Source of the DNA: Halobacteriovorax marinus SJ
Lineage (GTDB): Bacteria; Bdellovibrionota; Bacteriovoracia; Bacteriovoracales; Bacteriovoracaceae
Length of the DNA stretch: 64,000 nt
Assembly: GCF_000210915.2 (NCBI RefSeq)
Contig: NC_016620.1
Coordinates: forward strand, 2,728,001-2,792,000
Direction: 5' to 3'
Position numbers and translations under genes: made by a program. Below the pieces are notes generated by a model that was not told the DNA's origin, did no database searches, and worked only from the letters and a program-made list of their open reading frames with translations. This document shows positions 1-64,000 of the stretch, one piece after another; position 1 is the first letter of the stretch; each line of letters begins with the position of its first letter.

Positions 1-256
1 GCTGTAATGCATTTGCTACAGCTCTTATATTCTAACCAATTGCTGGATTTTAGTAAAGAAATCCATTAGATATGAATGAATTTTGAAAATTTTTCTAAGG
101 CTAAGTCCCCTATAATACATCATAGGTAAAACCGACCATAGTAGTTGGTTACACTTTGGCCCCAAATGCGCACAGCAACATCAAACTTCACAGACTCCTA
201 ACTTGAGCCCTTGATCACAGCGTGATAGAAAATAGCAAAACTTCTAAGGAGAAAGT
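1..256 (+). promoter_or_regulatory. Leader region of the first gene, with a TATAAT box
   Basis: There is no open frame of note here. A perfect TATAAT lies at 111-116. The nearest TTGAAA (83-88) is 22 bp away, too far for a good -35, so only the -10 is convincing. It would give a 5' leader of about 135 bases before the ATG at 257. The ribosome-binding site is AAGGAG at about 246-251. Nothing else is recognisable in the leader. Confidence 0.3.
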
Positions 257-1123
257 ATGGCCACTCAAGCTTGGAAAATTGAAAGAGATTTACTTCTTTC
301 AAATAGAATTAAGAATTACTCTAATCACTTTGTGTCGCTTGGTTACTATGACCTTGTTTATGTAGAAGTAGATGAAGAAGATAATCCTTTGATTAATTCT
401 GATGGAAGAAGTTTTAGTGCATTTACTTCTAAAGAACTTGCATGGAGAAGTAAAACAAACCAAGAGCTAGAAGATATTATCAGCAATAAGATTCCTCTTG
501 CTACTAAATCAATTAATTTAAAATCTTTTATGATTGGAGACTTGGCCTTTTCTCTCTCAAGCAATACAGATATTAGATTTATAAAAATAAATCCTATACT
601 TTTCACAGAGCAAGAGAAAACTCTCCTACTCCATGAAGAAGTTTTGATTATTCCTATTAAAGATGAGTTAACTTCTAAACACATTCTCACATCTGCGGAT
701 GAATCAATGGCACTGCTAGCAATAAAGCCCAATGATGAGAAGAGAATGGGAATGGAGTTAGTCTTCTATTGTTTAACAACTAAAAATCTTCCTGATGATT
801 TAGAAGAAAAAGAGCGCGTTCTCAATGAGAGAATTGCAGAGCTATCTTTCTATAGTTCTAGAGTTCCTATTAAAAAAGGAAGTAGTTCAATACTCTGTGT
901 AATTGTTAATTTAGAAAATTCAATGGAAGAGACCGCTTTCATTAGAAACTACAAGACGATGGATAAGCATAGTGATGTGATCTTTGTCACCAGTGATTTA
1001 AAAATCAAAACTGGTGACTTAGAAGTAATCCCTTACAACGGTGAAAGTATCGATACTGTTTTTATGCCAATTATTAACTGGCAAAATAATCACAGATCAC
1101 CAATGCAATCTACAATGAACTAG
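257..1123 (+). CDS. Hypothetical cytoplasmic protein, 288 aa
   Basis: I do not recognise this protein. It has no signal peptide, membrane segment or familiar catalytic motif. The composition is that of a soluble, acidic, mixed alpha/beta protein. The ATG start is well supported by AAGGAG seven bases upstream. Its TAG stop shares a CTAG palindrome with the stop of the convergent HD phosphohydrolase gene, so the two genes overlap tail to tail by 4 bp. It stands alone on its strand behind what looks like its own promoter. That it is a real gene rests on the ribosome-binding site, its full-length openness and the absence of a better frame; the antisense frame inside it is a shadow. Confidence 0.75.
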   Translation: MATQAWKIERDLLLSNRIKNYSNHFVSLGYYDLVYVEVDEEDNPLINSDGRSFSAFTSKELAWRSKTNQELEDIISNKIPLATKSINLKSFMIGDLAFSLSSNTDIRFIKINPILFTEQEKTLLLHEEVLIIPIKDELTSKHILTSADESMALLAIKPNDEKRMGMELVFYCLTTKNLPDDLEEKERVLNERIAELSFYSSRVPIKKGSSSILCVIVNLENSMEETAFIRNYKTMDKHSDVIFVTSDLKIKTGDLEVIPYNGESIDTVFMPIINWQNNHRSPMQSTMN

Positions 1124-2547
1124 CCTGGAATTAATCCGGCCTTAACTAACCTCTCATGTGTTTTCATTGAGCAAAACACATTGGGAGTGTAATTCATCTT
1201 CTTATGCAGACTTGAGATAACTGAATTTTCAACATCTGCTAAAAGTTTAATATCCCCATTATCATAACTTATTTTTACCGGATCTCTCTCTAGTAATAAA
1301 TTAGACTTCTGTCCATTCTTCGCAATGGCCTTTGGAGATTTAACATAAATAATATCTTTCTTAGGAAGATCAGGTAGAATCCAGTCCTCCGGACTTCCAT
1401 TTTTCTGGAGATACTCTTCTAGCTCTTTAACTTTTGCCTGTGCCTTTTTTACGACTTTATCATTTTCAGTGGCCTTATCTTGATCAAAGAGTATTTGCTT
1501 GAACTCACTACAATTAATAGTCTTCGCCCCTCTCTCTAATAATAAAGTAAGCGCCATATCCTTTATATGAGGAACTTTATCTAGATCTCCATTTGAATAA
1601 TGCTTTTGAACTAAGCTAATGAAGTAACTATCGTTAAAGCCATAGAACTTCATTGGATCATTTGCAATCATATCCAATAGATCACTGTAGCGATAAATAT
1701 AACCTTTCTCTAAAAAGTGAAATGTAATTTTCTCAGCAATAGCATCATACTTTGATCCTCTAGGTGATCTGATGACTTGAGAGTACCAAGCAAATCTAGA
1801 CATTAGAAAATCTTCTACACAGTGAAGAGCATTATGCCTGATCGTTAGAATATCATGCTGATCGACCTTTCTAACTTCAAAGTGGTGAAGAAGATAGTCG
1901 CGATCATAAGCTCCATACTTTAGACCAGTATAGTGAGCATCTCTAAGCAGGTAGTCCATTCTATCGCAGTCAATCTCTGAATGAAGAATTTGATTTGCCA
2001 AGATTGAAGGATCAACACCCTTTACTAAATCTGATATTGTTTGCGGATCTAGACCATACTTTTTCAAAATATGTGTTATTCCACCTTCGTAATCTGTATT
2101 CTTGATTATAAATGAACCAAGGTTCTCGTGGTCATCTTGTAATCCCTTCCCACCTTTTGAGTTAGTTGTCTCTCCAAAAGTGATATACGCCGATTCAGTT
2201 GTATGGGAAAAAACAAAAGTACCAAGATCGTGCAATAGAGCACCAATCCTTAAGGACTTGTGATAAATAGCTTCTTTACTTAAACAATTTATATCCATTA
2301 AATCTTCATCAGAAACTGCTCTTGAGCATGACTGAAGAATTCGGTGGGCATTGAACATAACTCCAATAGAGTGACCAAAACGAGAATGCTCAGCTCCTGG
2401 AAATACATAGAAACTAAATCCTAACTGCTTTATCCAACGCAATCTTTGATAAAAAGGTGAATGTATTATTTCATATTCAACAGGGGTTAGCTTTATAAAG
2501 CCATAGATAGGGTCGAAGACAACTCTTCCCTTTTTCGTAACATCCAT
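1120..2547 (-). CDS. HD-superfamily phosphohydrolase (COG1078 / SAMHD1-like)
   Basis: Likely a metal-dependent phosphohydrolase of the HD family that includes dGTPases and SAMHD1. The N-terminal part carries the HD metal-site signature: a His in the HSRFGHS segment (about residue 54), the HD pair in ALLHDLGTF (about 106-107), and a later Asp in the EIDCDRMDYLLRD segment typical of COG1078 members. The C-terminal third is lysine-rich and not recognised. The substrate cannot be read from sequence; a dNTP is the usual guess. The open frame begins at a TTG at 2559, but I place the start at the ATG at 2547, which has GAGG seven bases upstream. The stop overlaps the convergent gene by 4 bp. Confidence 0.85.
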   Translation of the reverse strand: MDVTKKGRVVFDPIYGFIKLTPVEYEIIHSPFYQRLRWIKQLGFSFYVFPGAEHSRFGHSIGVMFNAHRILQSCSRAVSDEDLMDINCLSKEAIYHKSLRIGALLHDLGTFVFSHTTESAYITFGETTNSKGGKGLQDDHENLGSFIIKNTDYEGGITHILKKYGLDPQTISDLVKGVDPSILANQILHSEIDCDRMDYLLRDAHYTGLKYGAYDRDYLLHHFEVRKVDQHDILTIRHNALHCVEDFLMSRFAWYSQVIRSPRGSKYDAIAEKITFHFLEKGYIYRYSDLLDMIANDPMKFYGFNDSYFISLVQKHYSNGDLDKVPHIKDMALTLLLERGAKTINCSEFKQILFDQDKATENDKVVKKAQAKVKELEEYLQKNGSPEDWILPDLPKKDIIYVKSPKAIAKNGQKSNLLLERDPVKISYDNGDIKLLADVENSVISSLHKKMNYTPNVFCSMKTHERLVKAGLIPG

Positions 2548-2567
2548 GTACAACCTCAAAATTCTTT

Positions 2568-2595
2568 AAAAAAGAATACCGGCCTTCCCGGCCGG
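2568..2595 (-). terminator. Possible Rho-independent terminator
   Basis: CCGGCC (2579-2584) and GGCCGG (2590-2595) form a 6-bp GC-only stem with a 5-base loop. On the minus strand this is followed, after TATTC, by six T (2568-2573). It lies just downstream of the 73-aa gene. The short offset before the T tract makes it imperfect. Confidence 0.5.
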
Positions 2596-2602
2596 ATTTA
2601 TT

Positions 2603-2824
2603 TTATTGTAATTTTTCTTTTCTTCTAGCTTTTGCTTTTTTCTTACGCGTTTCTTTCTTCTCTTTCTGTCTTAAGTTTCCAACGATGGCAGAAAGAACAA
2701 GACTTGCTTCTCTTCTAAGTCCGTTATCTTGAATAAACCTATAAAAGTTCTCAATATCAGCAGCTGTACGAAAATTTCTAATACCTTTTGATTCAATTGT
2801 TGATGTATCTGTAGTCGTACTCAC
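2603..2824 (-). CDS. Small basic protein, 73 aa, unknown
   Basis: Not recognised. The N-terminal two thirds is a soluble, probably helical segment; the last 20 residues are almost entirely Lys, Arg, Glu and Ala, which suggests nucleic-acid or ribosome contact (inference). It starts with GTG, supported by a strong AAGGAGG three to four bases upstream. It is followed by a GC-rich hairpin and T tract and preceded by another hairpin in its probable 5' leader, so it looks like a separate, strongly translated transcription unit. The lysine-rich tail resembles those of small ribosome-associated or chromatin proteins, but no family can be named. Confidence 0.65.
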   Translation of the reverse strand: MSTTTDTSTIESKGIRNFRTAADIENFYRFIQDNGLRREASLVLSAIVGNLRQKEKKETRKKKAKARRKEKLQ

Positions 2825-2848
2825 GGGTCCTCCTTAAAAGAACAATTT

Positions 2849-2870
2849 GCCCCAAAATTACTTCTGGGGC
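2849..2870 (-). other. Hairpin in the leader of the 73-aa gene
   Basis: GCCCCA (2849-2854) and TGGGGC (2865-2870) form a perfect 6-bp inverted repeat with a 10-base loop. It lies between the end of the upstream regulator gene (2941) and the ribosome-binding site of the 73-aa gene. There is no proper T tract on the minus strand, so it could be a weak terminator for the regulator gene or a structure in the 5' leader. Confidence 0.35.
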
Positions 2871-2940
2871 GAATTTAAATAATACTTAGTATATTTCAAT
2901 AATTCAAATTTAATTTTTACACGTTGCTCTATCGCAGTGA

Positions 2941-4491
2941 TTAAGCTTCTTTCGGCTCAATCATTCCGTATGAGTGAAGCTTGTTATAAAGAGTCTTAAC
3001 TGTAATTCCTAAAGTCTTAGCAGTCTTAGTTTTATTACCACCTAAGTGCTCTAGTGTATGACAGATATGCTTTCTTTCTAATTCATCTAAAGTCATTTCG
3101 CTAAACTCGATAACTTTTGAATCAACAATCTCTTCAACTTTTTCAGCTTGAGAAACACTTTCAGATAAGTGATCTCTCTCAACAATCATTCCATCAGATA
3201 GAATAAATGCTCTTTCCATTACCGACTGTAGCTCTCTTACGTTTCCTGGCCAGTGGTAATCTTGTAAAGACTTTAGCGCTCCAGGAGCTAATGACTTTTG
3301 TAGCTCAGCACTCTTTCCTTTGTTTAGGAAAAATGATGCTAACATTTCGATATCTTCTACTCTATCTTTTAGAGCTGGTACTCTTAGAGACATAGTATTT
3401 AGAGCGTAAAATAAATCTTCTCTAAATAATCCTTTTTCAACTAACTCAGAAAAATCCTTTGCACTTGAAGCAATGATTCTAACATCTGATCTATAAGGAA
3501 TTTGTCCTCTTACTCTAAAGGCCATTTTTTCATTTAAAAACTTTATTAACTTTGACTGAATCATGACTGGCATTGACTCAATATTATTAATGAATAGAGT
3601 TCCATTATTCGCCTGCTCAATTAATCCAAGTCTTGCATTATGTGCTTGCGTGAAATCTCTAGCTTCTTCACCAAATAATTCAATTTCTAATTGTGCTTCT
3701 GAGAGAGACGAGCAATCTACAGAGATAAATGCACCCTCTTTTCTTTCACTTCTACAGTGAACTCTTCTCGCAACCATTTCTTTACCTGTTCCAGATTCAC
3801 CTAGAACTAAAGTTGCAACATCTACAGCTGCTACTTTGTCAGCTACTCTAATGAGCTCTTTCATAGAATCAGACTTACCAATAATATCTCTTTCTTCAAT
3901 TCTGTATGAGTCTAATACATTTACACTAGACTTACTCTGCTCTAGTTCTTTTTCCTTAGCTTCAATCTGTCTAGATAGAGACTCGTTTAAGAACTTAGCT
4001 GATAAGTAAATTTTCATATTTTTTACTGGTTTTTCAATTGAGTTTAAAATCTCTAGAACCTCAGTAATATCTTCTCTTGCAAACGCTCTCTCTTCAGATA
4101 GAGATTGAATATGAATAGTTCCAATCATGAAACCGTCACAACCTAGAGGAACGCAAAGCTCGGCTACTGTGTCAGAATCACAGTTTGAAGCAAAGAGTGG
4201 ATCTCTTGAAATATTATTTGAGAAGTATGACTTCTTTGTTCTAAGAACATGACCAGAAATTCCTGATCCTTTTTCGATGATGTTTCCATCTTCTATAGAC
4301 TGGCCATTTTCACTAACTAATAATGATGAACCATTTTCTCTTACTCTAAGAATTCTAACTCTATCACTTGCGATGATTTCATTTAAGCATTTTGAGATCT
4401 CATTGAAGAAGACTTGCTCGTCTAGAGTTGATAATAAAATAGACGATAATTCTTCGATTCTTGTAGAGTTTTTAGCCACCATCTCAGTCAT
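2941..4491 (-). CDS. GAF / AAA+ / Fis-HTH regulator, degenerate enhancer-binding protein
   Basis: The architecture is that of a bacterial enhancer-binding protein: GAF-type sensor (about 20-155), a helical linker, a sigma-54-activator AAA+ domain (about 200-440) and a Fis-type HTH (about 465-510, with NKTKTAKTLGITVKTLYNKL). Walker A is intact (GESGTGKE, 231-238). Other motifs are not. The sigma-54-contacting GAFTGA loop reads RDFTQA (278-283), the Walker B Asp-Glu reads Asn-Asn (LFINN, 299-303), and the second arginine of the FR..L..RL segment is Ala363 (Arg357 remains). It may bind DNA but is unlikely to be a normal ATP-driven sigma-54 activator. The ATG start has GGAG eight bases upstream. 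It is not in an operon with a histidine kinase. Confidence 0.88.
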   Translation of the reverse strand: MTEMVAKNSTRIEELSSILLSTLDEQVFFNEISKCLNEIIASDRVRILRVRENGSSLLVSENGQSIEDGNIIEKGSGISGHVLRTKKSYFSNNISRDPLFASNCDSDTVAELCVPLGCDGFMIGTIHIQSLSEERAFAREDITEVLEILNSIEKPVKNMKIYLSAKFLNESLSRQIEAKEKELEQSKSSVNVLDSYRIEERDIIGKSDSMKELIRVADKVAAVDVATLVLGESGTGKEMVARRVHCRSERKEGAFISVDCSSLSEAQLEIELFGEEARDFTQAHNARLGLIEQANNGTLFINNIESMPVMIQSKLIKFLNEKMAFRVRGQIPYRSDVRIIASSAKDFSELVEKGLFREDLFYALNTMSLRVPALKDRVEDIEMLASFFLNKGKSAELQKSLAPGALKSLQDYHWPGNVRELQSVMERAFILSDGMIVERDHLSESVSQAEKVEEIVDSKVIEFSEMTLDELERKHICHTLEHLGGNKTKTAKTLGITVKTLYNKLHSYGMIEPKEA

Positions 4492-4629
4492 TGTTCATCT
4501 CCTAGTCAGATATATGAATTATTTAATTAATTACGCTTAGCGTTAATCTAAGAAAATAATACATTGCGTCTGAATTTTTTACAAGACTAAAATGCTCGGG
4601 TGTTCATTTTTTTTACTGTATTTTCGCAA

Positions 4630-5952
4630 TTACAATGACTTAGTCCATCTAGGAGTTGTACAGTTTCCGAAATTCTCGGTGATCGCCCCTATAATTTCTC
4701 CATCATTGTCCATTATGTATATATTTTGTACGGCCCTAGTCCTCGAGAGAACTCTCTGACTAGAAAAGGCTATAAACTGTCCATCATTTGAATAGGTAGG
4801 ATCTTCATTAGAGCCAAAGTCCTTAGTTAACCTAGCTAAATTACTACCATCACTGTCAATTCTAAAGATATCAAAGCGAGAATCTAACCATGAACTGAAT
4901 GCTATTGTCTTTCCATCTGGAGCAAACCTTGGAGTTGCATTAAATTTTCCAACAAAACTGATTCTCTTAACCGCTCTTGTGGCCATATCCATAGTGTAGA
5001 TCATTGGCTTCCCTGCCCTTCCTGAGAGGAAAGTCATTATTGAACCATTCTCATTAATAGAAGGGTCAACGTCTGGAGAATAGCTATTAGTAAGCCTCTT
5101 TAGAGCTTTCGTCTTTAAATTCATAATAAAAATTTCTGCATTACCTACATGGCTTAAAGTAAGAAGAATAGACTCTCCACCAGGCATGAAAACTGCTCCG
5201 GAGTTCAATCCATTTCTACTTGAAACAAGACTATTTCTTCCTGTTTCTAAATCGTAAACGCGAAGATTGATATTTCTATGCTTACTTTTCTCATTCTTTA
5301 TAAGTGAATAAAGAACTTTCGTACCGTCGTGAGAGATTGCAGGTGAAATTACAACACCTCCATGATGAGTAAGCCTCTTCTTATTACCACCATCAAAGTC
5401 CATCATATAAAGTTCTTTCACTGGTGTTTGCTTATTTCCATGTCTATCAGAAACAAAGATCATTTTAGAATTAAAGATTGAATCACTGCCTGTAATTTTC
5501 TTATAAGCAGTATCAGAGAATCTATGAGCAAAACCTCTTGGGTTTTCTCCACTATATGTATAACTCTCCTCGCTTACAACTTTTGTATTGGCCACATCAT
5601 GAACTAATAACGTTACCTGCAAAGAATTTCCTGATTGGCGAAAAAATCCTCTAATTACATAACTCACACCTTGGGTCTTAAAAGAGCTGTAGTTAAATCC
5701 ACCTTCAGATATAGAAGAGAGCTCTTTTTTCACTGAAAATTTCTTCATATAAAAAGAGAAGTCATTTCTTATAACGTCCATTATGGTCGAAGCATCTGCA
5801 ATAAAGCTTCCGCTCACTCCACCTTGAAGAATAGGCTTTGCAACCTCAACTTTAGAGAGCTCTAACTCAGCTTCACCAACAGCTACAATATTGATTTGTG
5901 AAAATGCATTCCAACAAAGTAATGATAAAAATAAAATAATAAGCTTCTTCAT
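4630..5952 (-). CDS. tolB: TolB, periplasmic beta-propeller of the Tol-Pal system
   Basis: TolB links the inner-membrane TolQRA motor to Pal at the outer membrane and supports envelope constriction. The protein (440 aa) has a signal peptide (about residues 1-18, ending FSQ), an N-terminal TolB domain, and then repeated propeller blades of the type SPAISHDGTKVLYSL and APDGKTIAFSS that are characteristic of WD40-like TolB repeats. It is the last gene of tolQ-tolR-tolA-tolB. No pal gene follows in this window, and no good terminator is seen before the next gene on the strand. Length and gene order fit the family well. Confidence 0.95.
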   Translation of the reverse strand: MKKLIILFLSLLCWNAFSQINIVAVGEAELELSKVEVAKPILQGGVSGSFIADASTIMDVIRNDFSFYMKKFSVKKELSSISEGGFNYSSFKTQGVSYVIRGFFRQSGNSLQVTLLVHDVANTKVVSEESYTYSGENPRGFAHRFSDTAYKKITGSDSIFNSKMIFVSDRHGNKQTPVKELYMMDFDGGNKKRLTHHGGVVISPAISHDGTKVLYSLIKNEKSKHRNINLRVYDLETGRNSLVSSRNGLNSGAVFMPGGESILLTLSHVGNAEIFIMNLKTKALKRLTNSYSPDVDPSINENGSIMTFLSGRAGKPMIYTMDMATRAVKRISFVGKFNATPRFAPDGKTIAFSSWLDSRFDIFRIDSDGSNLARLTKDFGSNEDPTYSNDGQFIAFSSQRVLSRTRAVQNIYIMDNDGEIIGAITENFGNCTTPRWTKSL

Positions 5953-5960
5953 AATTTCTC

Positions 5961-6761
5961 CTATAGAGGGAATCCGAGTACGATCTCCCCTTTTAAGGCA
6001 TTGCCTCTACTGGCAGGGGGAACGGCAGAAAATGGTGAAGCTTGCTTAATGGCCGCCATAGCTCTCTTATCAAATTCTTCTTCACCACTAGATTCAAAGA
6101 TCTCACTTCTTAATAGTGAGCCATCTGATTTTAAATAAATTCTTATTCTACATTTTAAATTCTTGTCTATTAAGTATCCTGGAAGTTTCCAAAATTGCTT
6201 CACTTTAGCAGAAAGTGTTGAAGCGTATAGTTGAAACTCAGTAAGTTCTTGATCTGATCGTCCAGTTCCAGAGAGAGCAACCCCTTTAGAAATCTTATTT
6301 CCTTCAGCGACTAACTTTTTCAATGTATTAGAGTCAATACCGATTCCATCATCAGCACCTTTCTTTTTAGGTGTTGGCTTAGCCTTCTTAACTTCTACTT
6401 TCTTATTAGATAAGTCTTTCATCATATCTAAGAAGTTTGGCTTAGCGACTTTCTTCTCAAAAACAGTATCATCTTTATTGATAACTTCAGCAGGTTTAGC
6501 AGAAGGCTTCTCTCTTACAACTTCACCCTTGGCCGGAGGCTGCATTGCCTTTAATTCTTTAAGGGTAAACTTAGGCATTGCAACCATATCAACTTTTACA
6601 GAAGCCTGTACAAGCTTCATATTATAATCCCTAGTTGATTGAATCTTGTCGTGCACTAATTTTCCAAATAAGAAAAAGAGTACAGCAATAGTGATATGGA
6701 AGAAAAATGACCAACTAAAGTAATACTTAAATGATTTATTTGCTAAAACATTAGTGTTCAT
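5961..6761 (-). CDS. tolA: TolA/TonB-type energy transducer
   Basis: A periplasm-spanning protein, 266 aa, shorter than E. coli TolA (421 aa). It has one N-terminal membrane helix (about 13-36) holding the S-x3-H motif (Ser18, His22) that TolA and TonB use to couple to the TolQR/ExbBD motor. A lysine/proline-rich linker follows (about 65-150), then a C-terminal TonB/TolA domain (about 180-266, containing RIYLKSDGSL and FDKRAMAAI). Its start overlaps the tolR stop by one base (TAATG), so the two are probably translationally coupled. TolA is favoured over TonB because of the tolQ-tolR-tolA-tolB order. Confidence 0.9.
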   Translation of the reverse strand: MNTNVLANKSFKYYFSWSFFFHITIAVLFFLFGKLVHDKIQSTRDYNMKLVQASVKVDMVAMPKFTLKELKAMQPPAKGEVVREKPSAKPAEVINKDDTVFEKKVAKPNFLDMMKDLSNKKVEVKKAKPTPKKKGADDGIGIDSNTLKKLVAEGNKISKGVALSGTGRSDQELTEFQLYASTLSAKVKQFWKLPGYLIDKNLKCRIRIYLKSDGSLLRSEIFESSGEEEFDKRAMAAIKQASPFSAVPPASRGNALKGEIVLGFPL

Positions 6762-7174
6762 TATTTCTTTTCAATCTCCGTAACGAGGGCAACTTTTAAG
6801 ATTCCCTCTCTCTTTAAATAGGACATTAAATTAGCGACATCACCATACTTCATTGCAAAGTCAGCTCTCAAAAAGAGAGTATCCGTTTTATTTTTTTGAA
6901 ATAACGCCTTTATTTCCGAAATGATTTCACTTCTAAGAACCTTAGTTTCACCAATATAGTAATCGCCACTATTAGTATAAGAAAGTACGACTTGAGTAGT
7001 ATTCAAGCTTATGGGATTAACTTCTTTTGTTTTAGGTAAGTCTAACTTTATACCGTTTAACATTAAAGGAGCAGTTATCATAAAGATAACAAGTAGAACT
7101 AACATGACATCGACCAAAGGAGTCACATTAATTTCAGAAATTGCACCCTTTTTATTTCCAACATTAAAGGCCAT
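6761..7174 (-). CDS. tolR: TolR/ExbD-type motor protein
   Basis: A 137-aa inner-membrane protein with one membrane helix near the N-terminus (VTPLVDVMLVLLVIFMITAP). The Asp in this helix is the conserved proton-path residue of the ExbD/TolR family. The rest is the periplasmic domain. It sits 9 bp after tolQ and overlaps tolA by one base. With TolQ it uses the proton gradient to drive TolA. Confidence 0.94.
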   Translation of the reverse strand: MAFNVGNKKGAISEINVTPLVDVMLVLLVIFMITAPLMLNGIKLDLPKTKEVNPISLNTTQVVLSYTNSGDYYIGETKVLRSEIISEIKALFQKNKTDTLFLRADFAMKYGDVANLMSYLKREGILKVALVTEIEKK

Positions 7175-7183
7175 ATTTTTATC

Positions 7184-7876
7184 CTATTTTACTAATGATC
7201 TTTCAACAACGTTTAAAAATTCTTGTCCAAAGCTCTCCATCTCCGATTGGATATGAGAATTTTCATTATTAAACTTATTATAAAACCATACTGCAGGAAT
7301 AGCTGCAACGAGACCAACTGCAGTTGCAACAAGGGCTTCAGCAATACCTGGAGCCACAGCATCTAGAGTTGCACCCCCACCAGCAAGACCAGTAAAGGAT
7401 CCAATAATCCCCCACACTGTTCCAAAGAGACCAACAAAAGGAGTTACAGAACCAATACTTGCTAGCGTTGCCAAGAAGCGCTCTAACTCGATATTAATCT
7501 CATGAACACCTTTCTTCATTCCCCTTTCAAGGAATTGAAGACCATGTTTTGTGATATGTTGTTCTAACTTCTCTTTATCATCACCAAGTGCATCTTTTAA
7601 CTTCGATAATTCAAGATAGCCATTAGTAAATAATGATTTATGAGGAGAGAGCGAAAGTCTGTGACAACTCTCCATTATATCTTTCAAAGATGTAGAGTTT
7701 TTATATACCTCTAAGAAGTCTCTACTATTTTCTTCTAACTCTTTTATCAATTTCTTTTTCTTTAAAATTATTGCCCACGATACAACTGAAGCAAGAATTA
7801 AAGACAGTAGAACTGTTTTAACGACAAGACCTGAGTCAAGCATGATTTGTACAATATCTAATTCACCTGTAGTCAA
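7184..7876 (-). CDS. tolQ: TolQ/ExbB-type proton channel subunit
   Basis: A 230-aa MotA/TolQ/ExbB-family protein with three predicted membrane helices: one at about 15-35, one in the GSVTPFVGLFGTVWGI segment, and a third in the EALVATAVGLVAAIPAVW segment, the best-conserved part of the family. The start is TTG, directly supported by AAGGAG; the first internal Met would remove part of the N-terminal periplasmic segment. It heads the tol genes, 70 bp downstream of an unknown membrane-protein gene, so the tol block could be transcribed from its own promoter or from the upstream sppA-lapB block. Confidence 0.94.
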   Translation of the reverse strand: MTTGELDIVQIMLDSGLVVKTVLLSLILASVVSWAIILKKKKLIKELEENSRDFLEVYKNSTSLKDIMESCHRLSLSPHKSLFTNGYLELSKLKDALGDDKEKLEQHITKHGLQFLERGMKKGVHEINIELERFLATLASIGSVTPFVGLFGTVWGIIGSFTGLAGGGATLDAVAPGIAEALVATAVGLVAAIPAVWFYNKFNNENSHIQSEMESFGQEFLNVVERSLVK

Positions 7877-7946
7877 AATGAACTCCTTAAATTCAAAATT
7901 ATTACTAATATTTTATACTGTTAAATTAAAGCTGCAACCGGCAATG

Positions 7947-8789
7947 CTATACTTGATCTAGAGAATCAGACTTTTTCCTTCGACAAAAATACATATAACC
8001 GAGAGACACGCACAAGAGAGATGTAAATAAAAGCGGTCCTGGATCACTTGAAGAAATCAAATATGAAAACTCATTCCCCCAAATAAAATCAATCCCCAAT
8101 AAACTGATTAGTGGTCCGATAAAAATAACTAATACTAATAAAGGATAACTCCAACTTCCCTTTGACCAATAGGATGAACTAAAGCAAAGCAGAAGAAAGA
8201 AAGGAAGAGACGATAAGGAATATTGAGAGTGAGTAAAGACATTCACATTCACTAAATAACTTAGAATGACAAAGAGTATAGTCTCTATGATTTTCTTCTT
8301 ACTTGATACTTTGTAAACATTTTGAAGAAATAAGAGAAAGATCACTTCCGAGAAAATAAAAATAATAGAACCTAAATAAGATGAAAAGACTTTAAAAAGC
8401 TCGAAAGTTACTCTTTGAGCAATCACTGGTCTTAAGAAAATAATTGCAAATACTAGGTTAAATATAATTAAAGTAAAAAGAGGGCTACTCACATTCTTAT
8501 AGTGATCTATGAAGAAAGTTCTCATTGGCTTTCTAGATGTAGAGCGAATAGATATAAACTTTATAATAACAAAGAAAGAAATCACTTTAACTAAAGAAGT
8601 GATCTCCCATCCCTGATCAAAGTTCCAATTTTCAACAATATTGAGAGAATGACCCAGCTGAAGGTGAAAGAAAGTCACAACAGACGAGACAATGAGAAAA
8701 ATTGCCCAATTAAGAATGAAAAAGAAAATGATAAATGAGAGGTGAATAAGAAATCTCTTTCTCTCCTCTAGTGCTAACTTCTCTTGCAT
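7947..8789 (-). CDS. Integral membrane protein, unknown, 280 aa
   Basis: Not recognised as a family. The sequence is strongly hydrophobic with about seven predicted membrane helices: at about 14-40, 60-78, 100-122, 136-156, 168-190, 195-235 (probably two) and 250-268. Short basic loops separate them and the C-terminal tail is charged (CRRKKSDSLDQV). It follows the exported-protein gene at 8791 by one base, so the pair is co-translated in the sppA-lapB series. The context suggests an envelope role; no catalytic motif is visible. Confidence 0.8.
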   Translation of the reverse strand: MQEKLALEERKRFLIHLSFIIFFFILNWAIFLIVSSVVTFFHLQLGHSLNIVENWNFDQGWEITSLVKVISFFVIIKFISIRSTSRKPMRTFFIDHYKNVSSPLFTLIIFNLVFAIIFLRPVIAQRVTFELFKVFSSYLGSIIFIFSEVIFLLFLQNVYKVSSKKKIIETILFVILSYLVNVNVFTHSQYSLSSLPFFLLLCFSSSYWSKGSWSYPLLVLVIFIGPLISLLGIDFIWGNEFSYLISSSDPGPLLFTSLLCVSLGYMYFCRRKKSDSLDQV

Positions 8790-8790
8790 A

Positions 8791-9654
8791 TCACTTAGGG
8801 GTTAACCAATTAATTTGTAATTCAGGAGATGGATAGATCTTTACATACTGCTCGTAGAGTGTGTTTTCCTTAACTAGCTTATCTACTTTTCTAAGAAGAG
8901 AGAAATAAGCGTTCCAAAGCTTTAAGTTATTCTTTAGAACCTTTTCCATTTCTTTTGTCACAGAGAATTGTTGTTTAAAATTAAAGCCTTCACTAAGTAC
9001 AATTTGATCATATTTCTTTAAGATACTCTTGAGCATATTAGGATCTAATTTCTTATTTTGAAAATTTGTCCCCAGTGCTGAGCGAACCTCTTTAGTCATG
9101 GCCATTTCTTTGAATAGACCCTGCTTTACTCTTAGATAGTTCTCAAATAGAAGTACTGAGATCTCTAATTTCGTTAAATCCATCGTTCTAATAAAAGGAA
9201 TAGATAAGAGAAAGAGGTATTCATTCTTCTTATAAGGTAGACCAAAGTGAAAGACATTAGGAGAATCAACCAATAGAATTCTAAACTTAATTCCAAAGAC
9301 ACCAATATTCTTTAGAACTTGTTCAAAAGATTCGTCTAATCCATAATCTGGCTTTTTAACATTCCACATTAGAACAGGAGCATTCTTTATGAGCCAAAAC
9401 TCACTGATAAAAGGCCAAAATTCCTCTTCATTAGGAATATTATATCTTGCGCGATCTTTCTCTAATCTCTTCTTCTTCTTTTCTAAAGCAATTAGAGATT
9501 TCTTTCTCGCAGCTTCCTCTAACCCATCACTTTTGATAACGTCTTTTATCTTTGAGAAATCAACTAACTCGTTTTCCTTTTCCTCTTTAGATTTCTCTAC
9601 AGAAAAGCTGCTGATACTCATTAGGAAAATAGATATGATTAAAGTAATCTTCAT
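8791..9654 (-). CDS. Exported protein, unknown, 287 aa
   Basis: A signal peptide is visible at residues 1-18 (a hydrophobic core ending in SSFSVE). It is followed by a lysine/glutamate-rich helical stretch (about 20-70) and a mixed globular region with no motif I recognise. The start codon directly abuts the stop of the preceding gene (9655) and its own stop is one base before the next gene, so it sits inside a tight operon with lapB and the membrane protein. The likely location is the periplasm. The family is unknown. Confidence 0.75.
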   Translation of the reverse strand: MKITLIISIFLMSISSFSVEKSKEEKENELVDFSKIKDVIKSDGLEEAARKKSLIALEKKKKRLEKDRARYNIPNEEEFWPFISEFWLIKNAPVLMWNVKKPDYGLDESFEQVLKNIGVFGIKFRILLVDSPNVFHFGLPYKKNEYLFLLSIPFIRTMDLTKLEISVLLFENYLRVKQGLFKEMAMTKEVRSALGTNFQNKKLDPNMLKSILKKYDQIVLSEGFNFKQQFSVTKEMEKVLKNNLKLWNAYFSLLRKVDKLVKENTLYEQYVKIYPSPELQINWLTPK

Positions 9655-10080
9655 TTAATTTGCTCTCGATTGACCTGTCACATATTGGTCATATAGCTTT
9701 CCCCAGTAGAACATATCTGTAATTTCTAAATCTAGGGAGTCAAAAAACTTAGGATACTTATCTTGAAAACACTTTGGTTTGGTTGAACTCAAGTAGTCTC
9801 CATTCATATATCCATCATAGGAACCTACTTTTACAATTTTCCAAGTTCTATTAAATAAGACTCTCGCATTACTCTTAGACACTAACTTGTACACCTTTAC
9901 TGGATGGCCACACTCTGTCGTCGTTAAATAGATAGAGTGCTTAGAAGGATTCTTGTGAACCTGAGCAAAGAGTTGATTTACATACATCACCTTATCTAGA
10001 ACTTTCTTCTGATCCTGACCCTGAGCAAAGGTGCTGATCGATAATAATAAAATGGACAATGCAATAGCTAACGCTTTCAC
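9655..10080 (-). CDS. Small exported protein, unknown, about 141 aa
   Basis: The open frame extends back to 10170 inside lapB, but I place the start at the GTG at 10080. It has GGAAGG upstream, begins one base after the lapB stop, and yields a clean signal peptide (KALAIALSILLLSISTFAQ). The mature part is about 120 aa with two Cys. Its middle (HPVKVYKLVSKSNARVLFNR ... VKVGSYDGYM) looks beta-rich and faintly SH3-like; this is only an impression. It belongs to the sppA-lapB operon and is probably periplasmic. Confidence 0.72.
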   Translation of the reverse strand: MKALAIALSILLLSISTFAQGQDQKKVLDKVMYVNQLFAQVHKNPSKHSIYLTTTECGHPVKVYKLVSKSNARVLFNRTWKIVKVGSYDGYMNGDYLSSTKPKCFQDKYPKFFDSLDLEITDMFYWGKLYDQYVTGQSRAN

Positions 10081-10081
10081 T

Positions 10082-11311
10082 TTAAACCTTCCATCTAAAC
10101 TGAATTGTTTCCCATGAATGACACTGAGGGCATCTCCAAAAGATTTCATCAGAGTTATATCCGCACTCATTACAATAGTGCTTAGTAAGTGACTGGTGGA
10201 AACTATTTAAAAAGTCTTTAGTATACTTAACAACTTCTTCGCTTTTTCCAAGATCAATTAAGAGCTTAATATACTCACTATAGATGGCCTGAGAGTTATG
10301 AGGGTGATTATTTACCCACGGCTCCATTATAGCATAGGCCTTTTCTAGCATATTTCTAGACTTCAGCAGTCTGACTTTCGAAAGGATCACTGACGGTGAA
10401 TTTAAAAACTCTGAATCATCTAACTCTAAAAAGTAATCTCTAAGCATTGTTAGTCGAGTGCTATATTGCTCTTGCTCGGCTTCCTCCCCTTTAAATCCTT
10501 CTTCAAGTGACTCAAAGATAAAAGAGGCATACATTGGATGTTCTTTTAAAAGTTCTAATAGAGAGAATTTAGCTTGTTCTAGATTCCCATCGTGAAGTTG
10601 AACTCTAAGTCTCAATATTTTAGCGGAAACTGATGGCGCAAATCTAAATGCATCCTCTAGGTCTTCTCTACTCTTAGCGAACTCACCTTTTTCGAAGTAT
10701 ATTCTCGCCTTTTGAACGAGTATGTGTGAGATCGTCTCTGCTTGATTATTATGTCCAACTTTAGAGAGCATAATTCTATAGTGATAGGCCTGATCCCAAT
10801 CCTCAACATCTTCATAGATTCTACAAAGAGATTGAATCACTTCAAATTGGTCTCTATTTATTTTAAGAACATCTTTATATGTCTCTACTGCCTTATCTAC
10901 AAAGCCACCCTTATCAAAGTCAATGGCAAGCTCTTTAAGGGCCCTAAGCCTGTGAGACTCAGAGATATTTTCTCTAGCGATTAAAGATCTATGAATACTA
11001 ATTGCCTTCTCTATTTCACCATTACTTCTAAATAGCCCACCCAATGCAAAATAGGTTTCAATCGTTTCCCTATTAATATCTACGGCATTTAAAAATTCTT
11101 TAATGGCGAGGTCTTTATTTCCAGAGATTAGATATTGAGTTGCATTTAAGAAGACTTTTGACTGTGCTTCAAAAATGGAGTTTCGATATCTCTTTGAAAG
11201 CTTTACCCCAGTATCTTTTTCAACTAAGTAATGAAAGAAGAGAATAACCATAATAACCACTGCAACAATGGCCAAAAGGTATTCTTGAATCCACTCTAAA
11301 TATATTTCCAA
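10082..11311 (-). CDS. lapB: LapB (YciM)-like TPR protein with rubredoxin-type zinc module
   Basis: In proteobacteria LapB is an inner-membrane-anchored regulator that couples lipopolysaccharide assembly to FtsH-dependent turnover of LpxC. This 409-aa protein (E. coli LapB is 389 aa) has the same plan: an N-terminal membrane helix (about 10-27), a long array of TPR-like helices (about 50-375), and a C-terminal metal module with two CxxC pairs (CNECGY and CPQCHSW). The start is TTG with AGGA upstream; the only nearby Met lies inside the membrane helix. It follows sppA by 9 bp and precedes an exported-protein gene by one base. The role is by family; LpxC and FtsH are not in this window. Confidence 0.85.
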   Translation of the reverse strand: MEIYLEWIQEYLLAIVAVVIMVILFFHYLVEKDTGVKLSKRYRNSIFEAQSKVFLNATQYLISGNKDLAIKEFLNAVDINRETIETYFALGGLFRSNGEIEKAISIHRSLIARENISESHRLRALKELAIDFDKGGFVDKAVETYKDVLKINRDQFEVIQSLCRIYEDVEDWDQAYHYRIMLSKVGHNNQAETISHILVQKARIYFEKGEFAKSREDLEDAFRFAPSVSAKILRLRVQLHDGNLEQAKFSLLELLKEHPMYASFIFESLEEGFKGEEAEQEQYSTRLTMLRDYFLELDDSEFLNSPSVILSKVRLLKSRNMLEKAYAIMEPWVNNHPHNSQAIYSEYIKLLIDLGKSEEVVKYTKDFLNSFHQSLTKHYCNECGYNSDEIFWRCPQCHSWETIQFRWKV

Positions 11312-11320
11312 ACCTATTTC

Positions 11321-12259
11321 CTATTTTCCAAAAATCAACATCGGCATATAGTTAACCATTGTACTAAGCCTAATATTTGTCGTCGCTTGATCAAGGTTAT
11401 CTACAAGGTCCCAAAATCCGCTCTTCTTCTTTTTCTTAATATACTTTAGAGCAAACTCTCCCTCTAGGTTTAACTCTTTATGAATATCTCTTCCCGCCTT
11501 CCAAAGACTTCCAAGCTCATCTACAAGACCTAGCTCCTTAGCTTCCTCTCCAGAAAATATTTGCCCTTGTGCCAACTCTAAAATCTCTTTAGTTAATTTC
11601 TCTTTTCTCGTGGCCTCAATATCTCTCATGAATTGCTTGTGAACGACTTGAATCATCTTATTCATCAATCCAGACTCTTCATTTGTCATTGATCTATGAG
11701 GAGAACCAATATCTTTATACTTCCCTGCTTTGACTGGAGTCTGTTTAACTTTGAAGTACTCAAAAACCTTAGAGAGATCTGTGAAGTTCATAATTACACC
11801 GATGGAACCTGTTAAAGTTCCTGGCGAAGCGTAAATCTTTCTAGCTGCTGCCCCTAGATAGTATCCACCACTAGCTGCAATAGCATCAAAACTTGCATAG
11901 ATTGGCTTTCCACTAGCGGTCTTATCCTCTGGATTGTAAGCGCTATCTATTCTTCTTATCTCTTCATAGATTTCTTGAGTAGGACCAACGGCACCGCCCG
12001 GTGAGTTAATTCTTAGAATAATTGCTTTAACTGATTTATCTTTTTCGGCCTTTTCTAATAGCTCTACAGTTTCCTTGGCCTGCATTATAGGACCCGAGAC
12101 TTCAATAACTGCTATTTGACCTCTTTTATTTTGAGAGTCAAAGACCTTTGACTCATCATTAAAGACTTTTACTGTGAAAGTAGCAAAGACCATTAAAATT
12201 ACAAAGAATAGGAAGACCATTAAAAGGATTCCAACAACTGCCCTGTTTTTTGTTTGCAC
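11321..12259 (-). CDS. sppA: Signal peptide peptidase SppA, short S49 type
   Basis: A membrane-anchored serine protease with a Ser/Lys dyad that degrades cleaved signal peptides. The segments RINSPGGAVG, the nucleophile segment AASGGYYLGAA and the lysine segment KAGKYKDIGSPHR are all present and typical of the single-domain form (about 310-340 aa). The frame is open back to an ATG at 12400, only one base from the divergent gene's ATG. I prefer the GTG at 12259, which has GGAGA upstream and starts right before the membrane anchor (about residues 8-30). It begins a tight minus-strand series with lapB. The alternative longer start would add a basic 47-aa extension. Confidence 0.9.
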   Translation of the reverse strand: MQTKNRAVVGILLMVFLFFVILMVFATFTVKVFNDESKVFDSQNKRGQIAVIEVSGPIMQAKETVELLEKAEKDKSVKAIILRINSPGGAVGPTQEIYEEIRRIDSAYNPEDKTASGKPIYASFDAIAASGGYYLGAAARKIYASPGTLTGSIGVIMNFTDLSKVFEYFKVKQTPVKAGKYKDIGSPHRSMTNEESGLMNKMIQVVHKQFMRDIEATRKEKLTKEILELAQGQIFSGEEAKELGLVDELGSLWKAGRDIHKELNLEGEFALKYIKKKKKSGFWDLVDNLDQATTNIRLSTMVNYMPMLIFGK

Positions 12260-12401
12260 CAGAATTCTCCATCTTGGAAAAATTATTAATTCCTTATATC
12301 TTCCCAAAAACAATAGCTTCCGTAAACTTAACACAAAAGTTTCCCTAATGTTTTTTACGAATTTGACGATAAATAGTTGAGAAATTGAATATGGAGTCAT
12401 T

Positions 12402-12707
12402 ATGAGACAGACAATTCTAACAACAATTCTATTTATGATGGCATTTACTGTGTCTGCGCAGTCTTATCAAGCGCCAGATATTAAAATCTCCAGACATCCC
12501 GACCATTCAGGTCAAGTAATTATTAAGGGAGACTGGGAATCTAAATACGAAGTAGAACAAGAAGTTATTCCAGATAGAGATGTTGCTTCTGAAGAGGATA
12601 TCGCTCCTGAAAAGGATAGAAGTCCTTCATCAGAGAGAAAGCCTTCTTCTAAATCGAAGAAGCCTAAGGTCGAACCATGGCCGTTCGACCCATCTGAAGC
12701 GAATTAA
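12402..12707 (+). CDS. Small exported, highly charged protein, 101 aa
   Basis: A signal peptide (residues 1-19, ending VSAQ) is followed by about 80 residues rich in Glu, Asp, Lys, Ser and Pro, ending in KPKVEPWPFDPSEAN. It is probably disordered and periplasmic or surface-exposed. No family is recognised. The ATG has GGAG seven bases upstream. It is divergent from sppA and overlaps rlmN tail to tail by the 4-bp TTAA that contains both stops. Confidence 0.7.
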   Translation: MRQTILTTILFMMAFTVSAQSYQAPDIKISRHPDHSGQVIIKGDWESKYEVEQEVIPDRDVASEEDIAPEKDRSPSSERKPSSKSKKPKVEPWPFDPSEAN

Positions 12708-13774
12708 TCGGCCCAGAGATTGAGCTTATCGTGCTCACTTTTTAACTGACCACAAGCTGCTAAGATATCAGTTCCTTTCGTTGTACGAGTCGTACAAATA
12801 TAACCCCTTCTATTTAGTTCATCTTGAAACCACTTAATTTTTTCATCACTTGGTCTCTTAAATTTAGACTCTGGATATTCATTAAAAGGAATAAGGTTAA
12901 CTTTAGAAACTTTCTTATCTAAGAGATCACTCAAGCCATCAAGATCCTCAACTCTATCATTAAGATCTGCAATGAGAATATATTCATAAGTAATCCAACG
13001 ATGGGCCTTTAGAGGAATTTTTCTAATGGCCTCAAAAAGCCTCGTTAAATCATAGGCCTTATTAATAGGCATTAACTCTGTACGAATATTATTGTGAGCA
13101 GCATGTAGAGAAATCGCCACATTTACAGGAGGAAAGTCCTGAAGCTTTTCAATTTGTGGAACGAGTCCCGAAGTTGAAAGAGTGATTTTTCTTTGTCCTA
13201 GACCAATCCCCTTCTCTTCCATAAAGACTTTCGTGGCCTGCTTTACATTATTAAAATTATGAAGAGGTTCACCTTGTCCCATGTAGACGATATTTGTTAG
13301 CCTCGCCTCTTCGTCAACATTCTCTCGTAACCACTTTGTAACGGCAAGATACTGTCCAACAACTTCACCTGTTGTTAAATGTCTTGTTAGTCCCATTGTA
13401 CCTGTGTGGCAAAATGTACAACCAATAGCACATCCAATCTGCGAAGAGACACAAAGAGTAAGTCTATTATTCTTTGCAGGAATGGCCACCGCTTCAACAG
13501 TATTTGAGTCATTCATTCCAATGAGGAATTTTCTTGTTCCATCTTTACTCAATCCATTCCAAACGACTTTTGGAAGGAAGGTATCTAAATTTTCTTCGAA
13601 GTGTTTTTTGATTTTACCTGAAACATTTGACCACTTATCAAAGTCAAACTCATAGCGCTTAAAGATCCAATTATAAACTTGATCTGCTGCAAATTTAGCA
13701 AAGCCCTGCTCTTTGAGATACTCTCTCAATTCCTCTAGGGTTAGTGAATATAGTGAGACTTCTTTCTTGGCCAA
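12704..13774 (-). CDS. rlmN: RlmN, dual-specificity rRNA/tRNA A-C2 methyltransferase
   Basis: A radical-SAM enzyme that methylates C2 of adenosine 2503 in 23S rRNA and A37 in some tRNAs. The CxxxCxxC iron-sulfur motif is present (GCAIGCTFCHTG), with other family segments around it: the N-terminal RlmN domain, YMGQGEPLHNF, the TLSTSGLVP strand and the late Cys in DILAACGQL. The length (356 aa) is normal. The start is TTG, with GGGGA six bases upstream and a sequence (AKKEVSLYSLT) that matches the family's beginning. It appears monocistronic. Confidence 0.96.
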   Translation of the reverse strand: MAKKEVSLYSLTLEELREYLKEQGFAKFAADQVYNWIFKRYEFDFDKWSNVSGKIKKHFEENLDTFLPKVVWNGLSKDGTRKFLIGMNDSNTVEAVAIPAKNNRLTLCVSSQIGCAIGCTFCHTGTMGLTRHLTTGEVVGQYLAVTKWLRENVDEEARLTNIVYMGQGEPLHNFNNVKQATKVFMEEKGIGLGQRKITLSTSGLVPQIEKLQDFPPVNVAISLHAAHNNIRTELMPINKAYDLTRLFEAIRKIPLKAHRWITYEYILIADLNDRVEDLDGLSDLLDKKVSKVNLIPFNEYPESKFKRPSDEKIKWFQDELNRRGYICTTRTTKGTDILAACGQLKSEHDKLNLWAD

Positions 13775-13850
13775 GTCGATTCCCCAATTATAGTTTTGTA
13801 AGGGGAATACATAACTCTTATTAAGGGTTTACACAAGTGTCCAAGCAAAG

Positions 13851-13875
13851 ATTACACTCGTAAATTGAGTGTAAT
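13851..13875 (-). terminator. Inverted repeat across the stop codon of the response regulator
   Basis: ATTACACTC (13851-13859) and GAGTGTAAT (13867-13875) form a perfect 9-bp stem with a 7-base loop. It contains the last codons and the TAA of the regulator gene. On the minus strand the tail (CTTTGCTTGG) is only moderately T-rich, so it is a weak intrinsic terminator or an mRNA 3'-end structure. Confidence 0.4.
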
Positions 13876-14529
13876 TCCACGCCCTTTTGCCACTAAAATT
13901 TCAACTTCTGGCTCAGTGAGCTTCTTTCTAAGATTTGATACATGGCTATCAATTGTATGAGCATCAATATCCGAGACGCCCCACACAGACTGAGAGAGAT
14001 CATTCTTCGAGACCATTTTCCCAACATTCTTCCAAAGACAGTGAAGAATCTTATATTCAGTTGGCGTAATATCCACAACTTCCCCATGGATTTCAAGCCT
14101 TTGCGAGTCAACAGACAACCTAGTTGAGCCGTATTGATAGACACTTGGAGCTTCTTTTTCGAGTCTATTTATTCTATTTTTTACTCTAGCAAGTAGCTCT
14201 CTCGATAATACTGGTTTAATTATATAGTCATCGGCACCAAGCTCAAGACCTTCGACCTTCGTCTCAACCTTGGTAATACTAGAGAGAAACATGACTGTCG
14301 TTCTTCTTAAATCTATATATTTTGAAATTTCTTTATAAACAGAAAATCCATTCATTACTGGCATATTGATATCTAAGAGAATAGCATCAAATTTATTGAC
14401 CTTTAAAATATCTATCGCCTTAAGACAATTGCTCTCGGTAACAACATCAAATTCTCTAAGGAGAATTTCTGAAATTGTATCAAGCATGTCCTGTTCATCA
14501 TCTAAGAGAAATATTTTCTTTTTTTCCAT
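13852..14529 (-). CDS. OmpR/PhoB-family response regulator, orphan
   Basis: A two-component transcription regulator. The receiver domain (about 1-118) has the acidic pocket FLLDDEQ, phospho-acceptor Asp53 (LLDINMP), Ser83/Ser84 and Lys105 (DDYIIKPV), so it should be phosphorylatable. The winged-helix DNA-binding domain (about 125-225) has ITPTEYKIL and IDSHVSNLRKKL. The frame opens at a TTG at 14544; I prefer the ATG at 14529, which starts directly at the receiver. No histidine kinase is adjacent, so it is an orphan here. A close relative, broken by a stop codon, lies on the other side of the next gene (15452-16147). Confidence 0.93.
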   Translation of the reverse strand: MEKKKIFLLDDEQDMLDTISEILLREFDVVTESNCLKAIDILKVNKFDAILLDINMPVMNGFSVYKEISKYIDLRRTTVMFLSSITKVETKVEGLELGADDYIIKPVLSRELLARVKNRINRLEKEAPSVYQYGSTRLSVDSQRLEIHGEVVDITPTEYKILHCLWKNVGKMVSKNDLSQSVWGVSDIDAHTIDSHVSNLRKKLTEPEVEILVAKGRGITLNLRV

Positions 14530-14634
14530 ATCTAATTGAATCAATTAACAAGACGTTACGCAAGTTTAAAAAACATTATTTTAATTACCTTAAACTTTCG
14601 TTAAACTATGAACGAACCTTTTATAGAGGATAAA

Positions 14635-15459
14635 ATGAAAAAGGCCATTCTATTTCTAGCAGTATTCTTAGCATCACAACTCACTACCTACGCATGGCTT
14701 GGAGTTGAGGTTCCTAAAGATGATAAAGTTCTAACTAACTATGGAAGCTCAAAGCAAGATTCTATCAATGGTGAAGCATTCAATGTCTTTGTTTGGAATA
14801 TATATAAGGCCAAGAAAGAAGGCTGGGACAGTCAGTTTAAATCAGTAATTAAAGATTACGACCTATTTCTTTTACAAGAAATGCTAACAACAGAGAATGT
14901 TTTAAATATTTTCTCTCACACTGAGGGTGTGTCATTTACGGGCGCGACTTCTTTTATGTATAAGAAAGATGGTAAGAGAACGGGAGTTGCAACTGGGTCT
15001 AAAGTAGAACCAACGTGGCAAAAGTTTTTAAGAAGTAAGAAGAGAGAACCAGTTCTCTCTACTCCAAAGATCACTCTCTTTACAAAGTACCCTATCAAAA
15101 ATTCAGAAAAAGAGCTTTTAGTCGTTAATATTCATGCTATTAACTTTGTCTCTTCTCTCTCTTTGCACTCTCAACTACAAGACGCAGCTGATATCATTAA
15201 GAAGCACAATGGACCTTCTGTTTTTGCGGGAGACTTCAATACTTGGACTCTTGAAAAGCAATTATTTCTAAAGAAGATCACGAAAGAAGTGGGCATGAAA
15301 GAAGTTGAATTTAAGAATGATACTAGAAAAAAGATGTTTGGTTTTATCTTAGATTTTATTTTCGTTAAAAACTTACAAGTTCTAGATTCACAAGTACACA
15401 ATGACCTTTATAGTTCAGACCATAAGGCCATTAGTGCACAACTAAAAATGATTAAATAA
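14635..15459 (+). CDS. Exported endonuclease/exonuclease/phosphatase-family protein
   Basis: An EEP-fold hydrolase (the DNase I / exonuclease III / sphingomyelinase superfamily), of the YafD-like type. Visible motifs are an Asn in NVFVWNIYK, the catalytic Glu in LLQEM, GDFNTW, and the C-terminal SSDHKAI. The N-terminus is a signal peptide or anchor (KKAILFLAVFLASQLTTYA), so it acts outside the cytoplasm. It could cleave nucleic acid, phosphodiesters or phospholipid head groups; the substrate is not readable. An ATG at 14608 also exists, but AGAGGA stands just before the ATG at 14635, which begins the signal peptide. In a predator such a protein could attack prey material (inference only). Confidence 0.85.
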   Translation: MKKAILFLAVFLASQLTTYAWLGVEVPKDDKVLTNYGSSKQDSINGEAFNVFVWNIYKAKKEGWDSQFKSVIKDYDLFLLQEMLTTENVLNIFSHTEGVSFTGATSFMYKKDGKRTGVATGSKVEPTWQKFLRSKKREPVLSTPKITLFTKYPIKNSEKELLVVNIHAINFVSSLSLHSQLQDAADIIKKHNGPSVFAGDFNTWTLEKQLFLKKITKEVGMKEVEFKNDTRKKMFGFILDFIFVKNLQVLDSQVHNDLYSSDHKAISAQLKMIK

Positions 15460-16147
15460 ACCTTTCTACAGAGGCCTTGGCAAGTCCAATGCCTCTTCCT
15501 TTTGTCGACTTGATTGTGTGACTAGCACCTCTAATTTTTCGTCTTAAGTTACAAATATGAGTATCAATGGCCTTAGACTTACCATAGTGACCACCGGCCC
15601 AAAGAGATTTCACGAGAACATCTTTTGAATGTAATCTATCTGGGTTTCTTACAAGAGTTAATAGGATTTAAAATTCAATAGGAGTTAAACAAGTATCCCT
15701 ACCATCAATCAGAGCTCTCTGATCACTAATACTAATACTTAAATTTCCAAACTCTAGTTCTAGAGCACTTGTCTTTTTATATTTCTCAACTTTATTAGAG
15801 AGTCTAGCGTTTAATTCATTTGCAGTAATTGGCCTAGTAAGAAAATCATCAACTCCATAATCAAAGGCCTTAACTCTATTTTCAACTGAATCTCTAGACG
15901 AAATTAAAATGAGAGCAACTTGCTCTTTATCTATCGCTATCAGAACGTCATTTAGAAATTCAAAAAAGCCACCACTAACATCGCTATCATCTAAGAGAAT
16001 AAGATCAATGTCACTTCTCTTACTGAGTTCACCAAGTAAAACCTCTCGTCGATTAATCGGCGTTACATTAAATTGATCTCTAATCGATCCCTGTAGTAGT
16101 AAATGATTTTCTATATTTTCGTCAAAGTAGATAATTTTTGCTTCCAT
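15452..16147 (-). pseudogene. OmpR-type response regulator interrupted by an in-frame stop
   Basis: The upstream part (15668-16147) encodes a receiver domain and linker of 159 aa ending LTPIEF, then TAA. In the same frame the sequence goes on for 71 more codons with ILLTLVRNPDRL, AIDTHICNLRRKIRG and TKGRGIGLA, which is the rest of an OmpR winged helix. The intact neighbour reads ITPTEYKIL at this place, so the stop replaces the Lys codon (AAA to TAA is one change). Repaired, the protein would be 231 aa, about the same as its neighbour. The receiver is also unusual: Asp53 is kept, but the conserved Lys105 is Arg (DDFLTRPI). Either a recent pseudogene or a receiver-only product; readthrough is possible but unproven. 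Confidence 0.88.
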
Positions 16148-16276
16148 AACTTCCCTGTAATCGAAACTGTATTGGGTAAAATTTTAGCAAAAATTAAAAA
16201 GAATATAAGTATGTGGAACCTTAATTTTTCTGGACGATACTAGTAATTTTAAAGACTTACAACGTCTTCTTCTACT

Positions 16277-16684
16277 TTAATTTCGATCGAACACTCTCTG
16301 CAAGAAAGTCTTTCTCTGAGTTATTGAAATATTTTCTAAGATATTTCCACCGCTACTTAAAGCTTCAAGAAGATCACTTACTTTTGAAGACTCCTCTAGA
16401 ATTGTATTAAATTCATCCATAGAGTGAAGCCCAATATATGGAAGTCTCAGGTCTTCACTGATATGAAAACAGAACTTAGTAATTTCATCAACGCTTTCAA
16501 ATGGACCGAAGCCAACTTCACCTTCCGGTTTATCGACATCAAACTCCTGGCAATATCTATGCATAAGCTCTGGCTTTAAAGCACCTTCATCAGTTAGTAG
16601 ATGCAATAAATAATAAGAGCCTTTCGATTGCTCTAATTCGTTATATGGGTTCTTATATCTATAAATTGCAATTAGCTTATCCAT
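16277..16684 (-). CDS. Hypothetical soluble protein, 135 aa
   Basis: No family recognised. It is acidic and has no export signal or membrane segment. It starts with ATG behind AAGGTG and lies 9 bp downstream of the large GH42-like gene, so the two are probably one operon. The upstream half has several aromatic residues (IYRYKNPYNELEQ); the C-terminal half is helical. Function unknown. Confidence 0.65.
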   Translation of the reverse strand: MDKLIAIYRYKNPYNELEQSKGSYYLLHLLTDEGALKPELMHRYCQEFDVDKPEGEVGFGPFESVDEITKFCFHISEDLRLPYIGLHSMDEFNTILEESSKVSDLLEALSSGGNILENISITQRKTFLQRVFDRN

Positions 16685-16693
16685 ACTTTCACC

Positions 16694-18454
16694 TTAAGAG
16701 AAAACACCAAAATCGATACTGAAAGAACCATCTGGTAGCAGCTCTCCCTGAATCTCATGTGGTTGCGTTGAAAGATCACAGTTATATTCATCAATTATTT
16801 TTAAGAGTGCAAAGTTCTTTGCAAACTTAAACTTAACCTTTTTCTTATAGCTAGTAGGATTATAAATACTAAGCCTTCTAACCTCTTCATAGTTAAGCTC
16901 ATTAATAGAAGAACTTCTCGTTCTCCAAAAGACCTCTACACTCTCAGAAACTTCTACAGAAATATGCTGTACTTCAAAAGTTCCAATGAGCTTCTTCCAG
17001 AAGTTAACTTTTTCACCCCTCCCTCTAGAGAGAAGCTTTTCACCATTAAAAACGATTAACTTCCCCTCTCCTAATTGAGCATAAGTCACATCAGTGAGGA
17101 AGTTTACTTTTTCAACTTCTAAATTATTCTCCAAGAAGAAAGATTCAAGTCTTCTTACCAGTTGAGCATCGAGGTCAGAGTTATCCAAAATAACCTTTCC
17201 ACCATTCATAAAGATTTTTAATATTGTTCGAAAGTCACTTTCAATCAACTCTCCCCCTTGAACAAAGAAGAATTGATCTAGAACGTTTCGCCCTTCTTTC
17301 CAATGAAAGGAGTCTTTCTCAAGATAAGAGAAACAGCTATAGAATTCGTCATTGAGAGATTCTACTAATCCCAACCCACTCCAAATCTTAGAGCCTTCCT
17401 CAAAACGAACTAAGTTAAATATATTAAGAGTTCTAAATTGAACTCCCTCACTTTCATATATATCGTCTTCAGAAATTTTTTGATTAAGATAAGTTGCCTC
17501 AACAACTTCGCTCAACTGCCTCCCCAGAACACCTTTCTTCTTTCTAAAAGGAAGAAGAATTGAAGAAGGGATCACACCCTTAGAAAGACATTTTGAAATA
17601 TCGTTAGAGTACTTAGAGTTTAAATCATTCGCACTCATTCGACTCAAGAGGTCCTCTAATGAACCGCCAAGAAAGGCAAATTTTAGAACACCTTCCCAAT
17701 TTGCACCAACGCCCTCAGAAAGAGATTCCAAATAGAGAGAAGTAATCGTTTCAGTAAACTCTCTCTTAACAATTACTTCTTCTTCAATCGAGTTTATTCC
17801 CGCAAATTCATTGCTCTCTTTTAATGCTCTCGCCTTAAGAAAGCGACTGAATGCTTGCTCGAAAACTTTGGATGAATCATCCAAGTAACTTACGAACTCA
17901 TCATTTTCTAAGTTTCCGCAAATATATCCATATACATCAGAAGAGATTCCGCTCTTTGAAATATACTGCCCAAACCTGTGGCAAAATTTAGAGTAGGCTT
18001 GAAAAACTCTTGGGTCATAAAAGGAGTAGAGCTTATTGATATTTTCTTCGTTATCAATTATTCCATAGGCCATCCCCTCTTTATTAAGAGCAATTGAGCG
18101 CGCCAGTAAATGCGGCACTCCACCATTGGCCAAGAATGGAACGGGAGTTAGTGGCATAAGAAAGATTAACTCTTTACCTATTTCACATGCTATATCGAAT
18201 AATTTCTTTAAATCTGTTTCCGGCTTTGATTCCGCAAAATCGTAACTATCCCCAGTGTCGGAGTGAAATGACCAATTGACTGGTACCAAAACTTTATCAC
18301 TCTTACTAAATTCTTCTAATTTAGTTTTCCAAAGTGATGACGAAGTCTTCCAGTAGAGAAACCAATTCTCACCAGGAAATACTGCGTCCGCATCTCTAGT
18401 CACAGGTGTCGTTAGACTCAATGAATACCTCGTGTCTGTGCTAATATCTTCCAT
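16694..18454 (-). CDS. Large cytoplasmic protein with GH42-like glycosidase architecture
   Basis: The first about 300 residues resemble the TIM barrel of a clan-A glycoside hydrolase: a strand with VLVPVNWSFH, one with LIFLMPLTPVPFLANGG, then FYDPRVFQAYSKFC. The middle (about 390-450, with GGELIESD and NGGKVILDNSDLDAQLVRRL) is like the Rossmann-type trimerisation domain of beta-galactosidases of family GH42. A C-terminal beta domain ends the protein. I cannot place the two catalytic Glu with confidence: the segment YGYICGNLENDEF might hold the acid/base. There is no signal peptide, so it is cytoplasmic. The ATG has AAGGAA upstream. The family call is tentative; the protein itself is surely real. 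Confidence 0.5.
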   Translation of the reverse strand: MEDISTDTRYSLSLTTPVTRDADAVFPGENWFLYWKTSSSLWKTKLEEFSKSDKVLVPVNWSFHSDTGDSYDFAESKPETDLKKLFDIACEIGKELIFLMPLTPVPFLANGGVPHLLARSIALNKEGMAYGIIDNEENINKLYSFYDPRVFQAYSKFCHRFGQYISKSGISSDVYGYICGNLENDEFVSYLDDSSKVFEQAFSRFLKARALKESNEFAGINSIEEEVIVKREFTETITSLYLESLSEGVGANWEGVLKFAFLGGSLEDLLSRMSANDLNSKYSNDISKCLSKGVIPSSILLPFRKKKGVLGRQLSEVVEATYLNQKISEDDIYESEGVQFRTLNIFNLVRFEEGSKIWSGLGLVESLNDEFYSCFSYLEKDSFHWKEGRNVLDQFFFVQGGELIESDFRTILKIFMNGGKVILDNSDLDAQLVRRLESFFLENNLEVEKVNFLTDVTYAQLGEGKLIVFNGEKLLSRGRGEKVNFWKKLIGTFEVQHISVEVSESVEVFWRTRSSSINELNYEEVRRLSIYNPTSYKKKVKFKFAKNFALLKIIDEYNCDLSTQPHEIQGELLPDGSFSIDFGVFS

Positions 18455-18543
18455 GATTTTTCCTTAAACCCTTAAAATTCTATCAATTTGTTTAAAATGA
18501 TGTAAAGCATCTTTTATATAGAATTTGGGCAAGGCTACAAAAC

Positions 18544-18573
18544 TTGTCAGAGTTTTATCTGCTTTGGTATAAA
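18544..18573 (+). promoter_or_regulatory. Sigma-70-like promoter for the acyl-CoA dehydrogenase
   Basis: TTGTCA (18544-18549), an 18-bp spacer and TATAAA (18568-18573), about 70 bp before the ATG at 18644. The rest of the 189-bp gap between the divergent genes shows nothing else clear. Confidence 0.5.
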
Positions 18574-18643
18574 AGTTGCGTCAAATTCACAATAAGTCAT
18601 TGAAGACACTCAATAAATAGACCTTAGATCAAAAGGATTACTC

Positions 18644-19792
18644 ATGTGGTTTTTTACTGAAGAAGAAAAACAGATAAAAGAATTATGCGCTGACTTTGCT
18701 CGCAGAGAACTTGCTCCTGTAGCAGAGAAGCACGATACAGAAGAAAGCTTCAACATTGAAGCCTTTAGAAAAATGGGAGAACTTGGAGTTCTTGGTATTA
18801 CTGCCGATCCAAAGTACGGTGGTGCTGGAATGGGTGCTGTCGCAGCAACAATAGTCATGGAAGAGTTTGGAAAAGCTTGTGCATCATCAACACTAAGTTA
18901 CCTCGCCCACTCTATTCTTTGCGTAAACAATATTCAAAACAATGCTTCTGAAGAGCAAAAAGAAAAATATCTTCCAAAGCTCATCTCCGGTGAACATATC
19001 GGTTGTATGGGAATGAGTGAGCCTGAGTATGGTTCCGATGCAGTTGGTATTCAAACAAAAGCGGAAAAGAAGGATGATCACTATCTTTTAAACGGTACTA
19101 AGATGTGGATCACAAACGCAGAGTATGCAGACGTTGCGTATGTTTACACAAGAACAGGGAAAGAGAGAAAGAACCTTTCAACTTTCATTGTAGAAAAAGG
19201 CGCTGAAGGTTTTTCAATAGGAAAGCCAATTCATAAAATGGGTATGAGAGCTTCCCCTACGGGCGAGCTTGTTTTTGATAACTGTAAAGTTCCTCACAGT
19301 GCTCTTGTTGGAAACGAAGGTGACTCTATTTATCACATGATGAAGAACCTTGAGCTAGAGAGAATTACTATTGCGGGTATCTCTCTTGGTATTGCTCAGG
19401 CCTGTGTTGATCAATGTGTTAAGTATGCAGGAGAAAGAGAGCAATTTGGTAAGAGCCTAGGTAACTACCAAATGATCCAAAAAATGATTGCAGAAATGGC
19501 AACTGAAACAGAGATGATGAGAAGATTCCTCTACACTGTTGCTAAAGAATATGATGATGGGAAGAAGGGACCAATGGTTGCCGCGCAAGTTAAGCTTCAG
19601 ATCCCAAAGATGGCCACAAAGATTGCCCTGGATGCTATTCAGCTTCACGGTGGTTATGGTTACTCAAGAGAGTTCCCTGTTGAAAGAATGATGAGGGATA
19701 ATAAACTTAACGAAATTGGTGCTGGAACTAATGAAGTTATGATTATGATCATCGCAAAAGAGCTACTCTCTCTTAGTAAAACAGCTAATTAA
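18644..19792 (+). CDS. Acyl-CoA dehydrogenase, isovaleryl-CoA dehydrogenase-like
   Basis: An FAD-dependent acyl-CoA dehydrogenase (382 aa). Most family members carry the catalytic Glu in a C-terminal EGT motif. Here that place reads IGAGTNEV, as in isovaleryl-CoA dehydrogenase (IGAGTSEV), and the segment LELERITIAG (Glu239) matches the helix-G LDLER of that enzyme, where its catalytic Glu lies. So it is not a dead enzyme but the leucine-degradation type. Other family segments: MGMSEPEYGSD, MWITNAEYAD, HGGYGYSREFPVER. It is monocistronic: a promoter upstream and a strong terminator 8 bp after the stop. Exact substrate (isovaleryl or another branched or short acyl-CoA) is inferred. Confidence 0.9.
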   Translation: MWFFTEEEKQIKELCADFARRELAPVAEKHDTEESFNIEAFRKMGELGVLGITADPKYGGAGMGAVAATIVMEEFGKACASSTLSYLAHSILCVNNIQNNASEEQKEKYLPKLISGEHIGCMGMSEPEYGSDAVGIQTKAEKKDDHYLLNGTKMWITNAEYADVAYVYTRTGKERKNLSTFIVEKGAEGFSIGKPIHKMGMRASPTGELVFDNCKVPHSALVGNEGDSIYHMMKNLELERITIAGISLGIAQACVDQCVKYAGEREQFGKSLGNYQMIQKMIAEMATETEMMRRFLYTVAKEYDDGKKGPMVAAQVKLQIPKMATKIALDAIQLHGGYGYSREFPVERMMRDNKLNEIGAGTNEVMIMIIAKELLSLSKTAN

Positions 19793-19799
19793 ATCAAAG

Positions 19800-19825
19800 G
19801 GCCCTGACTACAGGGCCTTTTTTTT
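19800..19825 (+). terminator. Rho-independent terminator
   Basis: GGCCCTG (19800-19806), a 4-base loop, CAGGGCC (19811-19817), then eight T (19818-19825). It terminates the acyl-CoA dehydrogenase. The stop codon of the convergent trmH gene (19808-19810) begins inside the loop, so the 3' end of trmH forms the same hairpin. Confidence 0.92.
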
Positions 19826-20527
19826 GAAGTGTTCTCTCATTAACGCCCTTGAGTATTGATTCGCCTGAAAGTAAAAGAAACTCTTAAAGAACTCCCTTTG
19901 CTCTTCATTAAAATCTCCTCCACCTTGGTGAGCCTTTCGTATTTGACTAGTAGCATGCTCTATCACTATTGCCGCGGCCACGGAGACGTTTAGAGATTGA
20001 GAATAACCATAGCTTGGAATAATACACTCTACATCACTCATCTCTCTTGCAACTTCAGAAATTCCAAAAGACTCATTCCCCATTAAAAGAGCGGTGGGTT
20101 TAGTAAAATCTACTTCAGTATAAGGAATCGCCTTATCACTAAAAGCAGTTGAGACAATTTGTACTCCTCTATCTTTGAAATATTGTAAGCAGTCTTTCGT
20201 TTCATACCACTTCTGCATTGTGACCCACTTGTGGGCCCCTTGAGATGTTCTATTAGTCCACTTCATTGGACCTTTTGTTTCAATGATTTCTAATTTTTGA
20301 ACACCGAAGTTATCACAAGTTCTCGAGATAGCTTGCAGGTTTCCAAGATCTCCCAAGCTCTCCAAAATCACACTTAAACCTGAAATCCTCTGGTCTAAAA
20401 TTCTCTCAATTAACTCTTTTCTTTGATCATTTAGAGAGTCCTCTACAATGGATCTCATAGTGTGATGATCAAAGTTCTTATCATTAATTTCTAACTTTTC
20501 TTCATGTGCTTTAAATACGACTTTCAT
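19808..20527 (-). CDS. trmH: TrmH-type tRNA/rRNA 2'-O-methyltransferase (SpoU family)
   Basis: A SPOUT methyltransferase with the three family motifs: NLQAISRTCDNFGV (motif 1), LLMGNESFGIS (motif 2) and IPSYGYSQSLNVSVAAAI (motif 3). Length (239 aa) and the C-terminal tail resemble TrmH, which makes Gm18 in tRNA; an rRNA target cannot be excluded. The frame opens with a GTG at 20557, but a probable -10 box lies at 20567-20572, so I use the ATG at 20527. The end of the gene runs into the terminator of the convergent gene; the last codons (KKKAL) are encoded by that terminator's A/T tract and stem. Confidence 0.9.
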   Translation of the reverse strand: MKVVFKAHEEKLEINDKNFDHHTMRSIVEDSLNDQRKELIERILDQRISGLSVILESLGDLGNLQAISRTCDNFGVQKLEIIETKGPMKWTNRTSQGAHKWVTMQKWYETKDCLQYFKDRGVQIVSTAFSDKAIPYTEVDFTKPTALLMGNESFGISEVAREMSDVECIIPSYGYSQSLNVSVAAAIVIEHATSQIRKAHQGGGDFNEEQREFFKSFFYFQANQYSRALMREHFKKKAL

Positions 20528-20546
20528 AATTTTTGTACTATAAACT

Positions 20547-20572
20547 GCAGTGCGCACACTGCCAATAGTATA
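20547..20572 (-). promoter_or_regulatory. trmH promoter -10 with adjacent 16-bp palindrome
   Basis: On the minus strand TATACT occupies 20572-20567. Directly downstream GCAGTG (20547-20552), CGCA and CACTGC (20557-20562) form a 16-bp interrupted palindrome placed where transcription should start. It could be an operator or a hairpin at the 5' end of the mRNA. No convincing -35 is seen. Confidence 0.35.
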
Positions 20573-20689
20573 AGTTACTAGAACTAGGTTTTCTGCTTAG
20601 TGCTATTCACTCCTAATATTGCTAAATCATTGAGTTTTTTGCTAGTATGCCCTCTATCTTAAAATGCAAATCTAGTCGGGAGAACTTAC

Positions 20690-21826
20690 GTGTTAAGTGA
20701 ATTACAAGTCGAATTATCAAATCAACTCAAGAGATTTTGTCTTGATAAAATTGAACCTCATATGGAGGAAGACGATAGTAATGAAAACTTTAGAATGGAC
20801 ATCTACAATCAAATTGGAGAACTAGGTGTTGCAGGAGTTACAATTCCCGAAGAGTACGGAGGTGCTGGACTTAGTTACCAAGACCTTTGTGTTGTCTTAA
20901 GTGAACTTGCGAAGTCATCTGTATCTTATGCTGTCACTCTTTCAGTTTCTACAATGTCTCAATCAATTCTCGCTGAGTTTGGTAATGAAGAGCAAAAGAA
21001 AAAATATCTTCCGGCCCTAACAAGTGGTGAAGAAATCGCGGCATTCGCACTCTCGGAATCACACTCAGGATCAGACGCTGCTGCACTAAAAACAACAGCA
21101 AAGAAAGTTGAAGGTGGATACATTTTAAATGGTACAAAGATGTGGATCACTTCTGGTGGTATTGCCAAAACTTATATTGTAATGGCAAGAACTGGAGAGG
21201 AAGGTCATAAAGGAATTTCTGCTTTCATCGTAAGAGATGGAGCCGAAGGTTTCTCATACGGAAAGAAAGAAAATAAAATGGGGTGGAAAGTTTCCCCTAC
21301 TCGCGAATTAGTTTTTGAAAATTGTTTTGTTCCAGAAGAAGATCTTTTGCAAACAGAAGGTATGGGATTTAAGATCGCACTTAGCGCTCTTGATAGAGGA
21401 AGAATTACAATTGGATCTATTGCCGTAGGTCTTGCCCAAAGGGCCCTCGACGAAGCTGTTAAGTATGCTCTTGATAGAAAGCAATTTAACCAAGCAATCT
21501 TCGACTTCCAAGGTTTACAATTTATGATGACAGACATGGCGACAGAAGTTGAGTGCTCTCGTCTACTGGTTGAGGAAGCCGCTAGAAATTTTGATAATGG
21601 AATCAAGAATCAAAAAGTTGCATGTATGGCAAAACTTAAGGCCACAGATACGGCAATGAAAGTTACAACTGACGCTGTTCAAGTCTTAGGCGGAGTTGGT
21701 TATACAAGTGAATACCCAGTAGAGCGTTTTATGAGAGACGCTAAAGTACTCCAAATTGTAGAGGGTACAAACCAAATCCAAAAAGTCGTCATAGGTAGAT
21801 GTCTAAAAAAGGAATATGCTCAATGA
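20690..21826 (+). CDS. Acyl-CoA dehydrogenase, short/medium-chain type
   Basis: An FAD enzyme (378 aa) with the standard family segments: AFALSESHSGSDAAAL, MWITSGG, GVGYTSEYPVERFMRDAK, and the catalytic Glu in IVEGTNQIQ near the C-terminus. This is the ordinary butyryl/medium-chain arrangement, unlike the enzyme at 18644. The start is GTG with GGGAG seven bases upstream. It overlaps pgi by ATGA, an unusual partner for a beta-oxidation gene. It is one of three acyl-CoA dehydrogenases in the window. Confidence 0.93.
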   Translation: MLSELQVELSNQLKRFCLDKIEPHMEEDDSNENFRMDIYNQIGELGVAGVTIPEEYGGAGLSYQDLCVVLSELAKSSVSYAVTLSVSTMSQSILAEFGNEEQKKKYLPALTSGEEIAAFALSESHSGSDAAALKTTAKKVEGGYILNGTKMWITSGGIAKTYIVMARTGEEGHKGISAFIVRDGAEGFSYGKKENKMGWKVSPTRELVFENCFVPEEDLLQTEGMGFKIALSALDRGRITIGSIAVGLAQRALDEAVKYALDRKQFNQAIFDFQGLQFMMTDMATEVECSRLLVEEAARNFDNGIKNQKVACMAKLKATDTAMKVTTDAVQVLGGVGYTSEYPVERFMRDAKVLQIVEGTNQIQKVVIGRCLKKEYAQ

Positions 21827-23088
21827 ATATTGAATTAACAAGTCCTATCGCCAGAGATGAAGATCTCTTTAGTGAAGATTTCCTACGAGAGAAGCTATCA
21901 GAGTTTAAGAAAATCATCGCAGATCCAGCAATTGGATTCTTTGATCTTCCGCAAACCCAGAAATACGCTAAGGCATGTGAAGAAGTTTATGAGAAGTATA
22001 AGGGTGCAAAGAACTTTATTCACGTTGGAATAGGAGGAAGTTCTCTTGGTCCTGAAATGCTTATCACTGCTCTTGGAAAGAGTGATACTCGTTTTGAGTT
22101 CATCAACAATATAGATCCCGAGAGAATTGCTGACCAATTAAAAGGTCTTGATCCAAATGATTCAATCTTCTACTTTGTTTCAAAGTCAGGGGGAACAGCT
22201 GAAATGACCGCGGCCATGGCCCTCATTATAAATTGGCTTGAAGACAAGGGACTTAATCAGGAAGAGTGGAGTAAGAAATTTATTTTTGCAACCGACCCTA
22301 AGAAGAGCATTCTTCTAGATCTTGCTACAGAACTCAAAATAACAACATTAGAGATTCCTTCAGATATCGGTGGAAGATTTAGTGTTCTCACTCCTGTTGG
22401 CCTCTTTCCTGCCCTATTTGCTGATATTGATATTTATCAGCTTTTAGATGGTGCGAGCAAATCTCGAGAGAATTGTCTAAGTGAAGACGTTTTAAATAAT
22501 GAACTCCTCAATACTTGTTCATTTCTCTATGACTTAAAAAACTTTGATATCACTCAAACGGTCTTCATGCCTTACTCTTCTAAACTTAGAGACTTTTGTT
22601 TTTGGTTTACACAATTATGGGCCGAAAGTTTAGGCAAGAGATTAGACAATGATGGAGAAGAAGTCTTTACTGGGCTCACTCCTATTCCAGGGTATGGAGC
22701 TACAGATCAACATTCACAGATGCAGCTCTTTATGGAAGGACCACTAGATAAGTGCCTTCTTTTATTGGAAGTCGAGAAATTTTCTTGTGATTTCTCACTC
22801 AACTCCAATTTAGATTATCCATCATTCAATAAGTTATCTTCCCATACACTAGCAGACCTCATGAAGGCCGAGCTTTATGGTACGATAAAGGCCTTAAAAG
22901 AAAATGGCCGTCCACATATTCACTTCAAGATTATTGAAAATAACGCCGAAGCTATGGGTGAATTAATAATCTTTTTTGAAAGCTTGACTGCTTTAATGGG
23001 GCATTACTTAAATGTTAATCCATTTGATCAGCCAGGTGTTGAACTTGGAAAGGTGTACGCTTACGAGAAATTGGCCAAAGGCTTCTAG
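21823..23088 (+). CDS. pgi: Glucose-6-phosphate isomerase
   Basis: Interconverts glucose-6-phosphate and fructose-6-phosphate. The family segments IHVGIGGSSLGPEML, FVSKSGGTAEM, DIGGRFSVLTPVGLFP and GATDQHSQ are all clear. At 421 aa it is the short bacterial form rather than the 550-aa enterobacterial/eukaryotic form. An ATG at 21799 in the same frame exists, but the ATG at 21823, overlapping the stop of the preceding gene as ATGA and giving the usual N-terminus, is more likely. Translation is probably coupled to the acyl-CoA dehydrogenase. Confidence 0.95.
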   Translation: MNIELTSPIARDEDLFSEDFLREKLSEFKKIIADPAIGFFDLPQTQKYAKACEEVYEKYKGAKNFIHVGIGGSSLGPEMLITALGKSDTRFEFINNIDPERIADQLKGLDPNDSIFYFVSKSGGTAEMTAAMALIINWLEDKGLNQEEWSKKFIFATDPKKSILLDLATELKITTLEIPSDIGGRFSVLTPVGLFPALFADIDIYQLLDGASKSRENCLSEDVLNNELLNTCSFLYDLKNFDITQTVFMPYSSKLRDFCFWFTQLWAESLGKRLDNDGEEVFTGLTPIPGYGATDQHSQMQLFMEGPLDKCLLLLEVEKFSCDFSLNSNLDYPSFNKLSSHTLADLMKAELYGTIKALKENGRPHIHFKIIENNAEAMGELIIFFESLTALMGHYLNVNPFDQPGVELGKVYAYEKLAKGF

Positions 23089-23215
23089 ATTAAAAATTAA
23101 CTAGGAAGTTATGTAAGCAGTTGTATAAAATGGCCCTTGGGGCTAGAATTGAGTTTAGTTAACTACATATAAATTCATTATTTTTTCAGATATTGATAAG
23201 AAGAAAGGTATAAAA

Positions 23216-24127
23216 ATGAGTGACGATTCTACAGTTGTACTAACCGACATTAAAGCAGCACTTGCTTCAGCAGAGAATGAAGCACAACAAAAGCCAGCCG
23301 CCCTATTGGTAGTTGGTGGAGATTTGAATGGAACAATTTTTGATCTAGATCAAAATGAAATTACCTGTGGAAGAAATGCTGATAATAGCATTCCTCTAGA
23401 GTTTAATGGAATTTCTAGACACCATTTTAAAGTTGTAAATCAAGGTGATGATAATTGGTCGGTTGAAGATACTGGTTCTAAGAATGGTACCTTTTTAAAT
23501 AATAAGAAAATCGAAGGTTCAGTTGCCTTAAACAAAGGTGACATGATCAAGCTTGGTAGTATGGCCCTTAAGTTTCTTCCTAAGGGAGATCCTGAGAGAC
23601 TAACTTATGACAAGCTTAGTATGGAAGCCAATACTGATGGACATACAGGTTGTTATAATAAGACATACTTCAACAATAGAATCGAACTAGAAGTTAAGAA
23701 GTCAAAAGTTACAGGTGATCCTCTATCACTCATTCTCTTTGACCTAGACCACTTTAAATCATTAAATGATAACTATGGTCACGATGCTGGAGACTTTGTA
23801 TTAAAAGAATTAGCTGATGTTATCAGAGGTGGCGGAGTTAGAGATAATGATGTCTTCGCTAGATATGGTGGAGAGGAATTTGTAATCTTACTTCCAAAGA
23901 CTAACTTAAAGCAGTCTTTTGAAATTGCAGAAAGACTTAGAAAGCTAGTTCAAGACCATGACTTTAACTATGAAGGAAAGATTCTTCCAGTTACTGCTTC
24001 AATCGGAGTGGCCGACTACCGTCAAGGTGTGACTTCAGGTACAGAACTCTTTAAGAGAGCAGATGAATCTGTTTATAAGTCAAAAGAAGGTGGAAGAAAT
24101 CAAGTGAACTTCTATCGAGCACAATGA
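23216..24127 (+). CDS. FHA-GGDEF diguanylate cyclase (DgcB-like)
   Basis: Makes cyclic di-GMP from two GTP. An N-terminal tail with Thr6 and Thr10 is followed by an FHA phosphothreonine-binding domain (about 30-120: GR at 52-53, SRHH at 67-70, SKNGTF) and a GGDEF domain (about 135-303). The active-site motif is intact (GGEEF, 218-222). The inhibitory I-site RxxD is present at the correct spacing (RDND, 209-212), so product inhibition is expected. The layout matches DgcB of Bdellovibrio bacteriovorus, needed for prey invasion, where the FHA domain responds to phosphorylation of the protein's own N-terminal tail. The ATG has AAAGG upstream; the gene overlaps mutL by ATGA. Confidence 0.94.
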   Translation: MSDDSTVVLTDIKAALASAENEAQQKPAALLVVGGDLNGTIFDLDQNEITCGRNADNSIPLEFNGISRHHFKVVNQGDDNWSVEDTGSKNGTFLNNKKIEGSVALNKGDMIKLGSMALKFLPKGDPERLTYDKLSMEANTDGHTGCYNKTYFNNRIELEVKKSKVTGDPLSLILFDLDHFKSLNDNYGHDAGDFVLKELADVIRGGGVRDNDVFARYGGEEFVILLPKTNLKQSFEIAERLRKLVQDHDFNYEGKILPVTASIGVADYRQGVTSGTELFKRADESVYKSKEGGRNQVNFYRAQ

Positions 24128-25848
24128 GTTTAGAAGAAAAACAGCATAAGATAAATCTCTTACCAGAGCATTTAATAGATCAAATCAAGGCCGGTGAAGT
24201 AATTGAAAGACCGGCCTCTCTTGTTAAAGAACTCCTAGAAAACTCTCTCGATGCAAACTCTACGAATATTAAAATTTCAATAATTGAAAATGGACTAGAG
24301 CTTATTTCCATCGAAGATAATGGAGACGGAATTCTATTTGAAGACCTCCCCTACGCATTTTGTAGACACGCAACTTCAAAGATTGAAAGATTTGAAGATA
24401 TATACAACCTCTATAGCTTTGGCTTTAGAGGTGAGGCCCTTGCTTCCATGGCCGCAATCTCTAGGATTACATGCTCATCTACACCTATAGATAATCCAGA
24501 ACAGGGTGGAAAGATTGTCATTCATGGCGCCAAGGAAATGTCCCATACACCTCTAGCCTCTCGCAAGCAGGGAACATCTATTTTTATAAAAGACTTATTC
24601 TTTAATACTCCCGCTAGATTGAAATTTATCAAATCAAAAACTAGTGAGAAGAACGCGATAAAGAGAGTGATCAATGCTTTCATTCTTACCAATCCTAAAG
24701 TTCAATTCTCTGTGAAATGGGATGATAAAGATAAGAATATTTTTAAACCTGTTGAAGACACTCGACTAGCTGATCGTATAAGAGAAATCATTCTTCCAAA
24801 GAATTCTCCTAATAAGGAGCTCTACGAATTTGAAGGGGAATACGAAGGACATAGTGTAAGAGGTTTTGCTTCTGCTCATACGAGCAAAGGAAATGCTGGA
24901 AAGTCCCAGTATCTTTTTGTAAATGGCAGACTCTTCACAGATAGACAAATCCATCAATCCATTCTTCGAACGATGGAAAAAGTTTGGCCATTTGGAGAAA
25001 CTGGTCACTACTGCGTGATGCTCAATGTTCCCCCTACTCAAGTCGATGTGAATGTTCATCCTAATAAGACGCAAGTTAAATTTTTCAAAGCAAATATTGT
25101 ATTCTCTCTAGTTTCAGCCAGTATAAAGAAGTTTATAGAAGAGAATTTCAAAGAAGAAGTCGCTCCACAAAATGAACTCTTTAATAGAGACCAAGCAAAA
25201 GAGCAAAGTGTTCAAATGTTCTCTCAAAGTCCATTTAGTACTTATAGCGAACAAAGTAATCATCCAGTTTCATATGGGCCAAGTTCTCGTGTACTACCCA
25301 CATTATCTAACACAGAGAGCGCGACTTTCTTGAGTAGATTAAATGAGCGATACCTACTTCTAACGGATGAAAACTCTAAGAAGTTCATGATCGATTCTTT
25401 TGCTCTCTTTATTCAATACTGGATAGATAATTGGAAAGAGAACTACCCTTATGATGAAGCTAAGACAACTCCTCTTTTAATTAGTGAGCCCTTCCAACTA
25501 CACCAGGGAATAGATAAGCTTGCCAACTTTTTAAAAACGTTAGGACTAGAACTAGATAAGCTTGATGAATCTACCTACGCTCTAAGAACAATCCCTAACT
25601 GCTTTGACTCATTCAATATTAGAGAAGTTCTAAGTGATATTCTCACTATATTTCAACAAAGTTCGTTGAATCCAGATAATTTTGAAAAAGTACTTAACGA
25701 AACTATAAAAGATTTTAATCCCTCTCAATTCTTTTTAAGTGACTATGCGATTAATTATATATTACAACGATATACATTAGCACAGGCCCTTAACTCAAAG
25801 GCCATTGTTAACTTAGACAATGAAGCTTTGGAAAAGCTATTTAAATGA
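24124..25848 (+). CDS. mutL: MutL mismatch repair ATPase lacking endonuclease motifs
   Basis: The GHKL ATPase part is fully conserved: QIKAGEVIERPASLVKELL, the DNGDGI motif and FRGEALASM. The C-terminal dimerisation domain is divergent. Where nicking MutL proteins have DQHAAHER, this one reads DSFALFIQ (424-431), and the protein ends (574 aa) before the CPHGRP metal motif. So it should signal but not nick DNA, like E. coli MutL. Whether a MutH-like nuclease exists is not visible here. It overlaps the diguanylate cyclase and miaA by 4 bp each; mutL-miaA is a widespread gene order. Confidence 0.94.
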   Translation: MSLEEKQHKINLLPEHLIDQIKAGEVIERPASLVKELLENSLDANSTNIKISIIENGLELISIEDNGDGILFEDLPYAFCRHATSKIERFEDIYNLYSFGFRGEALASMAAISRITCSSTPIDNPEQGGKIVIHGAKEMSHTPLASRKQGTSIFIKDLFFNTPARLKFIKSKTSEKNAIKRVINAFILTNPKVQFSVKWDDKDKNIFKPVEDTRLADRIREIILPKNSPNKELYEFEGEYEGHSVRGFASAHTSKGNAGKSQYLFVNGRLFTDRQIHQSILRTMEKVWPFGETGHYCVMLNVPPTQVDVNVHPNKTQVKFFKANIVFSLVSASIKKFIEENFKEEVAPQNELFNRDQAKEQSVQMFSQSPFSTYSEQSNHPVSYGPSSRVLPTLSNTESATFLSRLNERYLLLTDENSKKFMIDSFALFIQYWIDNWKENYPYDEAKTTPLLISEPFQLHQGIDKLANFLKTLGLELDKLDESTYALRTIPNCFDSFNIREVLSDILTIFQQSSLNPDNFEKVLNETIKDFNPSQFFLSDYAINYILQRYTLAQALNSKAIVNLDNEALEKLFK

Positions 25849-26822
25849 GTACAAAGAAAAATAAAATCATTATCATTTCAGGACCTACTGCCTCAGGAAA
25901 GACCTCTACAAGTATGTTGCTCTCCCATGCCCTCAAGCAAGAAGGACTAGACTCAGCAATTGTTAACTTTGACTCACTTCTCTTTTATAAAGAACTCAGT
26001 ATTGGAACTGCCAAACCATCTAAAGAAGAACTCGAAACTTTTGAGCATCATTTAGTGGATATAGTCAGTGCAAGTAGCCCGCTAAATGCATCCGACTTCC
26101 TCTCTCGCGCCGATAGTACACTTTCAAAGCTAGTAAGTGAGAATAAAATCCCTATTTTTGTTGGAGGCTCCGCTTTTTACATTCGTGCATTCGTAAAGGG
26201 AATGTATGACTCTAACCCTATCTCTGAGGATCTCAGAGATAAAATAGATAAAGAATATAAAGAGAGAGGAATTCATTTCATTAGAGAAATCTTAGAAAAG
26301 AGAGACCCTGCTTCTTTTAATCAGCTTCACGAAAATGACCACTACAGAAATATTAGGGCCTATGAGCACCTTATGGCGACTGGTGAGCCCATTAGCCAAC
26401 AGAAACAAAAGAGTGATGAGAATAATCCTTATGATTTTACTATAAATCGACTAAAAGACTTTGATATCATCCACATATATCTAGATCTTCCTAAGGAAGA
26501 GCATTGGAAGATTATTCTAAAGAGAACCGAAGAGATGGTCGCCAATGGACTTGTAGCAGAAGTTAAAAACCTTCTGGCATCTGGCTTTGACGGAAGTGAA
26601 AAGCCTCTTGGCTCAATTGGCTACAAAGAGACAATACAATTTATTAATGGAGAATTTGACTCCGAACAAGACTATATTGAGCGCATTGCCATATCCACAA
26701 GACAGCTAGCTAAGTCTCAACGAACCTTCTTTAAAAAGGTCACCCCCAAAGCAACTTTTCACCCCATCGATGACAAGAATAAAATAGTCAACCACACCCT
26801 TTCAGCGATAAAAGAAGAGTAG
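25845..26822 (+). CDS. miaA: tRNA dimethylallyltransferase MiaA
   Basis: Adds a dimethylallyl group to A37 of tRNAs that read codons starting with U. The P-loop GPTASGKT, the IGTAKPSKEE segment, VGGSAFYIRAF and GSIGYKET are family signatures. The DSxQxY loop reads DSLLFY, so the usual Gln, which contacts the substrate region, is Leu. Length (325 aa) is normal. The gene overlaps mutL by ATGA and is probably translationally coupled. Confidence 0.95.
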   Translation: MSTKKNKIIIISGPTASGKTSTSMLLSHALKQEGLDSAIVNFDSLLFYKELSIGTAKPSKEELETFEHHLVDIVSASSPLNASDFLSRADSTLSKLVSENKIPIFVGGSAFYIRAFVKGMYDSNPISEDLRDKIDKEYKERGIHFIREILEKRDPASFNQLHENDHYRNIRAYEHLMATGEPISQQKQKSDENNPYDFTINRLKDFDIIHIYLDLPKEEHWKIILKRTEEMVANGLVAEVKNLLASGFDGSEKPLGSIGYKETIQFINGEFDSEQDYIERIAISTRQLAKSQRTFFKKVTPKATFHPIDDKNKIVNHTLSAIKEE

Positions 26823-26885
26823 GATTTTTTTTCTCAATCCTTTGTTAAACCATTAAATTTGCTAAAATTAAGCAAAGGAATTTTT

Positions 26886-27755
26886 ATGGCATCTCTTCCA
26901 AGAAAGTTAAAAATAATTATTATCTCCGATGGAACGGGAGAGACCGCAACAGCGATCTCCAGAGCGATTATGACTCAATTTCCAGATCGAGAAGTTTACT
27001 TTACTCGTTTTAAAAATGTTAGAACGACAGAGCAAGTAGACGCAATTTTTACAGAAGCAGCAATTCATCACGATTTAATTATCTATACCATTGTAACAAG
27101 TGAGCTTAGAGATTATATTGGCGATGTAGCTAGAAATCGTCACGTTAGAGCACTAGATCTTATCGGGCATGCCTTGACTGCTTTTTCCAATTACTTTGAA
27201 CAAGAGCCTAAATCAGAACCAGGTCTACTTCATGCAGTTAATGATGACTACTTTAAGAGAGTGGCCGCCATGGAATTCACTCTTAATCATGACGACGGAA
27301 GAAATTTAGAAACTTTAAGCCTTGCTGATGTTGTTCTTATTGGAATTTCGAGAACCGGTAAAACTCCCCTCTCAGTCTATTTAAGTCAACACGGAGTCAA
27401 AGTTGTTAATGTTCCTCTCATAAAAGGAACGGAAATTCCTGAATCTCTTTTTCAAATTGATCAGAGAAAAATATTCGCATTAACAATTAATCCCGATGCC
27501 TTATTGGAAATTAGAAGAAAGAGATTAACAACACTTGGAGCTTCTAATCATACTGGTGACTACGCCGAACAAAGTAAAGTCATTGAAGAGCTTGAATGGG
27601 CGAATGACCTCTTTAGTGAAAATAAGAGATGGCCTATTTTTAATGTCACAGATAAAGCAATTGAAGAGACAGCTTCAGAAATTCTTAGACTTCTCAACAT
27701 GAGAAAGAATAATATTTTCAAACAAAGCAAGAGAAACGAAGAGCGTGAAGACTAA
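26886..27755 (+). CDS. Pyruvate phosphate dikinase / PEP synthase regulatory protein (DUF299)
   Basis: A bifunctional kinase and pyrophosphorylase that switches PPDK or PEP synthase off and on by phosphorylating a Thr. Typical segments are IISDGTGETA near the N-terminus and the P-loop GISRTGKTP, then NVPLIKG. The start is taken at the ATG at 26886 with AAAGGA upstream, not the TTG at 26859. The target dikinase is not in the window. It overlaps the next gene by one base (TAATG), linking it to the metal-transport pair. Confidence 0.93.
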   Translation: MASLPRKLKIIIISDGTGETATAISRAIMTQFPDREVYFTRFKNVRTTEQVDAIFTEAAIHHDLIIYTIVTSELRDYIGDVARNRHVRALDLIGHALTAFSNYFEQEPKSEPGLLHAVNDDYFKRVAAMEFTLNHDDGRNLETLSLADVVLIGISRTGKTPLSVYLSQHGVKVVNVPLIKGTEIPESLFQIDQRKIFALTINPDALLEIRRKRLTTLGASNHTGDYAEQSKVIEELEWANDLFSENKRWPIFNVTDKAIEETASEILRLLNMRKNNIFKQSKRNEERED

Positions 27756-29092
27756 TGAGTATATTTAAGAATTTCTATGACATTCAGATTCACTTCTCTA
27801 ATGCTCTTGGAACAAAGATTGTAAATGAGGATGGAGTTAAGCTTGGAAAGCTTTGTGACTTCTTTGTAGATTATGAAGAGGTCTACCCTCTTGTCCTAGC
27901 GGTTCAATTTAAAAGATCAGGTCAATCATTTTATATTTCATGGAATGATATTATTGAATACTCACATAAGAAAATCATTGTTAAGAATAATAGCTTTCAC
28001 GGAAGAAGTAGAACTTATCCAAAAGCAACTACTAATAAAGTCATTACACCAATTCTCGCCAATCAATTCATAGGAGATACTGTAGAGTATCCCCCATTAG
28101 GTAAAATTGTATTGGATAGACAAATTGTCGATACAGCTGGAAAGAAAGTTGTAAGAGTAAATGATATTCAAATGATTAAAGCTGGAAGTAATTTAAGAGT
28201 CACTCATGCAGCAATAGGACTGCGTTCAATGATGAGAAGACTTGGCTATGAGCCAGCAATCGATAAAATTGTAGGAATGGTTAGACCTAAGTCTAAATAT
28301 CTCTCAAGCGAGACTCTCATCAATTGGAAGTATGTACACGCTATTCCAAACAAGAGTATTCAGTCTTCTGTAAAATTAAATTTATCTAATGAAGATATAA
28401 AAGAGCTCCACCCTGCTGATTTAGCTGATATCTTAGAAGATCTAGATAGCCATGGTAGAGAAATTATTTTCAACAATCTCGATGCTAAGACAGCTGCTGA
28501 AACTTTATCTGAAGTTGATGATGAACTCCAGGCAACACTCTTAAAAAATGAAGACCCTGAAAGAGCTGCTGATATCATTGAAGAAATGGATACAGATGAC
28601 GCTGCCGATATTTTAAATGAGATCGGTGGACAGAGGGCCGAAGATATTATTTCAAGAATTGAAGATGATGAAATTCTTGAAGAAATTCAAGAGCTACTCG
28701 TTTATCAAGAAAATACCGCTGGTGGCCTTATGTCCACGGAGTATCTCTACGTAAATAAGAACGATACTAAGGTAGATATTTTAGAGAAAATTCAAGAAGA
28801 ACATGAAGACCTTGAGACTGTTTACGCTATTTATGTTGTAGACTCTGACCATAAACTTATTGGCCACTGCTCTCTTAGGCAACTCATCACTCAGAAAGAA
28901 AATATTCAAGTTGGTGAGATCATGAATACAAAAGATATAAAAACACTCAAGCCTGACGCTCACTGGAAAGAAGTGGCCAGCTTTATGAGTAAGTATAATT
29001 TAATCTACACTCCTGTTATCGATGAATCGAATGAACTTCTTGGAATGATTTCGATTGATGACTTACTACCTTGGTTATTAAATGAGCGATAA
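27755..29092 (+). CDS. Soluble MgtE-N / CBS-domain protein with PRC-like N-terminus
   Basis: A cytoplasmic protein of 445 aa equal to the sensor half of the Mg2+ channel MgtE without its membrane pore. Residues 1-90 and again about 95-155 look like PRC-barrel-type beta domains (DGVKLGKLCDFFVD, RQIVDTAGKKV). Then comes the MgtE-N superhelix (about 205-310: HPADLADILEDLD, ERAADIIEEMDTDDAADIL) with many Asp/Glu, and a CBS pair (about 315-440, with QENTAGGLMSTEYL). The family binds Mg2+ to gate the channel. Here the pore is missing, and the following gene, overlapping by 11 bp, is an Nramp-like transporter, which it probably regulates. Confidence 0.88.
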   Translation: MSIFKNFYDIQIHFSNALGTKIVNEDGVKLGKLCDFFVDYEEVYPLVLAVQFKRSGQSFYISWNDIIEYSHKKIIVKNNSFHGRSRTYPKATTNKVITPILANQFIGDTVEYPPLGKIVLDRQIVDTAGKKVVRVNDIQMIKAGSNLRVTHAAIGLRSMMRRLGYEPAIDKIVGMVRPKSKYLSSETLINWKYVHAIPNKSIQSSVKLNLSNEDIKELHPADLADILEDLDSHGREIIFNNLDAKTAAETLSEVDDELQATLLKNEDPERAADIIEEMDTDDAADILNEIGGQRAEDIISRIEDDEILEEIQELLVYQENTAGGLMSTEYLYVNKNDTKVDILEKIQEEHEDLETVYAIYVVDSDHKLIGHCSLRQLITQKENIQVGEIMNTKDIKTLKPDAHWKEVASFMSKYNLIYTPVIDESNELLGMISIDDLLPWLLNER

Positions 29093-30350
29093 AGTCGAAA
29101 AGAAAGGTTCTCCTTCATTTTATACAAAGCTATTAATATTACTCAGTATAGTTGGACCAGGTATTATCACCGCTAATATTGATAATGATGCTGGTGGTAT
29201 TGCAACCTACTCTCTCGTTGGTGCTAAGACGGGATTTAAACTTCTTTGGACCTTAATGCCTATTACTGTCGCTCTCATAATGGTGCAAGAGATGTCTGCT
29301 CGAATGGGAATTGCCTCTGGAAAGGGTCTCGCCGATCTCATTAGAGAAAAGTTCGGACTCAAGGTTACCTTTTATTCTTTATTCCTTTTAATTTTTGCAG
29401 ATCTTGGTAATACCATGGCCGAATTTGCTGGGATCGCTTCTGCTGGAGAGATTTTTGGAATATCCAAATATATCTCTGTTCCACTGTGTTCCCTCTTTGT
29501 ATGGCTCTTAATTACAAAAGGAAATTACAAAACAGTTGAGAGAATTTTTATTGCTGGCTGTGCTGTCTATCTTTCATATATTGTCTCTGGATTTATTATT
29601 GGTCCAGACTGGGGAGAGGTCGCCAAAGCAACCTTCATTCCCGACTTTGATGTTCTTACATCAGAGAATATGCCGTTAATTGTCGGCCTTGTTGGAACTT
29701 CCATTACACCTTGGATGCAATTCTATATTCAATCAGCTGTAGTTGAAAAAGGAATTTCGACTAAGCACTTATGGCACTCAAAACTAGACGTTATTGTTGG
29801 TTGTTTATTTATGGTGATGGTTACTATATTTATCATCATTTGTTGTGCGGTAACAATTCATAGTGCAGGAGTTCAGATCAACACTGCCGCTGATGCGGCA
29901 AGGGCCTTAGAGCCTCTAGCTGGTAAATACTCCAGTATTCTCTTTGGTATTGGCCTCTTTAATGCTTCTATCTTTTCAGCAGCTCTTCTTCCCCTTGCAA
30001 CTAGCTACTATGTCTGTGAAGGAATGGGATGGGAGTCAGGAGTAGATAAGACTTTCAAGGAAGCACCAAACTTTTTTACGATCTTTACTCTACTTATTCT
30101 CATTGCAGCAGCGATGATACTTATTCCAGGAATTGATTTATTCAATATACTCATTTGGACACAGGTTATAAATGGTGTACTTATTCCTATTATCTTACTA
30201 TTTATTATCAACCTGTGTAATGACCCTGATGTAATGGGAGAATATACTAACTCCACAGCCTATAATTTTATAAGCTATGGAATCGTACTATTAATGTTAA
30301 TTATTAATGGGGCCTTGATTTACTATGAGGCCGTTCAAAGGTTTTTCTAG
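29082..30350 (+). CDS. Nramp-family divalent metal transporter, divergent (Mg2+-type candidate)
   Basis: An 11-helix Nramp/SLC11-like transporter (422 aa). In classical Mn/Fe Nramps the substrate site is DPGN on helix 1 and AxxMPH on helix 6. Here helix 1 reads NIDNDAGGIATYS and helix 6 TSITPWMQFY, so the metal-selecting Met is missing. Such changes are known in the Nramp-related magnesium transporters. Together with the preceding MgtE-N/CBS gene (11-bp overlap), Mg2+ transport is the best guess. The end overlaps the convergent kinase gene by the 4-bp CTAG. Confidence 0.85.
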   Translation: MSDKVEKKGSPSFYTKLLILLSIVGPGIITANIDNDAGGIATYSLVGAKTGFKLLWTLMPITVALIMVQEMSARMGIASGKGLADLIREKFGLKVTFYSLFLLIFADLGNTMAEFAGIASAGEIFGISKYISVPLCSLFVWLLITKGNYKTVERIFIAGCAVYLSYIVSGFIIGPDWGEVAKATFIPDFDVLTSENMPLIVGLVGTSITPWMQFYIQSAVVEKGISTKHLWHSKLDVIVGCLFMVMVTIFIIICCAVTIHSAGVQINTAADAARALEPLAGKYSSILFGIGLFNASIFSAALLPLATSYYVCEGMGWESGVDKTFKEAPNFFTIFTLLILIAAAMILIPGIDLFNILIWTQVINGVLIPIILLFIINLCNDPDVMGEYTNSTAYNFISYGIVLLMLIINGALIYYEAVQRFF

Positions 30351-32383
30351 AGTATGAGCTCACAGAAATCAACAAATGAATCTTCTGTTAGCTCAAAATC
30401 AATCTTTCTTTCGATATTTTGTTTACCCATCTTAAAGTAAATACTATGAGCTGTTGGCTCTCCACTTTCAGACTTCTTAGTACTGATTGGAAAAGGAATT
30501 CCCCTCTTACCTCTAAATGGTAGAGATTCTTCTCTTGGTTCACCAAACATATTAAAACTAATACTGCCGCGAGCACAATTTCTAGACATTCTTAAATATC
30601 CGTAAGGCTGATAGTTTGTTTCTGTAACTTCAATGTTCTCATTATCTCCATCAGCAGGAGAGATTTTCTTAATAAAATGCTCTCGACCTGAAGTCTCTAT
30701 TCTAATCCAGTGAACCTTTCCTGTAGTAACTTTAAACGAGTTCAAGAAATCTACTTTCGTCTGCTTACCATCAACAAAGACATGTTGCTTATGCTTATTA
30801 AAGCCTTTAAGAGTAATCGTTGCTTCTCCAGCACTCTCTCTAATTACATTTGAAACTGCTTCACTTTCAATATCAGAAGATGGAACTCTTTGTGTTTGAG
30901 TGTGAACTGCTGTATCAGAATGAACTTCTAATCCAACAAGCTCTTTCACCATTCCCATATTTGTATATCCAAAGTATAGACCAGCTCCGAGAACTGCAAT
31001 AGATGCAACCTTTGTAAGTAATCCACTTTCTTTCTTTTTCTTCTTTACCTTTCTAACGTTAGTCTTTGTTCCAGTTCTCTTTGTTTTAGTAAGATCTGGC
31101 TTAGATATACGTTTCGTACCTTCCATAGGTCTTCTGGTAGTACGTGTTTTAGATGCACCAATTGAAAGCTCCTGAGTTCCATCATTCAGGTGTCCAAATT
31201 TTTCATCAATATCAACCTTAGACTTCGTCTGTCCTCTTCTTGCCCTTGTTCTTGTTTTTGTAGCCGGTTCTTCTTCTTCAAAACCAAAGTCAAGAACTTG
31301 CTCTTTCCTCTCAGCCGGAGCCTTAGCTGCAGGTGCCGCTTCTCCAGAACTACTCTCCGCAGGAGCTGCTCCACCACCACTTTGCTCTCTTTTAAGATCA
31401 TCTAAGTATGGCTTTAGATCAATTTTTCCATACTCAAATAACTTCTCTCTATCTTTTTTTATCTCTTCTTTAAAAAGCTCTTTTGCAAAGAAACCTAAAT
31501 CTGAAGAGTTAAAATCAGGATAAGTTGAGAATAGGAACTTAATAAGTGCCCTATTTAGCTGATCTAAGTTTTCATATCTCTTATTTCTATCTTTATGAAG
31601 GGCCTTCATAACGATCTCATCCAACTCTTTAGGAACGTTTGGATTGATAGTAGAAGGTGCAGGTATTTTACATTCCTGAATCTTCTTAAGTACAGCTAGA
31701 TCATTAGATGCCTTAAATAACTTTCTTGAGCATAGCATTTCCCATAGAGTAATCCCCACAGCAAATTCATCATACCTTGGATCAAGTTCATGACCTTCAA
31801 GATACTCTGGTGCAAGATAAGAAAGCTTCCCTTTAATTGTCCCCGCTTGAGTTGCCTCTGAATTGGTTTCAGTCTTTGCAATACCAAAGTCAATTACCTT
31901 AATGGCGCCATCAAAGGTCAACATTATGTTATGGGGAGAAATATCTCTATGGATAATCTGTAAATCTTTACCTGTAAGTTTATCAGTTAATGTGTGAGCA
32001 TAGTGAAGCCCCTGACAAACCTGAGTAATGATATAAACCGAAATTTCTACAGGAAATACAAACTTTCTTTCTTTTAACTTATCTAAATACTCTTTAAGGT
32101 TTCGACCATCACAATATTCCATTGCAACAAAGAGTTGATCTTGATGCATACCATAGTCATATGTTTGGACAATATTTGGATGCAATAATCCGAAAGTAGT
32201 TTTAATTTCGTCCATAAACATTATTCTAAAGTTTTCATCTTTAGAAAACTGTGGCTGAACCATCTTGATCGCAACGACTTTATCGGCCTGCTCCCCAAGG
32301 AAACGCGCCCTACAAATCTTTGCCATCCCTCCATCAATGAGGTGATCTAAAATTAAATAACGTCCAAATCTTTCTCTATCCAC
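30347..32383 (-). CDS. Membrane-anchored Ser/Thr protein kinase, myxobacterial type
   Basis: A Hanks-type kinase domain (about 8-290): glycine loop IDGGMAKICRA, Lys40 (VAIK), catalytic loop HRDISPHN (145-152), DFG (165-167) and APEYLEG. The HRDxSPxN loop is typical of delta-proteobacterial Pkn kinases. A long Pro/Ala and Lys/Arg-rich linker follows (about 330-450), then one membrane helix (about 455-475) and an exported C-terminal domain of about 200 residues with no known family, possibly a PEGA-like beta domain (KHVFVDGKQTKVDFLNSFKV). All catalytic residues are present. The start is GTG. FHA proteins elsewhere in the window are possible readers of its phosphothreonines (inference). Confidence 0.92.
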   Translation of the reverse strand: MDRERFGRYLILDHLIDGGMAKICRARFLGEQADKVVAIKMVQPQFSKDENFRIMFMDEIKTTFGLLHPNIVQTYDYGMHQDQLFVAMEYCDGRNLKEYLDKLKERKFVFPVEISVYIITQVCQGLHYAHTLTDKLTGKDLQIIHRDISPHNIMLTFDGAIKVIDFGIAKTETNSEATQAGTIKGKLSYLAPEYLEGHELDPRYDEFAVGITLWEMLCSRKLFKASNDLAVLKKIQECKIPAPSTINPNVPKELDEIVMKALHKDRNKRYENLDQLNRALIKFLFSTYPDFNSSDLGFFAKELFKEEIKKDREKLFEYGKIDLKPYLDDLKREQSGGGAAPAESSSGEAAPAAKAPAERKEQVLDFGFEEEEPATKTRTRARRGQTKSKVDIDEKFGHLNDGTQELSIGASKTRTTRRPMEGTKRISKPDLTKTKRTGTKTNVRKVKKKKKESGLLTKVASIAVLGAGLYFGYTNMGMVKELVGLEVHSDTAVHTQTQRVPSSDIESEAVSNVIRESAGEATITLKGFNKHKQHVFVDGKQTKVDFLNSFKVTTGKVHWIRIETSGREHFIKKISPADGDNENIEVTETNYQPYGYLRMSRNCARGSISFNMFGEPREESLPFRGKRGIPFPISTKKSESGEPTAHSIYFKMGKQNIERKIDFELTEDSFVDFCELIL

Positions 32384-32466
32384 AATATAAACCTTATAAT
32401 AGCCAATGTATTATACTATTTTTCAAATACTATATCGGACTCTCACATAAATTCTTGAGGAAAAAG

Positions 32467-32523
32467 ATGTCTGAAACACCAAAAGAGTCTCTCTCAACAA
32501 AGAGAATAATTACAATAAGTTAA
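32467..32523 (+). CDS. Possible 18-aa small ORF
   Basis: ATG at 32467 is preceded by GAGG at good spacing and opens 18 codons (MSETPKESLSTKRIITIS). It stands alone in the gap between the kinase start and the lipoprotein end, with a TATACT box at 32412-32417. It may be a real microprotein, a remnant of a longer gene, or chance. Confidence 0.25.
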   Translation: MSETPKESLSTKRIITIS

Positions 32524-32544
32524 GCCTAAAATAGGTCAATTAAC

Positions 32545-33057
32545 CTAAAAAGAAATTGTCGAGAAATTAGGGAATTCTACTTTAAGAGGAGAATTCAAAC
32601 TCGAAGTTGAACAAAGAATAGCAACATCATAAAGTTGGAATGAATTGGCAATATATTGAGGATGTAACTTCAAAGCACTTGTAAAGTCATTGAGAATAAA
32701 TTGATCATAGCCCTGCGCTTTTGCTTGCTTTAAGAAACTCTTTTTTGAAATCACTTCACTGGCACTAGAGTAATAAATTGCTAAGTAGCTCTTCTCACAC
32801 CTTTTAAGAGAAACTTTCTCTGAAGTTGAAAACCAATTATAGAAAGGAGAACTTTCAGTGACCTCCCCCATTAGTACATCAAAAACCATAGTCATTTCTT
32901 GATACCAAGAAATTCTTTTCATCTTTAATTCATCCTTCCAAACTTTCTCTCCCTTTGAACCACCGGCCAATTCAAATTCATTTTCCTGAACAAGATTTCG
33001 TCCAGTTAATGAACATGATGTAATGAGAAATGTTAGAAGTAGAATTATTTTTTTCAT
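32545..33057 (-). CDS. Lipoprotein, unknown, 170 aa
   Basis: The N-terminus is a lipoprotein signal with lipobox ITSC (Cys15), so the mature protein is lipid-anchored. The remainder has several aromatic residues and four other regions of mixed structure, but no family is recognised. It starts 3 bp after the alpha/beta hydrolase stop, so the two and the GYF-PilZ gene make up a three-gene minus-strand operon. Likely location: outer membrane or periplasmic face of the inner membrane. Confidence 0.75.
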   Translation of the reverse strand: MKKIILLLTFLITSCSLTGRNLVQENEFELAGGSKGEKVWKDELKMKRISWYQEMTMVFDVLMGEVTESSPFYNWFSTSEKVSLKRCEKSYLAIYYSSASEVISKKSFLKQAKAQGYDQFILNDFTSALKLHPQYIANSFQLYDVAILCSTSSLNSPLKVEFPNFSTISF

Positions 33058-33060
33058 ATT

Positions 33061-33951
33061 TTACCTATGGATATCACTTATCCAATTATAAATATCATTA
33101 AAGACCTTGTCTCTATTTTTTTCGTTGAATAAATCGTGTGCAGAATGAGGATAAACTCTCTCACTTGCTAAACTCTTAGGCATTCCTTTCATAAAGAGTG
33201 AGCTCTTACTCCAGTTCACAAGAAAGTCTTGTTTACTAAGGAGCATCAATAGAGGCATATCTAAGAAGTAAGAATAATCTAATAATTGCTTACTCTTTTT
33301 TACTATTTCTTCTACTAGTGAAATAGACATATAGTGATTAATTAGAGGGTCAGAGTTATAACTTTCAATCCTAACTCTATCTGTACTTAAGTCACTTCCC
33401 TTAATCTTATAAGGAAACCTCACTTTTCCAGCATACTTATTAATTTTCTTTAAAATACTCTCATAGAGCTCGTGCACTTCAATATTTAGATAAAGAAGTG
33501 GATTACTAAGAACAATAGAACTTATATGTTCACGGGCAATCTGCTCATACTTTTGAACGTAGGATAGAGCAATCAAGCCACCAAGCCCCTGTCCTATTAA
33601 GACTTTCTTTGTTTCGAATGATTCATCATCTTTTAAAATTAAATGTAAGTCTTCAATATACTCATCAAAGTTCTTCACATAGGATCTTGTCCCAGAGCTT
33701 AACCCATGCCCTTTGAGGTCAATGAAAGTTATATCAATCTGTTCTTCGAATTTTTCCCATAGATACTGGGCCAGCGGCTCATATCTTCCATGATGATCAC
33801 AAATATCATGTAAAATAATGAAGTGATGGAGAACTCTCTTCTTAGTACTCTTCCACTCTTTTACATAGAGACTCTCACCCTTTGAGTGAGACTTTAAGTT
33901 ATAGGAGTTAACTTGTAGAAAGTTAAATTTCTCACTAGCCTTTGTTAACAT
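33061..33951 (-). CDS. Alpha/beta hydrolase (monoacylglycerol-lipase-like) without nucleophile serine
   Basis: The fold signature of lysophospholipase/monoacylglycerol-lipase hydrolases is present: HDICDHHGRYEPLA (normally HGxxEHSxRY), FIDLKGHGLSSG, Asp242 (SKQDFLVNW) and His272 (HSAHDLF). The nucleophile elbow, usually GHSMGG, reads GQGLGG (120-125). The position of the catalytic Ser (122) is Gly, encoded GGG. The hydrolase is therefore probably inactive, or uses another residue. No signal peptide is seen, so it is cytoplasmic. It overlaps the end of the GYF-PilZ gene by 17 bp, so the two are likely coupled. Confidence 0.87.
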   Translation of the reverse strand: MLTKASEKFNFLQVNSYNLKSHSKGESLYVKEWKSTKKRVLHHFIILHDICDHHGRYEPLAQYLWEKFEEQIDITFIDLKGHGLSSGTRSYVKNFDEYIEDLHLILKDDESFETKKVLIGQGLGGLIALSYVQKYEQIAREHISSIVLSNPLLYLNIEVHELYESILKKINKYAGKVRFPYKIKGSDLSTDRVRIESYNSDPLINHYMSISLVEEIVKKSKQLLDYSYFLDMPLLMLLSKQDFLVNWSKSSLFMKGMPKSLASERVYPHSAHDLFNEKNRDKVFNDIYNWISDIHR

Positions 33952-34696
33952 AACTCTCTATTGAGCTCTTTGCTTCATCATTTAGAGTCATAAATCTTAG
34001 TGAGAATCCTTGACCACCGTCTAGTAACCTTACAATCTCACCTTTGGCAGTGAAACAGTAGTCTGAATTATCAGGGTGAACATTCATCGAAACTTCATCA
34101 CCAACATTGCCAGGGAAGTTTGAAACAAGAATCTGTAAACCACCTACTGAAATATCGCGACAAACGCCTTCGAAGAACTCTTCTTCATCATGAAAGAACA
34201 TTCTTGCAACAAAAGGTTTTCTTAGATTCTTTCTCCTGTCTATTTCATCGATTACAGGAGGCATTGTATTAAAGAGTTGTTCATAGATAGGAACGTCGGC
34301 CAAGAAAATCCACTCTTTCATTTGACCAGGAACATAGATTAATGTCTTCTCATTAATTCTCTTCTCTGCAAAGGCCTGTGATAATTCATCAAGATTATAT
34401 GGCCCATATTCGACCTCTTGCGAACCTCTATCAATTCCAATTTTAATCATGAATATTTTTTCAGACTTAGAAACACCATTCCAGTCAAAGTCACTCTGAA
34501 CAACTTCTGATGGAGCGTCTTCACTTAGTAAATATTCAAGTTCACTGACCTCGTTAAACTTCTTCCAATTATCAAAGCCCTTGGTCCATACATAGCTCTC
34601 AGAATCTAGCGTTCCACCCTTTAAAAGCTCTGCTAATTTAGCTTCATCAACTGGTCCAACACGGTCCTTTCCTTCTACATAATACCAACTCGTCAT
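33935..34696 (-). CDS. GYF-like x2 plus PilZ domain protein, c-di-GMP effector
   Basis: Two N-terminal GYF_2-type modules (about 3-58: WYYVEGKDRVGPVD ... TKGFDNWKKF; and about 75-145: YGPYNLDELSQAF ... GQMKEWIFL) precede a PilZ domain (about 150-253). PilZ has both c-di-GMP signatures, RRKNLRK (RxxxR) and CRDISVGG (D/NxSxxG), so it should bind the second messenger. GYF_2 modules are thought to mediate protein contacts. Two ATGs lie six bases apart; the second (34696) has the better spacing to GGAG. It is the first gene of an operon with the alpha/beta hydrolase and lipoprotein. Confidence 0.88.
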   Translation of the reverse strand: MTSWYYVEGKDRVGPVDEAKLAELLKGGTLDSESYVWTKGFDNWKKFNEVSELEYLLSEDAPSEVVQSDFDWNGVSKSEKIFMIKIGIDRGSQEVEYGPYNLDELSQAFAEKRINEKTLIYVPGQMKEWIFLADVPIYEQLFNTMPPVIDEIDRRKNLRKPFVARMFFHDEEEFFEGVCRDISVGGLQILVSNFPGNVGDEVSMNVHPDNSDYCFTAKGEIVRLLDGGQGFSLRFMTLNDEAKSSIESYVNKG

Positions 34697-34752
34697 TCTC
34701 ATTCTCCGAAGATTTTATTAATACACTATTTAATTTTAACTCATTGAAATCT

Positions 34753-34833
34753 TGTGTCATTGGTGGATTTTTTTCCTAAAATATGAACAAACCCTACATC
34801 TTCGCTCAAGTTTTCTTAAAAAGTCTCCGAATA
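34753..34833 (+). promoter_or_regulatory. Candidate promoters for the VWA-like lipoprotein
   Basis: TTGTGT (34753-34758) and TAAAAT (34777-34782) with an 18-bp spacer form a sigma-70-like site. Closer to the gene, TCAAGTTT (34806-34813) and TCCGAATA (34826-34833), 12 bp apart, resemble the flagellar sigma-28 consensus (TAAAGTTT and GCCGATAA) with some mismatches. Either could serve the gene at 34865; the 162-bp gap also holds the divergent operon's promoter, which I cannot place. Confidence 0.3.
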
Positions 34834-34864
34834 AGCTAAAGATAAGAATTATTTTGAGGTCAAT

Positions 34865-36289
34865 ATGATTAAAAATAATAGAAAATGGATACTAATATTA
34901 TTAGCACCCCTACTCTTTATTTCTTGTAACGAAGAACAATTTGGAGTTGGCAAGCAAAACTCATCGGTTCAGACTAATCCTGTTGAAACAGGAAGTACCT
35001 TTGTTTGCTCTGATCATACATTGATTAGGCCACCTGTTGATTTGCTATTCCTCTGGGATAATTCAACATCTACAAATTATATTCACCCAGATAAGAAAGC
35101 TGCATTAAATAATACCCTTAACTATATCTCTGACCGCTTTGACTATCAGGTGATGATTGCTCCGCTAGTTGGCTCAGGAAATAATAATACATATTTCTTT
35201 AGTCGTGCTGGAAGTACACCATCTGGAGTGACACATATTTCAAAATCAAGTGCTGTCTCAGTAATTGAGAGTCTACCACTGGCAACTGGAGCTGCTGAAG
35301 CAGGTGGAGCAAGAGCAAGAGATCTTATTAAGAATAATATGAACAACTCAATCTTTAGACCAAATGCTTATACTATTGTTGTTCTTCTTTCAAATGAAGA
35401 TGATGATAGTTATGTTCAAAATGATTATGGTTCCAATAAGAACGAAGCCGAAAAACTTGGAAACGGTATCACACACGACCTCCTCTGCTTAAAGGGAGGG
35501 ACTTATAACGGAAGCTATAGAAACTCATATTCATCATACTCTACAAATTGTAGTGGAGTTCCAAAACTCAATGCTTCTATGATGAGATTTTTAAGTATTA
35601 CTCCAAGTGGAAGCTTTGCTTACAGAAAGATCTCTCGAAATATTGCGATCTCTCAAAACTATAGTGAAAGCGATTGGACAAACTTATCTGTCAGCTCGTT
35701 TTCAAATATTTTTGATCAAGTGAATAGTGTAATTGCAGACCAAGTGATCAAGCATAGATATAATTACTGGCCAGTTGCAGGGACAAATGTAGAAGTTGAA
35801 CCTAGTTCAATTAGAGTCTTTAGAAATAATGGTACACAACTTGAGAGTGATGAATTTAGTTATATTGGTAAACAAGTAAATAAGAACACGAGATATCATC
35901 CAAGCCTTGGTGAGCCATATACAGGACATATGATTGAACTTATTGGAGAAGGTGAAGTTATTTTTCCAAGTTGTTTAAGAGTTACTTATAACGCTCCTGC
36001 CGCCTACTATGGATATTGCCACCTAAGCTCTCAACCATTAGAGAGTAGTATCGAAGTGAAGATAAACGGTGTAAAAATTGCGAACTCAAAATGGAGCTTA
36101 GTAAAGTCAGGAAGCTCTCCTAGATATTTCTCTAGTAAGAATATTAGAATTAAATCTGCGAGTGACTTCTCTGAAGCAACTCCTGCGGTCAATAGATCGG
36201 GATACTTTGTGAAGCTTGATCCAAGTGTGGTCTATACAGATAGTCAGACTTGTGATGTTACATACCACTCAACAGGACAAGTAAATTAA
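34865..36289 (+). CDS. VWA-like lipoprotein, 474 aa
   Basis: A lipoprotein signal with lipobox FISC (Cys21) precedes a von Willebrand A-like domain. VDLLFLWDNSTST contains DxSxS, the metal-ion-dependent adhesion motif; the fold continues with VIESLPLATGAAEAGGARARD and TIVVLLSNEDDDS. The C-terminal half (about 290-474) is beta-rich with Cys residues, and is not recognised. Such proteins bind ligands or act in surface adhesion; contact with prey or a surface is an inference. The ATG has GAGG upstream. It ends in a 10-bp hairpin shared with the convergent gene. Confidence 0.85.
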   Translation: MIKNNRKWILILLAPLLFISCNEEQFGVGKQNSSVQTNPVETGSTFVCSDHTLIRPPVDLLFLWDNSTSTNYIHPDKKAALNNTLNYISDRFDYQVMIAPLVGSGNNNTYFFSRAGSTPSGVTHISKSSAVSVIESLPLATGAAEAGGARARDLIKNNMNNSIFRPNAYTIVVLLSNEDDDSYVQNDYGSNKNEAEKLGNGITHDLLCLKGGTYNGSYRNSYSSYSTNCSGVPKLNASMMRFLSITPSGSFAYRKISRNIAISQNYSESDWTNLSVSSFSNIFDQVNSVIADQVIKHRYNYWPVAGTNVEVEPSSIRVFRNNGTQLESDEFSYIGKQVNKNTRYHPSLGEPYTGHMIELIGEGEVIFPSCLRVTYNAPAAYYGYCHLSSQPLESSIEVKINGVKIANSKWSLVKSGSSPRYFSSKNIRIKSASDFSEATPAVNRSGYFVKLDPSVVYTDSQTCDVTYHSTGQVN

Positions 36290-36311
36290 CTAGAAGGTTT
36301 TCCTTCTAGTT
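36288..36311. terminator. Shared hairpin between convergent genes
   Basis: AACTAGAAGG (36288-36297), TTTT, CCTTCTAGTT (36302-36311): a perfect 10-bp stem that reads the same on both strands. It overlaps the plus-gene stop (36287-36289) and holds the minus-gene stop (36306-36308). The following bases are only weakly T-rich on either side, but the position indicates bidirectional termination. Confidence 0.7.
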
Positions 36312-37367
36312 ATTTCCTGACTTCTCGTCATTAACCTTCTTAACGGCATTCATCATACGAATAGACGGATATAATTTTTTAAGTTTTGAGTAGTTTACAA
36401 CTGAAGTAAGTTGATTTCCTTCACCAACTAAGATGTCTTCACAGAGCTTACAAGTAACAGCATCTCTAATATCTTCGTCAGAAATCATAACCTTTTGCTC
36501 TTTAAAGTCACTTAGTATCGATGATATATTCGCCTGCCCTTTCTCTTTATCTAGTCCAGCTTTGGCCAATTGTCTTAGGATTGCACCGAGAAGAATTTCA
36601 CAGCGTTTAGAAATTTTTATCTTCTTTGCGTCTTCGGTCATACGTTGCGTATTAAAAAATACCAACATCTGTCTGAATTGATCCACATTAGAGACTCTAA
36701 TAAGCTTTGGCAAACCATCAGGATCATTTGCAACTTCAACCATACTAAGGTCAGTGCAAATTCTCATAAACTCTTCGTACTTTACTTCTGAAAAGTTATA
36801 GATGTCGAACATATAGAACTTCAACTTATTCATATGAATTTCCATCTTATTATCTTTTAGCTCAGCATGAGTTTTTAAAATAAGATAGAAAGTTGAAAGG
36901 AACTTTATAATATCTGTAGAATGAAAGAAGACATAGGAACCCACACCACCGTCTGTACTTCTCCCAACAGAGTTACTTTCTAATTCTTTAACTTTTGTAT
37001 TTGTTTTTCTAAGTCTATCTGCAAGAGTGTTAATGATAGTCTTAAACCATGGGTTGAGGCCGGCCATCGTTTTTCCAAAGGCATTATAGGAAATTTCAAT
37101 AACCTCTGTCGTAACAAGTGCTGCGGCAGAGCAGCTTCTACGATTGGCCTTTTCGTCGAAGTATCCCATTTCACCAATAACTTCTCCGGCCCTTAGAATG
37201 GCGAGATCAACAAAACCTCTTCCCTTAGGAATATAAAGTCTAATTTGACCCTTTTGAATAATATAGAGAGAGTCAGCGGGATCGTTTTGCGCAAATATCG
37301 CCTCACCCGCCTTAAATGTTCTCATTCCTGATTTCTTTGCGACCTGCTTCCCTGCTGTCGTACTCAT
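36306..37367 (-). CDS. Cyclic-nucleotide-binding-domain protein with unknown C-terminal domain
   Basis: The N-terminal about 125 residues are a Crp/cNMP-binding beta barrel: AIFAQNDPADSLYIIQKGQIRLY and the phosphate-binding cassette GEMGYFDEKANRRS, with the critical Gly-Glu and Arg. The C-terminal about 225 residues carry no Crp-type HTH that I can see; they are helical with CKLCEDILVG. It could bind cAMP, cGMP or another nucleotide and transmit that to an unknown partner. It is separated from thiolase by 21 bp, so might share its transcript. Start ATG. Confidence 0.85.
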   Translation of the reverse strand: MSTTAGKQVAKKSGMRTFKAGEAIFAQNDPADSLYIIQKGQIRLYIPKGRGFVDLAILRAGEVIGEMGYFDEKANRRSCSAAALVTTEVIEISYNAFGKTMAGLNPWFKTIINTLADRLRKTNTKVKELESNSVGRSTDGGVGSYVFFHSTDIIKFLSTFYLILKTHAELKDNKMEIHMNKLKFYMFDIYNFSEVKYEEFMRICTDLSMVEVANDPDGLPKLIRVSNVDQFRQMLVFFNTQRMTEDAKKIKISKRCEILLGAILRQLAKAGLDKEKGQANISSILSDFKEQKVMISDEDIRDAVTCKLCEDILVGEGNQLTSVVNYSKLKKLYPSIRMMNAVKKVNDEKSGNN

Positions 37368-37388
37368 TTAAAAACTCTCTCGTTAATT

Positions 37389-38552
37389 TTACATTCTTTC
37401 TACTATTAAGCTTAGTGCTTCTCCGCCACCAATACAAATTGCGGCCATACCGTATTTAGCATTCTTCTTTTCAAGAGCGTTCATAAGTGTAACCACTATT
37501 CTCGTTCCTGAACAACCAATTGGGTGACCTAGGCTCACACCACCACCAAAGACATTTACCTTATCTCTAGAAATTTTAAATTCTTCCATCGCCGCCATAG
37601 TTACTGCAGCAAAAGCTTCATTGATTTCAAATAACTCTATGTCTTCAATCTTTAGTCCGGCCTTATCTAGTGCCTTCTGCATTGCTCCTGCCGGAGCAGT
37701 CGTAAACCAAGTTGGATTCTGCGCATGAGAAGCCCAAGATAGAATCTTAAATTTTGCTTGATCTTTATATTCCTCTCCGCCTAAAACCACAGCTGCTGCA
37801 CCATCATTAATTGTTGAGGCATTGGCCGCTGTAATCGTTCCATTCTTATCAAACGCAGGACGAAGTGCAGGAATCTTTTCAAAGTTTGCTTTGAATGGAC
37901 CCTCATCTTCAGAAACAATAGTGTCTCCCTTTCTACCTTTGATCGTTACTGGAACAATCTCTTCTTTGAAGATTCCTTCATTAGCTGCATTTTGAGCTCT
38001 CTTAAAAGACTCAATTGAAAACTCATCTTGTTGTTCACGTGTAAAGTTGAATTTTGAAACACACTCTTCAGCACAATTCCCCATTGGTCTGTCTGAATAA
38101 ACGTCCCATAGTCCATCCCACTGCATAGAATCTTTCATCTCTGCACCACCAAATTTTGAAACTCCAGTTCTAGAGTTCATAATTAAGTGAGGGGCCAAAG
38201 ACATATTCTCCATTCCACCAGCAACGACTACTGAGTTGTCACCACACTTAATTGATTGAGCGCCCATAATAATTGTCTTAAGCCCAGAACCACAAACTTT
38301 ATTAACTGTTGTACAAGGAACAGACTCTGGTAGCTCAGCAAAGAGAGCGGCCTGTCTTGCAGGAGCTTGTCCTACGCCAGCTGTAATAACATTACCCATA
38401 AATACTTCGTCTACTTTTGAAGCATCTACATTTGCCTTAGTCACGGCACCTTGAATAGCTGCAGCACCAAGCTTAGGCGCTGGTACACTAGATAATGATC
38501 CTAAAAAACTTCCACTAGGAGTTCTCGCTCCCGATAGTATGTAAACTGACAT
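37389..38552 (-). CDS. Acetyl-CoA acetyltransferase (thiolase)
   Basis: Joins or splits acetyl-CoA and acyl-CoA. Active-site segments: nucleophilic Cys87 (NKVCGSGLK), His in GGGVSLGHPIGCSG, and the second Cys in AAICIGGGEA. NEAFAAV is also present. Length (387 aa) is typical of thiolase II (AtoB/PhaA). The final motif reads CIGGGEA instead of CIGGGQG. It completes, with the genes at 41270-44075, a short-chain beta-oxidation or butyryl-CoA pathway: thiolase, 3-hydroxyacyl-CoA dehydrogenase, enoyl-CoA hydratase and acyl-CoA dehydrogenase. Confidence 0.95.
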   Translation of the reverse strand: MSVYILSGARTPSGSFLGSLSSVPAPKLGAAAIQGAVTKANVDASKVDEVFMGNVITAGVGQAPARQAALFAELPESVPCTTVNKVCGSGLKTIIMGAQSIKCGDNSVVVAGGMENMSLAPHLIMNSRTGVSKFGGAEMKDSMQWDGLWDVYSDRPMGNCAEECVSKFNFTREQQDEFSIESFKRAQNAANEGIFKEEIVPVTIKGRKGDTIVSEDEGPFKANFEKIPALRPAFDKNGTITAANASTINDGAAAVVLGGEEYKDQAKFKILSWASHAQNPTWFTTAPAGAMQKALDKAGLKIEDIELFEINEAFAAVTMAAMEEFKISRDKVNVFGGGVSLGHPIGCSGTRIVVTLMNALEKKNAKYGMAAICIGGGEALSLIVERM

Positions 38553-38590
38553 AGTGTCTCCTTTTGCATTGTTAAAGTCGAAGTATTAAA

Positions 38591-38622
38591 CCATAGCTTA
38601 CTTAAATTTGTAAGCTTCATGG
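38591..38622 (-). other. Stem-loop between thiolase and the 112-aa gene
   Basis: CCAT-AGCTTAC (38591-38601) pairs with GTAAGCT (38610-38616) and, past a 2-base bulge, ATGG (38619-38622). On the minus strand the tail is GTTTAATACTT, weakly T-rich, so it could be the terminator of the 112-aa gene or a leader structure before thiolase. Confidence 0.4.
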
Positions 38623-38627
38623 GCTAA

Positions 38628-38966
38628 TCAGCAACATCTTGCAATGCGAAAGCTTTGATCAAAGTCCACCTGCTCCCTCTCTTCTAAGTGAAAAGAAAGG
38701 CGATCTACAATAGACTTGTCTTTATATTCTAAAATTGGATTGAAATCTGAAATTCTATACTTCTTCCAATTGCCTGCAATTTTAAAGAAGATTTCTACAA
38801 ATTGTATTTTATCAAGGAGACTAATATTGATTGCTCGAGAAAGGATTAGCTCATCTCTATCAATATGAGAAAACTCAAGACAATTATCATCCCACGAATC
38901 CTCTGCAGATAAGTTTTGATGAACAATAATTTTAATTCGTTTATTTCTTGAGATTAGACTTCGCAT
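38628..38966 (-). CDS. Hypothetical protein, 112 aa
   Basis: Not recognised. It is soluble, with several beta-strand-like stretches (RIKIIVHQNLSA, LDKIQFVEIFFKI) and ends in RIARCC. It starts with ATG and is divergent from the 145-aa gene, with 66 bp between the start codons for both promoters. Reality is supported by openness and good spacing, not by homology. Confidence 0.5.
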   Translation of the reverse strand: MRSLISRNKRIKIIVHQNLSAEDSWDDNCLEFSHIDRDELILSRAINISLLDKIQFVEIFFKIAGNWKKYRISDFNPILEYKDKSIVDRLSFHLEEREQVDFDQSFRIARCC

Positions 38967-39032
38967 AATCGCCTTGCTCCTTGCCTCTATATAGTGTAAA
39001 TCTCCAATAGAAAAGCTTCAAAGAGGTAATAA

Positions 39033-39470
39033 ATGCTATCGAGAAAAGAACAAAATAGTCAGGCAATTGCTCTTCCAAAAGAGTGGACTGAAAAAGTCTG
39101 CAATCTTCTAAATGATGTGTACGGAAGTCACTGTAAACAGATGGATAAGAGGTTCGAAGTCTACGGATCAACCTACCCTAATGAATTTGTTCTCATAGCC
39201 ACATTGGCCGATACTGCTGACGAAAGAGCCGCTTCTGTGAGTTATTTTATTTCTGTAGATCTTGAAGAGAGTACAAAACCAGAGAAAATGCTTAATGATT
39301 TAGTTGACTCAATTGGTGCGTTTTTTGATATCTACTTCGCTACTGAAGACTGGGATGACTACCAAGCAGAGTGGCTGGAAGCAGAATTTAAAGGTCATAG
39401 ATTTTTCTATAAGATTTCAAGAGAGAATATTGCCCTCCACATAATGGCGGACAACCTTCTCAATCAATAA
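39033..39470 (+). CDS. Hypothetical protein, 145 aa
   Basis: A soluble acidic protein with no family I recognise. Segments such as NEFVLIATLADT and ASVSYFISVDL look like paired beta strands followed by helices (TKPEKMLNDLVDSIGAFFD). The ATG has AGAGG upstream. Its stop lies one base from the stop of the convergent GNAT gene. Confidence 0.68.
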   Translation: MLSRKEQNSQAIALPKEWTEKVCNLLNDVYGSHCKQMDKRFEVYGSTYPNEFVLIATLADTADERAASVSYFISVDLEESTKPEKMLNDLVDSIGAFFDIYFATEDWDDYQAEWLEAEFKGHRFFYKISRENIALHIMADNLLNQ

Positions 39471-39471
39471 A

Positions 39472-39948
39472 CTATATATTCATGAAGAGATGATATTGTT
39501 GCGTCTCTTCATTGAATTTTTCTTCTGTAAAACCAAGTGTCTCATAGAGACTTCTTGCCACAGCATTTGCATGAAATACACATATCTCAATTTTTGAAAT
39601 TTCTTTTTCTTTTAATAGGTCTCGCCCTTGATTCATCACTAGGCGTCCAAGCCCTCTTCCTCTAAAGTCAGGATCGATATAAATATCAAAGCCAAAGGCC
39701 AATTTCGACTCATAATTAAGCTGAACCCAAATATAACCAATCTCTTCTCCTTCAAATTCAACAACTCTCCATAAATCTTTAGAAGCATTTGTTGTGACCG
39801 GATTTTGATCTTGGTTCTCTGTTAATTCAACTTTAATATCTTCAATTTTCTTACTTGTGGCTAGAGACATCTCTTTTAGAAAGTTATTATAAGAAAACTC
39901 TCCATATTGTTTAAATTGATCAGATGTCATCTCTTTTAATAGAATCAC
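39472..39948 (-). CDS. GNAT-family N-acetyltransferase
   Basis: Acetyl-CoA-dependent acyltransferase, 158 aa. The acetyl-CoA-binding segment is DFRGRGLGRLVM (motif A, R/QxxGxG/A), followed by the C-terminal helix NAVARSLYETLGFTEE. The substrate is unknown. The start is GTG with AGGAGT six bases upstream. It is one base from the end of the convergent gene. Confidence 0.9.
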   Translation of the reverse strand: MILLKEMTSDQFKQYGEFSYNNFLKEMSLATSKKIEDIKVELTENQDQNPVTTNASKDLWRVVEFEGEEIGYIWVQLNYESKLAFGFDIYIDPDFRGRGLGRLVMNQGRDLLKEKEISKIEICVFHANAVARSLYETLGFTEEKFNEETQQYHLFMNI

Positions 39949-40034
39949 TTATACTCCTAATTTATGAACATAAGTAAATAGTAGCACAGAATTATCAATT
40001 GAATTTAGGTAGGAATTATTTTGTTAGTTCAAAT

Positions 40035-40060
40035 AAAAAGGCCTCGGTTTTTCCGAGGCC
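40035..40060 (-). terminator. Rho-independent terminator of the histone-like gene
   Basis: GGCCTCGG (40040-40047) and CCGAGGCC (40053-40060) give an 8-bp GC-rich stem with a 5-base loop, followed on the minus strand by five T (40039-40035) and ATTT. It lies immediately after the stop of the gene at 40067. Confidence 0.93.
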
Positions 40061-40066
40061 ATCATA

Positions 40067-41137
40067 TTATTCTTCGTTTAAATAGCTCTTTGAAGATGAG
40101 CTCTTAGTCTGCTCGTAGGCAATATCTTGATCTTCGGAGTCATCATTATCGTCATTAAGATCAAAATCAACTTCATCAGCATCAATTCCAAGATCCTTAA
40201 GAACTGCAAAGAATGACTTCTCATCAGTTAGATCTTCTAGGATTGATTCAAGATGCTTTAGAGGATACTTTGCAACAAGCTCTTCAATAAACTCTTGTAG
40301 CTTCCCTTCTTCTAAGATTGAATTTCTTCTCTTAATTTCATTCCAATTCTTAATATAGTGGTAGCGGCAATAACCAAGCGTAGTTACAGGGTTATCACAA
40401 TTCTTCTCTAAACACTCATCAGTATCTTCTGTAAAGAAGCTCAACGATTGGATAGCTGTGAAGATTTCATTTAATGAGAAATCATCTGTTAATGAAACTA
40501 TTTCTTCAGTTAGCTGATCCCTTGCTTCTACCAAGTCTTCTTTTGAAGACTTCTTAGGCTTAACTTCTACAACTTCTTCAATTTCTTCTTCAACTGCTAC
40601 TTCTACTTTTGTGGCCTTAGCTTCTTTCTTAGATGAAGTTTTCTTCTTTGGTGCTGCTGACTCTGCACTCTTCTTTTTTACAGAAGAAGTCTCTACTTTT
40701 TTAGCCGCCGCCTTCTTCTTTACAGAAGAAGTTGCTACTTTTTTCGCTGTCTTTTTTGCAACTTTCTTCGCTGTCTTTTTTGCAACTTTCTTCGCTGCCG
40801 CCTTCTTCTTTACAGAAGAAGTTGCAACTTTTTTAGCTGCTTTTTTCTCAACTTTTTTAGCTGCTTTTTTCGCTACTTTTTTCGCTGTCTTTTTTGCAAC
40901 TTTTTTCGCTGTCTTTTTCGCAACTTTCTTCGCCGTCTTTTTTGCAACCTTCTTCGCCGCCGCCTTCTTCTTTACAGAAGAAGTTGCAACTTTCTTCGCC
41001 GTCTTTTTTGCAGTTTTCTTTGCTGTTTTTTTCGCAACTTTTTTGGCAGTCTTTTTTGCAGTTTTCTTTGCTGTTTTCTTAGCAGTTTTCTTCGCGACTT
41101 TTTTTGCAGTCTTTTTAGCTGTTTTCTTTTTGGCCAT
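40067..41137 (-). CDS. Histone H1-like Lys/Ala-repeat protein with C-x4-C-x9-C-x2-H motif
   Basis: The first half (about 1-165) is almost pure Lys, Ala, Thr and Val in KKTAKKVAKK units, with an inserted TSSVKKKAAAKK block several times. This composition is like bacterial histone H1-like chromatin proteins and eukaryotic H1 tails, and should bind DNA (inference). An acidic linker follows, then a folded domain (about 195-320) with ECLEKNCDNPV and GYCRYHYIKNW, a C-x4-C-x9-C-x2-H pattern that could bind zinc, and an acidic C-terminus. The frame opens at 41167; the ATG at 41137 with GGAG upstream begins the usual AKKKTAKK. It has its own strong terminator. The plus-strand reverse frame is an artefact. 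Confidence 0.88.
   Translation of the reverse strand: MAKKKTAKKTAKKVAKKTAKKTAKKTAKKTAKKVAKKTAKKTAKKTAKKVATSSVKKKAAAKKVAKKTAKKVAKKTAKKVAKKTAKKVAKKAAKKVEKKAAKKVATSSVKKKAAAKKVAKKTAKKVAKKTAKKVATSSVKKKAAAKKVETSSVKKKSAESAAPKKKTSSKKEAKATKVEVAVEEEIEEVVEVKPKKSSKEDLVEARDQLTEEIVSLTDDFSLNEIFTAIQSLSFFTEDTDECLEKNCDNPVTTLGYCRYHYIKNWNEIKRRNSILEEGKLQEFIEELVAKYPLKHLESILEDLTDEKSFFAVLKDLGIDADEVDFDLNDDNDDSEDQDIAYEQTKSSSSKSYLNEE
40640..41130 (-). repeat. Lys/Ala codon repeats
   Basis: Tandem, imperfect repeats encoding KK-T/V-AKK units with copies of a TSSVKKKAAAKK block. At DNA level the copies are near-identical stretches, so the region is prone to recombination and copy-number change. Confidence 0.85.
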
Positions 41138-41181
41138 TCCTATATTCTCCAGGATCTTTTTTAACAAAGTAGACTTCCTAT

Positions 41182-41212
41182 AAAAAAGACGAGCCCTGTT
41201 TTACACAGGGCT
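41182..41212 (-). terminator. Rho-independent terminator of the beta-oxidation operon
   Basis: AGCCCTG (41192-41198), a 7-base loop and CAGGGCT (41206-41212), with six T on the minus strand (41187-41182). It lies downstream of the acyl-CoA dehydrogenase stop (41270) and ends the 44075-41270 operon. Confidence 0.9.
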
Positions 41213-41269
41213 TCATTCTTAATTTTTATAAGTCATATTCGTATCATTATTGATAATAATCAGCAAGAT

Positions 41270-42409
41270 TTACTTAAGATCTTTAAGTTCGTTAGCTGCA
41301 ATTACAACTCTCTGAATCTCACTCGTTCCTTCATAGATCTCTGTAATTTTAGCATCTCTGAAGAATCTCTCTACTGGATATTCCTTCGTATAACCGTTAC
41401 CACCGCAAACCTGAATAGCTTTAGTAGTTATCCACATTGCAGACTCAGCAGCAAATAGCTTGGCCTGAGCTGATTGAAGAGAATATGTTTCATTATTATC
41501 TTTTCTTCTTGAAGCTTCCCAAATAAGAAGTCGCGAAGCAGCAATTTTTGTACTCATATCAGCAAGCATAAATTGAATTGCTTGAAGAGCATGAAGTGGC
41601 TTTCCAAATTGAACTCTCTCATTAGAGTATTTCTTAGCATAGTCAAAAGCTGCTTGAGAAATTCCTAGGGCCTGAGAAGCAATCCCAATTCTTCCACCAT
41701 CAAGTGTATTCATTGCGATTCCAAAACCTTTTTCAAGTGTTCCAAGAAGATTCTCTTTTGGTACTCTTACTTTATCAAATGAAATCTGAGCCGTTGAAGA
41801 ACCTTTAATACCAAGCTTATCTTCACACTTCATTACTTCATAACCAGCAGTATCAGTTTCAACGATGAATGCAGAGATACCTTTATAGTTATCCGTTTTA
41901 GTTGTCTTAGCAAAAACTACTGCGATATTGGCCTCTTTACCATTTGTAATAAAGTTCTTTGTCCCAGTGATTTCGTAGTAGTCGCCTTTATCTTCTGCGA
42001 ATGTTATTAAAGAACCAGCATCTGTACCTGCATTTGGCTCACTTAAACAAAAACAACCAATATGCTCACCTGAAGCAAGCTTAGGAAGATACTTCTTCTT
42101 CTGCTCTTCATTTCCAAAGTTAAGAATTGGATAAACGCAAAGTGATGTGTGCGCAGAAACAAGAACACCAGTAGAAGCACAAGCTCTAGAGATTTCTTCT
42201 ACGATTATAGAGTAGGCCGTGTAGTCCATACCTGCTCCACCATATTCTTCAGGAACATAAGAACCTAAGAATCCATTTTCGCCTAATTGCTTAACAATTG
42301 ATTCTGGTATTTTCTCATTCTTATCAATACTTGCCGCAAGTGGTGCAACCTCAGTATCGGCAAACTTTGAAACCATATCTCTAATTTCTTGATAATCACC
42401 TAACATCAT
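41270..42409 (-). CDS. Acyl-CoA dehydrogenase, butyryl/short-chain type
   Basis: 379 aa with the family segments [23 protein letters not shown] and [19 protein letters not shown]. The catalytic Glu lies in [10 protein letters not shown]. The close match to butyryl-CoA dehydrogenases and the neighbours (enoyl-CoA hydratase, 3-hydroxyacyl-CoA dehydrogenase) suggest butyryl- or short-chain acyl-CoA as substrate. It is the last gene of the operon, 21 bp after the hydratase, with a strong terminator. The ATG has GGGGA upstream. Confidence 0.95.
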
Positions 42410-42430
42410 TTATATTCCCCTATCTATTAT

Positions 42431-43234
42431 CTATTTTCCTGTAAATACTGGTTTTCTTTTTTCAACAAATGCTTTTGTTCCCTCTTTCATATCATCAGAG
42501 TTAAAAATAGCACCGAAGGCCTTAGCTTCGACATTTAGTCCTTCACTAATTGTTAAATCATTTCCTTCATTCATCACTCTCTTCGCCTCTAAAATAGCGT
42601 GGGGAGAATTTCTCATCATTTTAGAGAGATATGTTTTAGCACTCTCTAGCATTTCATCTTTTGTTTCAAAGATAGCAACAACAAGGCCGATCTCTTTCGC
42701 CTCTTCTACTCCAACATTTCTTCCAGAGTAAGTAATCTCTTTTGCTCTATTTCGTCCAACTAACTTTGAGAGTCTCTGAGTTCCACCGAAACCAGGAATC
42801 AATCCTAACTTTACTTCCGGCTGACCAAAGACAGCAGTCTTTGTTCCATAGATGAAGTCACAACTCATTGCCATCTCACATCCGCCTCCTAAGGCGTACC
42901 CATTAACACAAGCGATAACAGGAACGTTTAGAGATTCAAAGAGGAGTGTGTTTTCTTGACCTAATCTAGCAAAGCTCTCGGCTTGCTCAGCAGTCATTGT
43001 TGTCATACCTTTTATATCCGCACCAGCAATAAAGGCCTTATCTTCAGCACCAGTTAGAATTAATCCCTTTGCTATCGAATAGTCTTTATTCAAGTTTTTA
43101 AACTCTTTTAAAAGAGCATTTAACTCTGAGTGAACTTGTTCGCTTAGTGCGTTTAAAGCTTTTGGTCTATTAACCGTTATAACGCCAATTTCATTTTCAA
43201 CTTCAAAGAGAAGTGTTTCGTAATTAGTATTCAT
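42431..43234 (-). CDS. Enoyl-CoA hydratase (crotonase)
   Basis: Hydrates 2-enoyl-CoA to 3-hydroxyacyl-CoA. The oxyanion-hole segments [11 protein letters not shown] and [16 protein letters not shown], and [16 protein letters not shown] with the catalytic Glu region, are clear. At 267 aa the length is standard. GTG (43240) and ATG (43234) are alternative starts; the ATG has GGGAAGGG five bases upstream. The start overlaps the end of the preceding dehydrogenase gene by 11 bp. Confidence 0.95.
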
Positions 43235-44075
43235 AAACACCCTTCCCTACTTTTCTACCAAAGCGTCCCGCTGTCACATACTTCTTAAGAAGTGGACATG
43301 GACGGTACTTTGTATCACCTAGTCCTTCATGAAGAACTTCCATGATGGCCAAGCAAGTATCTAGTCCAATAAAGTCAGCCAATTCAAATGGCCCCATCGG
43401 TTGATTACAACCCAACTTCATTGCATTATCTATTCCACGAGCATCTGCAACACCTTCATAGAGAGTGTAGAATGCTTCATTAATCATAGGCATTAAGATT
43501 CTATTTACTGCAAAGCCAGCAACATCATCAGCTCTAACGACAGTCTTCCCCATTTTTTCAGCAGCTGCTTCAACTGCATCAATCGTTTCCTTACTTGTTT
43601 CAAGACCAGTAATAGTCTCAACTAATTTCATTACAGGAACTGGGTTCATAAAGTGCATTCCGGCCACAAGCTCTGGCCTCTTTGTCACTGCTGCAATTTC
43701 AGTTATAGAGATTGAAGAAGTGTTTGAAGCTAGAATTGCTCCATCCTTTGCCACTTCATCAAGTTGCTTAAAAATTTCAAATTTAATCTTCTTATTCTCA
43801 GTGGCAGCTTCAATGATCAGGTCACAATCCTTAAGTTCTGACATATCAGTTACACCTCTTAAGCGACCCTGAACCTCAGACACAAATGAGTCATCCCACT
43901 TACCTTTTTCCACTCCACGCTTAAGCTGTTTTTCGATGAAGTTAAGACCAAATTGAAGTCCCTCTTCAGAGATATCAAATACATTTACATTATAGTTAGA
44001 CATTGCCGCCACTTGAGCAATCCCTCTTCCCATTTGGCCAGCGCCAACTACACCAATAGTTTTGATTTCAGACAT
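43224..44075 (-). CDS. 3-hydroxybutyryl-CoA dehydrogenase
   Basis: NAD(P)-dependent oxidation of 3-hydroxyacyl-CoA. The Rossmann motif [10 protein letters not shown], the catalytic His in GMHFMNPVP and [12 protein letters not shown] are typical of the 283-aa Hbd/PaaH type. It is the first gene of the operon with crotonase and acyl-CoA dehydrogenase. Upstream, at 44133-44161, a 9-bp near-perfect inverted repeat could be an operator for a beta-oxidation repressor. Confidence 0.95.
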
Positions 44076-44132
44076 ATAGAATCCTTTGTCGTAAATAAGC
44101 TATGAAAAAACCACACGATCATACGGCCTTTA

Positions 44133-44161
44133 CAACCATTTCACAAACTCATAAACGGTTG
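44133..44161. promoter_or_regulatory. Inverted repeat upstream of the beta-oxidation operon
   Basis: CAACCATTT (44133-44141) and AAACGGTTG (44153-44161) are inverted copies with one mismatch, 11 bp apart, 58-86 bp upstream of the 3-hydroxybutyryl-CoA dehydrogenase start. The spacing is that of a dimeric repressor site (TetR/FadR-like), but no regulator is nearby. Confidence 0.3.
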
Positions 44162-44230
44162 AAAATCTATTTAAGTCACTGAAATTCATCATATTTCTTG
44201 CAACTCTTTCAAATAAAGGGAATTTTCACT

Positions 44231-44259
44231 TGCCATAGACCCCCATATGATCTAAAAAG
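44231..44259 (+). promoter_or_regulatory. Candidate rpsT promoter
   Basis: TTGCCA (44231-44236), a 17-bp spacer and TAAAAA (44254-44259), about 65 bp before the rpsT start. The -35 is good, the -10 weak. Confidence 0.4.
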
Positions 44260-44322
44260 TATGTTCTAGTACAGAATATTAATGAAGTGCATTAAGTAAT
44301 ACAGTTAACGTAGGAGTGACTT

Positions 44323-44583
44323 GTGGCAAACCACAAATCTGCGAAAAAAAGAGCAAGACAAACAATCGTAAGAACAGCTAGAAATGTTCAAAGAAAATCA
44401 GCAACTAGAAATGCTTTAAAAGCTATTCGTTCGGCAATCGAGTCTAACGACAAAGCAACAGCAACTGGTTTATTAGCTAAGACTCAAAAGCTTTTAGCAA
44501 GACTTGCTAAGCACGGAGTAATTAAGCCAAATGCAGCTGCTAGAAAAACTTCTAGACTTGCATCTCAAATTAATAATCTTTAA
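44323..44583 (+). CDS. rpsT: 30S ribosomal protein S20 (bS20)
   Basis: The N-terminus ANHKSAKKRARQ and the alternating Lys/Arg-rich helices are unmistakable. 86 aa, normal. The start is GTG behind TAGGAG; in E. coli rpsT also uses a non-AUG start, part of its feedback control. Whether that holds here is an inference. It ends in a clear terminator and is convergent with holA. Confidence 0.97.
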   Translation: MANHKSAKKRARQTIVRTARNVQRKSATRNALKAIRSAIESNDKATATGLLAKTQKLLARLAKHGVIKPNAAARKTSRLASQINNL

Positions 44584-44607
44584 TAAATTATTATTTTAGA
44601 TATAGAA

Positions 44608-44633
44608 AAGGAGCCTCTTCAGGTTCCTTTTTT
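44608..44633 (+). terminator. Rho-independent terminator of rpsT
   Basis: AAGGAGCC (44608-44615), loop TCTTCA, GGTTCCTT (44622-44629, one G-T pair), then a T tract to 44633. Confidence 0.9.
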
Positions 44634-44659
44634 AGTTTGTGGCTACAAAGAAATAAAGA

Positions 44660-45619
44660 CTAATTAAAAGAAGCTAAGTACTCAACTCTAAGTCTATTCT
44701 TTAACAGTGGACTCTTAGACTTTGCATCTATTTCAAGCTCTCCAAATAAATGACATTCTCTCTGCAGATCATCAACTGACCACGCCTTAGCGTGAGAGAG
44801 TATTTCTTTATCATACTTACTTAGACGACTCTTTCCATCACAGTAACTAGTATCCATCATTTTAAAAAGATGGCCCTGCATAAAGGTAAAGAGTGAGCGC
44901 AATTGTTCAAAATCAATATCCTTTGAGGAAAGCATTCCGAAGAAATGAGATCTCTTCTTAGTCCCAAAGAGATTTGCCAATTGAAAGTGGTCCAACTTAC
45001 TAGGTCTAATTAATCTTTGAACATAATCAAGCCTGATATCTACTCCACCAGGGAAGTATAGACTAAGAAGGTTCGCTGCCTGAAAGAACTCATAGCTAGT
45101 ATTCTCAAGAGCACCTAAAAGGTAGTTCTTAACGTTCATTGGAAGATTTAAATTGAAGAAGTTACAAATAAATTCCAGATGCTGAAGCCCCTCCCAAAAC
45201 CTAGGAGCTTCTATTTTTATAAACTCCCCACTCATCTTCTTTGAGAGTTGCTCAAAAGTCTTCGATGGTTTCGAGAAAGAGAAAATGAGAAATTGATCAG
45301 TGATCTCTAATGGATTTTCTTCAAGCCACTTCTTGGTCTTTTGAGGCAAGTTCTGGGCCTCAATAACAAGATAGCTTTCGTTGGTACTAAAAAGAGAAAT
45401 TGTTTTGAATTTATCTTCAAGCCAATCAATCGTTATATCAGCGCCATTAATTTTAAAGAAGTTTCCACTCTTAGTGAGTTCTTTAGGAAGTAATTCTAAA
45501 ATAATATGACCAACAAATTCATCACAAAATTGAAAAGAGTATATTCCACTTTTAGAAGGATTAAGTGTTTGTTGGTTGGCTTTTAAATAGTCCCAAGGAA
45601 ACCATTTACTAGAAGGCAT
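44660..45619 (-). CDS. holA: DNA polymerase III delta subunit (HolA)
   Basis: The clamp-loader subunit that opens the sliding clamp. The 319-aa protein has the HolA layout: an N-terminal AAA-like domain without Walker motifs (YLVIEAQNLP, then ITDQFLIFSFSKPSKTFEQL, where the family has LLLSxPKLDK), and a C-terminal collar domain (LGALENTSYEFFQAANLLSLYF). Sequence similarity is low, as usual. The location, overlapping lptE by 11 bp and convergent with rpsT, is the classical holA context and raises confidence. Confidence 0.87.
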   Translation of the reverse strand: MPSSKWFPWDYLKANQQTLNPSKSGIYSFQFCDEFVGHIILELLPKELTKSGNFFKINGADITIDWLEDKFKTISLFSTNESYLVIEAQNLPQKTKKWLEENPLEITDQFLIFSFSKPSKTFEQLSKKMSGEFIKIEAPRFWEGLQHLEFICNFFNLNLPMNVKNYLLGALENTSYEFFQAANLLSLYFPGGVDIRLDYVQRLIRPSKLDHFQLANLFGTKKRSHFFGMLSSKDIDFEQLRSLFTFMQGHLFKMMDTSYCDGKSRLSKYDKEILSHAKAWSVDDLQRECHLFGELEIDAKSKSPLLKNRLRVEYLASFN

Positions 45620-46253
45620 TTAACACTGTCTCCCTAAATGTTGATCCAGCTGAAGAAGCCAGAGACTCCACACTTTTATTAAATATTTCTCTATTTTGAG
45701 TTGCATTCGTCACTCCCGCACCATTCGGTCCACTAGAGAGACTTAGAAACCTTGTATAAGATGTAGAGAGATTAATCACTTTTGAAAATACAACCTTAGG
45801 GTGCTTATCTAAATAAGGAAGAAAGTCTTTATTTATAAGCTGTAGATCAAGTTGTGTGGGCTTTTTAATTAGAATAATATTTAAAGTCATCTTATAACTC
45901 GTCTGGTTCGGGGCATAGAAATCCCTTCTCCCTCCCCTATCTTCAATTAATGTTCTCCCCGTAGTTTGGTTGAAACTACTTTTTCTATCTAGAGAAGAGA
46001 TTATTCCAATGAGTGTTGCATCCGCCCTAGTAGAGTTACCGCTATGAATTTTAAGCGTAGTATTTTGGGAAAGAACAGAGCTGATACTCTCTGTAAAAGG
46101 AGTACTCGCATTAGGAACTAATGACTTATTTAAGAAGTTAGGAATCGCAATAGAATTTATTCCATACGCAGCAAATGGATTATTTTGGTAACGAAACTGA
46201 TACCCCGCACAAGAGGAAAGTAAAAATAGCGCTAGGAGTGTAAAGATTTTCAT
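45609..46253 (-). CDS. lptE: LptE-like LPS-assembly lipoprotein
   Basis: A lipoprotein of 214 aa (lipobox LSSCAGYQF), whose G-Y-x-F after the Cys matches LptE (RlpB), the plug of the outer-membrane LPS translocon LptD. The segment SIAIPNFLNKSLVPNASTPF is also family-like. The order lptE-holA is the same as in E. coli. LptD is not in the window. It starts with ATG. Confidence 0.85.
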   Translation of the reverse strand: MKIFTLLALFLLSSCAGYQFRYQNNPFAAYGINSIAIPNFLNKSLVPNASTPFTESISSVLSQNTTLKIHSGNSTRADATLIGIISSLDRKSSFNQTTGRTLIEDRGGRRDFYAPNQTSYKMTLNIILIKKPTQLDLQLINKDFLPYLDKHPKVVFSKVINLSTSYTRFLSLSSGPNGAGVTNATQNREIFNKSVESLASSAGSTFRETVLNAF

Positions 46254-46347
46254 AAGTATTTATTCTACTGTTTATAAATTGCGTTAAATTAATCTACCAC
46301 CTCTAATCACAGTTGCCAATTCTACAGAATTAATAGACTCTTAGCCC

Positions 46348-46887
46348 ATGGTAAAAAAAGGTCAATTTAATAGCTTAAAGAGCTTACTTGAAAAGAATTC
46401 GTCGGGCAGCGTTAGAGCTTCCAAGGCCAAGTATTTTGGGCAGGATACCTTTGACTTCTTTTCGCTCATTGAAATATGGCCAAAAATCGTGGGTGAAAAA
46501 CTTGGGAAGTTTACCATTCCCCTAAAGAATCACAACGGCAACTTAACAGTTCTAACGAATCACTCCGCGTTCTCTCAACAACTTGGCTTTCTAGAAGAAG
46601 ATATTAAAAAGAAAATCTTTAGCCAATTTCCTTCACTAAAAGGAAAGATTAATAGGATTTACTTTAATTATAATACTGAGCATTTTAATACACAGGTGAC
46701 ACTATCTGAGAAAATGATTTCTAAGAAAACAAATGCGAACCAAGAAAAAGAGAAAATTATATTTCATAAATATTCTCCAACATATAAGAAGTTAAAATCT
46801 CAAGCAGACCTTCTTCTTCAAGACATTGAAGACGAAGAGATAAGGGAGAGCTTAAGCTCAATCTACATTCAATTGAAATCGGAATAG
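46348..46887 (+). CDS. DciA-like protein (DUF721), helicase-loading factor
   Basis: The N-terminal part has the DUF721 signature: WPKIVGEKLGKFTIPLKNHN, then LTVLTNHSAFSQQLGFLEEDI. DciA helps load the replicative helicase DnaB where DnaC/DnaI are absent. The C-terminal part is charged. 179 aa. It starts with ATG and overlaps the convergent methyltransferase gene by 30 bp at the 3' ends. Confidence 0.8.
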   Translation: MVKKGQFNSLKSLLEKNSSGSVRASKAKYFGQDTFDFFSLIEIWPKIVGEKLGKFTIPLKNHNGNLTVLTNHSAFSQQLGFLEEDIKKKIFSQFPSLKGKINRIYFNYNTEHFNTQVTLSEKMISKKTNANQEKEKIIFHKYSPTYKKLKSQADLLLQDIEDEEIRESLSSIYIQLKSE

Positions 46888-47427
46888 ACCCACTTCTTGA
46901 AATGATCCTATTCTCTCTATCCTCTTATCCAATTTACATAAGTCGTCACTGTGGCATATATAGGCGCGACCATTCTCTAAAAGTCTTTGCTCCAAAAAAT
47001 TTAACAACTCCAGCAGTGTAAAATTCAAAGCAAAACGGCAGTGATTTCTCTTTTCGTTCTCCCCCAATCTTGAGCTAGCGGGATCAAAGTAAGGAGGGTT
47101 AAGTAAAATGACATCAAACTTCTTTGTCATCTCTACTTCTTTGAAATTTCCCCAATGAATCTCATAAGGAATTTTGAGATCAGAGATATTACTTAAGAAA
47201 TGAGACGAGAAATCCTTCTGCTCTTCTATAAAGCACAGATTAGAAATAGAGTTATGTCGAGAGAGAAACTCTAAACTTACAACACCACAGCCTGAGAAGA
47301 CTTCGAGTACATTTAATTCTTTATTCTCTGACTCTAGCTCTGCTGCAATCTGAGCAAGTTCAATGCTATCTCTAGAGAATTTATAAAAATCAGGTTGAGA
47401 GTAATTCAAAATGTTCTTTGACTTCAT
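46858..47427 (-). CDS. N6-adenine/tRNA methyltransferase-like (TrmN6 type)
   Basis: A Rossmann SAM-dependent methyltransferase. VLEVFSGCGVVSLEF is the SAM-binding motif I, and LLNPPYFDP is the NPPY motif IV found in base-amino methyltransferases, as in YfiC/TrmN6, which makes m6A37 in tRNA-Val. The frame opens at 47481, but I set the start at the ATG at 47427 (KSKNILNYSQPDF), still overlapping the Sua5 gene by 38 bp. Exact target unknown. Confidence 0.8.
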   Translation of the reverse strand: MKSKNILNYSQPDFYKFSRDSIELAQIAAELESENKELNVLEVFSGCGVVSLEFLSRHNSISNLCFIEEQKDFSSHFLSNISDLKIPYEIHWGNFKEVEMTKKFDVILLNPPYFDPASSRLGENEKRNHCRFALNFTLLELLNFLEQRLLENGRAYICHSDDLCKLDKRIERIGSFQEVGLFRFQLNVD

Positions 47428-47977
47428 TGATAAATTTACCTTCACGAACAAATTGGCAATTCTTCCCATCAAAGAGAACAATTGTAGATGAGCGTCCAGA
47501 ACAATTAGTGCTTATTCTTTCTACAAACTCTTCACCCGGAAGATTCTTTCTGAAGAATTCTTTCGCCATCTCTTGCTCAGTAATGGGCTCTTCACCAGTT
47601 AGGTTGAGACTAGTTGAGGTTACAGGTCCTTTTACCTTTTCAAAAATTGCTGCCAGCTCTGGTGTGTCCATACATCGAATTGAGATATACTCACTCTCCT
47701 GGCATATCCATTTAGGTAAATCTCTCTTTGCCCAAACCTTAGGCAGACCTATTGTCGACTCTAATGTAAAGTACTTCTCAAGCCACTGTTTGGTAATATT
47801 CTTGGGAAGATCGATAAGATCTTCAATCATTTCATAATTTTTAAAAACAATACTTAGAGGCTTTTTAAGAGCATGGCCCTTTATTTTAGATATTTTCTCG
47901 TAGCACTCATTTGAAAAAATATTCCCACCAATTCCCCATACAGTATCTGTAGGATAAACAAATAATTTAGATGTCAT
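47390..47977 (-). CDS. Threonylcarbamoyl-AMP synthase (Sua5/YrdC family)
   Basis: The first step of t6A37 tRNA modification. Key segments: YPTDTVWGIGG, KISKIKGHALKKPLSIVF (the KxR-type site reads KIKGHALKKP) and GPVTSTSLNLTGEEP. Length (195 aa) fits the YrdC/TsaC type. The GTG at 47989 is possible, but the ATG at 47977 overlapping the previous stop as ATGA gives the usual N-terminus. Confidence 0.9.
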   Translation of the reverse strand: MTSKLFVYPTDTVWGIGGNIFSNECYEKISKIKGHALKKPLSIVFKNYEMIEDLIDLPKNITKQWLEKYFTLESTIGLPKVWAKRDLPKWICQESEYISIRCMDTPELAAIFEKVKGPVTSTSLNLTGEEPITEQEMAKEFFRKNLPGEEFVERISTNCSGRSSTIVLFDGKNCQFVREGKFINEVKEHFELLST

Positions 47978-49146
47978 AGAATTAACCACCAGATGAACTC
48001 TTCTCTCTCTTCTCCCATTTCGATTAATTTTAATATAGGAAAAGAGCTCTCTCGTCCAGCCTCAAGTATTTGATGGTAGAAGTTTCTCTTTAATGTAAAA
48101 ATGGGCTTCTTAAGCTCAGGGTTTATATCTCCAAGATTCTTCTTGAAAATATTATCTTCAAGTAACTCTAAAATAATATAGTCGCCAGCGTATGAATCCC
48201 CATACGACTTATTAATTTGATTTACAATAAAGTCTCTAACTGTGTCATTGGGAGAGAGGTTTTCTTGAAAGACCCAGTAGTCTAAGATATTCAATTTTCT
48301 TAGAACTCTATCCTTCTCTAGCTTAGTGATAAACTTCTGTTTTTCACTATTTGATATTCTATTGATGACTGATTTCATCCAAAAAGAAGGAAATGAAATT
48401 CCATACAGAGAGGAGTTCATATTCTCTCTAATTTCATTTAATGACCAGCTCAACTCATCTGATTCAAATTCTATTTTTTCTTTCTTAGTGTCTAAGAACT
48501 GAAAATTTGTATCTAGAATACGGATTAACTTTGTGTCATTTAAACTCTCTCTTAGTAAATTAAAGAGATCGTTTACTAACGAATAGTAATGATCTCTGTT
48601 TTTAAAAGAAACAAAGTTTTGAGTGAGATCGATAGTATAAATAATTTCATTGATAGCTAGTAATTCTTTAAAGCTCTTTGCGAGTAAACCTTGGTTTCCA
48701 ATTTGTCCATAAGAGGCACTCAAAATGAGACGCTTTAAGAATACTGATTTTGATTTATTTGCCAGTGTTAATAGTTTATTAAAATAAGAATACTTCTTAA
48801 GTTTAGATTTCTCATTCTTAATTTGCTTTAGTAACGCTCGGTACTCACCTAGTTCTGAATCCTTTGAATACTTCGCATTCCAAATTTTCTCAATCTTGTC
48901 CATCTCATCTTTCTCAAATCCACGTGATTTAAGAAAGAGAAGAATGTCGCTCAAATCATTTCCTTTCTTATATGGGTAGTGAAGAATATCTAAAGTTCGC
49001 TCACTAAAAGATGGACTACATTTCTTAATAAATGGCTTGAGTTCCTCTCCTAGAAGAAAATCAGACTTGGCCATTGCTAGAACAAGTTGGATATTAAATT
49101 CATTTTTAAACTTACAATTTTCTGGATCAGGAATATTTGTTAACAA
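47974..49146 (-). CDS. Unknown helical protein; probable downstream half of a split gene
   Basis: Not recognised: mostly helical, Lys/Glu/Leu-rich. As an independent gene it must use a TTG (49146) with a distant GAGG. The same frame stays open upstream for a further 18 codons or so (ISPVTNEFYNIAFR and so on), through the intergenic gap to an A10 tract in the end of the preceding gene. With one extra A (or a -1 shift) that gene and this one form a single 771-aa protein. The extra segment reads like genuine protein, so I regard this as the periplasmic half of that product. It overlaps the Sua5 gene by ATGA. Confidence 0.7.
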   Translation of the reverse strand: MLTNIPDPENCKFKNEFNIQLVLAMAKSDFLLGEELKPFIKKCSPSFSERTLDILHYPYKKGNDLSDILLFLKSRGFEKDEMDKIEKIWNAKYSKDSELGEYRALLKQIKNEKSKLKKYSYFNKLLTLANKSKSVFLKRLILSASYGQIGNQGLLAKSFKELLAINEIIYTIDLTQNFVSFKNRDHYYSLVNDLFNLLRESLNDTKLIRILDTNFQFLDTKKEKIEFESDELSWSLNEIRENMNSSLYGISFPSFWMKSVINRISNSEKQKFITKLEKDRVLRKLNILDYWVFQENLSPNDTVRDFIVNQINKSYGDSYAGDYIILELLEDNIFKKNLGDINPELKKPIFTLKRNFYHQILEAGRESSFPILKLIEMGEEREEFIWWLIL

Positions 49147-49199
49147 TACAGCGAGTCCCTCTCCGGAGACTCGAAATGCAATATTGTAAAATTCATTTG

Positions 49200-50288
49200 T
49201 TACGGGAGATATTTCAAAGAAACTTTTTTTTTTAGATCATTTGAAAATTGTGCTTGAGCATTTACCGATTGGATAAAAGGATTTCCTATCCTAACGACTT
49301 CACTATTTAAGATATTTGTAAAATAGTAATAAGCACCTGAGGCAATGATTCCAATTAAAAGGACTAGAACATAAAAGAGATAACGATCGTTTCTCTGTGG
49401 TTTATTCTTTTTCTTAACTTTACGCTTCTTATCTGGAGAAGCTTTCTTTTTTGAAGACTTCTTCTGAGAACTGGCTACGTTAGCTTTTTTTTTTACTGGT
49501 TCTTCGAAAGCTGCTTCAGGAAGTTCTGGGGTAACATCTTCCTTGACCAAAGGAGGCTCAGAGAAAACAATTTCACCTGAACTATCTTGTACAGAATTCA
49601 TATCGAAACTAGGATCTGTAGCATCAGGGTCAAACTCTTCTTGCTCAACAGGAGCAGCAGCACTAACTGGACCACCCATATCTGGGTACTCTAGATCATC
49701 ACCACAAGGCATCTTCCCCTCTTCATCATGACCGGGCTCTTGAGCCTCTACATGAGCGTTCATTTGAACAGGTGGATTCTTTGGAGGTGTACTAACTGCT
49801 GGCTTACTTACAGGAGTTGGATTACTCTCAACCATTCCCATATCTGGATACTCTAAATCTTCGTTACTTGGAGTGGCCACCTGATCATCACCTGCAGGCT
49901 CAGCACTCCCCCCCATATCTGGATAGTCTAGATCTCCCCCCTCTGGTACAGCTGGACTCTCATCGAGGTCTAGCTCAATCGCTGGTGGAGGACTATCCTT
50001 GGGCATTGTATTTGGATTAAGTGATCCTGTATTCTCTGTTGGTTGTGATAAATTAGCCGTTAATACATTTGGTGCTTCAGAAATTGGATTAAAGCCCTGA
50101 GGAATATCTCCTCTTACATATTTATCGATTAAGTTATTCTCTTTAATTAAAATCCAATATCCGTTTCCACTTGTAACTTCATCCTCAGGAGTTAAAGAGC
50201 CTTTATCGATAAACTCAATAATCTTCTGCTTAGTTACTGGACCTAAGATTTGTTTATTTTTAGTTCTAATTAACCAACATTTTTCCAT
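49200..50288 (-). CDS. GYF-like / acidic linker / one-membrane-helix protein; upstream half of a split gene
   Basis: Residues 1-60 are a GYF_2-type module (CWLIRTKNKQILGPVTKQK, GYWILI). A long Pro/Glu/Asp-rich region (about 65-265) contains three copies of DL-D/E-YPDMG (119-126, 144-151, 198-205). A lysine-rich stop-transfer stretch (about 276-298) precedes a membrane helix (303-323). The periplasmic part breaks off after 39 residues at an A10 tract (KKK, 353-355), followed by only VSLKYLP. Another A10 tract encodes KKK at 266-268. It lies 7 bp after mlaD, so belongs to the Mla operon. The cytoplasmic GYF module and membrane anchor suggest an adaptor. Confidence 0.85.
   Translation of the reverse strand: MEKCWLIRTKNKQILGPVTKQKIIEFIDKGSLTPEDEVTSGNGYWILIKENNLIDKYVRGDIPQGFNPISEAPNVLTANLSQPTENTGSLNPNTMPKDSPPPAIELDLDESPAVPEGGDLDYPDMGGSAEPAGDDQVATPSNEDLEYPDMGMVESNPTPVSKPAVSTPPKNPPVQMNAHVEAQEPGHDEEGKMPCGDDLEYPDMGGPVSAAAPVEQEEFDPDATDPSFDMNSVQDSSGEIVFSEPPLVKEDVTPELPEAAFEEPVKKKANVASSQKKSSKKKASPDKKRKVKKKNKPQRNDRYLFYVLVLLIGIIASGAYYYFTNILNSEVVRIGNPFIQSVNAQAQFSNDLKKKVSLKYLP
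49224..49233 (-). other. A10 slippery tract at the gene break
   Basis: Ten A in a row on the minus strand (CTA AAA AAA AAA G). A -1 shift or insertion of one A here changes the frame from VSLKYLP-stop to SFFEISPVTNEFYN and on into the 390-aa ORF. Such runs cause ribosomal and RNA-polymerase slippage and are also typical sites of real indels and of sequencing error. Confidence 0.75.
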
Positions 50289-50295
50289 TTCTTAC

Positions 50296-51666
50296 CTATA
50301 AGAAAAAACCTATAAGGCCCTTTAAATCCTCATCATTAAATCTTAGACCTAAACTAAAGAGAGCTGATCTTTCTTTAGTTGCAAGGTCTACACCTGAAAC
50401 TTTTCCGTAGAACACATTCCACAATTGTACTTCTGTAGAAAGTCTTAGATTTGGACCAAGCCCTGATCTATAGTCAAATACATCAAGAGAGAATCTTGTT
50501 GCGCCATTGAATATGTCATAATCAATACCAGCACCACCAGTAGACTCGATGATCCCACCACGTACATAGAGATCGTGTAGCTTTCTACCAATCTGTACAT
50601 CAAATCTAAAAACATCTTTCTTTTTAACTTTCTCAGTTTCTGTTGTCGTAACACCATTAACGATGCGAACAGTTTCTTTTTCGCTCTCAGGCCCGTAGTT
50701 AGAAGAACTAAGACCTAAAATATAGAACCTTTCTGGTGATGGGAAAATTCGAAGAGAACCACTAGTGACACTTCCCTCTTCAGTTCCTGCTCCCATATAA
50801 CCTGATAGCTCTGTTCTAATGTCGCTTACTCGACCAACAATTTTATTAACACTTGAGAGAGTTTGCTTTACTTCATCGGCAATCTCTTCTTCGACTAAAA
50901 TTTTACCTAATGTTCCTTTACCAACTTTAATATCAGCAACAAGATCTTTCAGGTCAGCAGTCATAGCATCAGCATTTGCCAAAATCTTTCTTAAGTCCTT
51001 CATTGCAGAGTCTTGCTCTTGATCATCTGTATGATAAGCAATTTGTTCAGAGAATCTCTCTAGGTTTGCGATGAGATTATTCATCTTTTCTTCGTTACCT
51101 TTAATCACTGTTTTCAAGGAGTCAGTTGCAATACGAGCATTCTCTGCAACAACAGCGAAGTCATTAAGAATTCTCTTCACAGGAGAAACTTCTCCTTCAG
51201 GCGAAATAGACTCTCTTAAAGTCTTCATCATGACCTTTACATCTTTTAAAACATCACTGGCATCTTTAACTAATTTCTCAACTCCAGCTCCTTCGTCAGA
51301 AACAATGAACGAGTTTGCAGTTAAGCGCTCTTGTGACTCACCCATTTGAATTTGAATATACTTGTCTCCAAGAAAGCCAACTGTCTTAACTTGTAATTTA
51401 GAATCTTTTACGACAATTACATTTTCTAAAACTTCAAAAGTGATTAAAGCTTGATTACCTTGTAATTCAATTTTCTTTATTCTACCGGCATTTATACCTG
51501 CAATTTTAATTGGTGTTTTAGGAAAGATTCCAGAGGCATCTGTAACAATAGTTCTATATGTTACATACTCTCCGAACCCAGATTGATTAGATGTAATTTT
51601 TAAAGACATATAAGCAACCATCACCATTGTAGCGATGGCCATTAGTCCTATTTTAAATTCATTCAT
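50296..51666 (-). CDS. mlaD: MlaD/MCE-family lipid transport protein
   Basis: A periplasmic, inner-membrane-anchored MCE protein that carries lipids between membranes. A single N-terminal membrane helix (about 5-25) precedes the MCE domain (about 38-115: ASGIFPKTPIKIAGINAGRI, TVGFLGDKYIQI), then a helical region (about 125-270) and a C-terminal beta-rich part (about 290-456) ending in aromatic-rich strands, which is longer than in E. coli MlaD (183 aa) and may reach the outer membrane. It follows mlaF by 12 bp. Confidence 0.92.
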   Translation of the reverse strand: MNEFKIGLMAIATMVMVAYMSLKITSNQSGFGEYVTYRTIVTDASGIFPKTPIKIAGINAGRIKKIELQGNQALITFEVLENVIVVKDSKLQVKTVGFLGDKYIQIQMGESQERLTANSFIVSDEGAGVEKLVKDASDVLKDVKVMMKTLRESISPEGEVSPVKRILNDFAVVAENARIATDSLKTVIKGNEEKMNNLIANLERFSEQIAYHTDDQEQDSAMKDLRKILANADAMTADLKDLVADIKVGKGTLGKILVEEEIADEVKQTLSSVNKIVGRVSDIRTELSGYMGAGTEEGSVTSGSLRIFPSPERFYILGLSSSNYGPESEKETVRIVNGVTTTETEKVKKKDVFRFDVQIGRKLHDLYVRGGIIESTGGAGIDYDIFNGATRFSLDVFDYRSGLGPNLRLSTEVQLWNVFYGKVSGVDLATKERSALFSLGLRFNDEDLKGLIGFFL

Positions 51667-51678
51667 GGCTTATATTTC

Positions 51679-52431
51679 TCATAAATTTATAAACTCCTGC
51701 ACAAGAGGATTTGTTGATTTTTTAAATTCTTCCACAGGTAAGTATTCAACAATATTACCACGATCTAAAAAAGCTACAAAATCTGAAATACGAAGGGTAG
51801 CTTTTACATCGTGAGAGATAATAATTGATGTCATGCCTCGGTCACTATTCTTTTCGGCCGTATCCACAATCAAGTCATTGACCATTTTTGTCGTAATTGG
51901 ATCTAGACCAGTTGTTGGTTCGTCATACAACATTATATGAGGATTTAGAGCAAGCCCTCTAGCTAGACCTACTCTCTTTCTCATCCCTCCAGATAATTCT
52001 GAGGGAAGTCCTTCAAAAGAAACCTCTTTAATTCCCACTGAAAGCAGTAGGTCTTTTGACTTAGAAATAATCTCTTCATTCCCAAGCTTCGTGAATTCTC
52101 GCATAGGAAAAGCGACATTTTCCACAGCACTCATGGAGTCAAAGAGGGCAGCATATTGAAAGAGCATTCCAAAATTTTGCCTAAACTCTCTTAGCTTCAT
52201 TGGATCAAGATTTTTTAAATTACTTCCAAGAACCTCAACCACTCCACTTGTCGGCTGATGAAGCCCAAGAATATGTTTTAAGAGAGTTGACTTTCCAGCT
52301 CCTGAAAAACCTAGAATTGTTGTAATTTTATTTTTAGGGATATCAAAATTTAAATTATTAAGTACTGTATGCTTACCAAATACTTTGGTTAGATTAGAAA
52401 TTCTTACGGCAGGATTTTCAAAACTCAACAT
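51679..52431 (-). CDS. mlaF: MlaF, ABC ATPase of the Mla system
   Basis: Walker A GFSGAGKST, signature LSGGMRKRVGLARGLA, Walker B IMLYDEPTTGLDP and the His-switch IIISHD are all intact. 250 aa; powers phospholipid movement with MlaE and MlaD. The start overlaps the mlaE stop by one base (TAATG). Confidence 0.95.
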   Translation of the reverse strand: MLSFENPAVRISNLTKVFGKHTVLNNLNFDIPKNKITTILGFSGAGKSTLLKHILGLHQPTSGVVEVLGSNLKNLDPMKLREFRQNFGMLFQYAALFDSMSAVENVAFPMREFTKLGNEEIISKSKDLLLSVGIKEVSFEGLPSELSGGMRKRVGLARGLALNPHIMLYDEPTTGLDPITTKMVNDLIVDTAEKNSDRGMTSIIISHDVKATLRISDFVAFLDRGNIVEYLPVEEFKKSTNPLVQEFINL

Positions 52432-53231
52432 TATAGGACCTGCACCAAGAAAGAGGTTAAGAAGTAATCTAGAACAAGTACTGAAATCATTCCCCAGACC
52501 ACAGCGAGGTTTGTTCCCTTCCCTACTCCTTCAGCTCCTTTAGTTACATTAAAACCAAAGTACGTTCCAATAACAGCAATGACAAAACCAAAGACAGTGG
52601 CCTTAATGATTCCCTGGACAATATCTCCAACGAACATAAAGTCGCCTAACTTTGAGAGATACATCGTTTCATCAATTAGAAGCGCTACTGTACCAACAAT
52701 ATATGAGCCTACATTTCCAACAAATAAGAAAACAATACTGAGCATTGGTAGAGAGAGAGTCGCCGCCAAAATTCTTGGAACAGCTAAGTACTGATAGCTA
52801 TCAATACCCATAACTTCGAGAGCATCTACTTGTTCTGTCACTTTCATCGTTCCAATTTGAGCGGCCATAGCTGCACCAGCTCGACCCGCAACGATGAGTC
52901 CACTCAATACGGGAGCCAGCTCCTTAGCCAAAGAGATAGCAACAACTGAACCAACTAGTGAATCGACATTAATTAATTTAAAGCCGAAGTAAGTTTGGTA
53001 GGCCATAACCATACCCGTAAAACTTCCGGCCAATGTAATGATAAAAAGTGATTTATTTCCGATAAAGTAGAACTGCTCGGCGAAGAGCTTAAATCGATAT
53101 GGAGGCTTGAATACCCAGTAGAAGAATTTGAATATAAATCTGCAAATGCTACCTAGACCTTGGACGTTTTCCATTGTCATAGAACCAATTGCTTCTACAA
53201 ATTTTCTTATCTGATTTGTGATTAAGACCAT
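52431..53231 (-). CDS. mlaE: MlaE, permease of the Mla system
   Basis: A MlaE-family permease (DUF140) with five to six membrane helices. The hallmark segment is KELAPVLSGLIVAGRAGAAMAAQIGTM, with EQVDALEVMGID after it. The frame opens at a TTG at 53309; the ATG at 53231 gives the usual family length (about 266 aa), but the ribosome-binding site is weak in both cases. It heads the mlaE-mlaF-mlaD-GYF operon. In E. coli the Mla system keeps outer-membrane lipid asymmetry; direction of transport here is not known. Confidence 0.93.
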   Translation of the reverse strand: MVLITNQIRKFVEAIGSMTMENVQGLGSICRFIFKFFYWVFKPPYRFKLFAEQFYFIGNKSLFIITLAGSFTGMVMAYQTYFGFKLINVDSLVGSVVAISLAKELAPVLSGLIVAGRAGAAMAAQIGTMKVTEQVDALEVMGIDSYQYLAVPRILAATLSLPMLSIVFLFVGNVGSYIVGTVALLIDETMYLSKLGDFMFVGDIVQGIIKATVFGFVIAVIGTYFGFNVTKGAEGVGKGTNLAVVWGMISVLVLDYFLTSFLVQVL

Positions 53232-53392
53232 TACTTGAGCTATTCCGTCGGCTAAATAAAGTATCAATTTTATATAATATTTAAAATTGTAAACGATCAA
53301 ACACACCAAGGCGAATAATTATGCGAAATTTTTAAATTTATTAGCAAAAAATTCCGTTTAGTAAGCTGATAATCTAAAAAAAGGCCGAATAA

Positions 53393-54208
53393 GTGACGTA
53401 TTATTTAATTAATATAGAGAACTCTGACTTTATAAAAATTAAGGACAAGTTAATACTAGGAAGAAAGAGTTCCTGCGACATTGTTTTAAAGGATGATCTC
53501 GTATCTGGTAGACATTGCAGATTTCACGTCACCGAGAGATTTCTCATGCTTGAGGACCTCGATGCCTCCAATCCAGTACAAGTTAATAATCAAGAAATGG
53601 ACTCTAAGTCCCGCATAAGAATTAATGTCAAAGATAAATTAAAAATTGGATCAACTGAGTTCTACCTTAGCGATAAAGAGCCAAGCGATGAAGTGACGTA
53701 CAAGTCTATGGTTCTTGAGAAAGTTAAAATTCATGAAACTTTTGACTCTGATCTAGATTACGAACAACATCAATCCCACTGGCATGAAGAAGTCTCCAAG
53801 AAGAAAAATGAAATTGTAAAAATTCAAAAGAAGCTCAACAAGGTCACTTCTAGTAAAGATAAAATGCAGAATTTAAAGAACCAAGTTGCAGAGCTTGAAA
53901 CGAATATAGAAAAGCTACAGAGTAGGATTGGTGAGACTAAGAACTACTCTCAGGAAGAGCTAGTAGAGAAGATAAGTCTCTTTAGTGAAAAAATTAAATA
54001 TTACACAGAGAAGAGAGACCAACTCTTTGCAATTCAAACTCTCGCCAGTGAGAAAGAAGAGCTTAAGGCCAAGAAGAAATCTCTGATGGAAAAACTGGGC
54101 GAGCTCTCAGAAGAAGATTTAGATAAGCAACACCATGAGCTATCGAAAATCTACAATACAGAAGTAGATGCGCTATCAAAACTGAATGAGAAGTTAAAAA
54201 AGTCTTAA
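53393..54208 (+). CDS. FHA-domain protein with long coiled coil
   Basis: An FHA phosphothreonine-binding domain (about 1-95: LGRKSSCDIVLKD, VSGRHCRFHV, with the conserved Gly-Arg and Ser-Arg-His) is followed by about 130 residues of heptad-patterned Lys/Glu/Leu helix (about 130-265), a coiled coil. It probably reads phosphorylation by a Ser/Thr kinase such as the one at 30347. The start is GTG. It is divergent from mlaE and shares the 4-bp TTAA with the end of alr. Confidence 0.88.
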   Translation: MTYYLINIENSDFIKIKDKLILGRKSSCDIVLKDDLVSGRHCRFHVTERFLMLEDLDASNPVQVNNQEMDSKSRIRINVKDKLKIGSTEFYLSDKEPSDEVTYKSMVLEKVKIHETFDSDLDYEQHQSHWHEEVSKKKNEIVKIQKKLNKVTSSKDKMQNLKNQVAELETNIEKLQSRIGETKNYSQEELVEKISLFSEKIKYYTEKRDQLFAIQTLASEKEELKAKKKSLMEKLGELSEEDLDKQHHELSKIYNTEVDALSKLNEKLKKS

Positions 54209-55332
54209 GAATAAATCTTTGGAACTCTCTGTGTAATTCCAATGAAGACTTCATAAGGAATTATTTTAGCTTCTTTACAGAACTCAGCGAATCTCTCGGC
54301 ACTATGATCCCAAAGAGTGAAACTATCCCCTACTTTTAGATCAGGTAGAGAGTTTTCATCAAAGAAAACTTGGGCCATATCCATATTCACTCTGCCAACA
54401 ACCTTACCTTTAATATCTTTATGATAGAGATGTGTTCCAATATAGCGAGTAGTAAAACCATCTCCGTAGCCGAGAGCGACTATGGCCACCTTCCCTTTGG
54501 ACGGACAAGGTGTAGCTCCGTAACCTACAGGCTGTCCCTTTTCTACATCGAAAATTGAGATGACATAAGTTTCTAACTTAGAAATAATCTCACCACTCCA
54601 AAGACTTAGATCAGAGTATTGCGGCAACATCGAACTTGGCCCATACATCATCAGACCAGGTCTTACGTGTGTTTCGCCAAGTCCAGCACCCTGCTCAATA
54701 GCACCAGAGTTTGCAATTGAAGTTCTCTCAACTTCAATTCCAGCATCAGAGAAAGCTTTCTTAATTTTTTCAAAATTTTCAAATTGAATTATATTTCTCT
54801 TATTCTTCTTAATAGGAAGAGAAGATGAAGATAAGTGAGTCATTAAATGGTAAATTGATTTTCTACCAGAAACTCTAATACTTCTTATCACCTCATCAAC
54901 TTTATCCATTTCTAGACCGAGTCGATTCATTCCAGTATTAAACTTAATAAAGAGTGGAAAGTTTTCAAACTCTCTACTATTTAAAATGAAATCTAAATCA
55001 TCACGATTTGATATCACCGGTATAATTCTTCTATTCAAATAAATTTCAGCGCACTCTCTCAGCTCAACCTGAACATCTGAGAAAACATAAATTTCAAATT
55101 CAAGATCATAGAGCTCTTCTCTTAAAAGAAGTGCCTCTCCAAGACTAGCGCATCCAAACTCAGTGATTCCAAGCTTCTCAACACTATGGCGAACAATAGG
55201 TATCACCCCATGCCCATAGGCATTGGCCTTAACCATAAAGATGATTTTATTATCTACACAGATTTCTTTTAATTTCTTATAATTATTTTCTAATTTTTCA
55301 AAGCTAATAAAGTGTCTTGAGCGAAAACGCAT
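54205..55332 (-). CDS. alr: Alanine racemase
   Basis: Makes D-Ala for peptidoglycan. The PLP lysine motif is present (MVKANAYGHGV), with GYGATPCPSK and VNMDMAQV in the C-terminal beta domain. 375 aa, normal. It starts 3 bp after the pseudo-receiver gene, and its stop shares TTAA with the convergent FHA gene. Confidence 0.95.
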   Translation of the reverse strand: MRFRSRHFISFEKLENNYKKLKEICVDNKIIFMVKANAYGHGVIPIVRHSVEKLGITEFGCASLGEALLLREELYDLEFEIYVFSDVQVELRECAEIYLNRRIIPVISNRDDLDFILNSREFENFPLFIKFNTGMNRLGLEMDKVDEVIRSIRVSGRKSIYHLMTHLSSSSLPIKKNKRNIIQFENFEKIKKAFSDAGIEVERTSIANSGAIEQGAGLGETHVRPGLMMYGPSSMLPQYSDLSLWSGEIISKLETYVISIFDVEKGQPVGYGATPCPSKGKVAIVALGYGDGFTTRYIGTHLYHKDIKGKVVGRVNMDMAQVFFDENSLPDLKVGDSFTLWDHSAERFAEFCKEAKIIPYEVFIGITQRVPKIYS

Positions 55333-55335
55333 AAA

Positions 55336-56796
55336 TTAAAGTGTCCTCTCCGGCGCTTTCCCCCAAACAAGATCTTTGGTCTTTTTCTTAATTGCTATTG
55401 ACTCTAACTCATCCAGAGCAGAGAACTTCACATCTTCAATATGGAGAAGATATGCTTCAGCAGAAGCTGGAATCATTTTGATTTCTGGCTTTAAATTCTT
55501 AGTTAGTAGAGCATCTGATTTTTCAAAGTAGCGCCAATATGAAAATCTCATACTTACATTTTTTAAATGCTTTAAAGTTGCATCGATATGTTCATGGTCA
55601 CAAACAACTCCAATATTGCTTACTCCCATAGAGATAAATTTTAATTCGTAATTAAATGATGACGTTATTCTAGTTACAAAATCTTGAAAGAATTCCTTCC
55701 AAGAGAACTCTCCGGAATCTCCAATTCTTGCAGCTTGTACTAAGCTAGAAAGATCAATATCTACAAGAGCGTATTGATTTTTAATATCACCAACCGATGC
55801 CATTTTAATTTGTCTATCAAAGAGAGTGAATGCTTCCCATGGAGTGATAAATCTCGCTTCTCTTTTTATGACGGCCTTACCACTGTCTCTAAAGTGAGCA
55901 TAAATACCGTTAAGGTGACTCTCTAGAGAAGTCCAATCAATTCTCTCTGAAAGTTCTAGATCATTTAAGCTTAAATAGATGATGATATCAGGATTAACTT
56001 CGCTTCCAGAAATATTTAAAGACATCACCTCTCCGCCGAGAAGTTCTACTGCCACTTGTGAGCTTAAATTTTGAGCGAAATCTGCAATTCCATTCTTACA
56101 AGTCTTACCTAGAAAGAGTGAAGGAATAGAGACATACTTCATCGACTGTCCTTCAGGAGAAACAAGTCGCTGTCCGTTTGAGCTCAATTCAACAAATGAG
56201 AACTCTTTAATATCCGCAAGATCAGAGAAAACACTTTCACATGCAGAAAAGAAATCAAATGAAGTTCTCTTAGTTGCATCAAAACGCGCAAAAACATTTT
56301 TGAGGTACTTCTCAAAGAAGTTATCTTCTTTATAAACCTGAGAGACTTCAATAAGTCCTCGAACCTGATTAGAAAGTTTCCCCTTCTCAAGTTCAAGATT
56401 ACTTAGTTGCTGCTCGTACGATAAGAGCTTATTCAATCTCTTAAGTATTGATTTAATTTGACCCTTGTAATTTGCTCCGTGAAGAATTGTTCCAAGGTTT
56501 AGAAAATCAAATGTTGAATGAAGAAGTGGAGCCGAACCCGTTGTAAAGTAGAAGGCCATCGGCATTTGTTCATTTATTACAAAAGGATGATTTTTAAGTA
56601 AGAGATGTCCTTCGTGCATTTTCTTTACATCAATCAAAGAAAGTGTAGGAAGAACTTCAAGTGTTCCATTCCAAAAAGATTCTAAATTTTCATAAAAGTG
56701 AGGAACCACACCTAATTCGCGAAAGATATCTGAAAATTCTTTTGCTAAACTGAGGTCTTCTAGTAATAACGCAACTGTTAAACTATTGGAATTCAT
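55336..56796 (-). CDS. Pseudo-receiver regulator, unknown C-terminal part
   Basis: Residues 1-125 look like a response-regulator receiver that has lost its chemistry: LTVALLLEDLSLAKEF (acidic pair partly changed), SLIDVKKM at the phospho-acceptor, AFYFTTG at the Thr, and GTILHGAN where the Lys should be. A short coiled coil (about 130-155) follows, then two unrecognised globular parts (to residue 486). The frame opens at 56862; the ATG at 56796 has GGGGAG in ideal position. It lies 78 bp after aroK and 3 bp before alr. No catalytic output domain is recognised. Confidence 0.72.
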   Translation of the reverse strand: MNSNSLTVALLLEDLSLAKEFSDIFRELGVVPHFYENLESFWNGTLEVLPTLSLIDVKKMHEGHLLLKNHPFVINEQMPMAFYFTTGSAPLLHSTFDFLNLGTILHGANYKGQIKSILKRLNKLLSYEQQLSNLELEKGKLSNQVRGLIEVSQVYKEDNFFEKYLKNVFARFDATKRTSFDFFSACESVFSDLADIKEFSFVELSSNGQRLVSPEGQSMKYVSIPSLFLGKTCKNGIADFAQNLSSQVAVELLGGEVMSLNISGSEVNPDIIIYLSLNDLELSERIDWTSLESHLNGIYAHFRDSGKAVIKREARFITPWEAFTLFDRQIKMASVGDIKNQYALVDIDLSSLVQAARIGDSGEFSWKEFFQDFVTRITSSFNYELKFISMGVSNIGVVCDHEHIDATLKHLKNVSMRFSYWRYFEKSDALLTKNLKPEIKMIPASAEAYLLHIEDVKFSALDELESIAIKKKTKDLVWGKAPERTL

Positions 56797-56874
56797 CTTA
56801 AATCTCCCCTTGGAAAGTCCTTCATTATTATGACTTTCTTTACACGATACGTCTAATACCAAAAGCCTAAGATA

Positions 56875-57366
56875 TTAAAAAAGAGTCTTGAGCAAAGTCC
56901 AGCTCGTAGGCCAAGAATTCACATCAGAGACTAAGCTCAGGTCACAGCACTTTGAAAAAACCTTCTCTCTTTTTAAATAGAGCTCTTCTAGCTCGTCTCT
57001 ACTCTTATCAAGCTGTGGTCTATTCGCATCTCCAGCAATTCGATTCATGGCCTCATCAAAGTCAACTTTCAGATGTAGGATCTTTACTCCTGATTCCTTT
57101 AAAAACTCAATATTTTTCTCATCTTCAAGCGTTCCTCCTCCCAGAGCAATCAGTCCCTCTTGACCAATTGTATGGACTTTCTGGCGCAAACAAAGAGACT
57201 CCAACTGGCGAAATTTCTCCCACCCACTTCTCCTTATATACTCGCCTAAGTCCTCGCCAACTTCGTCTCGAATAGCAATATCTAAATCAATAATAGGGAC
57301 ACCGGAAAAGGTCTGTAAGAATGTGCTCTTTCCCGCTCCCATAAATCCACAAATAGCTATAATCAC
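56875..57366 (-). CDS. aroK: Shikimate kinase
   Basis: ATP-dependent phosphorylation of shikimate. P-loop GFMGAGKST, the DxD pair IDLDIAI, and ALGGGTL (normally GGGxV) are in place. Length (163 aa) is typical. It starts with GTG. It is divergent from the yceD-rpmF-fab cluster. Confidence 0.9.
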   Translation of the reverse strand: MIIAICGFMGAGKSTFLQTFSGVPIIDLDIAIRDEVGEDLGEYIRRSGWEKFRQLESLCLRQKVHTIGQEGLIALGGGTLEDEKNIEFLKESGVKILHLKVDFDEAMNRIAGDANRPQLDKSRDELEELYLKREKVFSKCCDLSLVSDVNSWPTSWTLLKTLF

Positions 57367-57458
57367 AAAAAACCTACGTCTGAAAAAATGATATATACAA
57401 TGTACTTTTAGCTTCTTATACGTTACAAGCGCTAGATATTTATATTTAAGAGGCTACC

Positions 57459-58025
57459 ATGTTGCAAAGAGACATAAAAGATAATCTAGAGGAGTTCGCC
57501 AGAATTGAGAGTTTTCTCGATGAGGAGAGAAGCTACGAGCTAGACAAGGGCTGCGAATGGGTGAACGACCTTTTAGCAGAGCTTGAAGAAAACCTAGAAG
57601 AGGACGAAAAAGATCCTGAAAACAGAAAGATGTCTGTTAATTTAAAGATCAAGAGAAAGAGTATTCCAAGCTACGGAGAAGGACTCATTGTTAGAGGTGA
57701 CTTCAGCGGGAACTTTCTCACTCCATGTATCAAGTGCCTAGCGCCTGCCGCCGAGACTTGCCAAGGAGAATTTGAAGCAGTCTTTATTACTGATAAATTT
57801 GAAAAAGCTGAAGAATTTGATGAAACTCTAAGCCTTTGGGCCGATAATTCTGAGCTGGAAGTTTATTTTCACAATAGAGGTAAGTGTCACATTAAAAAAG
57901 TGGTTCACGAGCATATTTTTCTTGGATTAAATCCTTACCCTCTCCACAGTGAAGACTGTAAAGGACTATGTGGAACTTGTGGAAGTGACTTAAATCACGA
58001 AGATTGTGGACACGGGGCCCAATAA
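57459..58025 (+). CDS. YceD-family protein (DUF177)
   Basis: DUF177 proteins sit before rpmF in many bacteria and have been linked to 23S rRNA. The family's conserved Cys pair segment FLTPCIKCLAP and the C-terminal GLCGTCGSDLN are present. The N-terminus (about 1-55) is very acidic. 188 aa. It is the first gene of the rpmF-fab cluster; its function here is not proven. Confidence 0.88.
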   Translation: MLQRDIKDNLEEFARIESFLDEERSYELDKGCEWVNDLLAELEENLEEDEKDPENRKMSVNLKIKRKSIPSYGEGLIVRGDFSGNFLTPCIKCLAPAAETCQGEFEAVFITDKFEKAEEFDETLSLWADNSELEVYFHNRGKCHIKKVVHEHIFLGLNPYPLHSEDCKGLCGTCGSDLNHEDCGHGAQ

Positions 58026-58132
58026 GTCCTATAGAGAATGTTAAAAAGCTTGATAAATGGGTTAATATAGCGTAAATATTCACCCTTAATATTAAAAATA
58101 AAGAAGTTAAAGTTATATATCTGGAGTAGAAA

Positions 58133-58345
58133 ATGGCAGTACCAAAGAAGAAAACCAGTGTTTCTAAAAAAGGTTTAAGAAGAGCTGGGCAACACCATAA
58201 ATTATATGCAAATAACAACGTAGTTGTTGATAATACAACTGGTGAGTTAACTAAGAAGGGATGTATTTCTCCATCTGGTTACTGGAAAGGTAAGAAAATC
58301 TTCGAAACTAAAGCTGATAGAGAAGAAGAAACTACTGAAGAGTAG
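58133..58345 (+). CDS. rpmF: 50S ribosomal protein L32 (bL32)
   Basis: The N-terminus AVPKKKTSVSKKGLRRAG is diagnostic of L32. It is 70 aa. The C-terminal part lacks the zinc Cys pairs seen in some L32 (only one Cys remains). It is followed by a long hairpin with a T tract, so yceD-rpmF is separated from the fab genes at least partly. Confidence 0.95.
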   Translation: MAVPKKKTSVSKKGLRRAGQHHKLYANNNVVVDNTTGELTKKGCISPSGYWKGKKIFETKADREEETTEE

Positions 58346-58373
58346 TCTTACACTTAAAATTTAAAAGTTAAAT

Positions 58374-58412
58374 AAAGCAGAATTATTAGGTAACTAATTT
58401 TTCTGCTTTTTT
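58374..58412 (+). terminator. Rho-independent terminator of rpmF
   Basis: AAAGCAGAA (58374-58382) pairs with TTCTGCTTT (58401-58409), with an inner stem (TTAG/CTAA) and six T (58407-58412). The remaining sequence up to fabH (58413-58527) holds no clear promoter, though one is needed. Confidence 0.85.
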
Positions 58413-58527
58413 GCGTTCTATAGAATGAAACTCCAAGAGCTCAACACACTCTCCCCTTTGAATAAACTCTTTTCATATCCAAATCAAATTTGTTATTTTA
58501 CTTACTTATAAAAATTAGGAAGGAAGT

Positions 58528-59529
58528 ATGACGGAATATAAAGTAAAAATTAAGGGAACAGGAATGTTTGTTCCTGAGAAAGTTTTAACGAATGATGACC
58601 TCTCAAAAATGGTTGATACAAATGATGAGTGGATCTTCGAGAGAACAGGAATTCGTCAAAGAAGAATTTCAAATACTGAGGCCGGTGAGTTTCCAAGCGA
58701 CATGGCCTATCACGCAACTCTTCAAGCATTAAAAGAAGCGAATCTTGAACCAAATGATATCGACATGATTCTCTTTGGTTCAGTTACACCAGATTATAAA
58801 CTCCCAAACACAGCAGTTATTCTTCAGCAGAAACTAGGTATCACAAATCAATGTGCGGCCCTAGATATTGCAGCAGCATGCTCTGGTTTTGTTTACGGTG
58901 TAAACATGGCACAGGCCATGGTGAGAACAGGAATGCAAAAGAACGTTCTAGTTGTCGGTTCTGAAATGCTAAGTACAGAAGTAAACTGGGAAGACAGAGG
59001 AACTTGTATTCTCTTTGGAGACGGTTGTGGCGTGGCCATAATTGGAAGAGGAGAAGAAGGTGAAGAATCTGATATTCTAGCTACTCACCTTGGTGCCGAT
59101 GGAACAGGTAAAGAGTTCTTTGACCAACCAATTGGTGGAGCAGTTCACCCTCTTACGGCTGAGCACTTAGAGGAAAAAACTCACTACATGCAAATGAAAG
59201 GTAGAGAGATGTTCAAAGTAGCAACGAGAACTCTCGCTCAAAATGCAAGAACAGTTTTAGAAAAAGCAAATTTAAAATTAGAAGATGTGGACTGGCTAGT
59301 TCCTCATCAAGCTAATGTGAGAATAATTGAAACAACAGGAAAGCTTCTAGGTATTGATCCTGAGAAAGTTATCGTCAATATAGATAAATACGCTAATACT
59401 TCTGCCGCGACAGTGCCAATGGCATTTCACGAGGCTATCCAAGACGGAAGAATTAAAAGAGGTGATATCGTTTTATTTGACGCTTTTGGTGCAGGACTGA
59501 CAACAGGGGCCACTCTACTACGTTACTAA
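58528..59529 (+). CDS. fabH: 3-oxoacyl-ACP synthase III (FabH)
   Basis: Starts fatty acid synthesis by condensing acetyl-CoA with malonyl-ACP. The catalytic triad is visible: Cys in AAACSGFVYG, His in VPHQANVRI and Asn in KYANTSAATVP. 333 aa, with AGGAAGG before the ATG. Normally plsX lies before it; here it is absent. It leads the fabH-fabD-fabG-acpP block. Confidence 0.97.
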   Translation: MTEYKVKIKGTGMFVPEKVLTNDDLSKMVDTNDEWIFERTGIRQRRISNTEAGEFPSDMAYHATLQALKEANLEPNDIDMILFGSVTPDYKLPNTAVILQQKLGITNQCAALDIAAACSGFVYGVNMAQAMVRTGMQKNVLVVGSEMLSTEVNWEDRGTCILFGDGCGVAIIGRGEEGEESDILATHLGADGTGKEFFDQPIGGAVHPLTAEHLEEKTHYMQMKGREMFKVATRTLAQNARTVLEKANLKLEDVDWLVPHQANVRIIETTGKLLGIDPEKVIVNIDKYANTSAATVPMAFHEAIQDGRIKRGDIVLFDAFGAGLTTGATLLRY

Positions 59530-59543
59530 ACTAAGGATAAGAA

Positions 59544-60497
59544 ATGACAAAATCAGTTACTTTATTATTTCCTGGTCAAGGTGCACAGTATGTAGGGATG
59601 GGAAAATCTCTCGAAGGTCATAGTGCGTTTAATCTCTTTGAAAAGGCAAACCAAGCTCTTGGTTTCAACCTTACAAAGATGATGTTCGAAGGACCAGAGG
59701 AAGATCTCAAACTTACAAAGTACACACAGCCAGCAATTCTAAGTCACTCTGTTGCTCTTTTTGAAAAAGCAAAAGAAATTCTTGAAGAAAAGAATGTAAA
59801 AATTGACCGAGTTCTCGGTCACTCTGTTGGAGAATATGCGGCCCTAGTTGCGGCCGGAGCAATCTCTTATGAAGATGCACTCAACGCTGTTCATCTTCGT
59901 GGAACTTATATGCAAGATGCAGTTCCAGCAGGAAAGGGAAAGATGTTCGCCATCATGAAAGTCCCTGAAGATAAAATTCTTGAAGCTTGTAAAGCTGCTA
60001 GCACAGAAGGTTCTGAGGTTATGCCAGCAAACTTTAACGAACCATCACAAATTGTTATCTCGGGCGAAGCCGATGCTTGTGACAGGGCCGTTAAATGGTT
60101 AGAGGAAAATTGGAGCGATCCATATAGAGCGGTTGAATTAAAAGTTTCGGCCCCATTTCACTCTTCGCTAATGGAGCCAGCAGCTAAGAATTTAAAAGAA
60201 GCTTTTGCAAAATTTAAATTCAACGACTCAACTCTTCCCTACATCGCCAATATCGATGCTAAAGAGTATGCAGCCGGAACAAGTGCAGCAACAATTCAAG
60301 ATAATTTAATCAAGCAAGTTGATGGCTCAGTTCTTTGGACACAAAGTATTCAAGAACTTCCAGATGACACAATCTGTATCGAGTGTGGACCTGGACGAGT
60401 ATTAATGGGACTTGTTAGAAAGATTAATCGCAACATCAAAGTTATCTCACTAGATAAAGACGGTGCCTTTGATGAATTGAAGGAGCTATTATCATGA
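59544..60497 (+). CDS. fabD: Malonyl-CoA:ACP transacylase (FabD)
   Basis: FPGQGAQYVGMG and the catalytic GHSVGEYAAL (Ser nucleophile) are clear, with the later His region APFHSSLMEPA. 317 aa. It lies 14 bp after fabH and overlaps fabG by 4 bp (ATGA). Confidence 0.97.
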   Translation: MTKSVTLLFPGQGAQYVGMGKSLEGHSAFNLFEKANQALGFNLTKMMFEGPEEDLKLTKYTQPAILSHSVALFEKAKEILEEKNVKIDRVLGHSVGEYAALVAAGAISYEDALNAVHLRGTYMQDAVPAGKGKMFAIMKVPEDKILEACKAASTEGSEVMPANFNEPSQIVISGEADACDRAVKWLEENWSDPYRAVELKVSAPFHSSLMEPAAKNLKEAFAKFKFNDSTLPYIANIDAKEYAAGTSAATIQDNLIKQVDGSVLWTQSIQELPDDTICIECGPGRVLMGLVRKINRNIKVISLDKDGAFDELKELLS

Positions 60498-61258
60498 TGG
60501 CAAAATTTGAAGATTTAAAAGATAAGAAAGTTTTAGTTACGGGTGCAACGAGAGGAATTGGTAGGGCCATTGCTCTTAACCTAGCTTCACAAGGTGCTCA
60601 CGTAGTTTTCAACTTTAGAGAAGGAAAAGAAGAAATCGCTAAACAAATGGAAGAAGAACTTAAAGCTGCGGGAGCTGCAAATGCAACTGCCGTTATGTTC
60701 GACGTTACAAATAGCGAGCAAATCAAAACTGCCCTCGATGCTTTCAATAAAGAGCACGGTGCAATTACTGGTCTTGTTAACAATGCCGGTATCTCTAAAG
60801 ATCAAATTGTTCTTAGACTTAAGGAAGAAGATATTACTCAAACACTAGATACGAACCTAAAAGGATCTATTCTAGTTACGTCTGCGCTCTCAAGGGCCTT
60901 TCTAAGAGCTGAGAATGTTTCTATCGTAAATATTAGTTCTGTAGTTGGACTAATGGGAAATCCTTCTCAAATTGCTTACGCCGCCTCAAAGGCCGGAATG
61001 CTTGGATTTACAAAGAGTTATGCTAAAGAACTTGCCTCTAGAAATGTAAGATGTAACGCAATATGTCCAGGATTTATCGAAACAGATATGACCGAAGCAC
61101 TTGATGAAAAGGTAAAAGAAGCGTATCTTTCCTCGATCCCGTTAAACCGCCTCGGTAATGTTGAGGAAGTTGCTAACCTAGTGAATTTTTTACTAAGTAG
61201 AGCCTCTTCATATATTACAGGTGAAGTTATAAAGATTGACGGTGGATTATATATTTAA
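60494..61258 (+). CDS. fabG: 3-oxoacyl-ACP reductase (FabG)
   Basis: An SDR family NADPH reductase: cofactor loop TGATRGIGRAIA, NNAG, catalytic Ser in NISSVVG and YxxxK in AYAASKAG. 254 aa. AGGAG sits 8 bases before the first of two ATGs (60494). Confidence 0.97.
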   Translation: MMAKFEDLKDKKVLVTGATRGIGRAIALNLASQGAHVVFNFREGKEEIAKQMEEELKAAGAANATAVMFDVTNSEQIKTALDAFNKEHGAITGLVNNAGISKDQIVLRLKEEDITQTLDTNLKGSILVTSALSRAFLRAENVSIVNISSVVGLMGNPSQIAYAASKAGMLGFTKSYAKELASRNVRCNAICPGFIETDMTEALDEKVKEAYLSSIPLNRLGNVEEVANLVNFLLSRASSYITGEVIKIDGGLYI

Positions 61259-61291
61259 GTAAAGTATTCAAACACATATAAGGAGTTAATA

Positions 61292-61516
61292 ATGGAAGAA
61301 AAAGTAATTAAACTTGTAAGTGATGCAACTAAGATTGATATTGCTAAAATCAACGCGGGAACAAGCTTCGTTGACGATCTAAACCTTGATTCACTAGACA
61401 TCGTTGAGCTAATGATGAAAATGGAAGATGAGTTTGGTGTAGAAATTCCAGAGGAAGACGCAGAAGGTCTTAAGTCAGTTGCTGATGTTGTAACTTACTT
61501 AGAAAAGAAGCAATAA
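61292..61516 (+). CDS. acpP: Acyl carrier protein
   Basis: 74 aa, acidic, with the phosphopantetheine site in LNLDSLDIVEL (Ser near 35). The ATG has AAGGAG. It is followed by a strong terminator, so acpP is probably the last and most abundant product of the fabH-acpP transcript. Confidence 0.97.
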   Translation: MEEKVIKLVSDATKIDIAKINAGTSFVDDLNLDSLDIVELMMKMEDEFGVEIPEEDAEGLKSVADVVTYLEKKQ

Positions 61517-61545
61517 GAATTTTTAAATAAAAGAAGATAAAAAAG

Positions 61546-61576
61546 GGGAAGCAACTATAGGCTTCCCTTTTTTTTT
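61546..61576 (+). terminator. Rho-independent terminator after acpP
   Basis: GGGAAGC (61546-61552), 8-base loop, GCTTCCC (61561-61567), nine T (61568-61576). fabF follows about 85 bp later. Confidence 0.93.
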
Positions 61577-61661
61577 GCACTATATTTTATGTGTTGAAAT
61601 TCAAAACCTAGAAAGAAGAAGCCCATTGGAAAATGGCTCACTAGGAACAGGAGAATCACAA

Positions 61662-62903
61662 ATGAATAGAGTTGTTATTACAGGTATGGGTGCCATCTGC
61701 GGATTAGGTCACTCACTTGATGAAGTTTGGGGAAATATCATTGAAGGTAAATCTGGTATTTCTAAAATTGAAAACTCACCTATTGAAAAGCTAGCTGTTC
61801 AAATTGGTGGAGAAGTTAAGAACTTTGAAATAGACCCAGAAATTCTAGACCCTAAAGAGGCCACAAGATACGACAAGTTTGTACACTTTGCACTCCATTC
61901 AGGGTACGAAGCGTGGAAGGATGCCGGGCTAGAAAACCACAACTACGCACCAGAAAAAATTGGCTCAATCCTAGGTGTAGGAATGGGTGGATTTCCAGAA
62001 ATAGAAAGAACGTATGAAACTTTTATGGCCAAAGGTCCAAGAAGAATTTCTCCATTCTTTATTCCAGGAATTATTCCTAATATGGCGACAGGTCTCTTAA
62101 GTATTAAACTTGACCTCCAAGGTGTTAACTACACGATCGCTTCCGCTTGTGCTTCAGCAGCTCACGCAATATCAGCAGCAGCTTTTGAAATTATGGCCGG
62201 AAGACAAGATGTAATGATCACAGGTGGAGCAGAGTCTGTTCTTTCAAACTTACCTATGGGTGGTTTCATCTCTATGAAGGCGCTTTCTAAAAGTGTTGAA
62301 GAACCAGAAAAAGCCTCTCGTCCTTTTGATGTAGATCGTAATGGTTTTGTCATTGGAGAGGGAGCAGGTGTTCTCGTATTAGAAAACTACGAATCAGCAA
62401 AAGCTCGTGGAGCAAAGATCTATGCTGAAGTTGTTGGTCACGGAACATCAAGTGATGCTCACCATATTACGGCACCACACCCAGAGGGTGAAGGCGCTTA
62501 TAAATGTATGAAGATGTGTATTGAATCAGCAGGTGTTGATCCTGCAAAAGTTGGCTACGTAAATGCCCACGGAACTTCTACTCCACTAGGAGACTTAGGA
62601 GAAACTAAGGCCATTAAGAAAACTTTTGGAGATCACGCTAAGAATATGTATGTCTCATCTACAAAGTCTATGATTGGACATCTCTTAGGTGCAGCAGGTG
62701 GAGTAGAAAGTATTTTCTGTGCGATGGCACTTCATAAAGGAATCCTTCCTCCAACTATTAATTTAGACAATCAAGACCCAGAATGTGATTTAGACTATGT
62801 TGCAAATCAGGCCAAGAATGTTCAAGTGGAATATGCACTAAATAATTCATTTGGTTTTGGTGGAACTAACTCTTCTCTACTTCTAAAAAGATATACAGAA
62901 TAA
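61662..62903 (+). CDS. fabF: 3-oxoacyl-ACP synthase II (FabF)
   Basis: An elongating ketosynthase, 413 aa. Catalytic Cys in [11 protein letters not shown], His in [12 protein letters not shown] and [13 protein letters not shown]. The frame opens at 61575, within the acpP terminator; the ATG at 61662 with AGGAG eight bases upstream starts the usual NRVVITGMG. It is followed by glyA after 10 bp. Confidence 0.97.
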
Positions 62904-62913
62904 AGGACTCACT

Positions 62914-64000
62914 ATGTTTCATAAAGATGCAACTTCACTTGATACAATGGATTCAGAGATCACAAAACTTGTAGAGCTAGAAAGAGTTCGCCAAGAAGAG
63001 GGGCTCGAACTTATTGCTTCAGAGAACTATACTTCAAAAGCTGTCATGGAAGCTCAAGGTACAATTCTTACGAATAAGTACGCTGAAGGTCTTCCGGGTA
63101 AGAGATACTATGGTGGTTGTGAAGTTGTTGACTCTGTTGAAACTCTTGCTATTGAAAGAGTTAAGAAATTATTTGGAGCAAAGTTTGCCAACGTTCAGGC
63201 CCACTCAGGATCTGGTGCAAATATGGCCGCTTACTTCTCTCTTTTAGAAGTTGGAGATAAAGTTCTTGGAATGAACCTAGCTGAAGGTGGTCACCTCACT
63301 CATGGTTCTCCAGTTAACTTTTCAGGAAAACTTTTTAAAATTATTCCTTACGGTCTCGATTTAGAAAGTGAAACAATTGATTATGATGCCCTTAGAGATT
63401 TGGCCCTAAAAGAGAAGCCAAAGATGATTATAGCTGGAGCGTCTGCCTACCCTAGAACAATTGACTTCGAAAAATTTAGAAGTATTGCTGATGAAGTTGG
63501 TGCTTACCTTATGGTAGACATGGCCCATATCGCAGGTCTAGTGGCCGCGGGACTCCATCCTAATCCAGTGCCTCATGCTCATGTTGTAACTTCAACAACG
63601 CATAAAACTCTTAGAGGCCCTAGAGGTGGAATTATTCTTACGAATGATGAAGAGCTCGCTAAGAAAATTAATTTCAATGTCTTCCCTGGTATTCAAGGTG
63701 GACCACTTGAGCACGTCATCGCGGCCAAGGCCGTTTCTTTTAAAGAAGCGCTCGAGCCAAGCTATATCGATTACCAAAAGCAAGTGATCCTTAATGCAAA
63801 AGTTCTAGGTGAGAAGCTACAGGCCGAAGGGATTGAAATAGTCTCTGGTGGAACAGACAATCACCTTCTTCTGGTAAAGACAGACTCTGTTAATCTTTCT
63901 GGAAAGCAAGCTGAACATGCACTTGAAGCCGCAGGGATTACTTGTAATAAGAATATGATTCCTGGAGACAAGAGATCTCCTTTTGTAACTTCAGGTGTAA
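62914..64000 (+). CDS. glyA: Serine hydroxymethyltransferase, partial (runs off the end)
   Basis: Interconverts Ser and Gly with tetrahydrofolate. The frame is open from ATG 62914 (AAGGA upstream) to the end of the window, giving 362 codons of about 415. Clear family segments: [16 protein letters not shown], the PLP-lysine segment [14 protein letters not shown], and [15 protein letters not shown]. It follows fabF by 10 bp. Confidence 0.95.

Follow-up and report, generated by a model that had tools for sequence, protein, structure and literature searches.

Two slippery poly-A tracts in a single gene beside the Mla genes of Halobacteriovorax marinus SJ, and the three proteins that it probably encodes

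What does a gene really produce when its reading frame closes just behind a run of ten A's while a long open frame continues in the -1 register? The question is raised by two adjacent ORFs of Halobacteriovorax marinus SJ, located in a window of 64,000 nucleotides (contig NC_016620.1, 2,728,001 to 2,792,000; coordinates below are those of the window, and all features located by them lie on the minus strand). The upstream, zero-frame ORF (49200..50288) encodes 362 amino acids and comprises a GYF_2-like N-terminus, acidic and proline-rich linkers with DLxYPD repeats, a Lys-rich stretch, one membrane helix and a short tail. Its N-terminus is conserved in all 30 members aligned. The GYF_2-like domain (residues 5-49, 50142..50276; Pfam GYF_2, PF14237, E=7e-4) scores 19.7 bits with the ORF and 23.9 bits with the domain alone, against a Pfam gathering cut-off of 25.8, and a match at E<=0.001 is found in 8 of 30 relatives. 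The helix (residues about 304-323, 49320..49379) is a hydrophobic segment of the translation and has the same counterpart in relatives. It is followed by SVNAQAQ (49248..49268), a motif resembling a signal peptidase site of the type AxA/Q, and then by the tract referred to here as site 2 (49224..49233), where the codons CTA AAA AAA AAA GTT contain exactly ten A's. The TAA that would end the short form (49200..49202) is located seven codons past the KKK of site 2.

The -1 frame, on the other hand, is open from 49236 down to a stop at 47976-47974, and these 420 codons (47974..49236) are predicted from the sequence, its relatives and a structural model to encode a periplasmic, mostly helical domain with two conserved Cys. 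Within this frame lies an ORF of 390 amino acids, the sole start of which is a TTG (49144..49146) 53 bp past the upstream stop. The original prediction proposed that the two ORFs are one 771-aa protein split at the A10 tract, with a -1 frame free of stops through the 53-bp gap and a TTG as the only start of the downstream ORF; its coordinates all hold, and the same junction is present at a tract of A9-A14 in 71 genomes of the class. The -1 frame between site 2 and the TTG looks coding, because its differences from two congeners are found mostly at third codon positions (18/14/9 and 17/13/6 at codon positions 3/1/2). Moreover, the downstream domain has a nearly invariant Gly that is encoded before the TTG at 49146, and this TTG is therefore probably not a real start. 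Counting both strands, the 3.44-Mb genome has just ten runs of A10 or longer, two of which fall within the present gene. Considering this rarity together with the presence of a tract at the homologous place in 71 genomes, the A10 at the frame break is, judged by its distribution, far from chance.

The downstream part, and then its profile, was searched against 129 genomes of the class, giving matches in 88, among them at least one weak, non-homologous match (G059); the matched regions were read in all frames, and 71 joined loci were counted. In every one of the 71, a tract of A9-A14 is located where the N-terminal/transmembrane and the periplasmic parts meet. In 59 of them, which represent 25 genera by the genus labels of the genome set, the downstream domain is read in the -1 frame (A9 in nine genomes, A10 in 41, A11 in five, A12 in three and A14 in one). 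In the remaining 12 genomes the frames are already joined and an A9 or A10 tract is still present, and a +1 relation at site 2 was found in none of the 71. Tract length and codon phase both vary while the -1 relation stays, so compensating indels must have occurred in the flanks. KKK occurs 170 times at other places in these loci and is encoded by nine A's in 38 of them, a count that takes in the second tract described below. The tree of the downstream domain, a quick one with some long branches, implies at least nine switches between the -1 and the in-frame state, and well-supported branches force six of these. Beyond site 2 the zero-frame tails have a median of 3 codons, against 5-9 at random positions, which we regard as supportive only, since the third frame closes early too. 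Many of the relatives are metagenome assemblies with one genome per species, and the length of an individual tract may be wrong by one; the conclusion relies on the frame relation having one direction across many genomes and on no single genome.

The second tract, site 1 (49485..49494), consists of ten A's in the zero frame (PVKKKAN) and is located before the membrane helix, roughly 70-110 codons upstream of site 2 across the loci. A tract of A9-A12 is found at the same place in 36 of 71 loci, and in 34 of these 36 (13 genera) the frame runs straight through it. If one A were added there in SJ, a TAA (49480..49482) would follow one codon after the KKK and end a 269-aa product with KKKS. Among the 34 loci the -1 frame meets a stop after a median of 0 codons (0 codons in 18 loci) and the +1 frame after a median of 2. 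Both off-frames are shut within 6 codons of site 1 in 32 of the 34 loci, compared with 116 of 611 ordinary runs of A4-A8 in these genes. Four genomes (G076, G077, G097 and G123) have the -1 frame change at site 1 and not at site 2; in three of them (G076, G077 and G123) no more than A8 is left of site 2. Four other genomes (G124, G029, G089 and G112) have a +1 relation at site 1, which means one A too many or the need for a two-A insertion, and which is either an assembly error or real variation of tract length. Two observations bear on selection: the downstream frame is intact in the 59 genomes with the -1 relation at about 20% protein identity, and stops hug site 1. Taken together, they indicate that an alternative product of this gene is kept by selection.

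Relatives in which the gene is built differently act as natural controls. Homologues that end after the helix and do not carry the downstream domain (G004, G007, G016, G018 and G060) contain no run of A8 or longer inside the gene, and a junction tract is absent where the downstream domain is a separate gene (G119, G023, G075, G074 and G109). Conversely, there are fused genes that do not carry the site 2 tract (G126, G127, G041 and G071), and the association between tract and domain is therefore strong but not absolute. The product of the separate downstream gene starts with a signal peptide, such as MIKPILFCLLLLSTTIQAQ of G119, whose last residues are AQ or similar; this points to a periplasmic domain and supports the reading of AxAQ as a signal peptidase site. 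In 64 of the 71 joined loci AQ precedes site 2 by 3-9 residues. The motif lies about 20 residues past the helix, a long distance for a signal peptidase site. Signal peptidase I may free the periplasmic domain at AxA/Q. No match to the downstream domain was detected outside the class in 369 genomes of the phylum, and none in Pfam, and matches to PDB sequences were obtained only at E > 0.02. An AlphaFold2 model made with 8 sequences (mean pLDDT 76.7, pTM 0.74) predicts a short beta segment followed by a helical array, for which Foldseek returned no solved structure at E <= 0.001.

Considering the gene as a whole, it is probable that a single gene with two programmed slippery poly-A tracts gives rise to three proteins; what the comparison establishes, at the level of sequence, is the conserved architecture, the tracts, the frame relations and the off-frame stops. 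According to this proposal, RNA polymerase would add an A in a fraction of the mRNAs at tracts of nine or more A's. With an extra A at site 1, translation would end at once and leave a soluble GYF-like protein of 269 aa with the end EEPVKKKS; an unslipped mRNA would be read to the stop just past site 2, giving the membrane-anchored protein of 362 aa; an extra A at site 2 would join on the periplasmic helical domain, giving 771 aa with the predicted junction peptide SNDLKKKSFFEIS. If signal peptidase I cuts at AxA/Q, the 362- and 771-aa forms would leave the same membrane stub, and slippage at site 2 would set only the amount of the periplasmic domain. In species where the default frame is already open, the same slippage would trim the long form instead. 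The short anchored form and the long form with a periplasmic domain, both foreseen by the original prediction for slippage at the A10 in the Mla operon, are strongly supported by the class-wide comparison. That picture was incomplete in three respects: first, the second A10 (49494-49485) predicts a third, soluble product; second, the AxAQ motif between helix and tract, which suggests that the domain is cut free, was missed; third, the agent of slippage was left open, as taken up below. Some features weigh against the three-product proposal, namely that site 1 reaches A9 or more in only about half of the loci, that fused genes exist which do not carry the site 2 tract, that four genomes have the +1 relation at site 1, and that AxAQ is placed so far past the helix.

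The main rival is sliding of the ribosome on AAA codons. Such sliding, or a programmed -1 frameshift of the ribosome at the tract, would yield the same products from a uniform mRNA; a slippery A_AAA_AAA is contained in every tract, and bacterial ribosomes are able to slide on AAA runs (PMC4363877). Seven A's would be enough for a ribosomal shift, but the shortest tract has nine, and the codon phase varies. The stimulators of such shifts are also wanting: no stimulatory hairpin was detected downstream of site 2 (mean fold z -0.12, 59 loci), a Shine-Dalgarno-like sequence is present in 13 of 59 loci, and the strong E. coli heptamer A_AAA_AAG stands in the zero frame in 3 of 59, whereas the weaker A_AAA_AAA is there in all. 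The addition of A's by bacterial RNA polymerase slipping on nine A's or T's (PMC5009743) fits both the -1 relation and the absence of +1. Thus, tract length of at least nine, varied phase, lack of hairpin and Shine-Dalgarno stimulators and a Thermus-like A10 in the organism's own dnaX all favour slippage of RNA polymerase, and we consider a ribosomal mechanism unlikely. The original prediction had left the choice between the two open; slippage itself is upheld by the comparison, and the evidence now favours the polymerase.

Phase variation, in which mutation would alter the length of the tract in the DNA and so turn the long form on in some cells and off in others, has in its favour that homopolymers mutate readily, that tract length differs among species and that in-frame and -1 states both occur. 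In that case the three frame states should mix, whereas +1 at site 2 is absent from the 71 genomes, compared among species, and the stops hugging site 1 fit a fixed product; the probability of this explanation is very low. Still less credible are two genes, with the downstream ORF translated alone from the TTG at 49146 or by translational coupling. The five relatives with a separate downstream gene and its own signal peptide speak for such an arrangement, but in SJ the domain begins upstream of the TTG, the product of which would have no signal peptide; no ATG or GTG is found between site 2 and the first conserved Cys in 51 of 71 loci, and the A tract would have no reason to persist. A separate gene read from the TTG is rejected on the position of the domain start. 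Finally, a plain indel or sequencing error, named by the original prediction as the main alternative because homopolymers are error-prone and one genome alone could not exclude it, is refuted by the comparison: 59 genomes from 25 genera share the -1 relation, and their downstream frame is preserved despite the low identity.

Slippage of RNA polymerase as the source of several products has known parallels. In Thermus thermophilus dnaX, polymerase slippage on nine A/T gives tau and gamma (PMC5009743); similarly to site 1, there are nine or more A's with stops close by in both other frames, and slippage makes the shorter product. The Thermus gene has one site and encodes a DNA polymerase subunit, whereas here two sites would have opposite effects and the predicted products differ in compartment. 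The tssM1 of Citrobacter rodentium (A11) and tssM3 of Yersinia pseudotuberculosis carry a poly-A tract before an early stop in an inner-membrane protein, and of the two genes one gains its long form by slippage, the other its short form (PMC4256274). They are experimental parallels of the extending (-1) and the trimming (in-frame) states described here. Poly-A slippage is not common among tssM genes (PMC4256274), in contrast to the present tract, which is kept over the whole class and accompanied by a second tract and a putative cleavage motif. In Shigella spa13, transcriptional slippage yields 25-30% of extended product (PMC5009743) and likewise adds a C-terminal extension, but this is a plasmid-borne secretion gene encoding an unrelated protein.

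The dnaX of the present genome (G000:C1:52572-56582, ORF 885-2768) contains an A10 at codon 373, the other two frames closing 0 and 1 codons from it, and a tract of A9-A11 is kept near codon 373 in 17 of 22 class genomes looked at. This looks like the Thermus type of tau/gamma slippage, and the organism appears to use the device elsewhere too. An A10 is also located at the domain junction of a pyruvate kinase with a C-terminal ferredoxin-like domain (G000:C1:2502081-2503757, minus), and in G043 (A10) and G004 (A11) the tract is followed by the ferredoxin part in the -1 frame, which makes this gene a second candidate for conserved slippage. A membrane protein of 365 aa (G000:C1:368727-372737) that reads like a WecA-type sugar-phosphate transferase has a further A10, located 11 codons from its end.

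The gene directly follows mlaE (permease, 52431..53309; Pfam MlaE E=1.2e-72), mlaF (ABC ATPase, 51679..52431; ABC_tran E=3.3e-31) and mlaD (MCE domain, 50296..51666; MlaD E=6.5e-16), as in Mla (MCE) operons, but its product matches no Mla component. By tblastn, upstream neighbours are MlaD in 66, MlaF in 63 and MlaE in 53 of 71 loci, the last count being affected by stretches too short to reach MlaE. This gene order suggests a possible role of the protein in Mla transport. No report of the locus was found in the open-access papers searched, and neither Bdellovibrio nor Bacteriovorax is mentioned in the main text of the GeneTack survey (PMC3711429). Gene callers break this gene in two or cut it short, next to the Mla lipid-transport genes of predatory bacteria.

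What, then, would two such tracts mean for these organisms? Slippage would determine in what proportions the product of a gene next to MlaEFD is made as a cytoplasmic, a membrane and a periplasmic form. A wider reading, which we put forward tentatively and with some doubt, is that two RNA-polymerase slippage sites form a class-wide three-way compartment switch of an Mla partner, within a small set of slippage-controlled genes of the predatory Bacteriovoracia (this gene, dnaX and pyruvate kinase-ferredoxin) in which tract length would be a heritable dial of stoichiometry. Few conserved cellular genes rely on slippage of the polymerase, and most of these are single instances. In the present gene, on the one hand, a slippery tract has been kept over some 25 genera while protein identity fell to about 20%, and the same gene offers a second site of opposite logic; on the other hand, natural controls are provided by lineages already in frame and by lineages with a split gene or a lost domain, in which the tract is gone. 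Together these characteristics make slippage as a fixed setter of product ratios directly testable.
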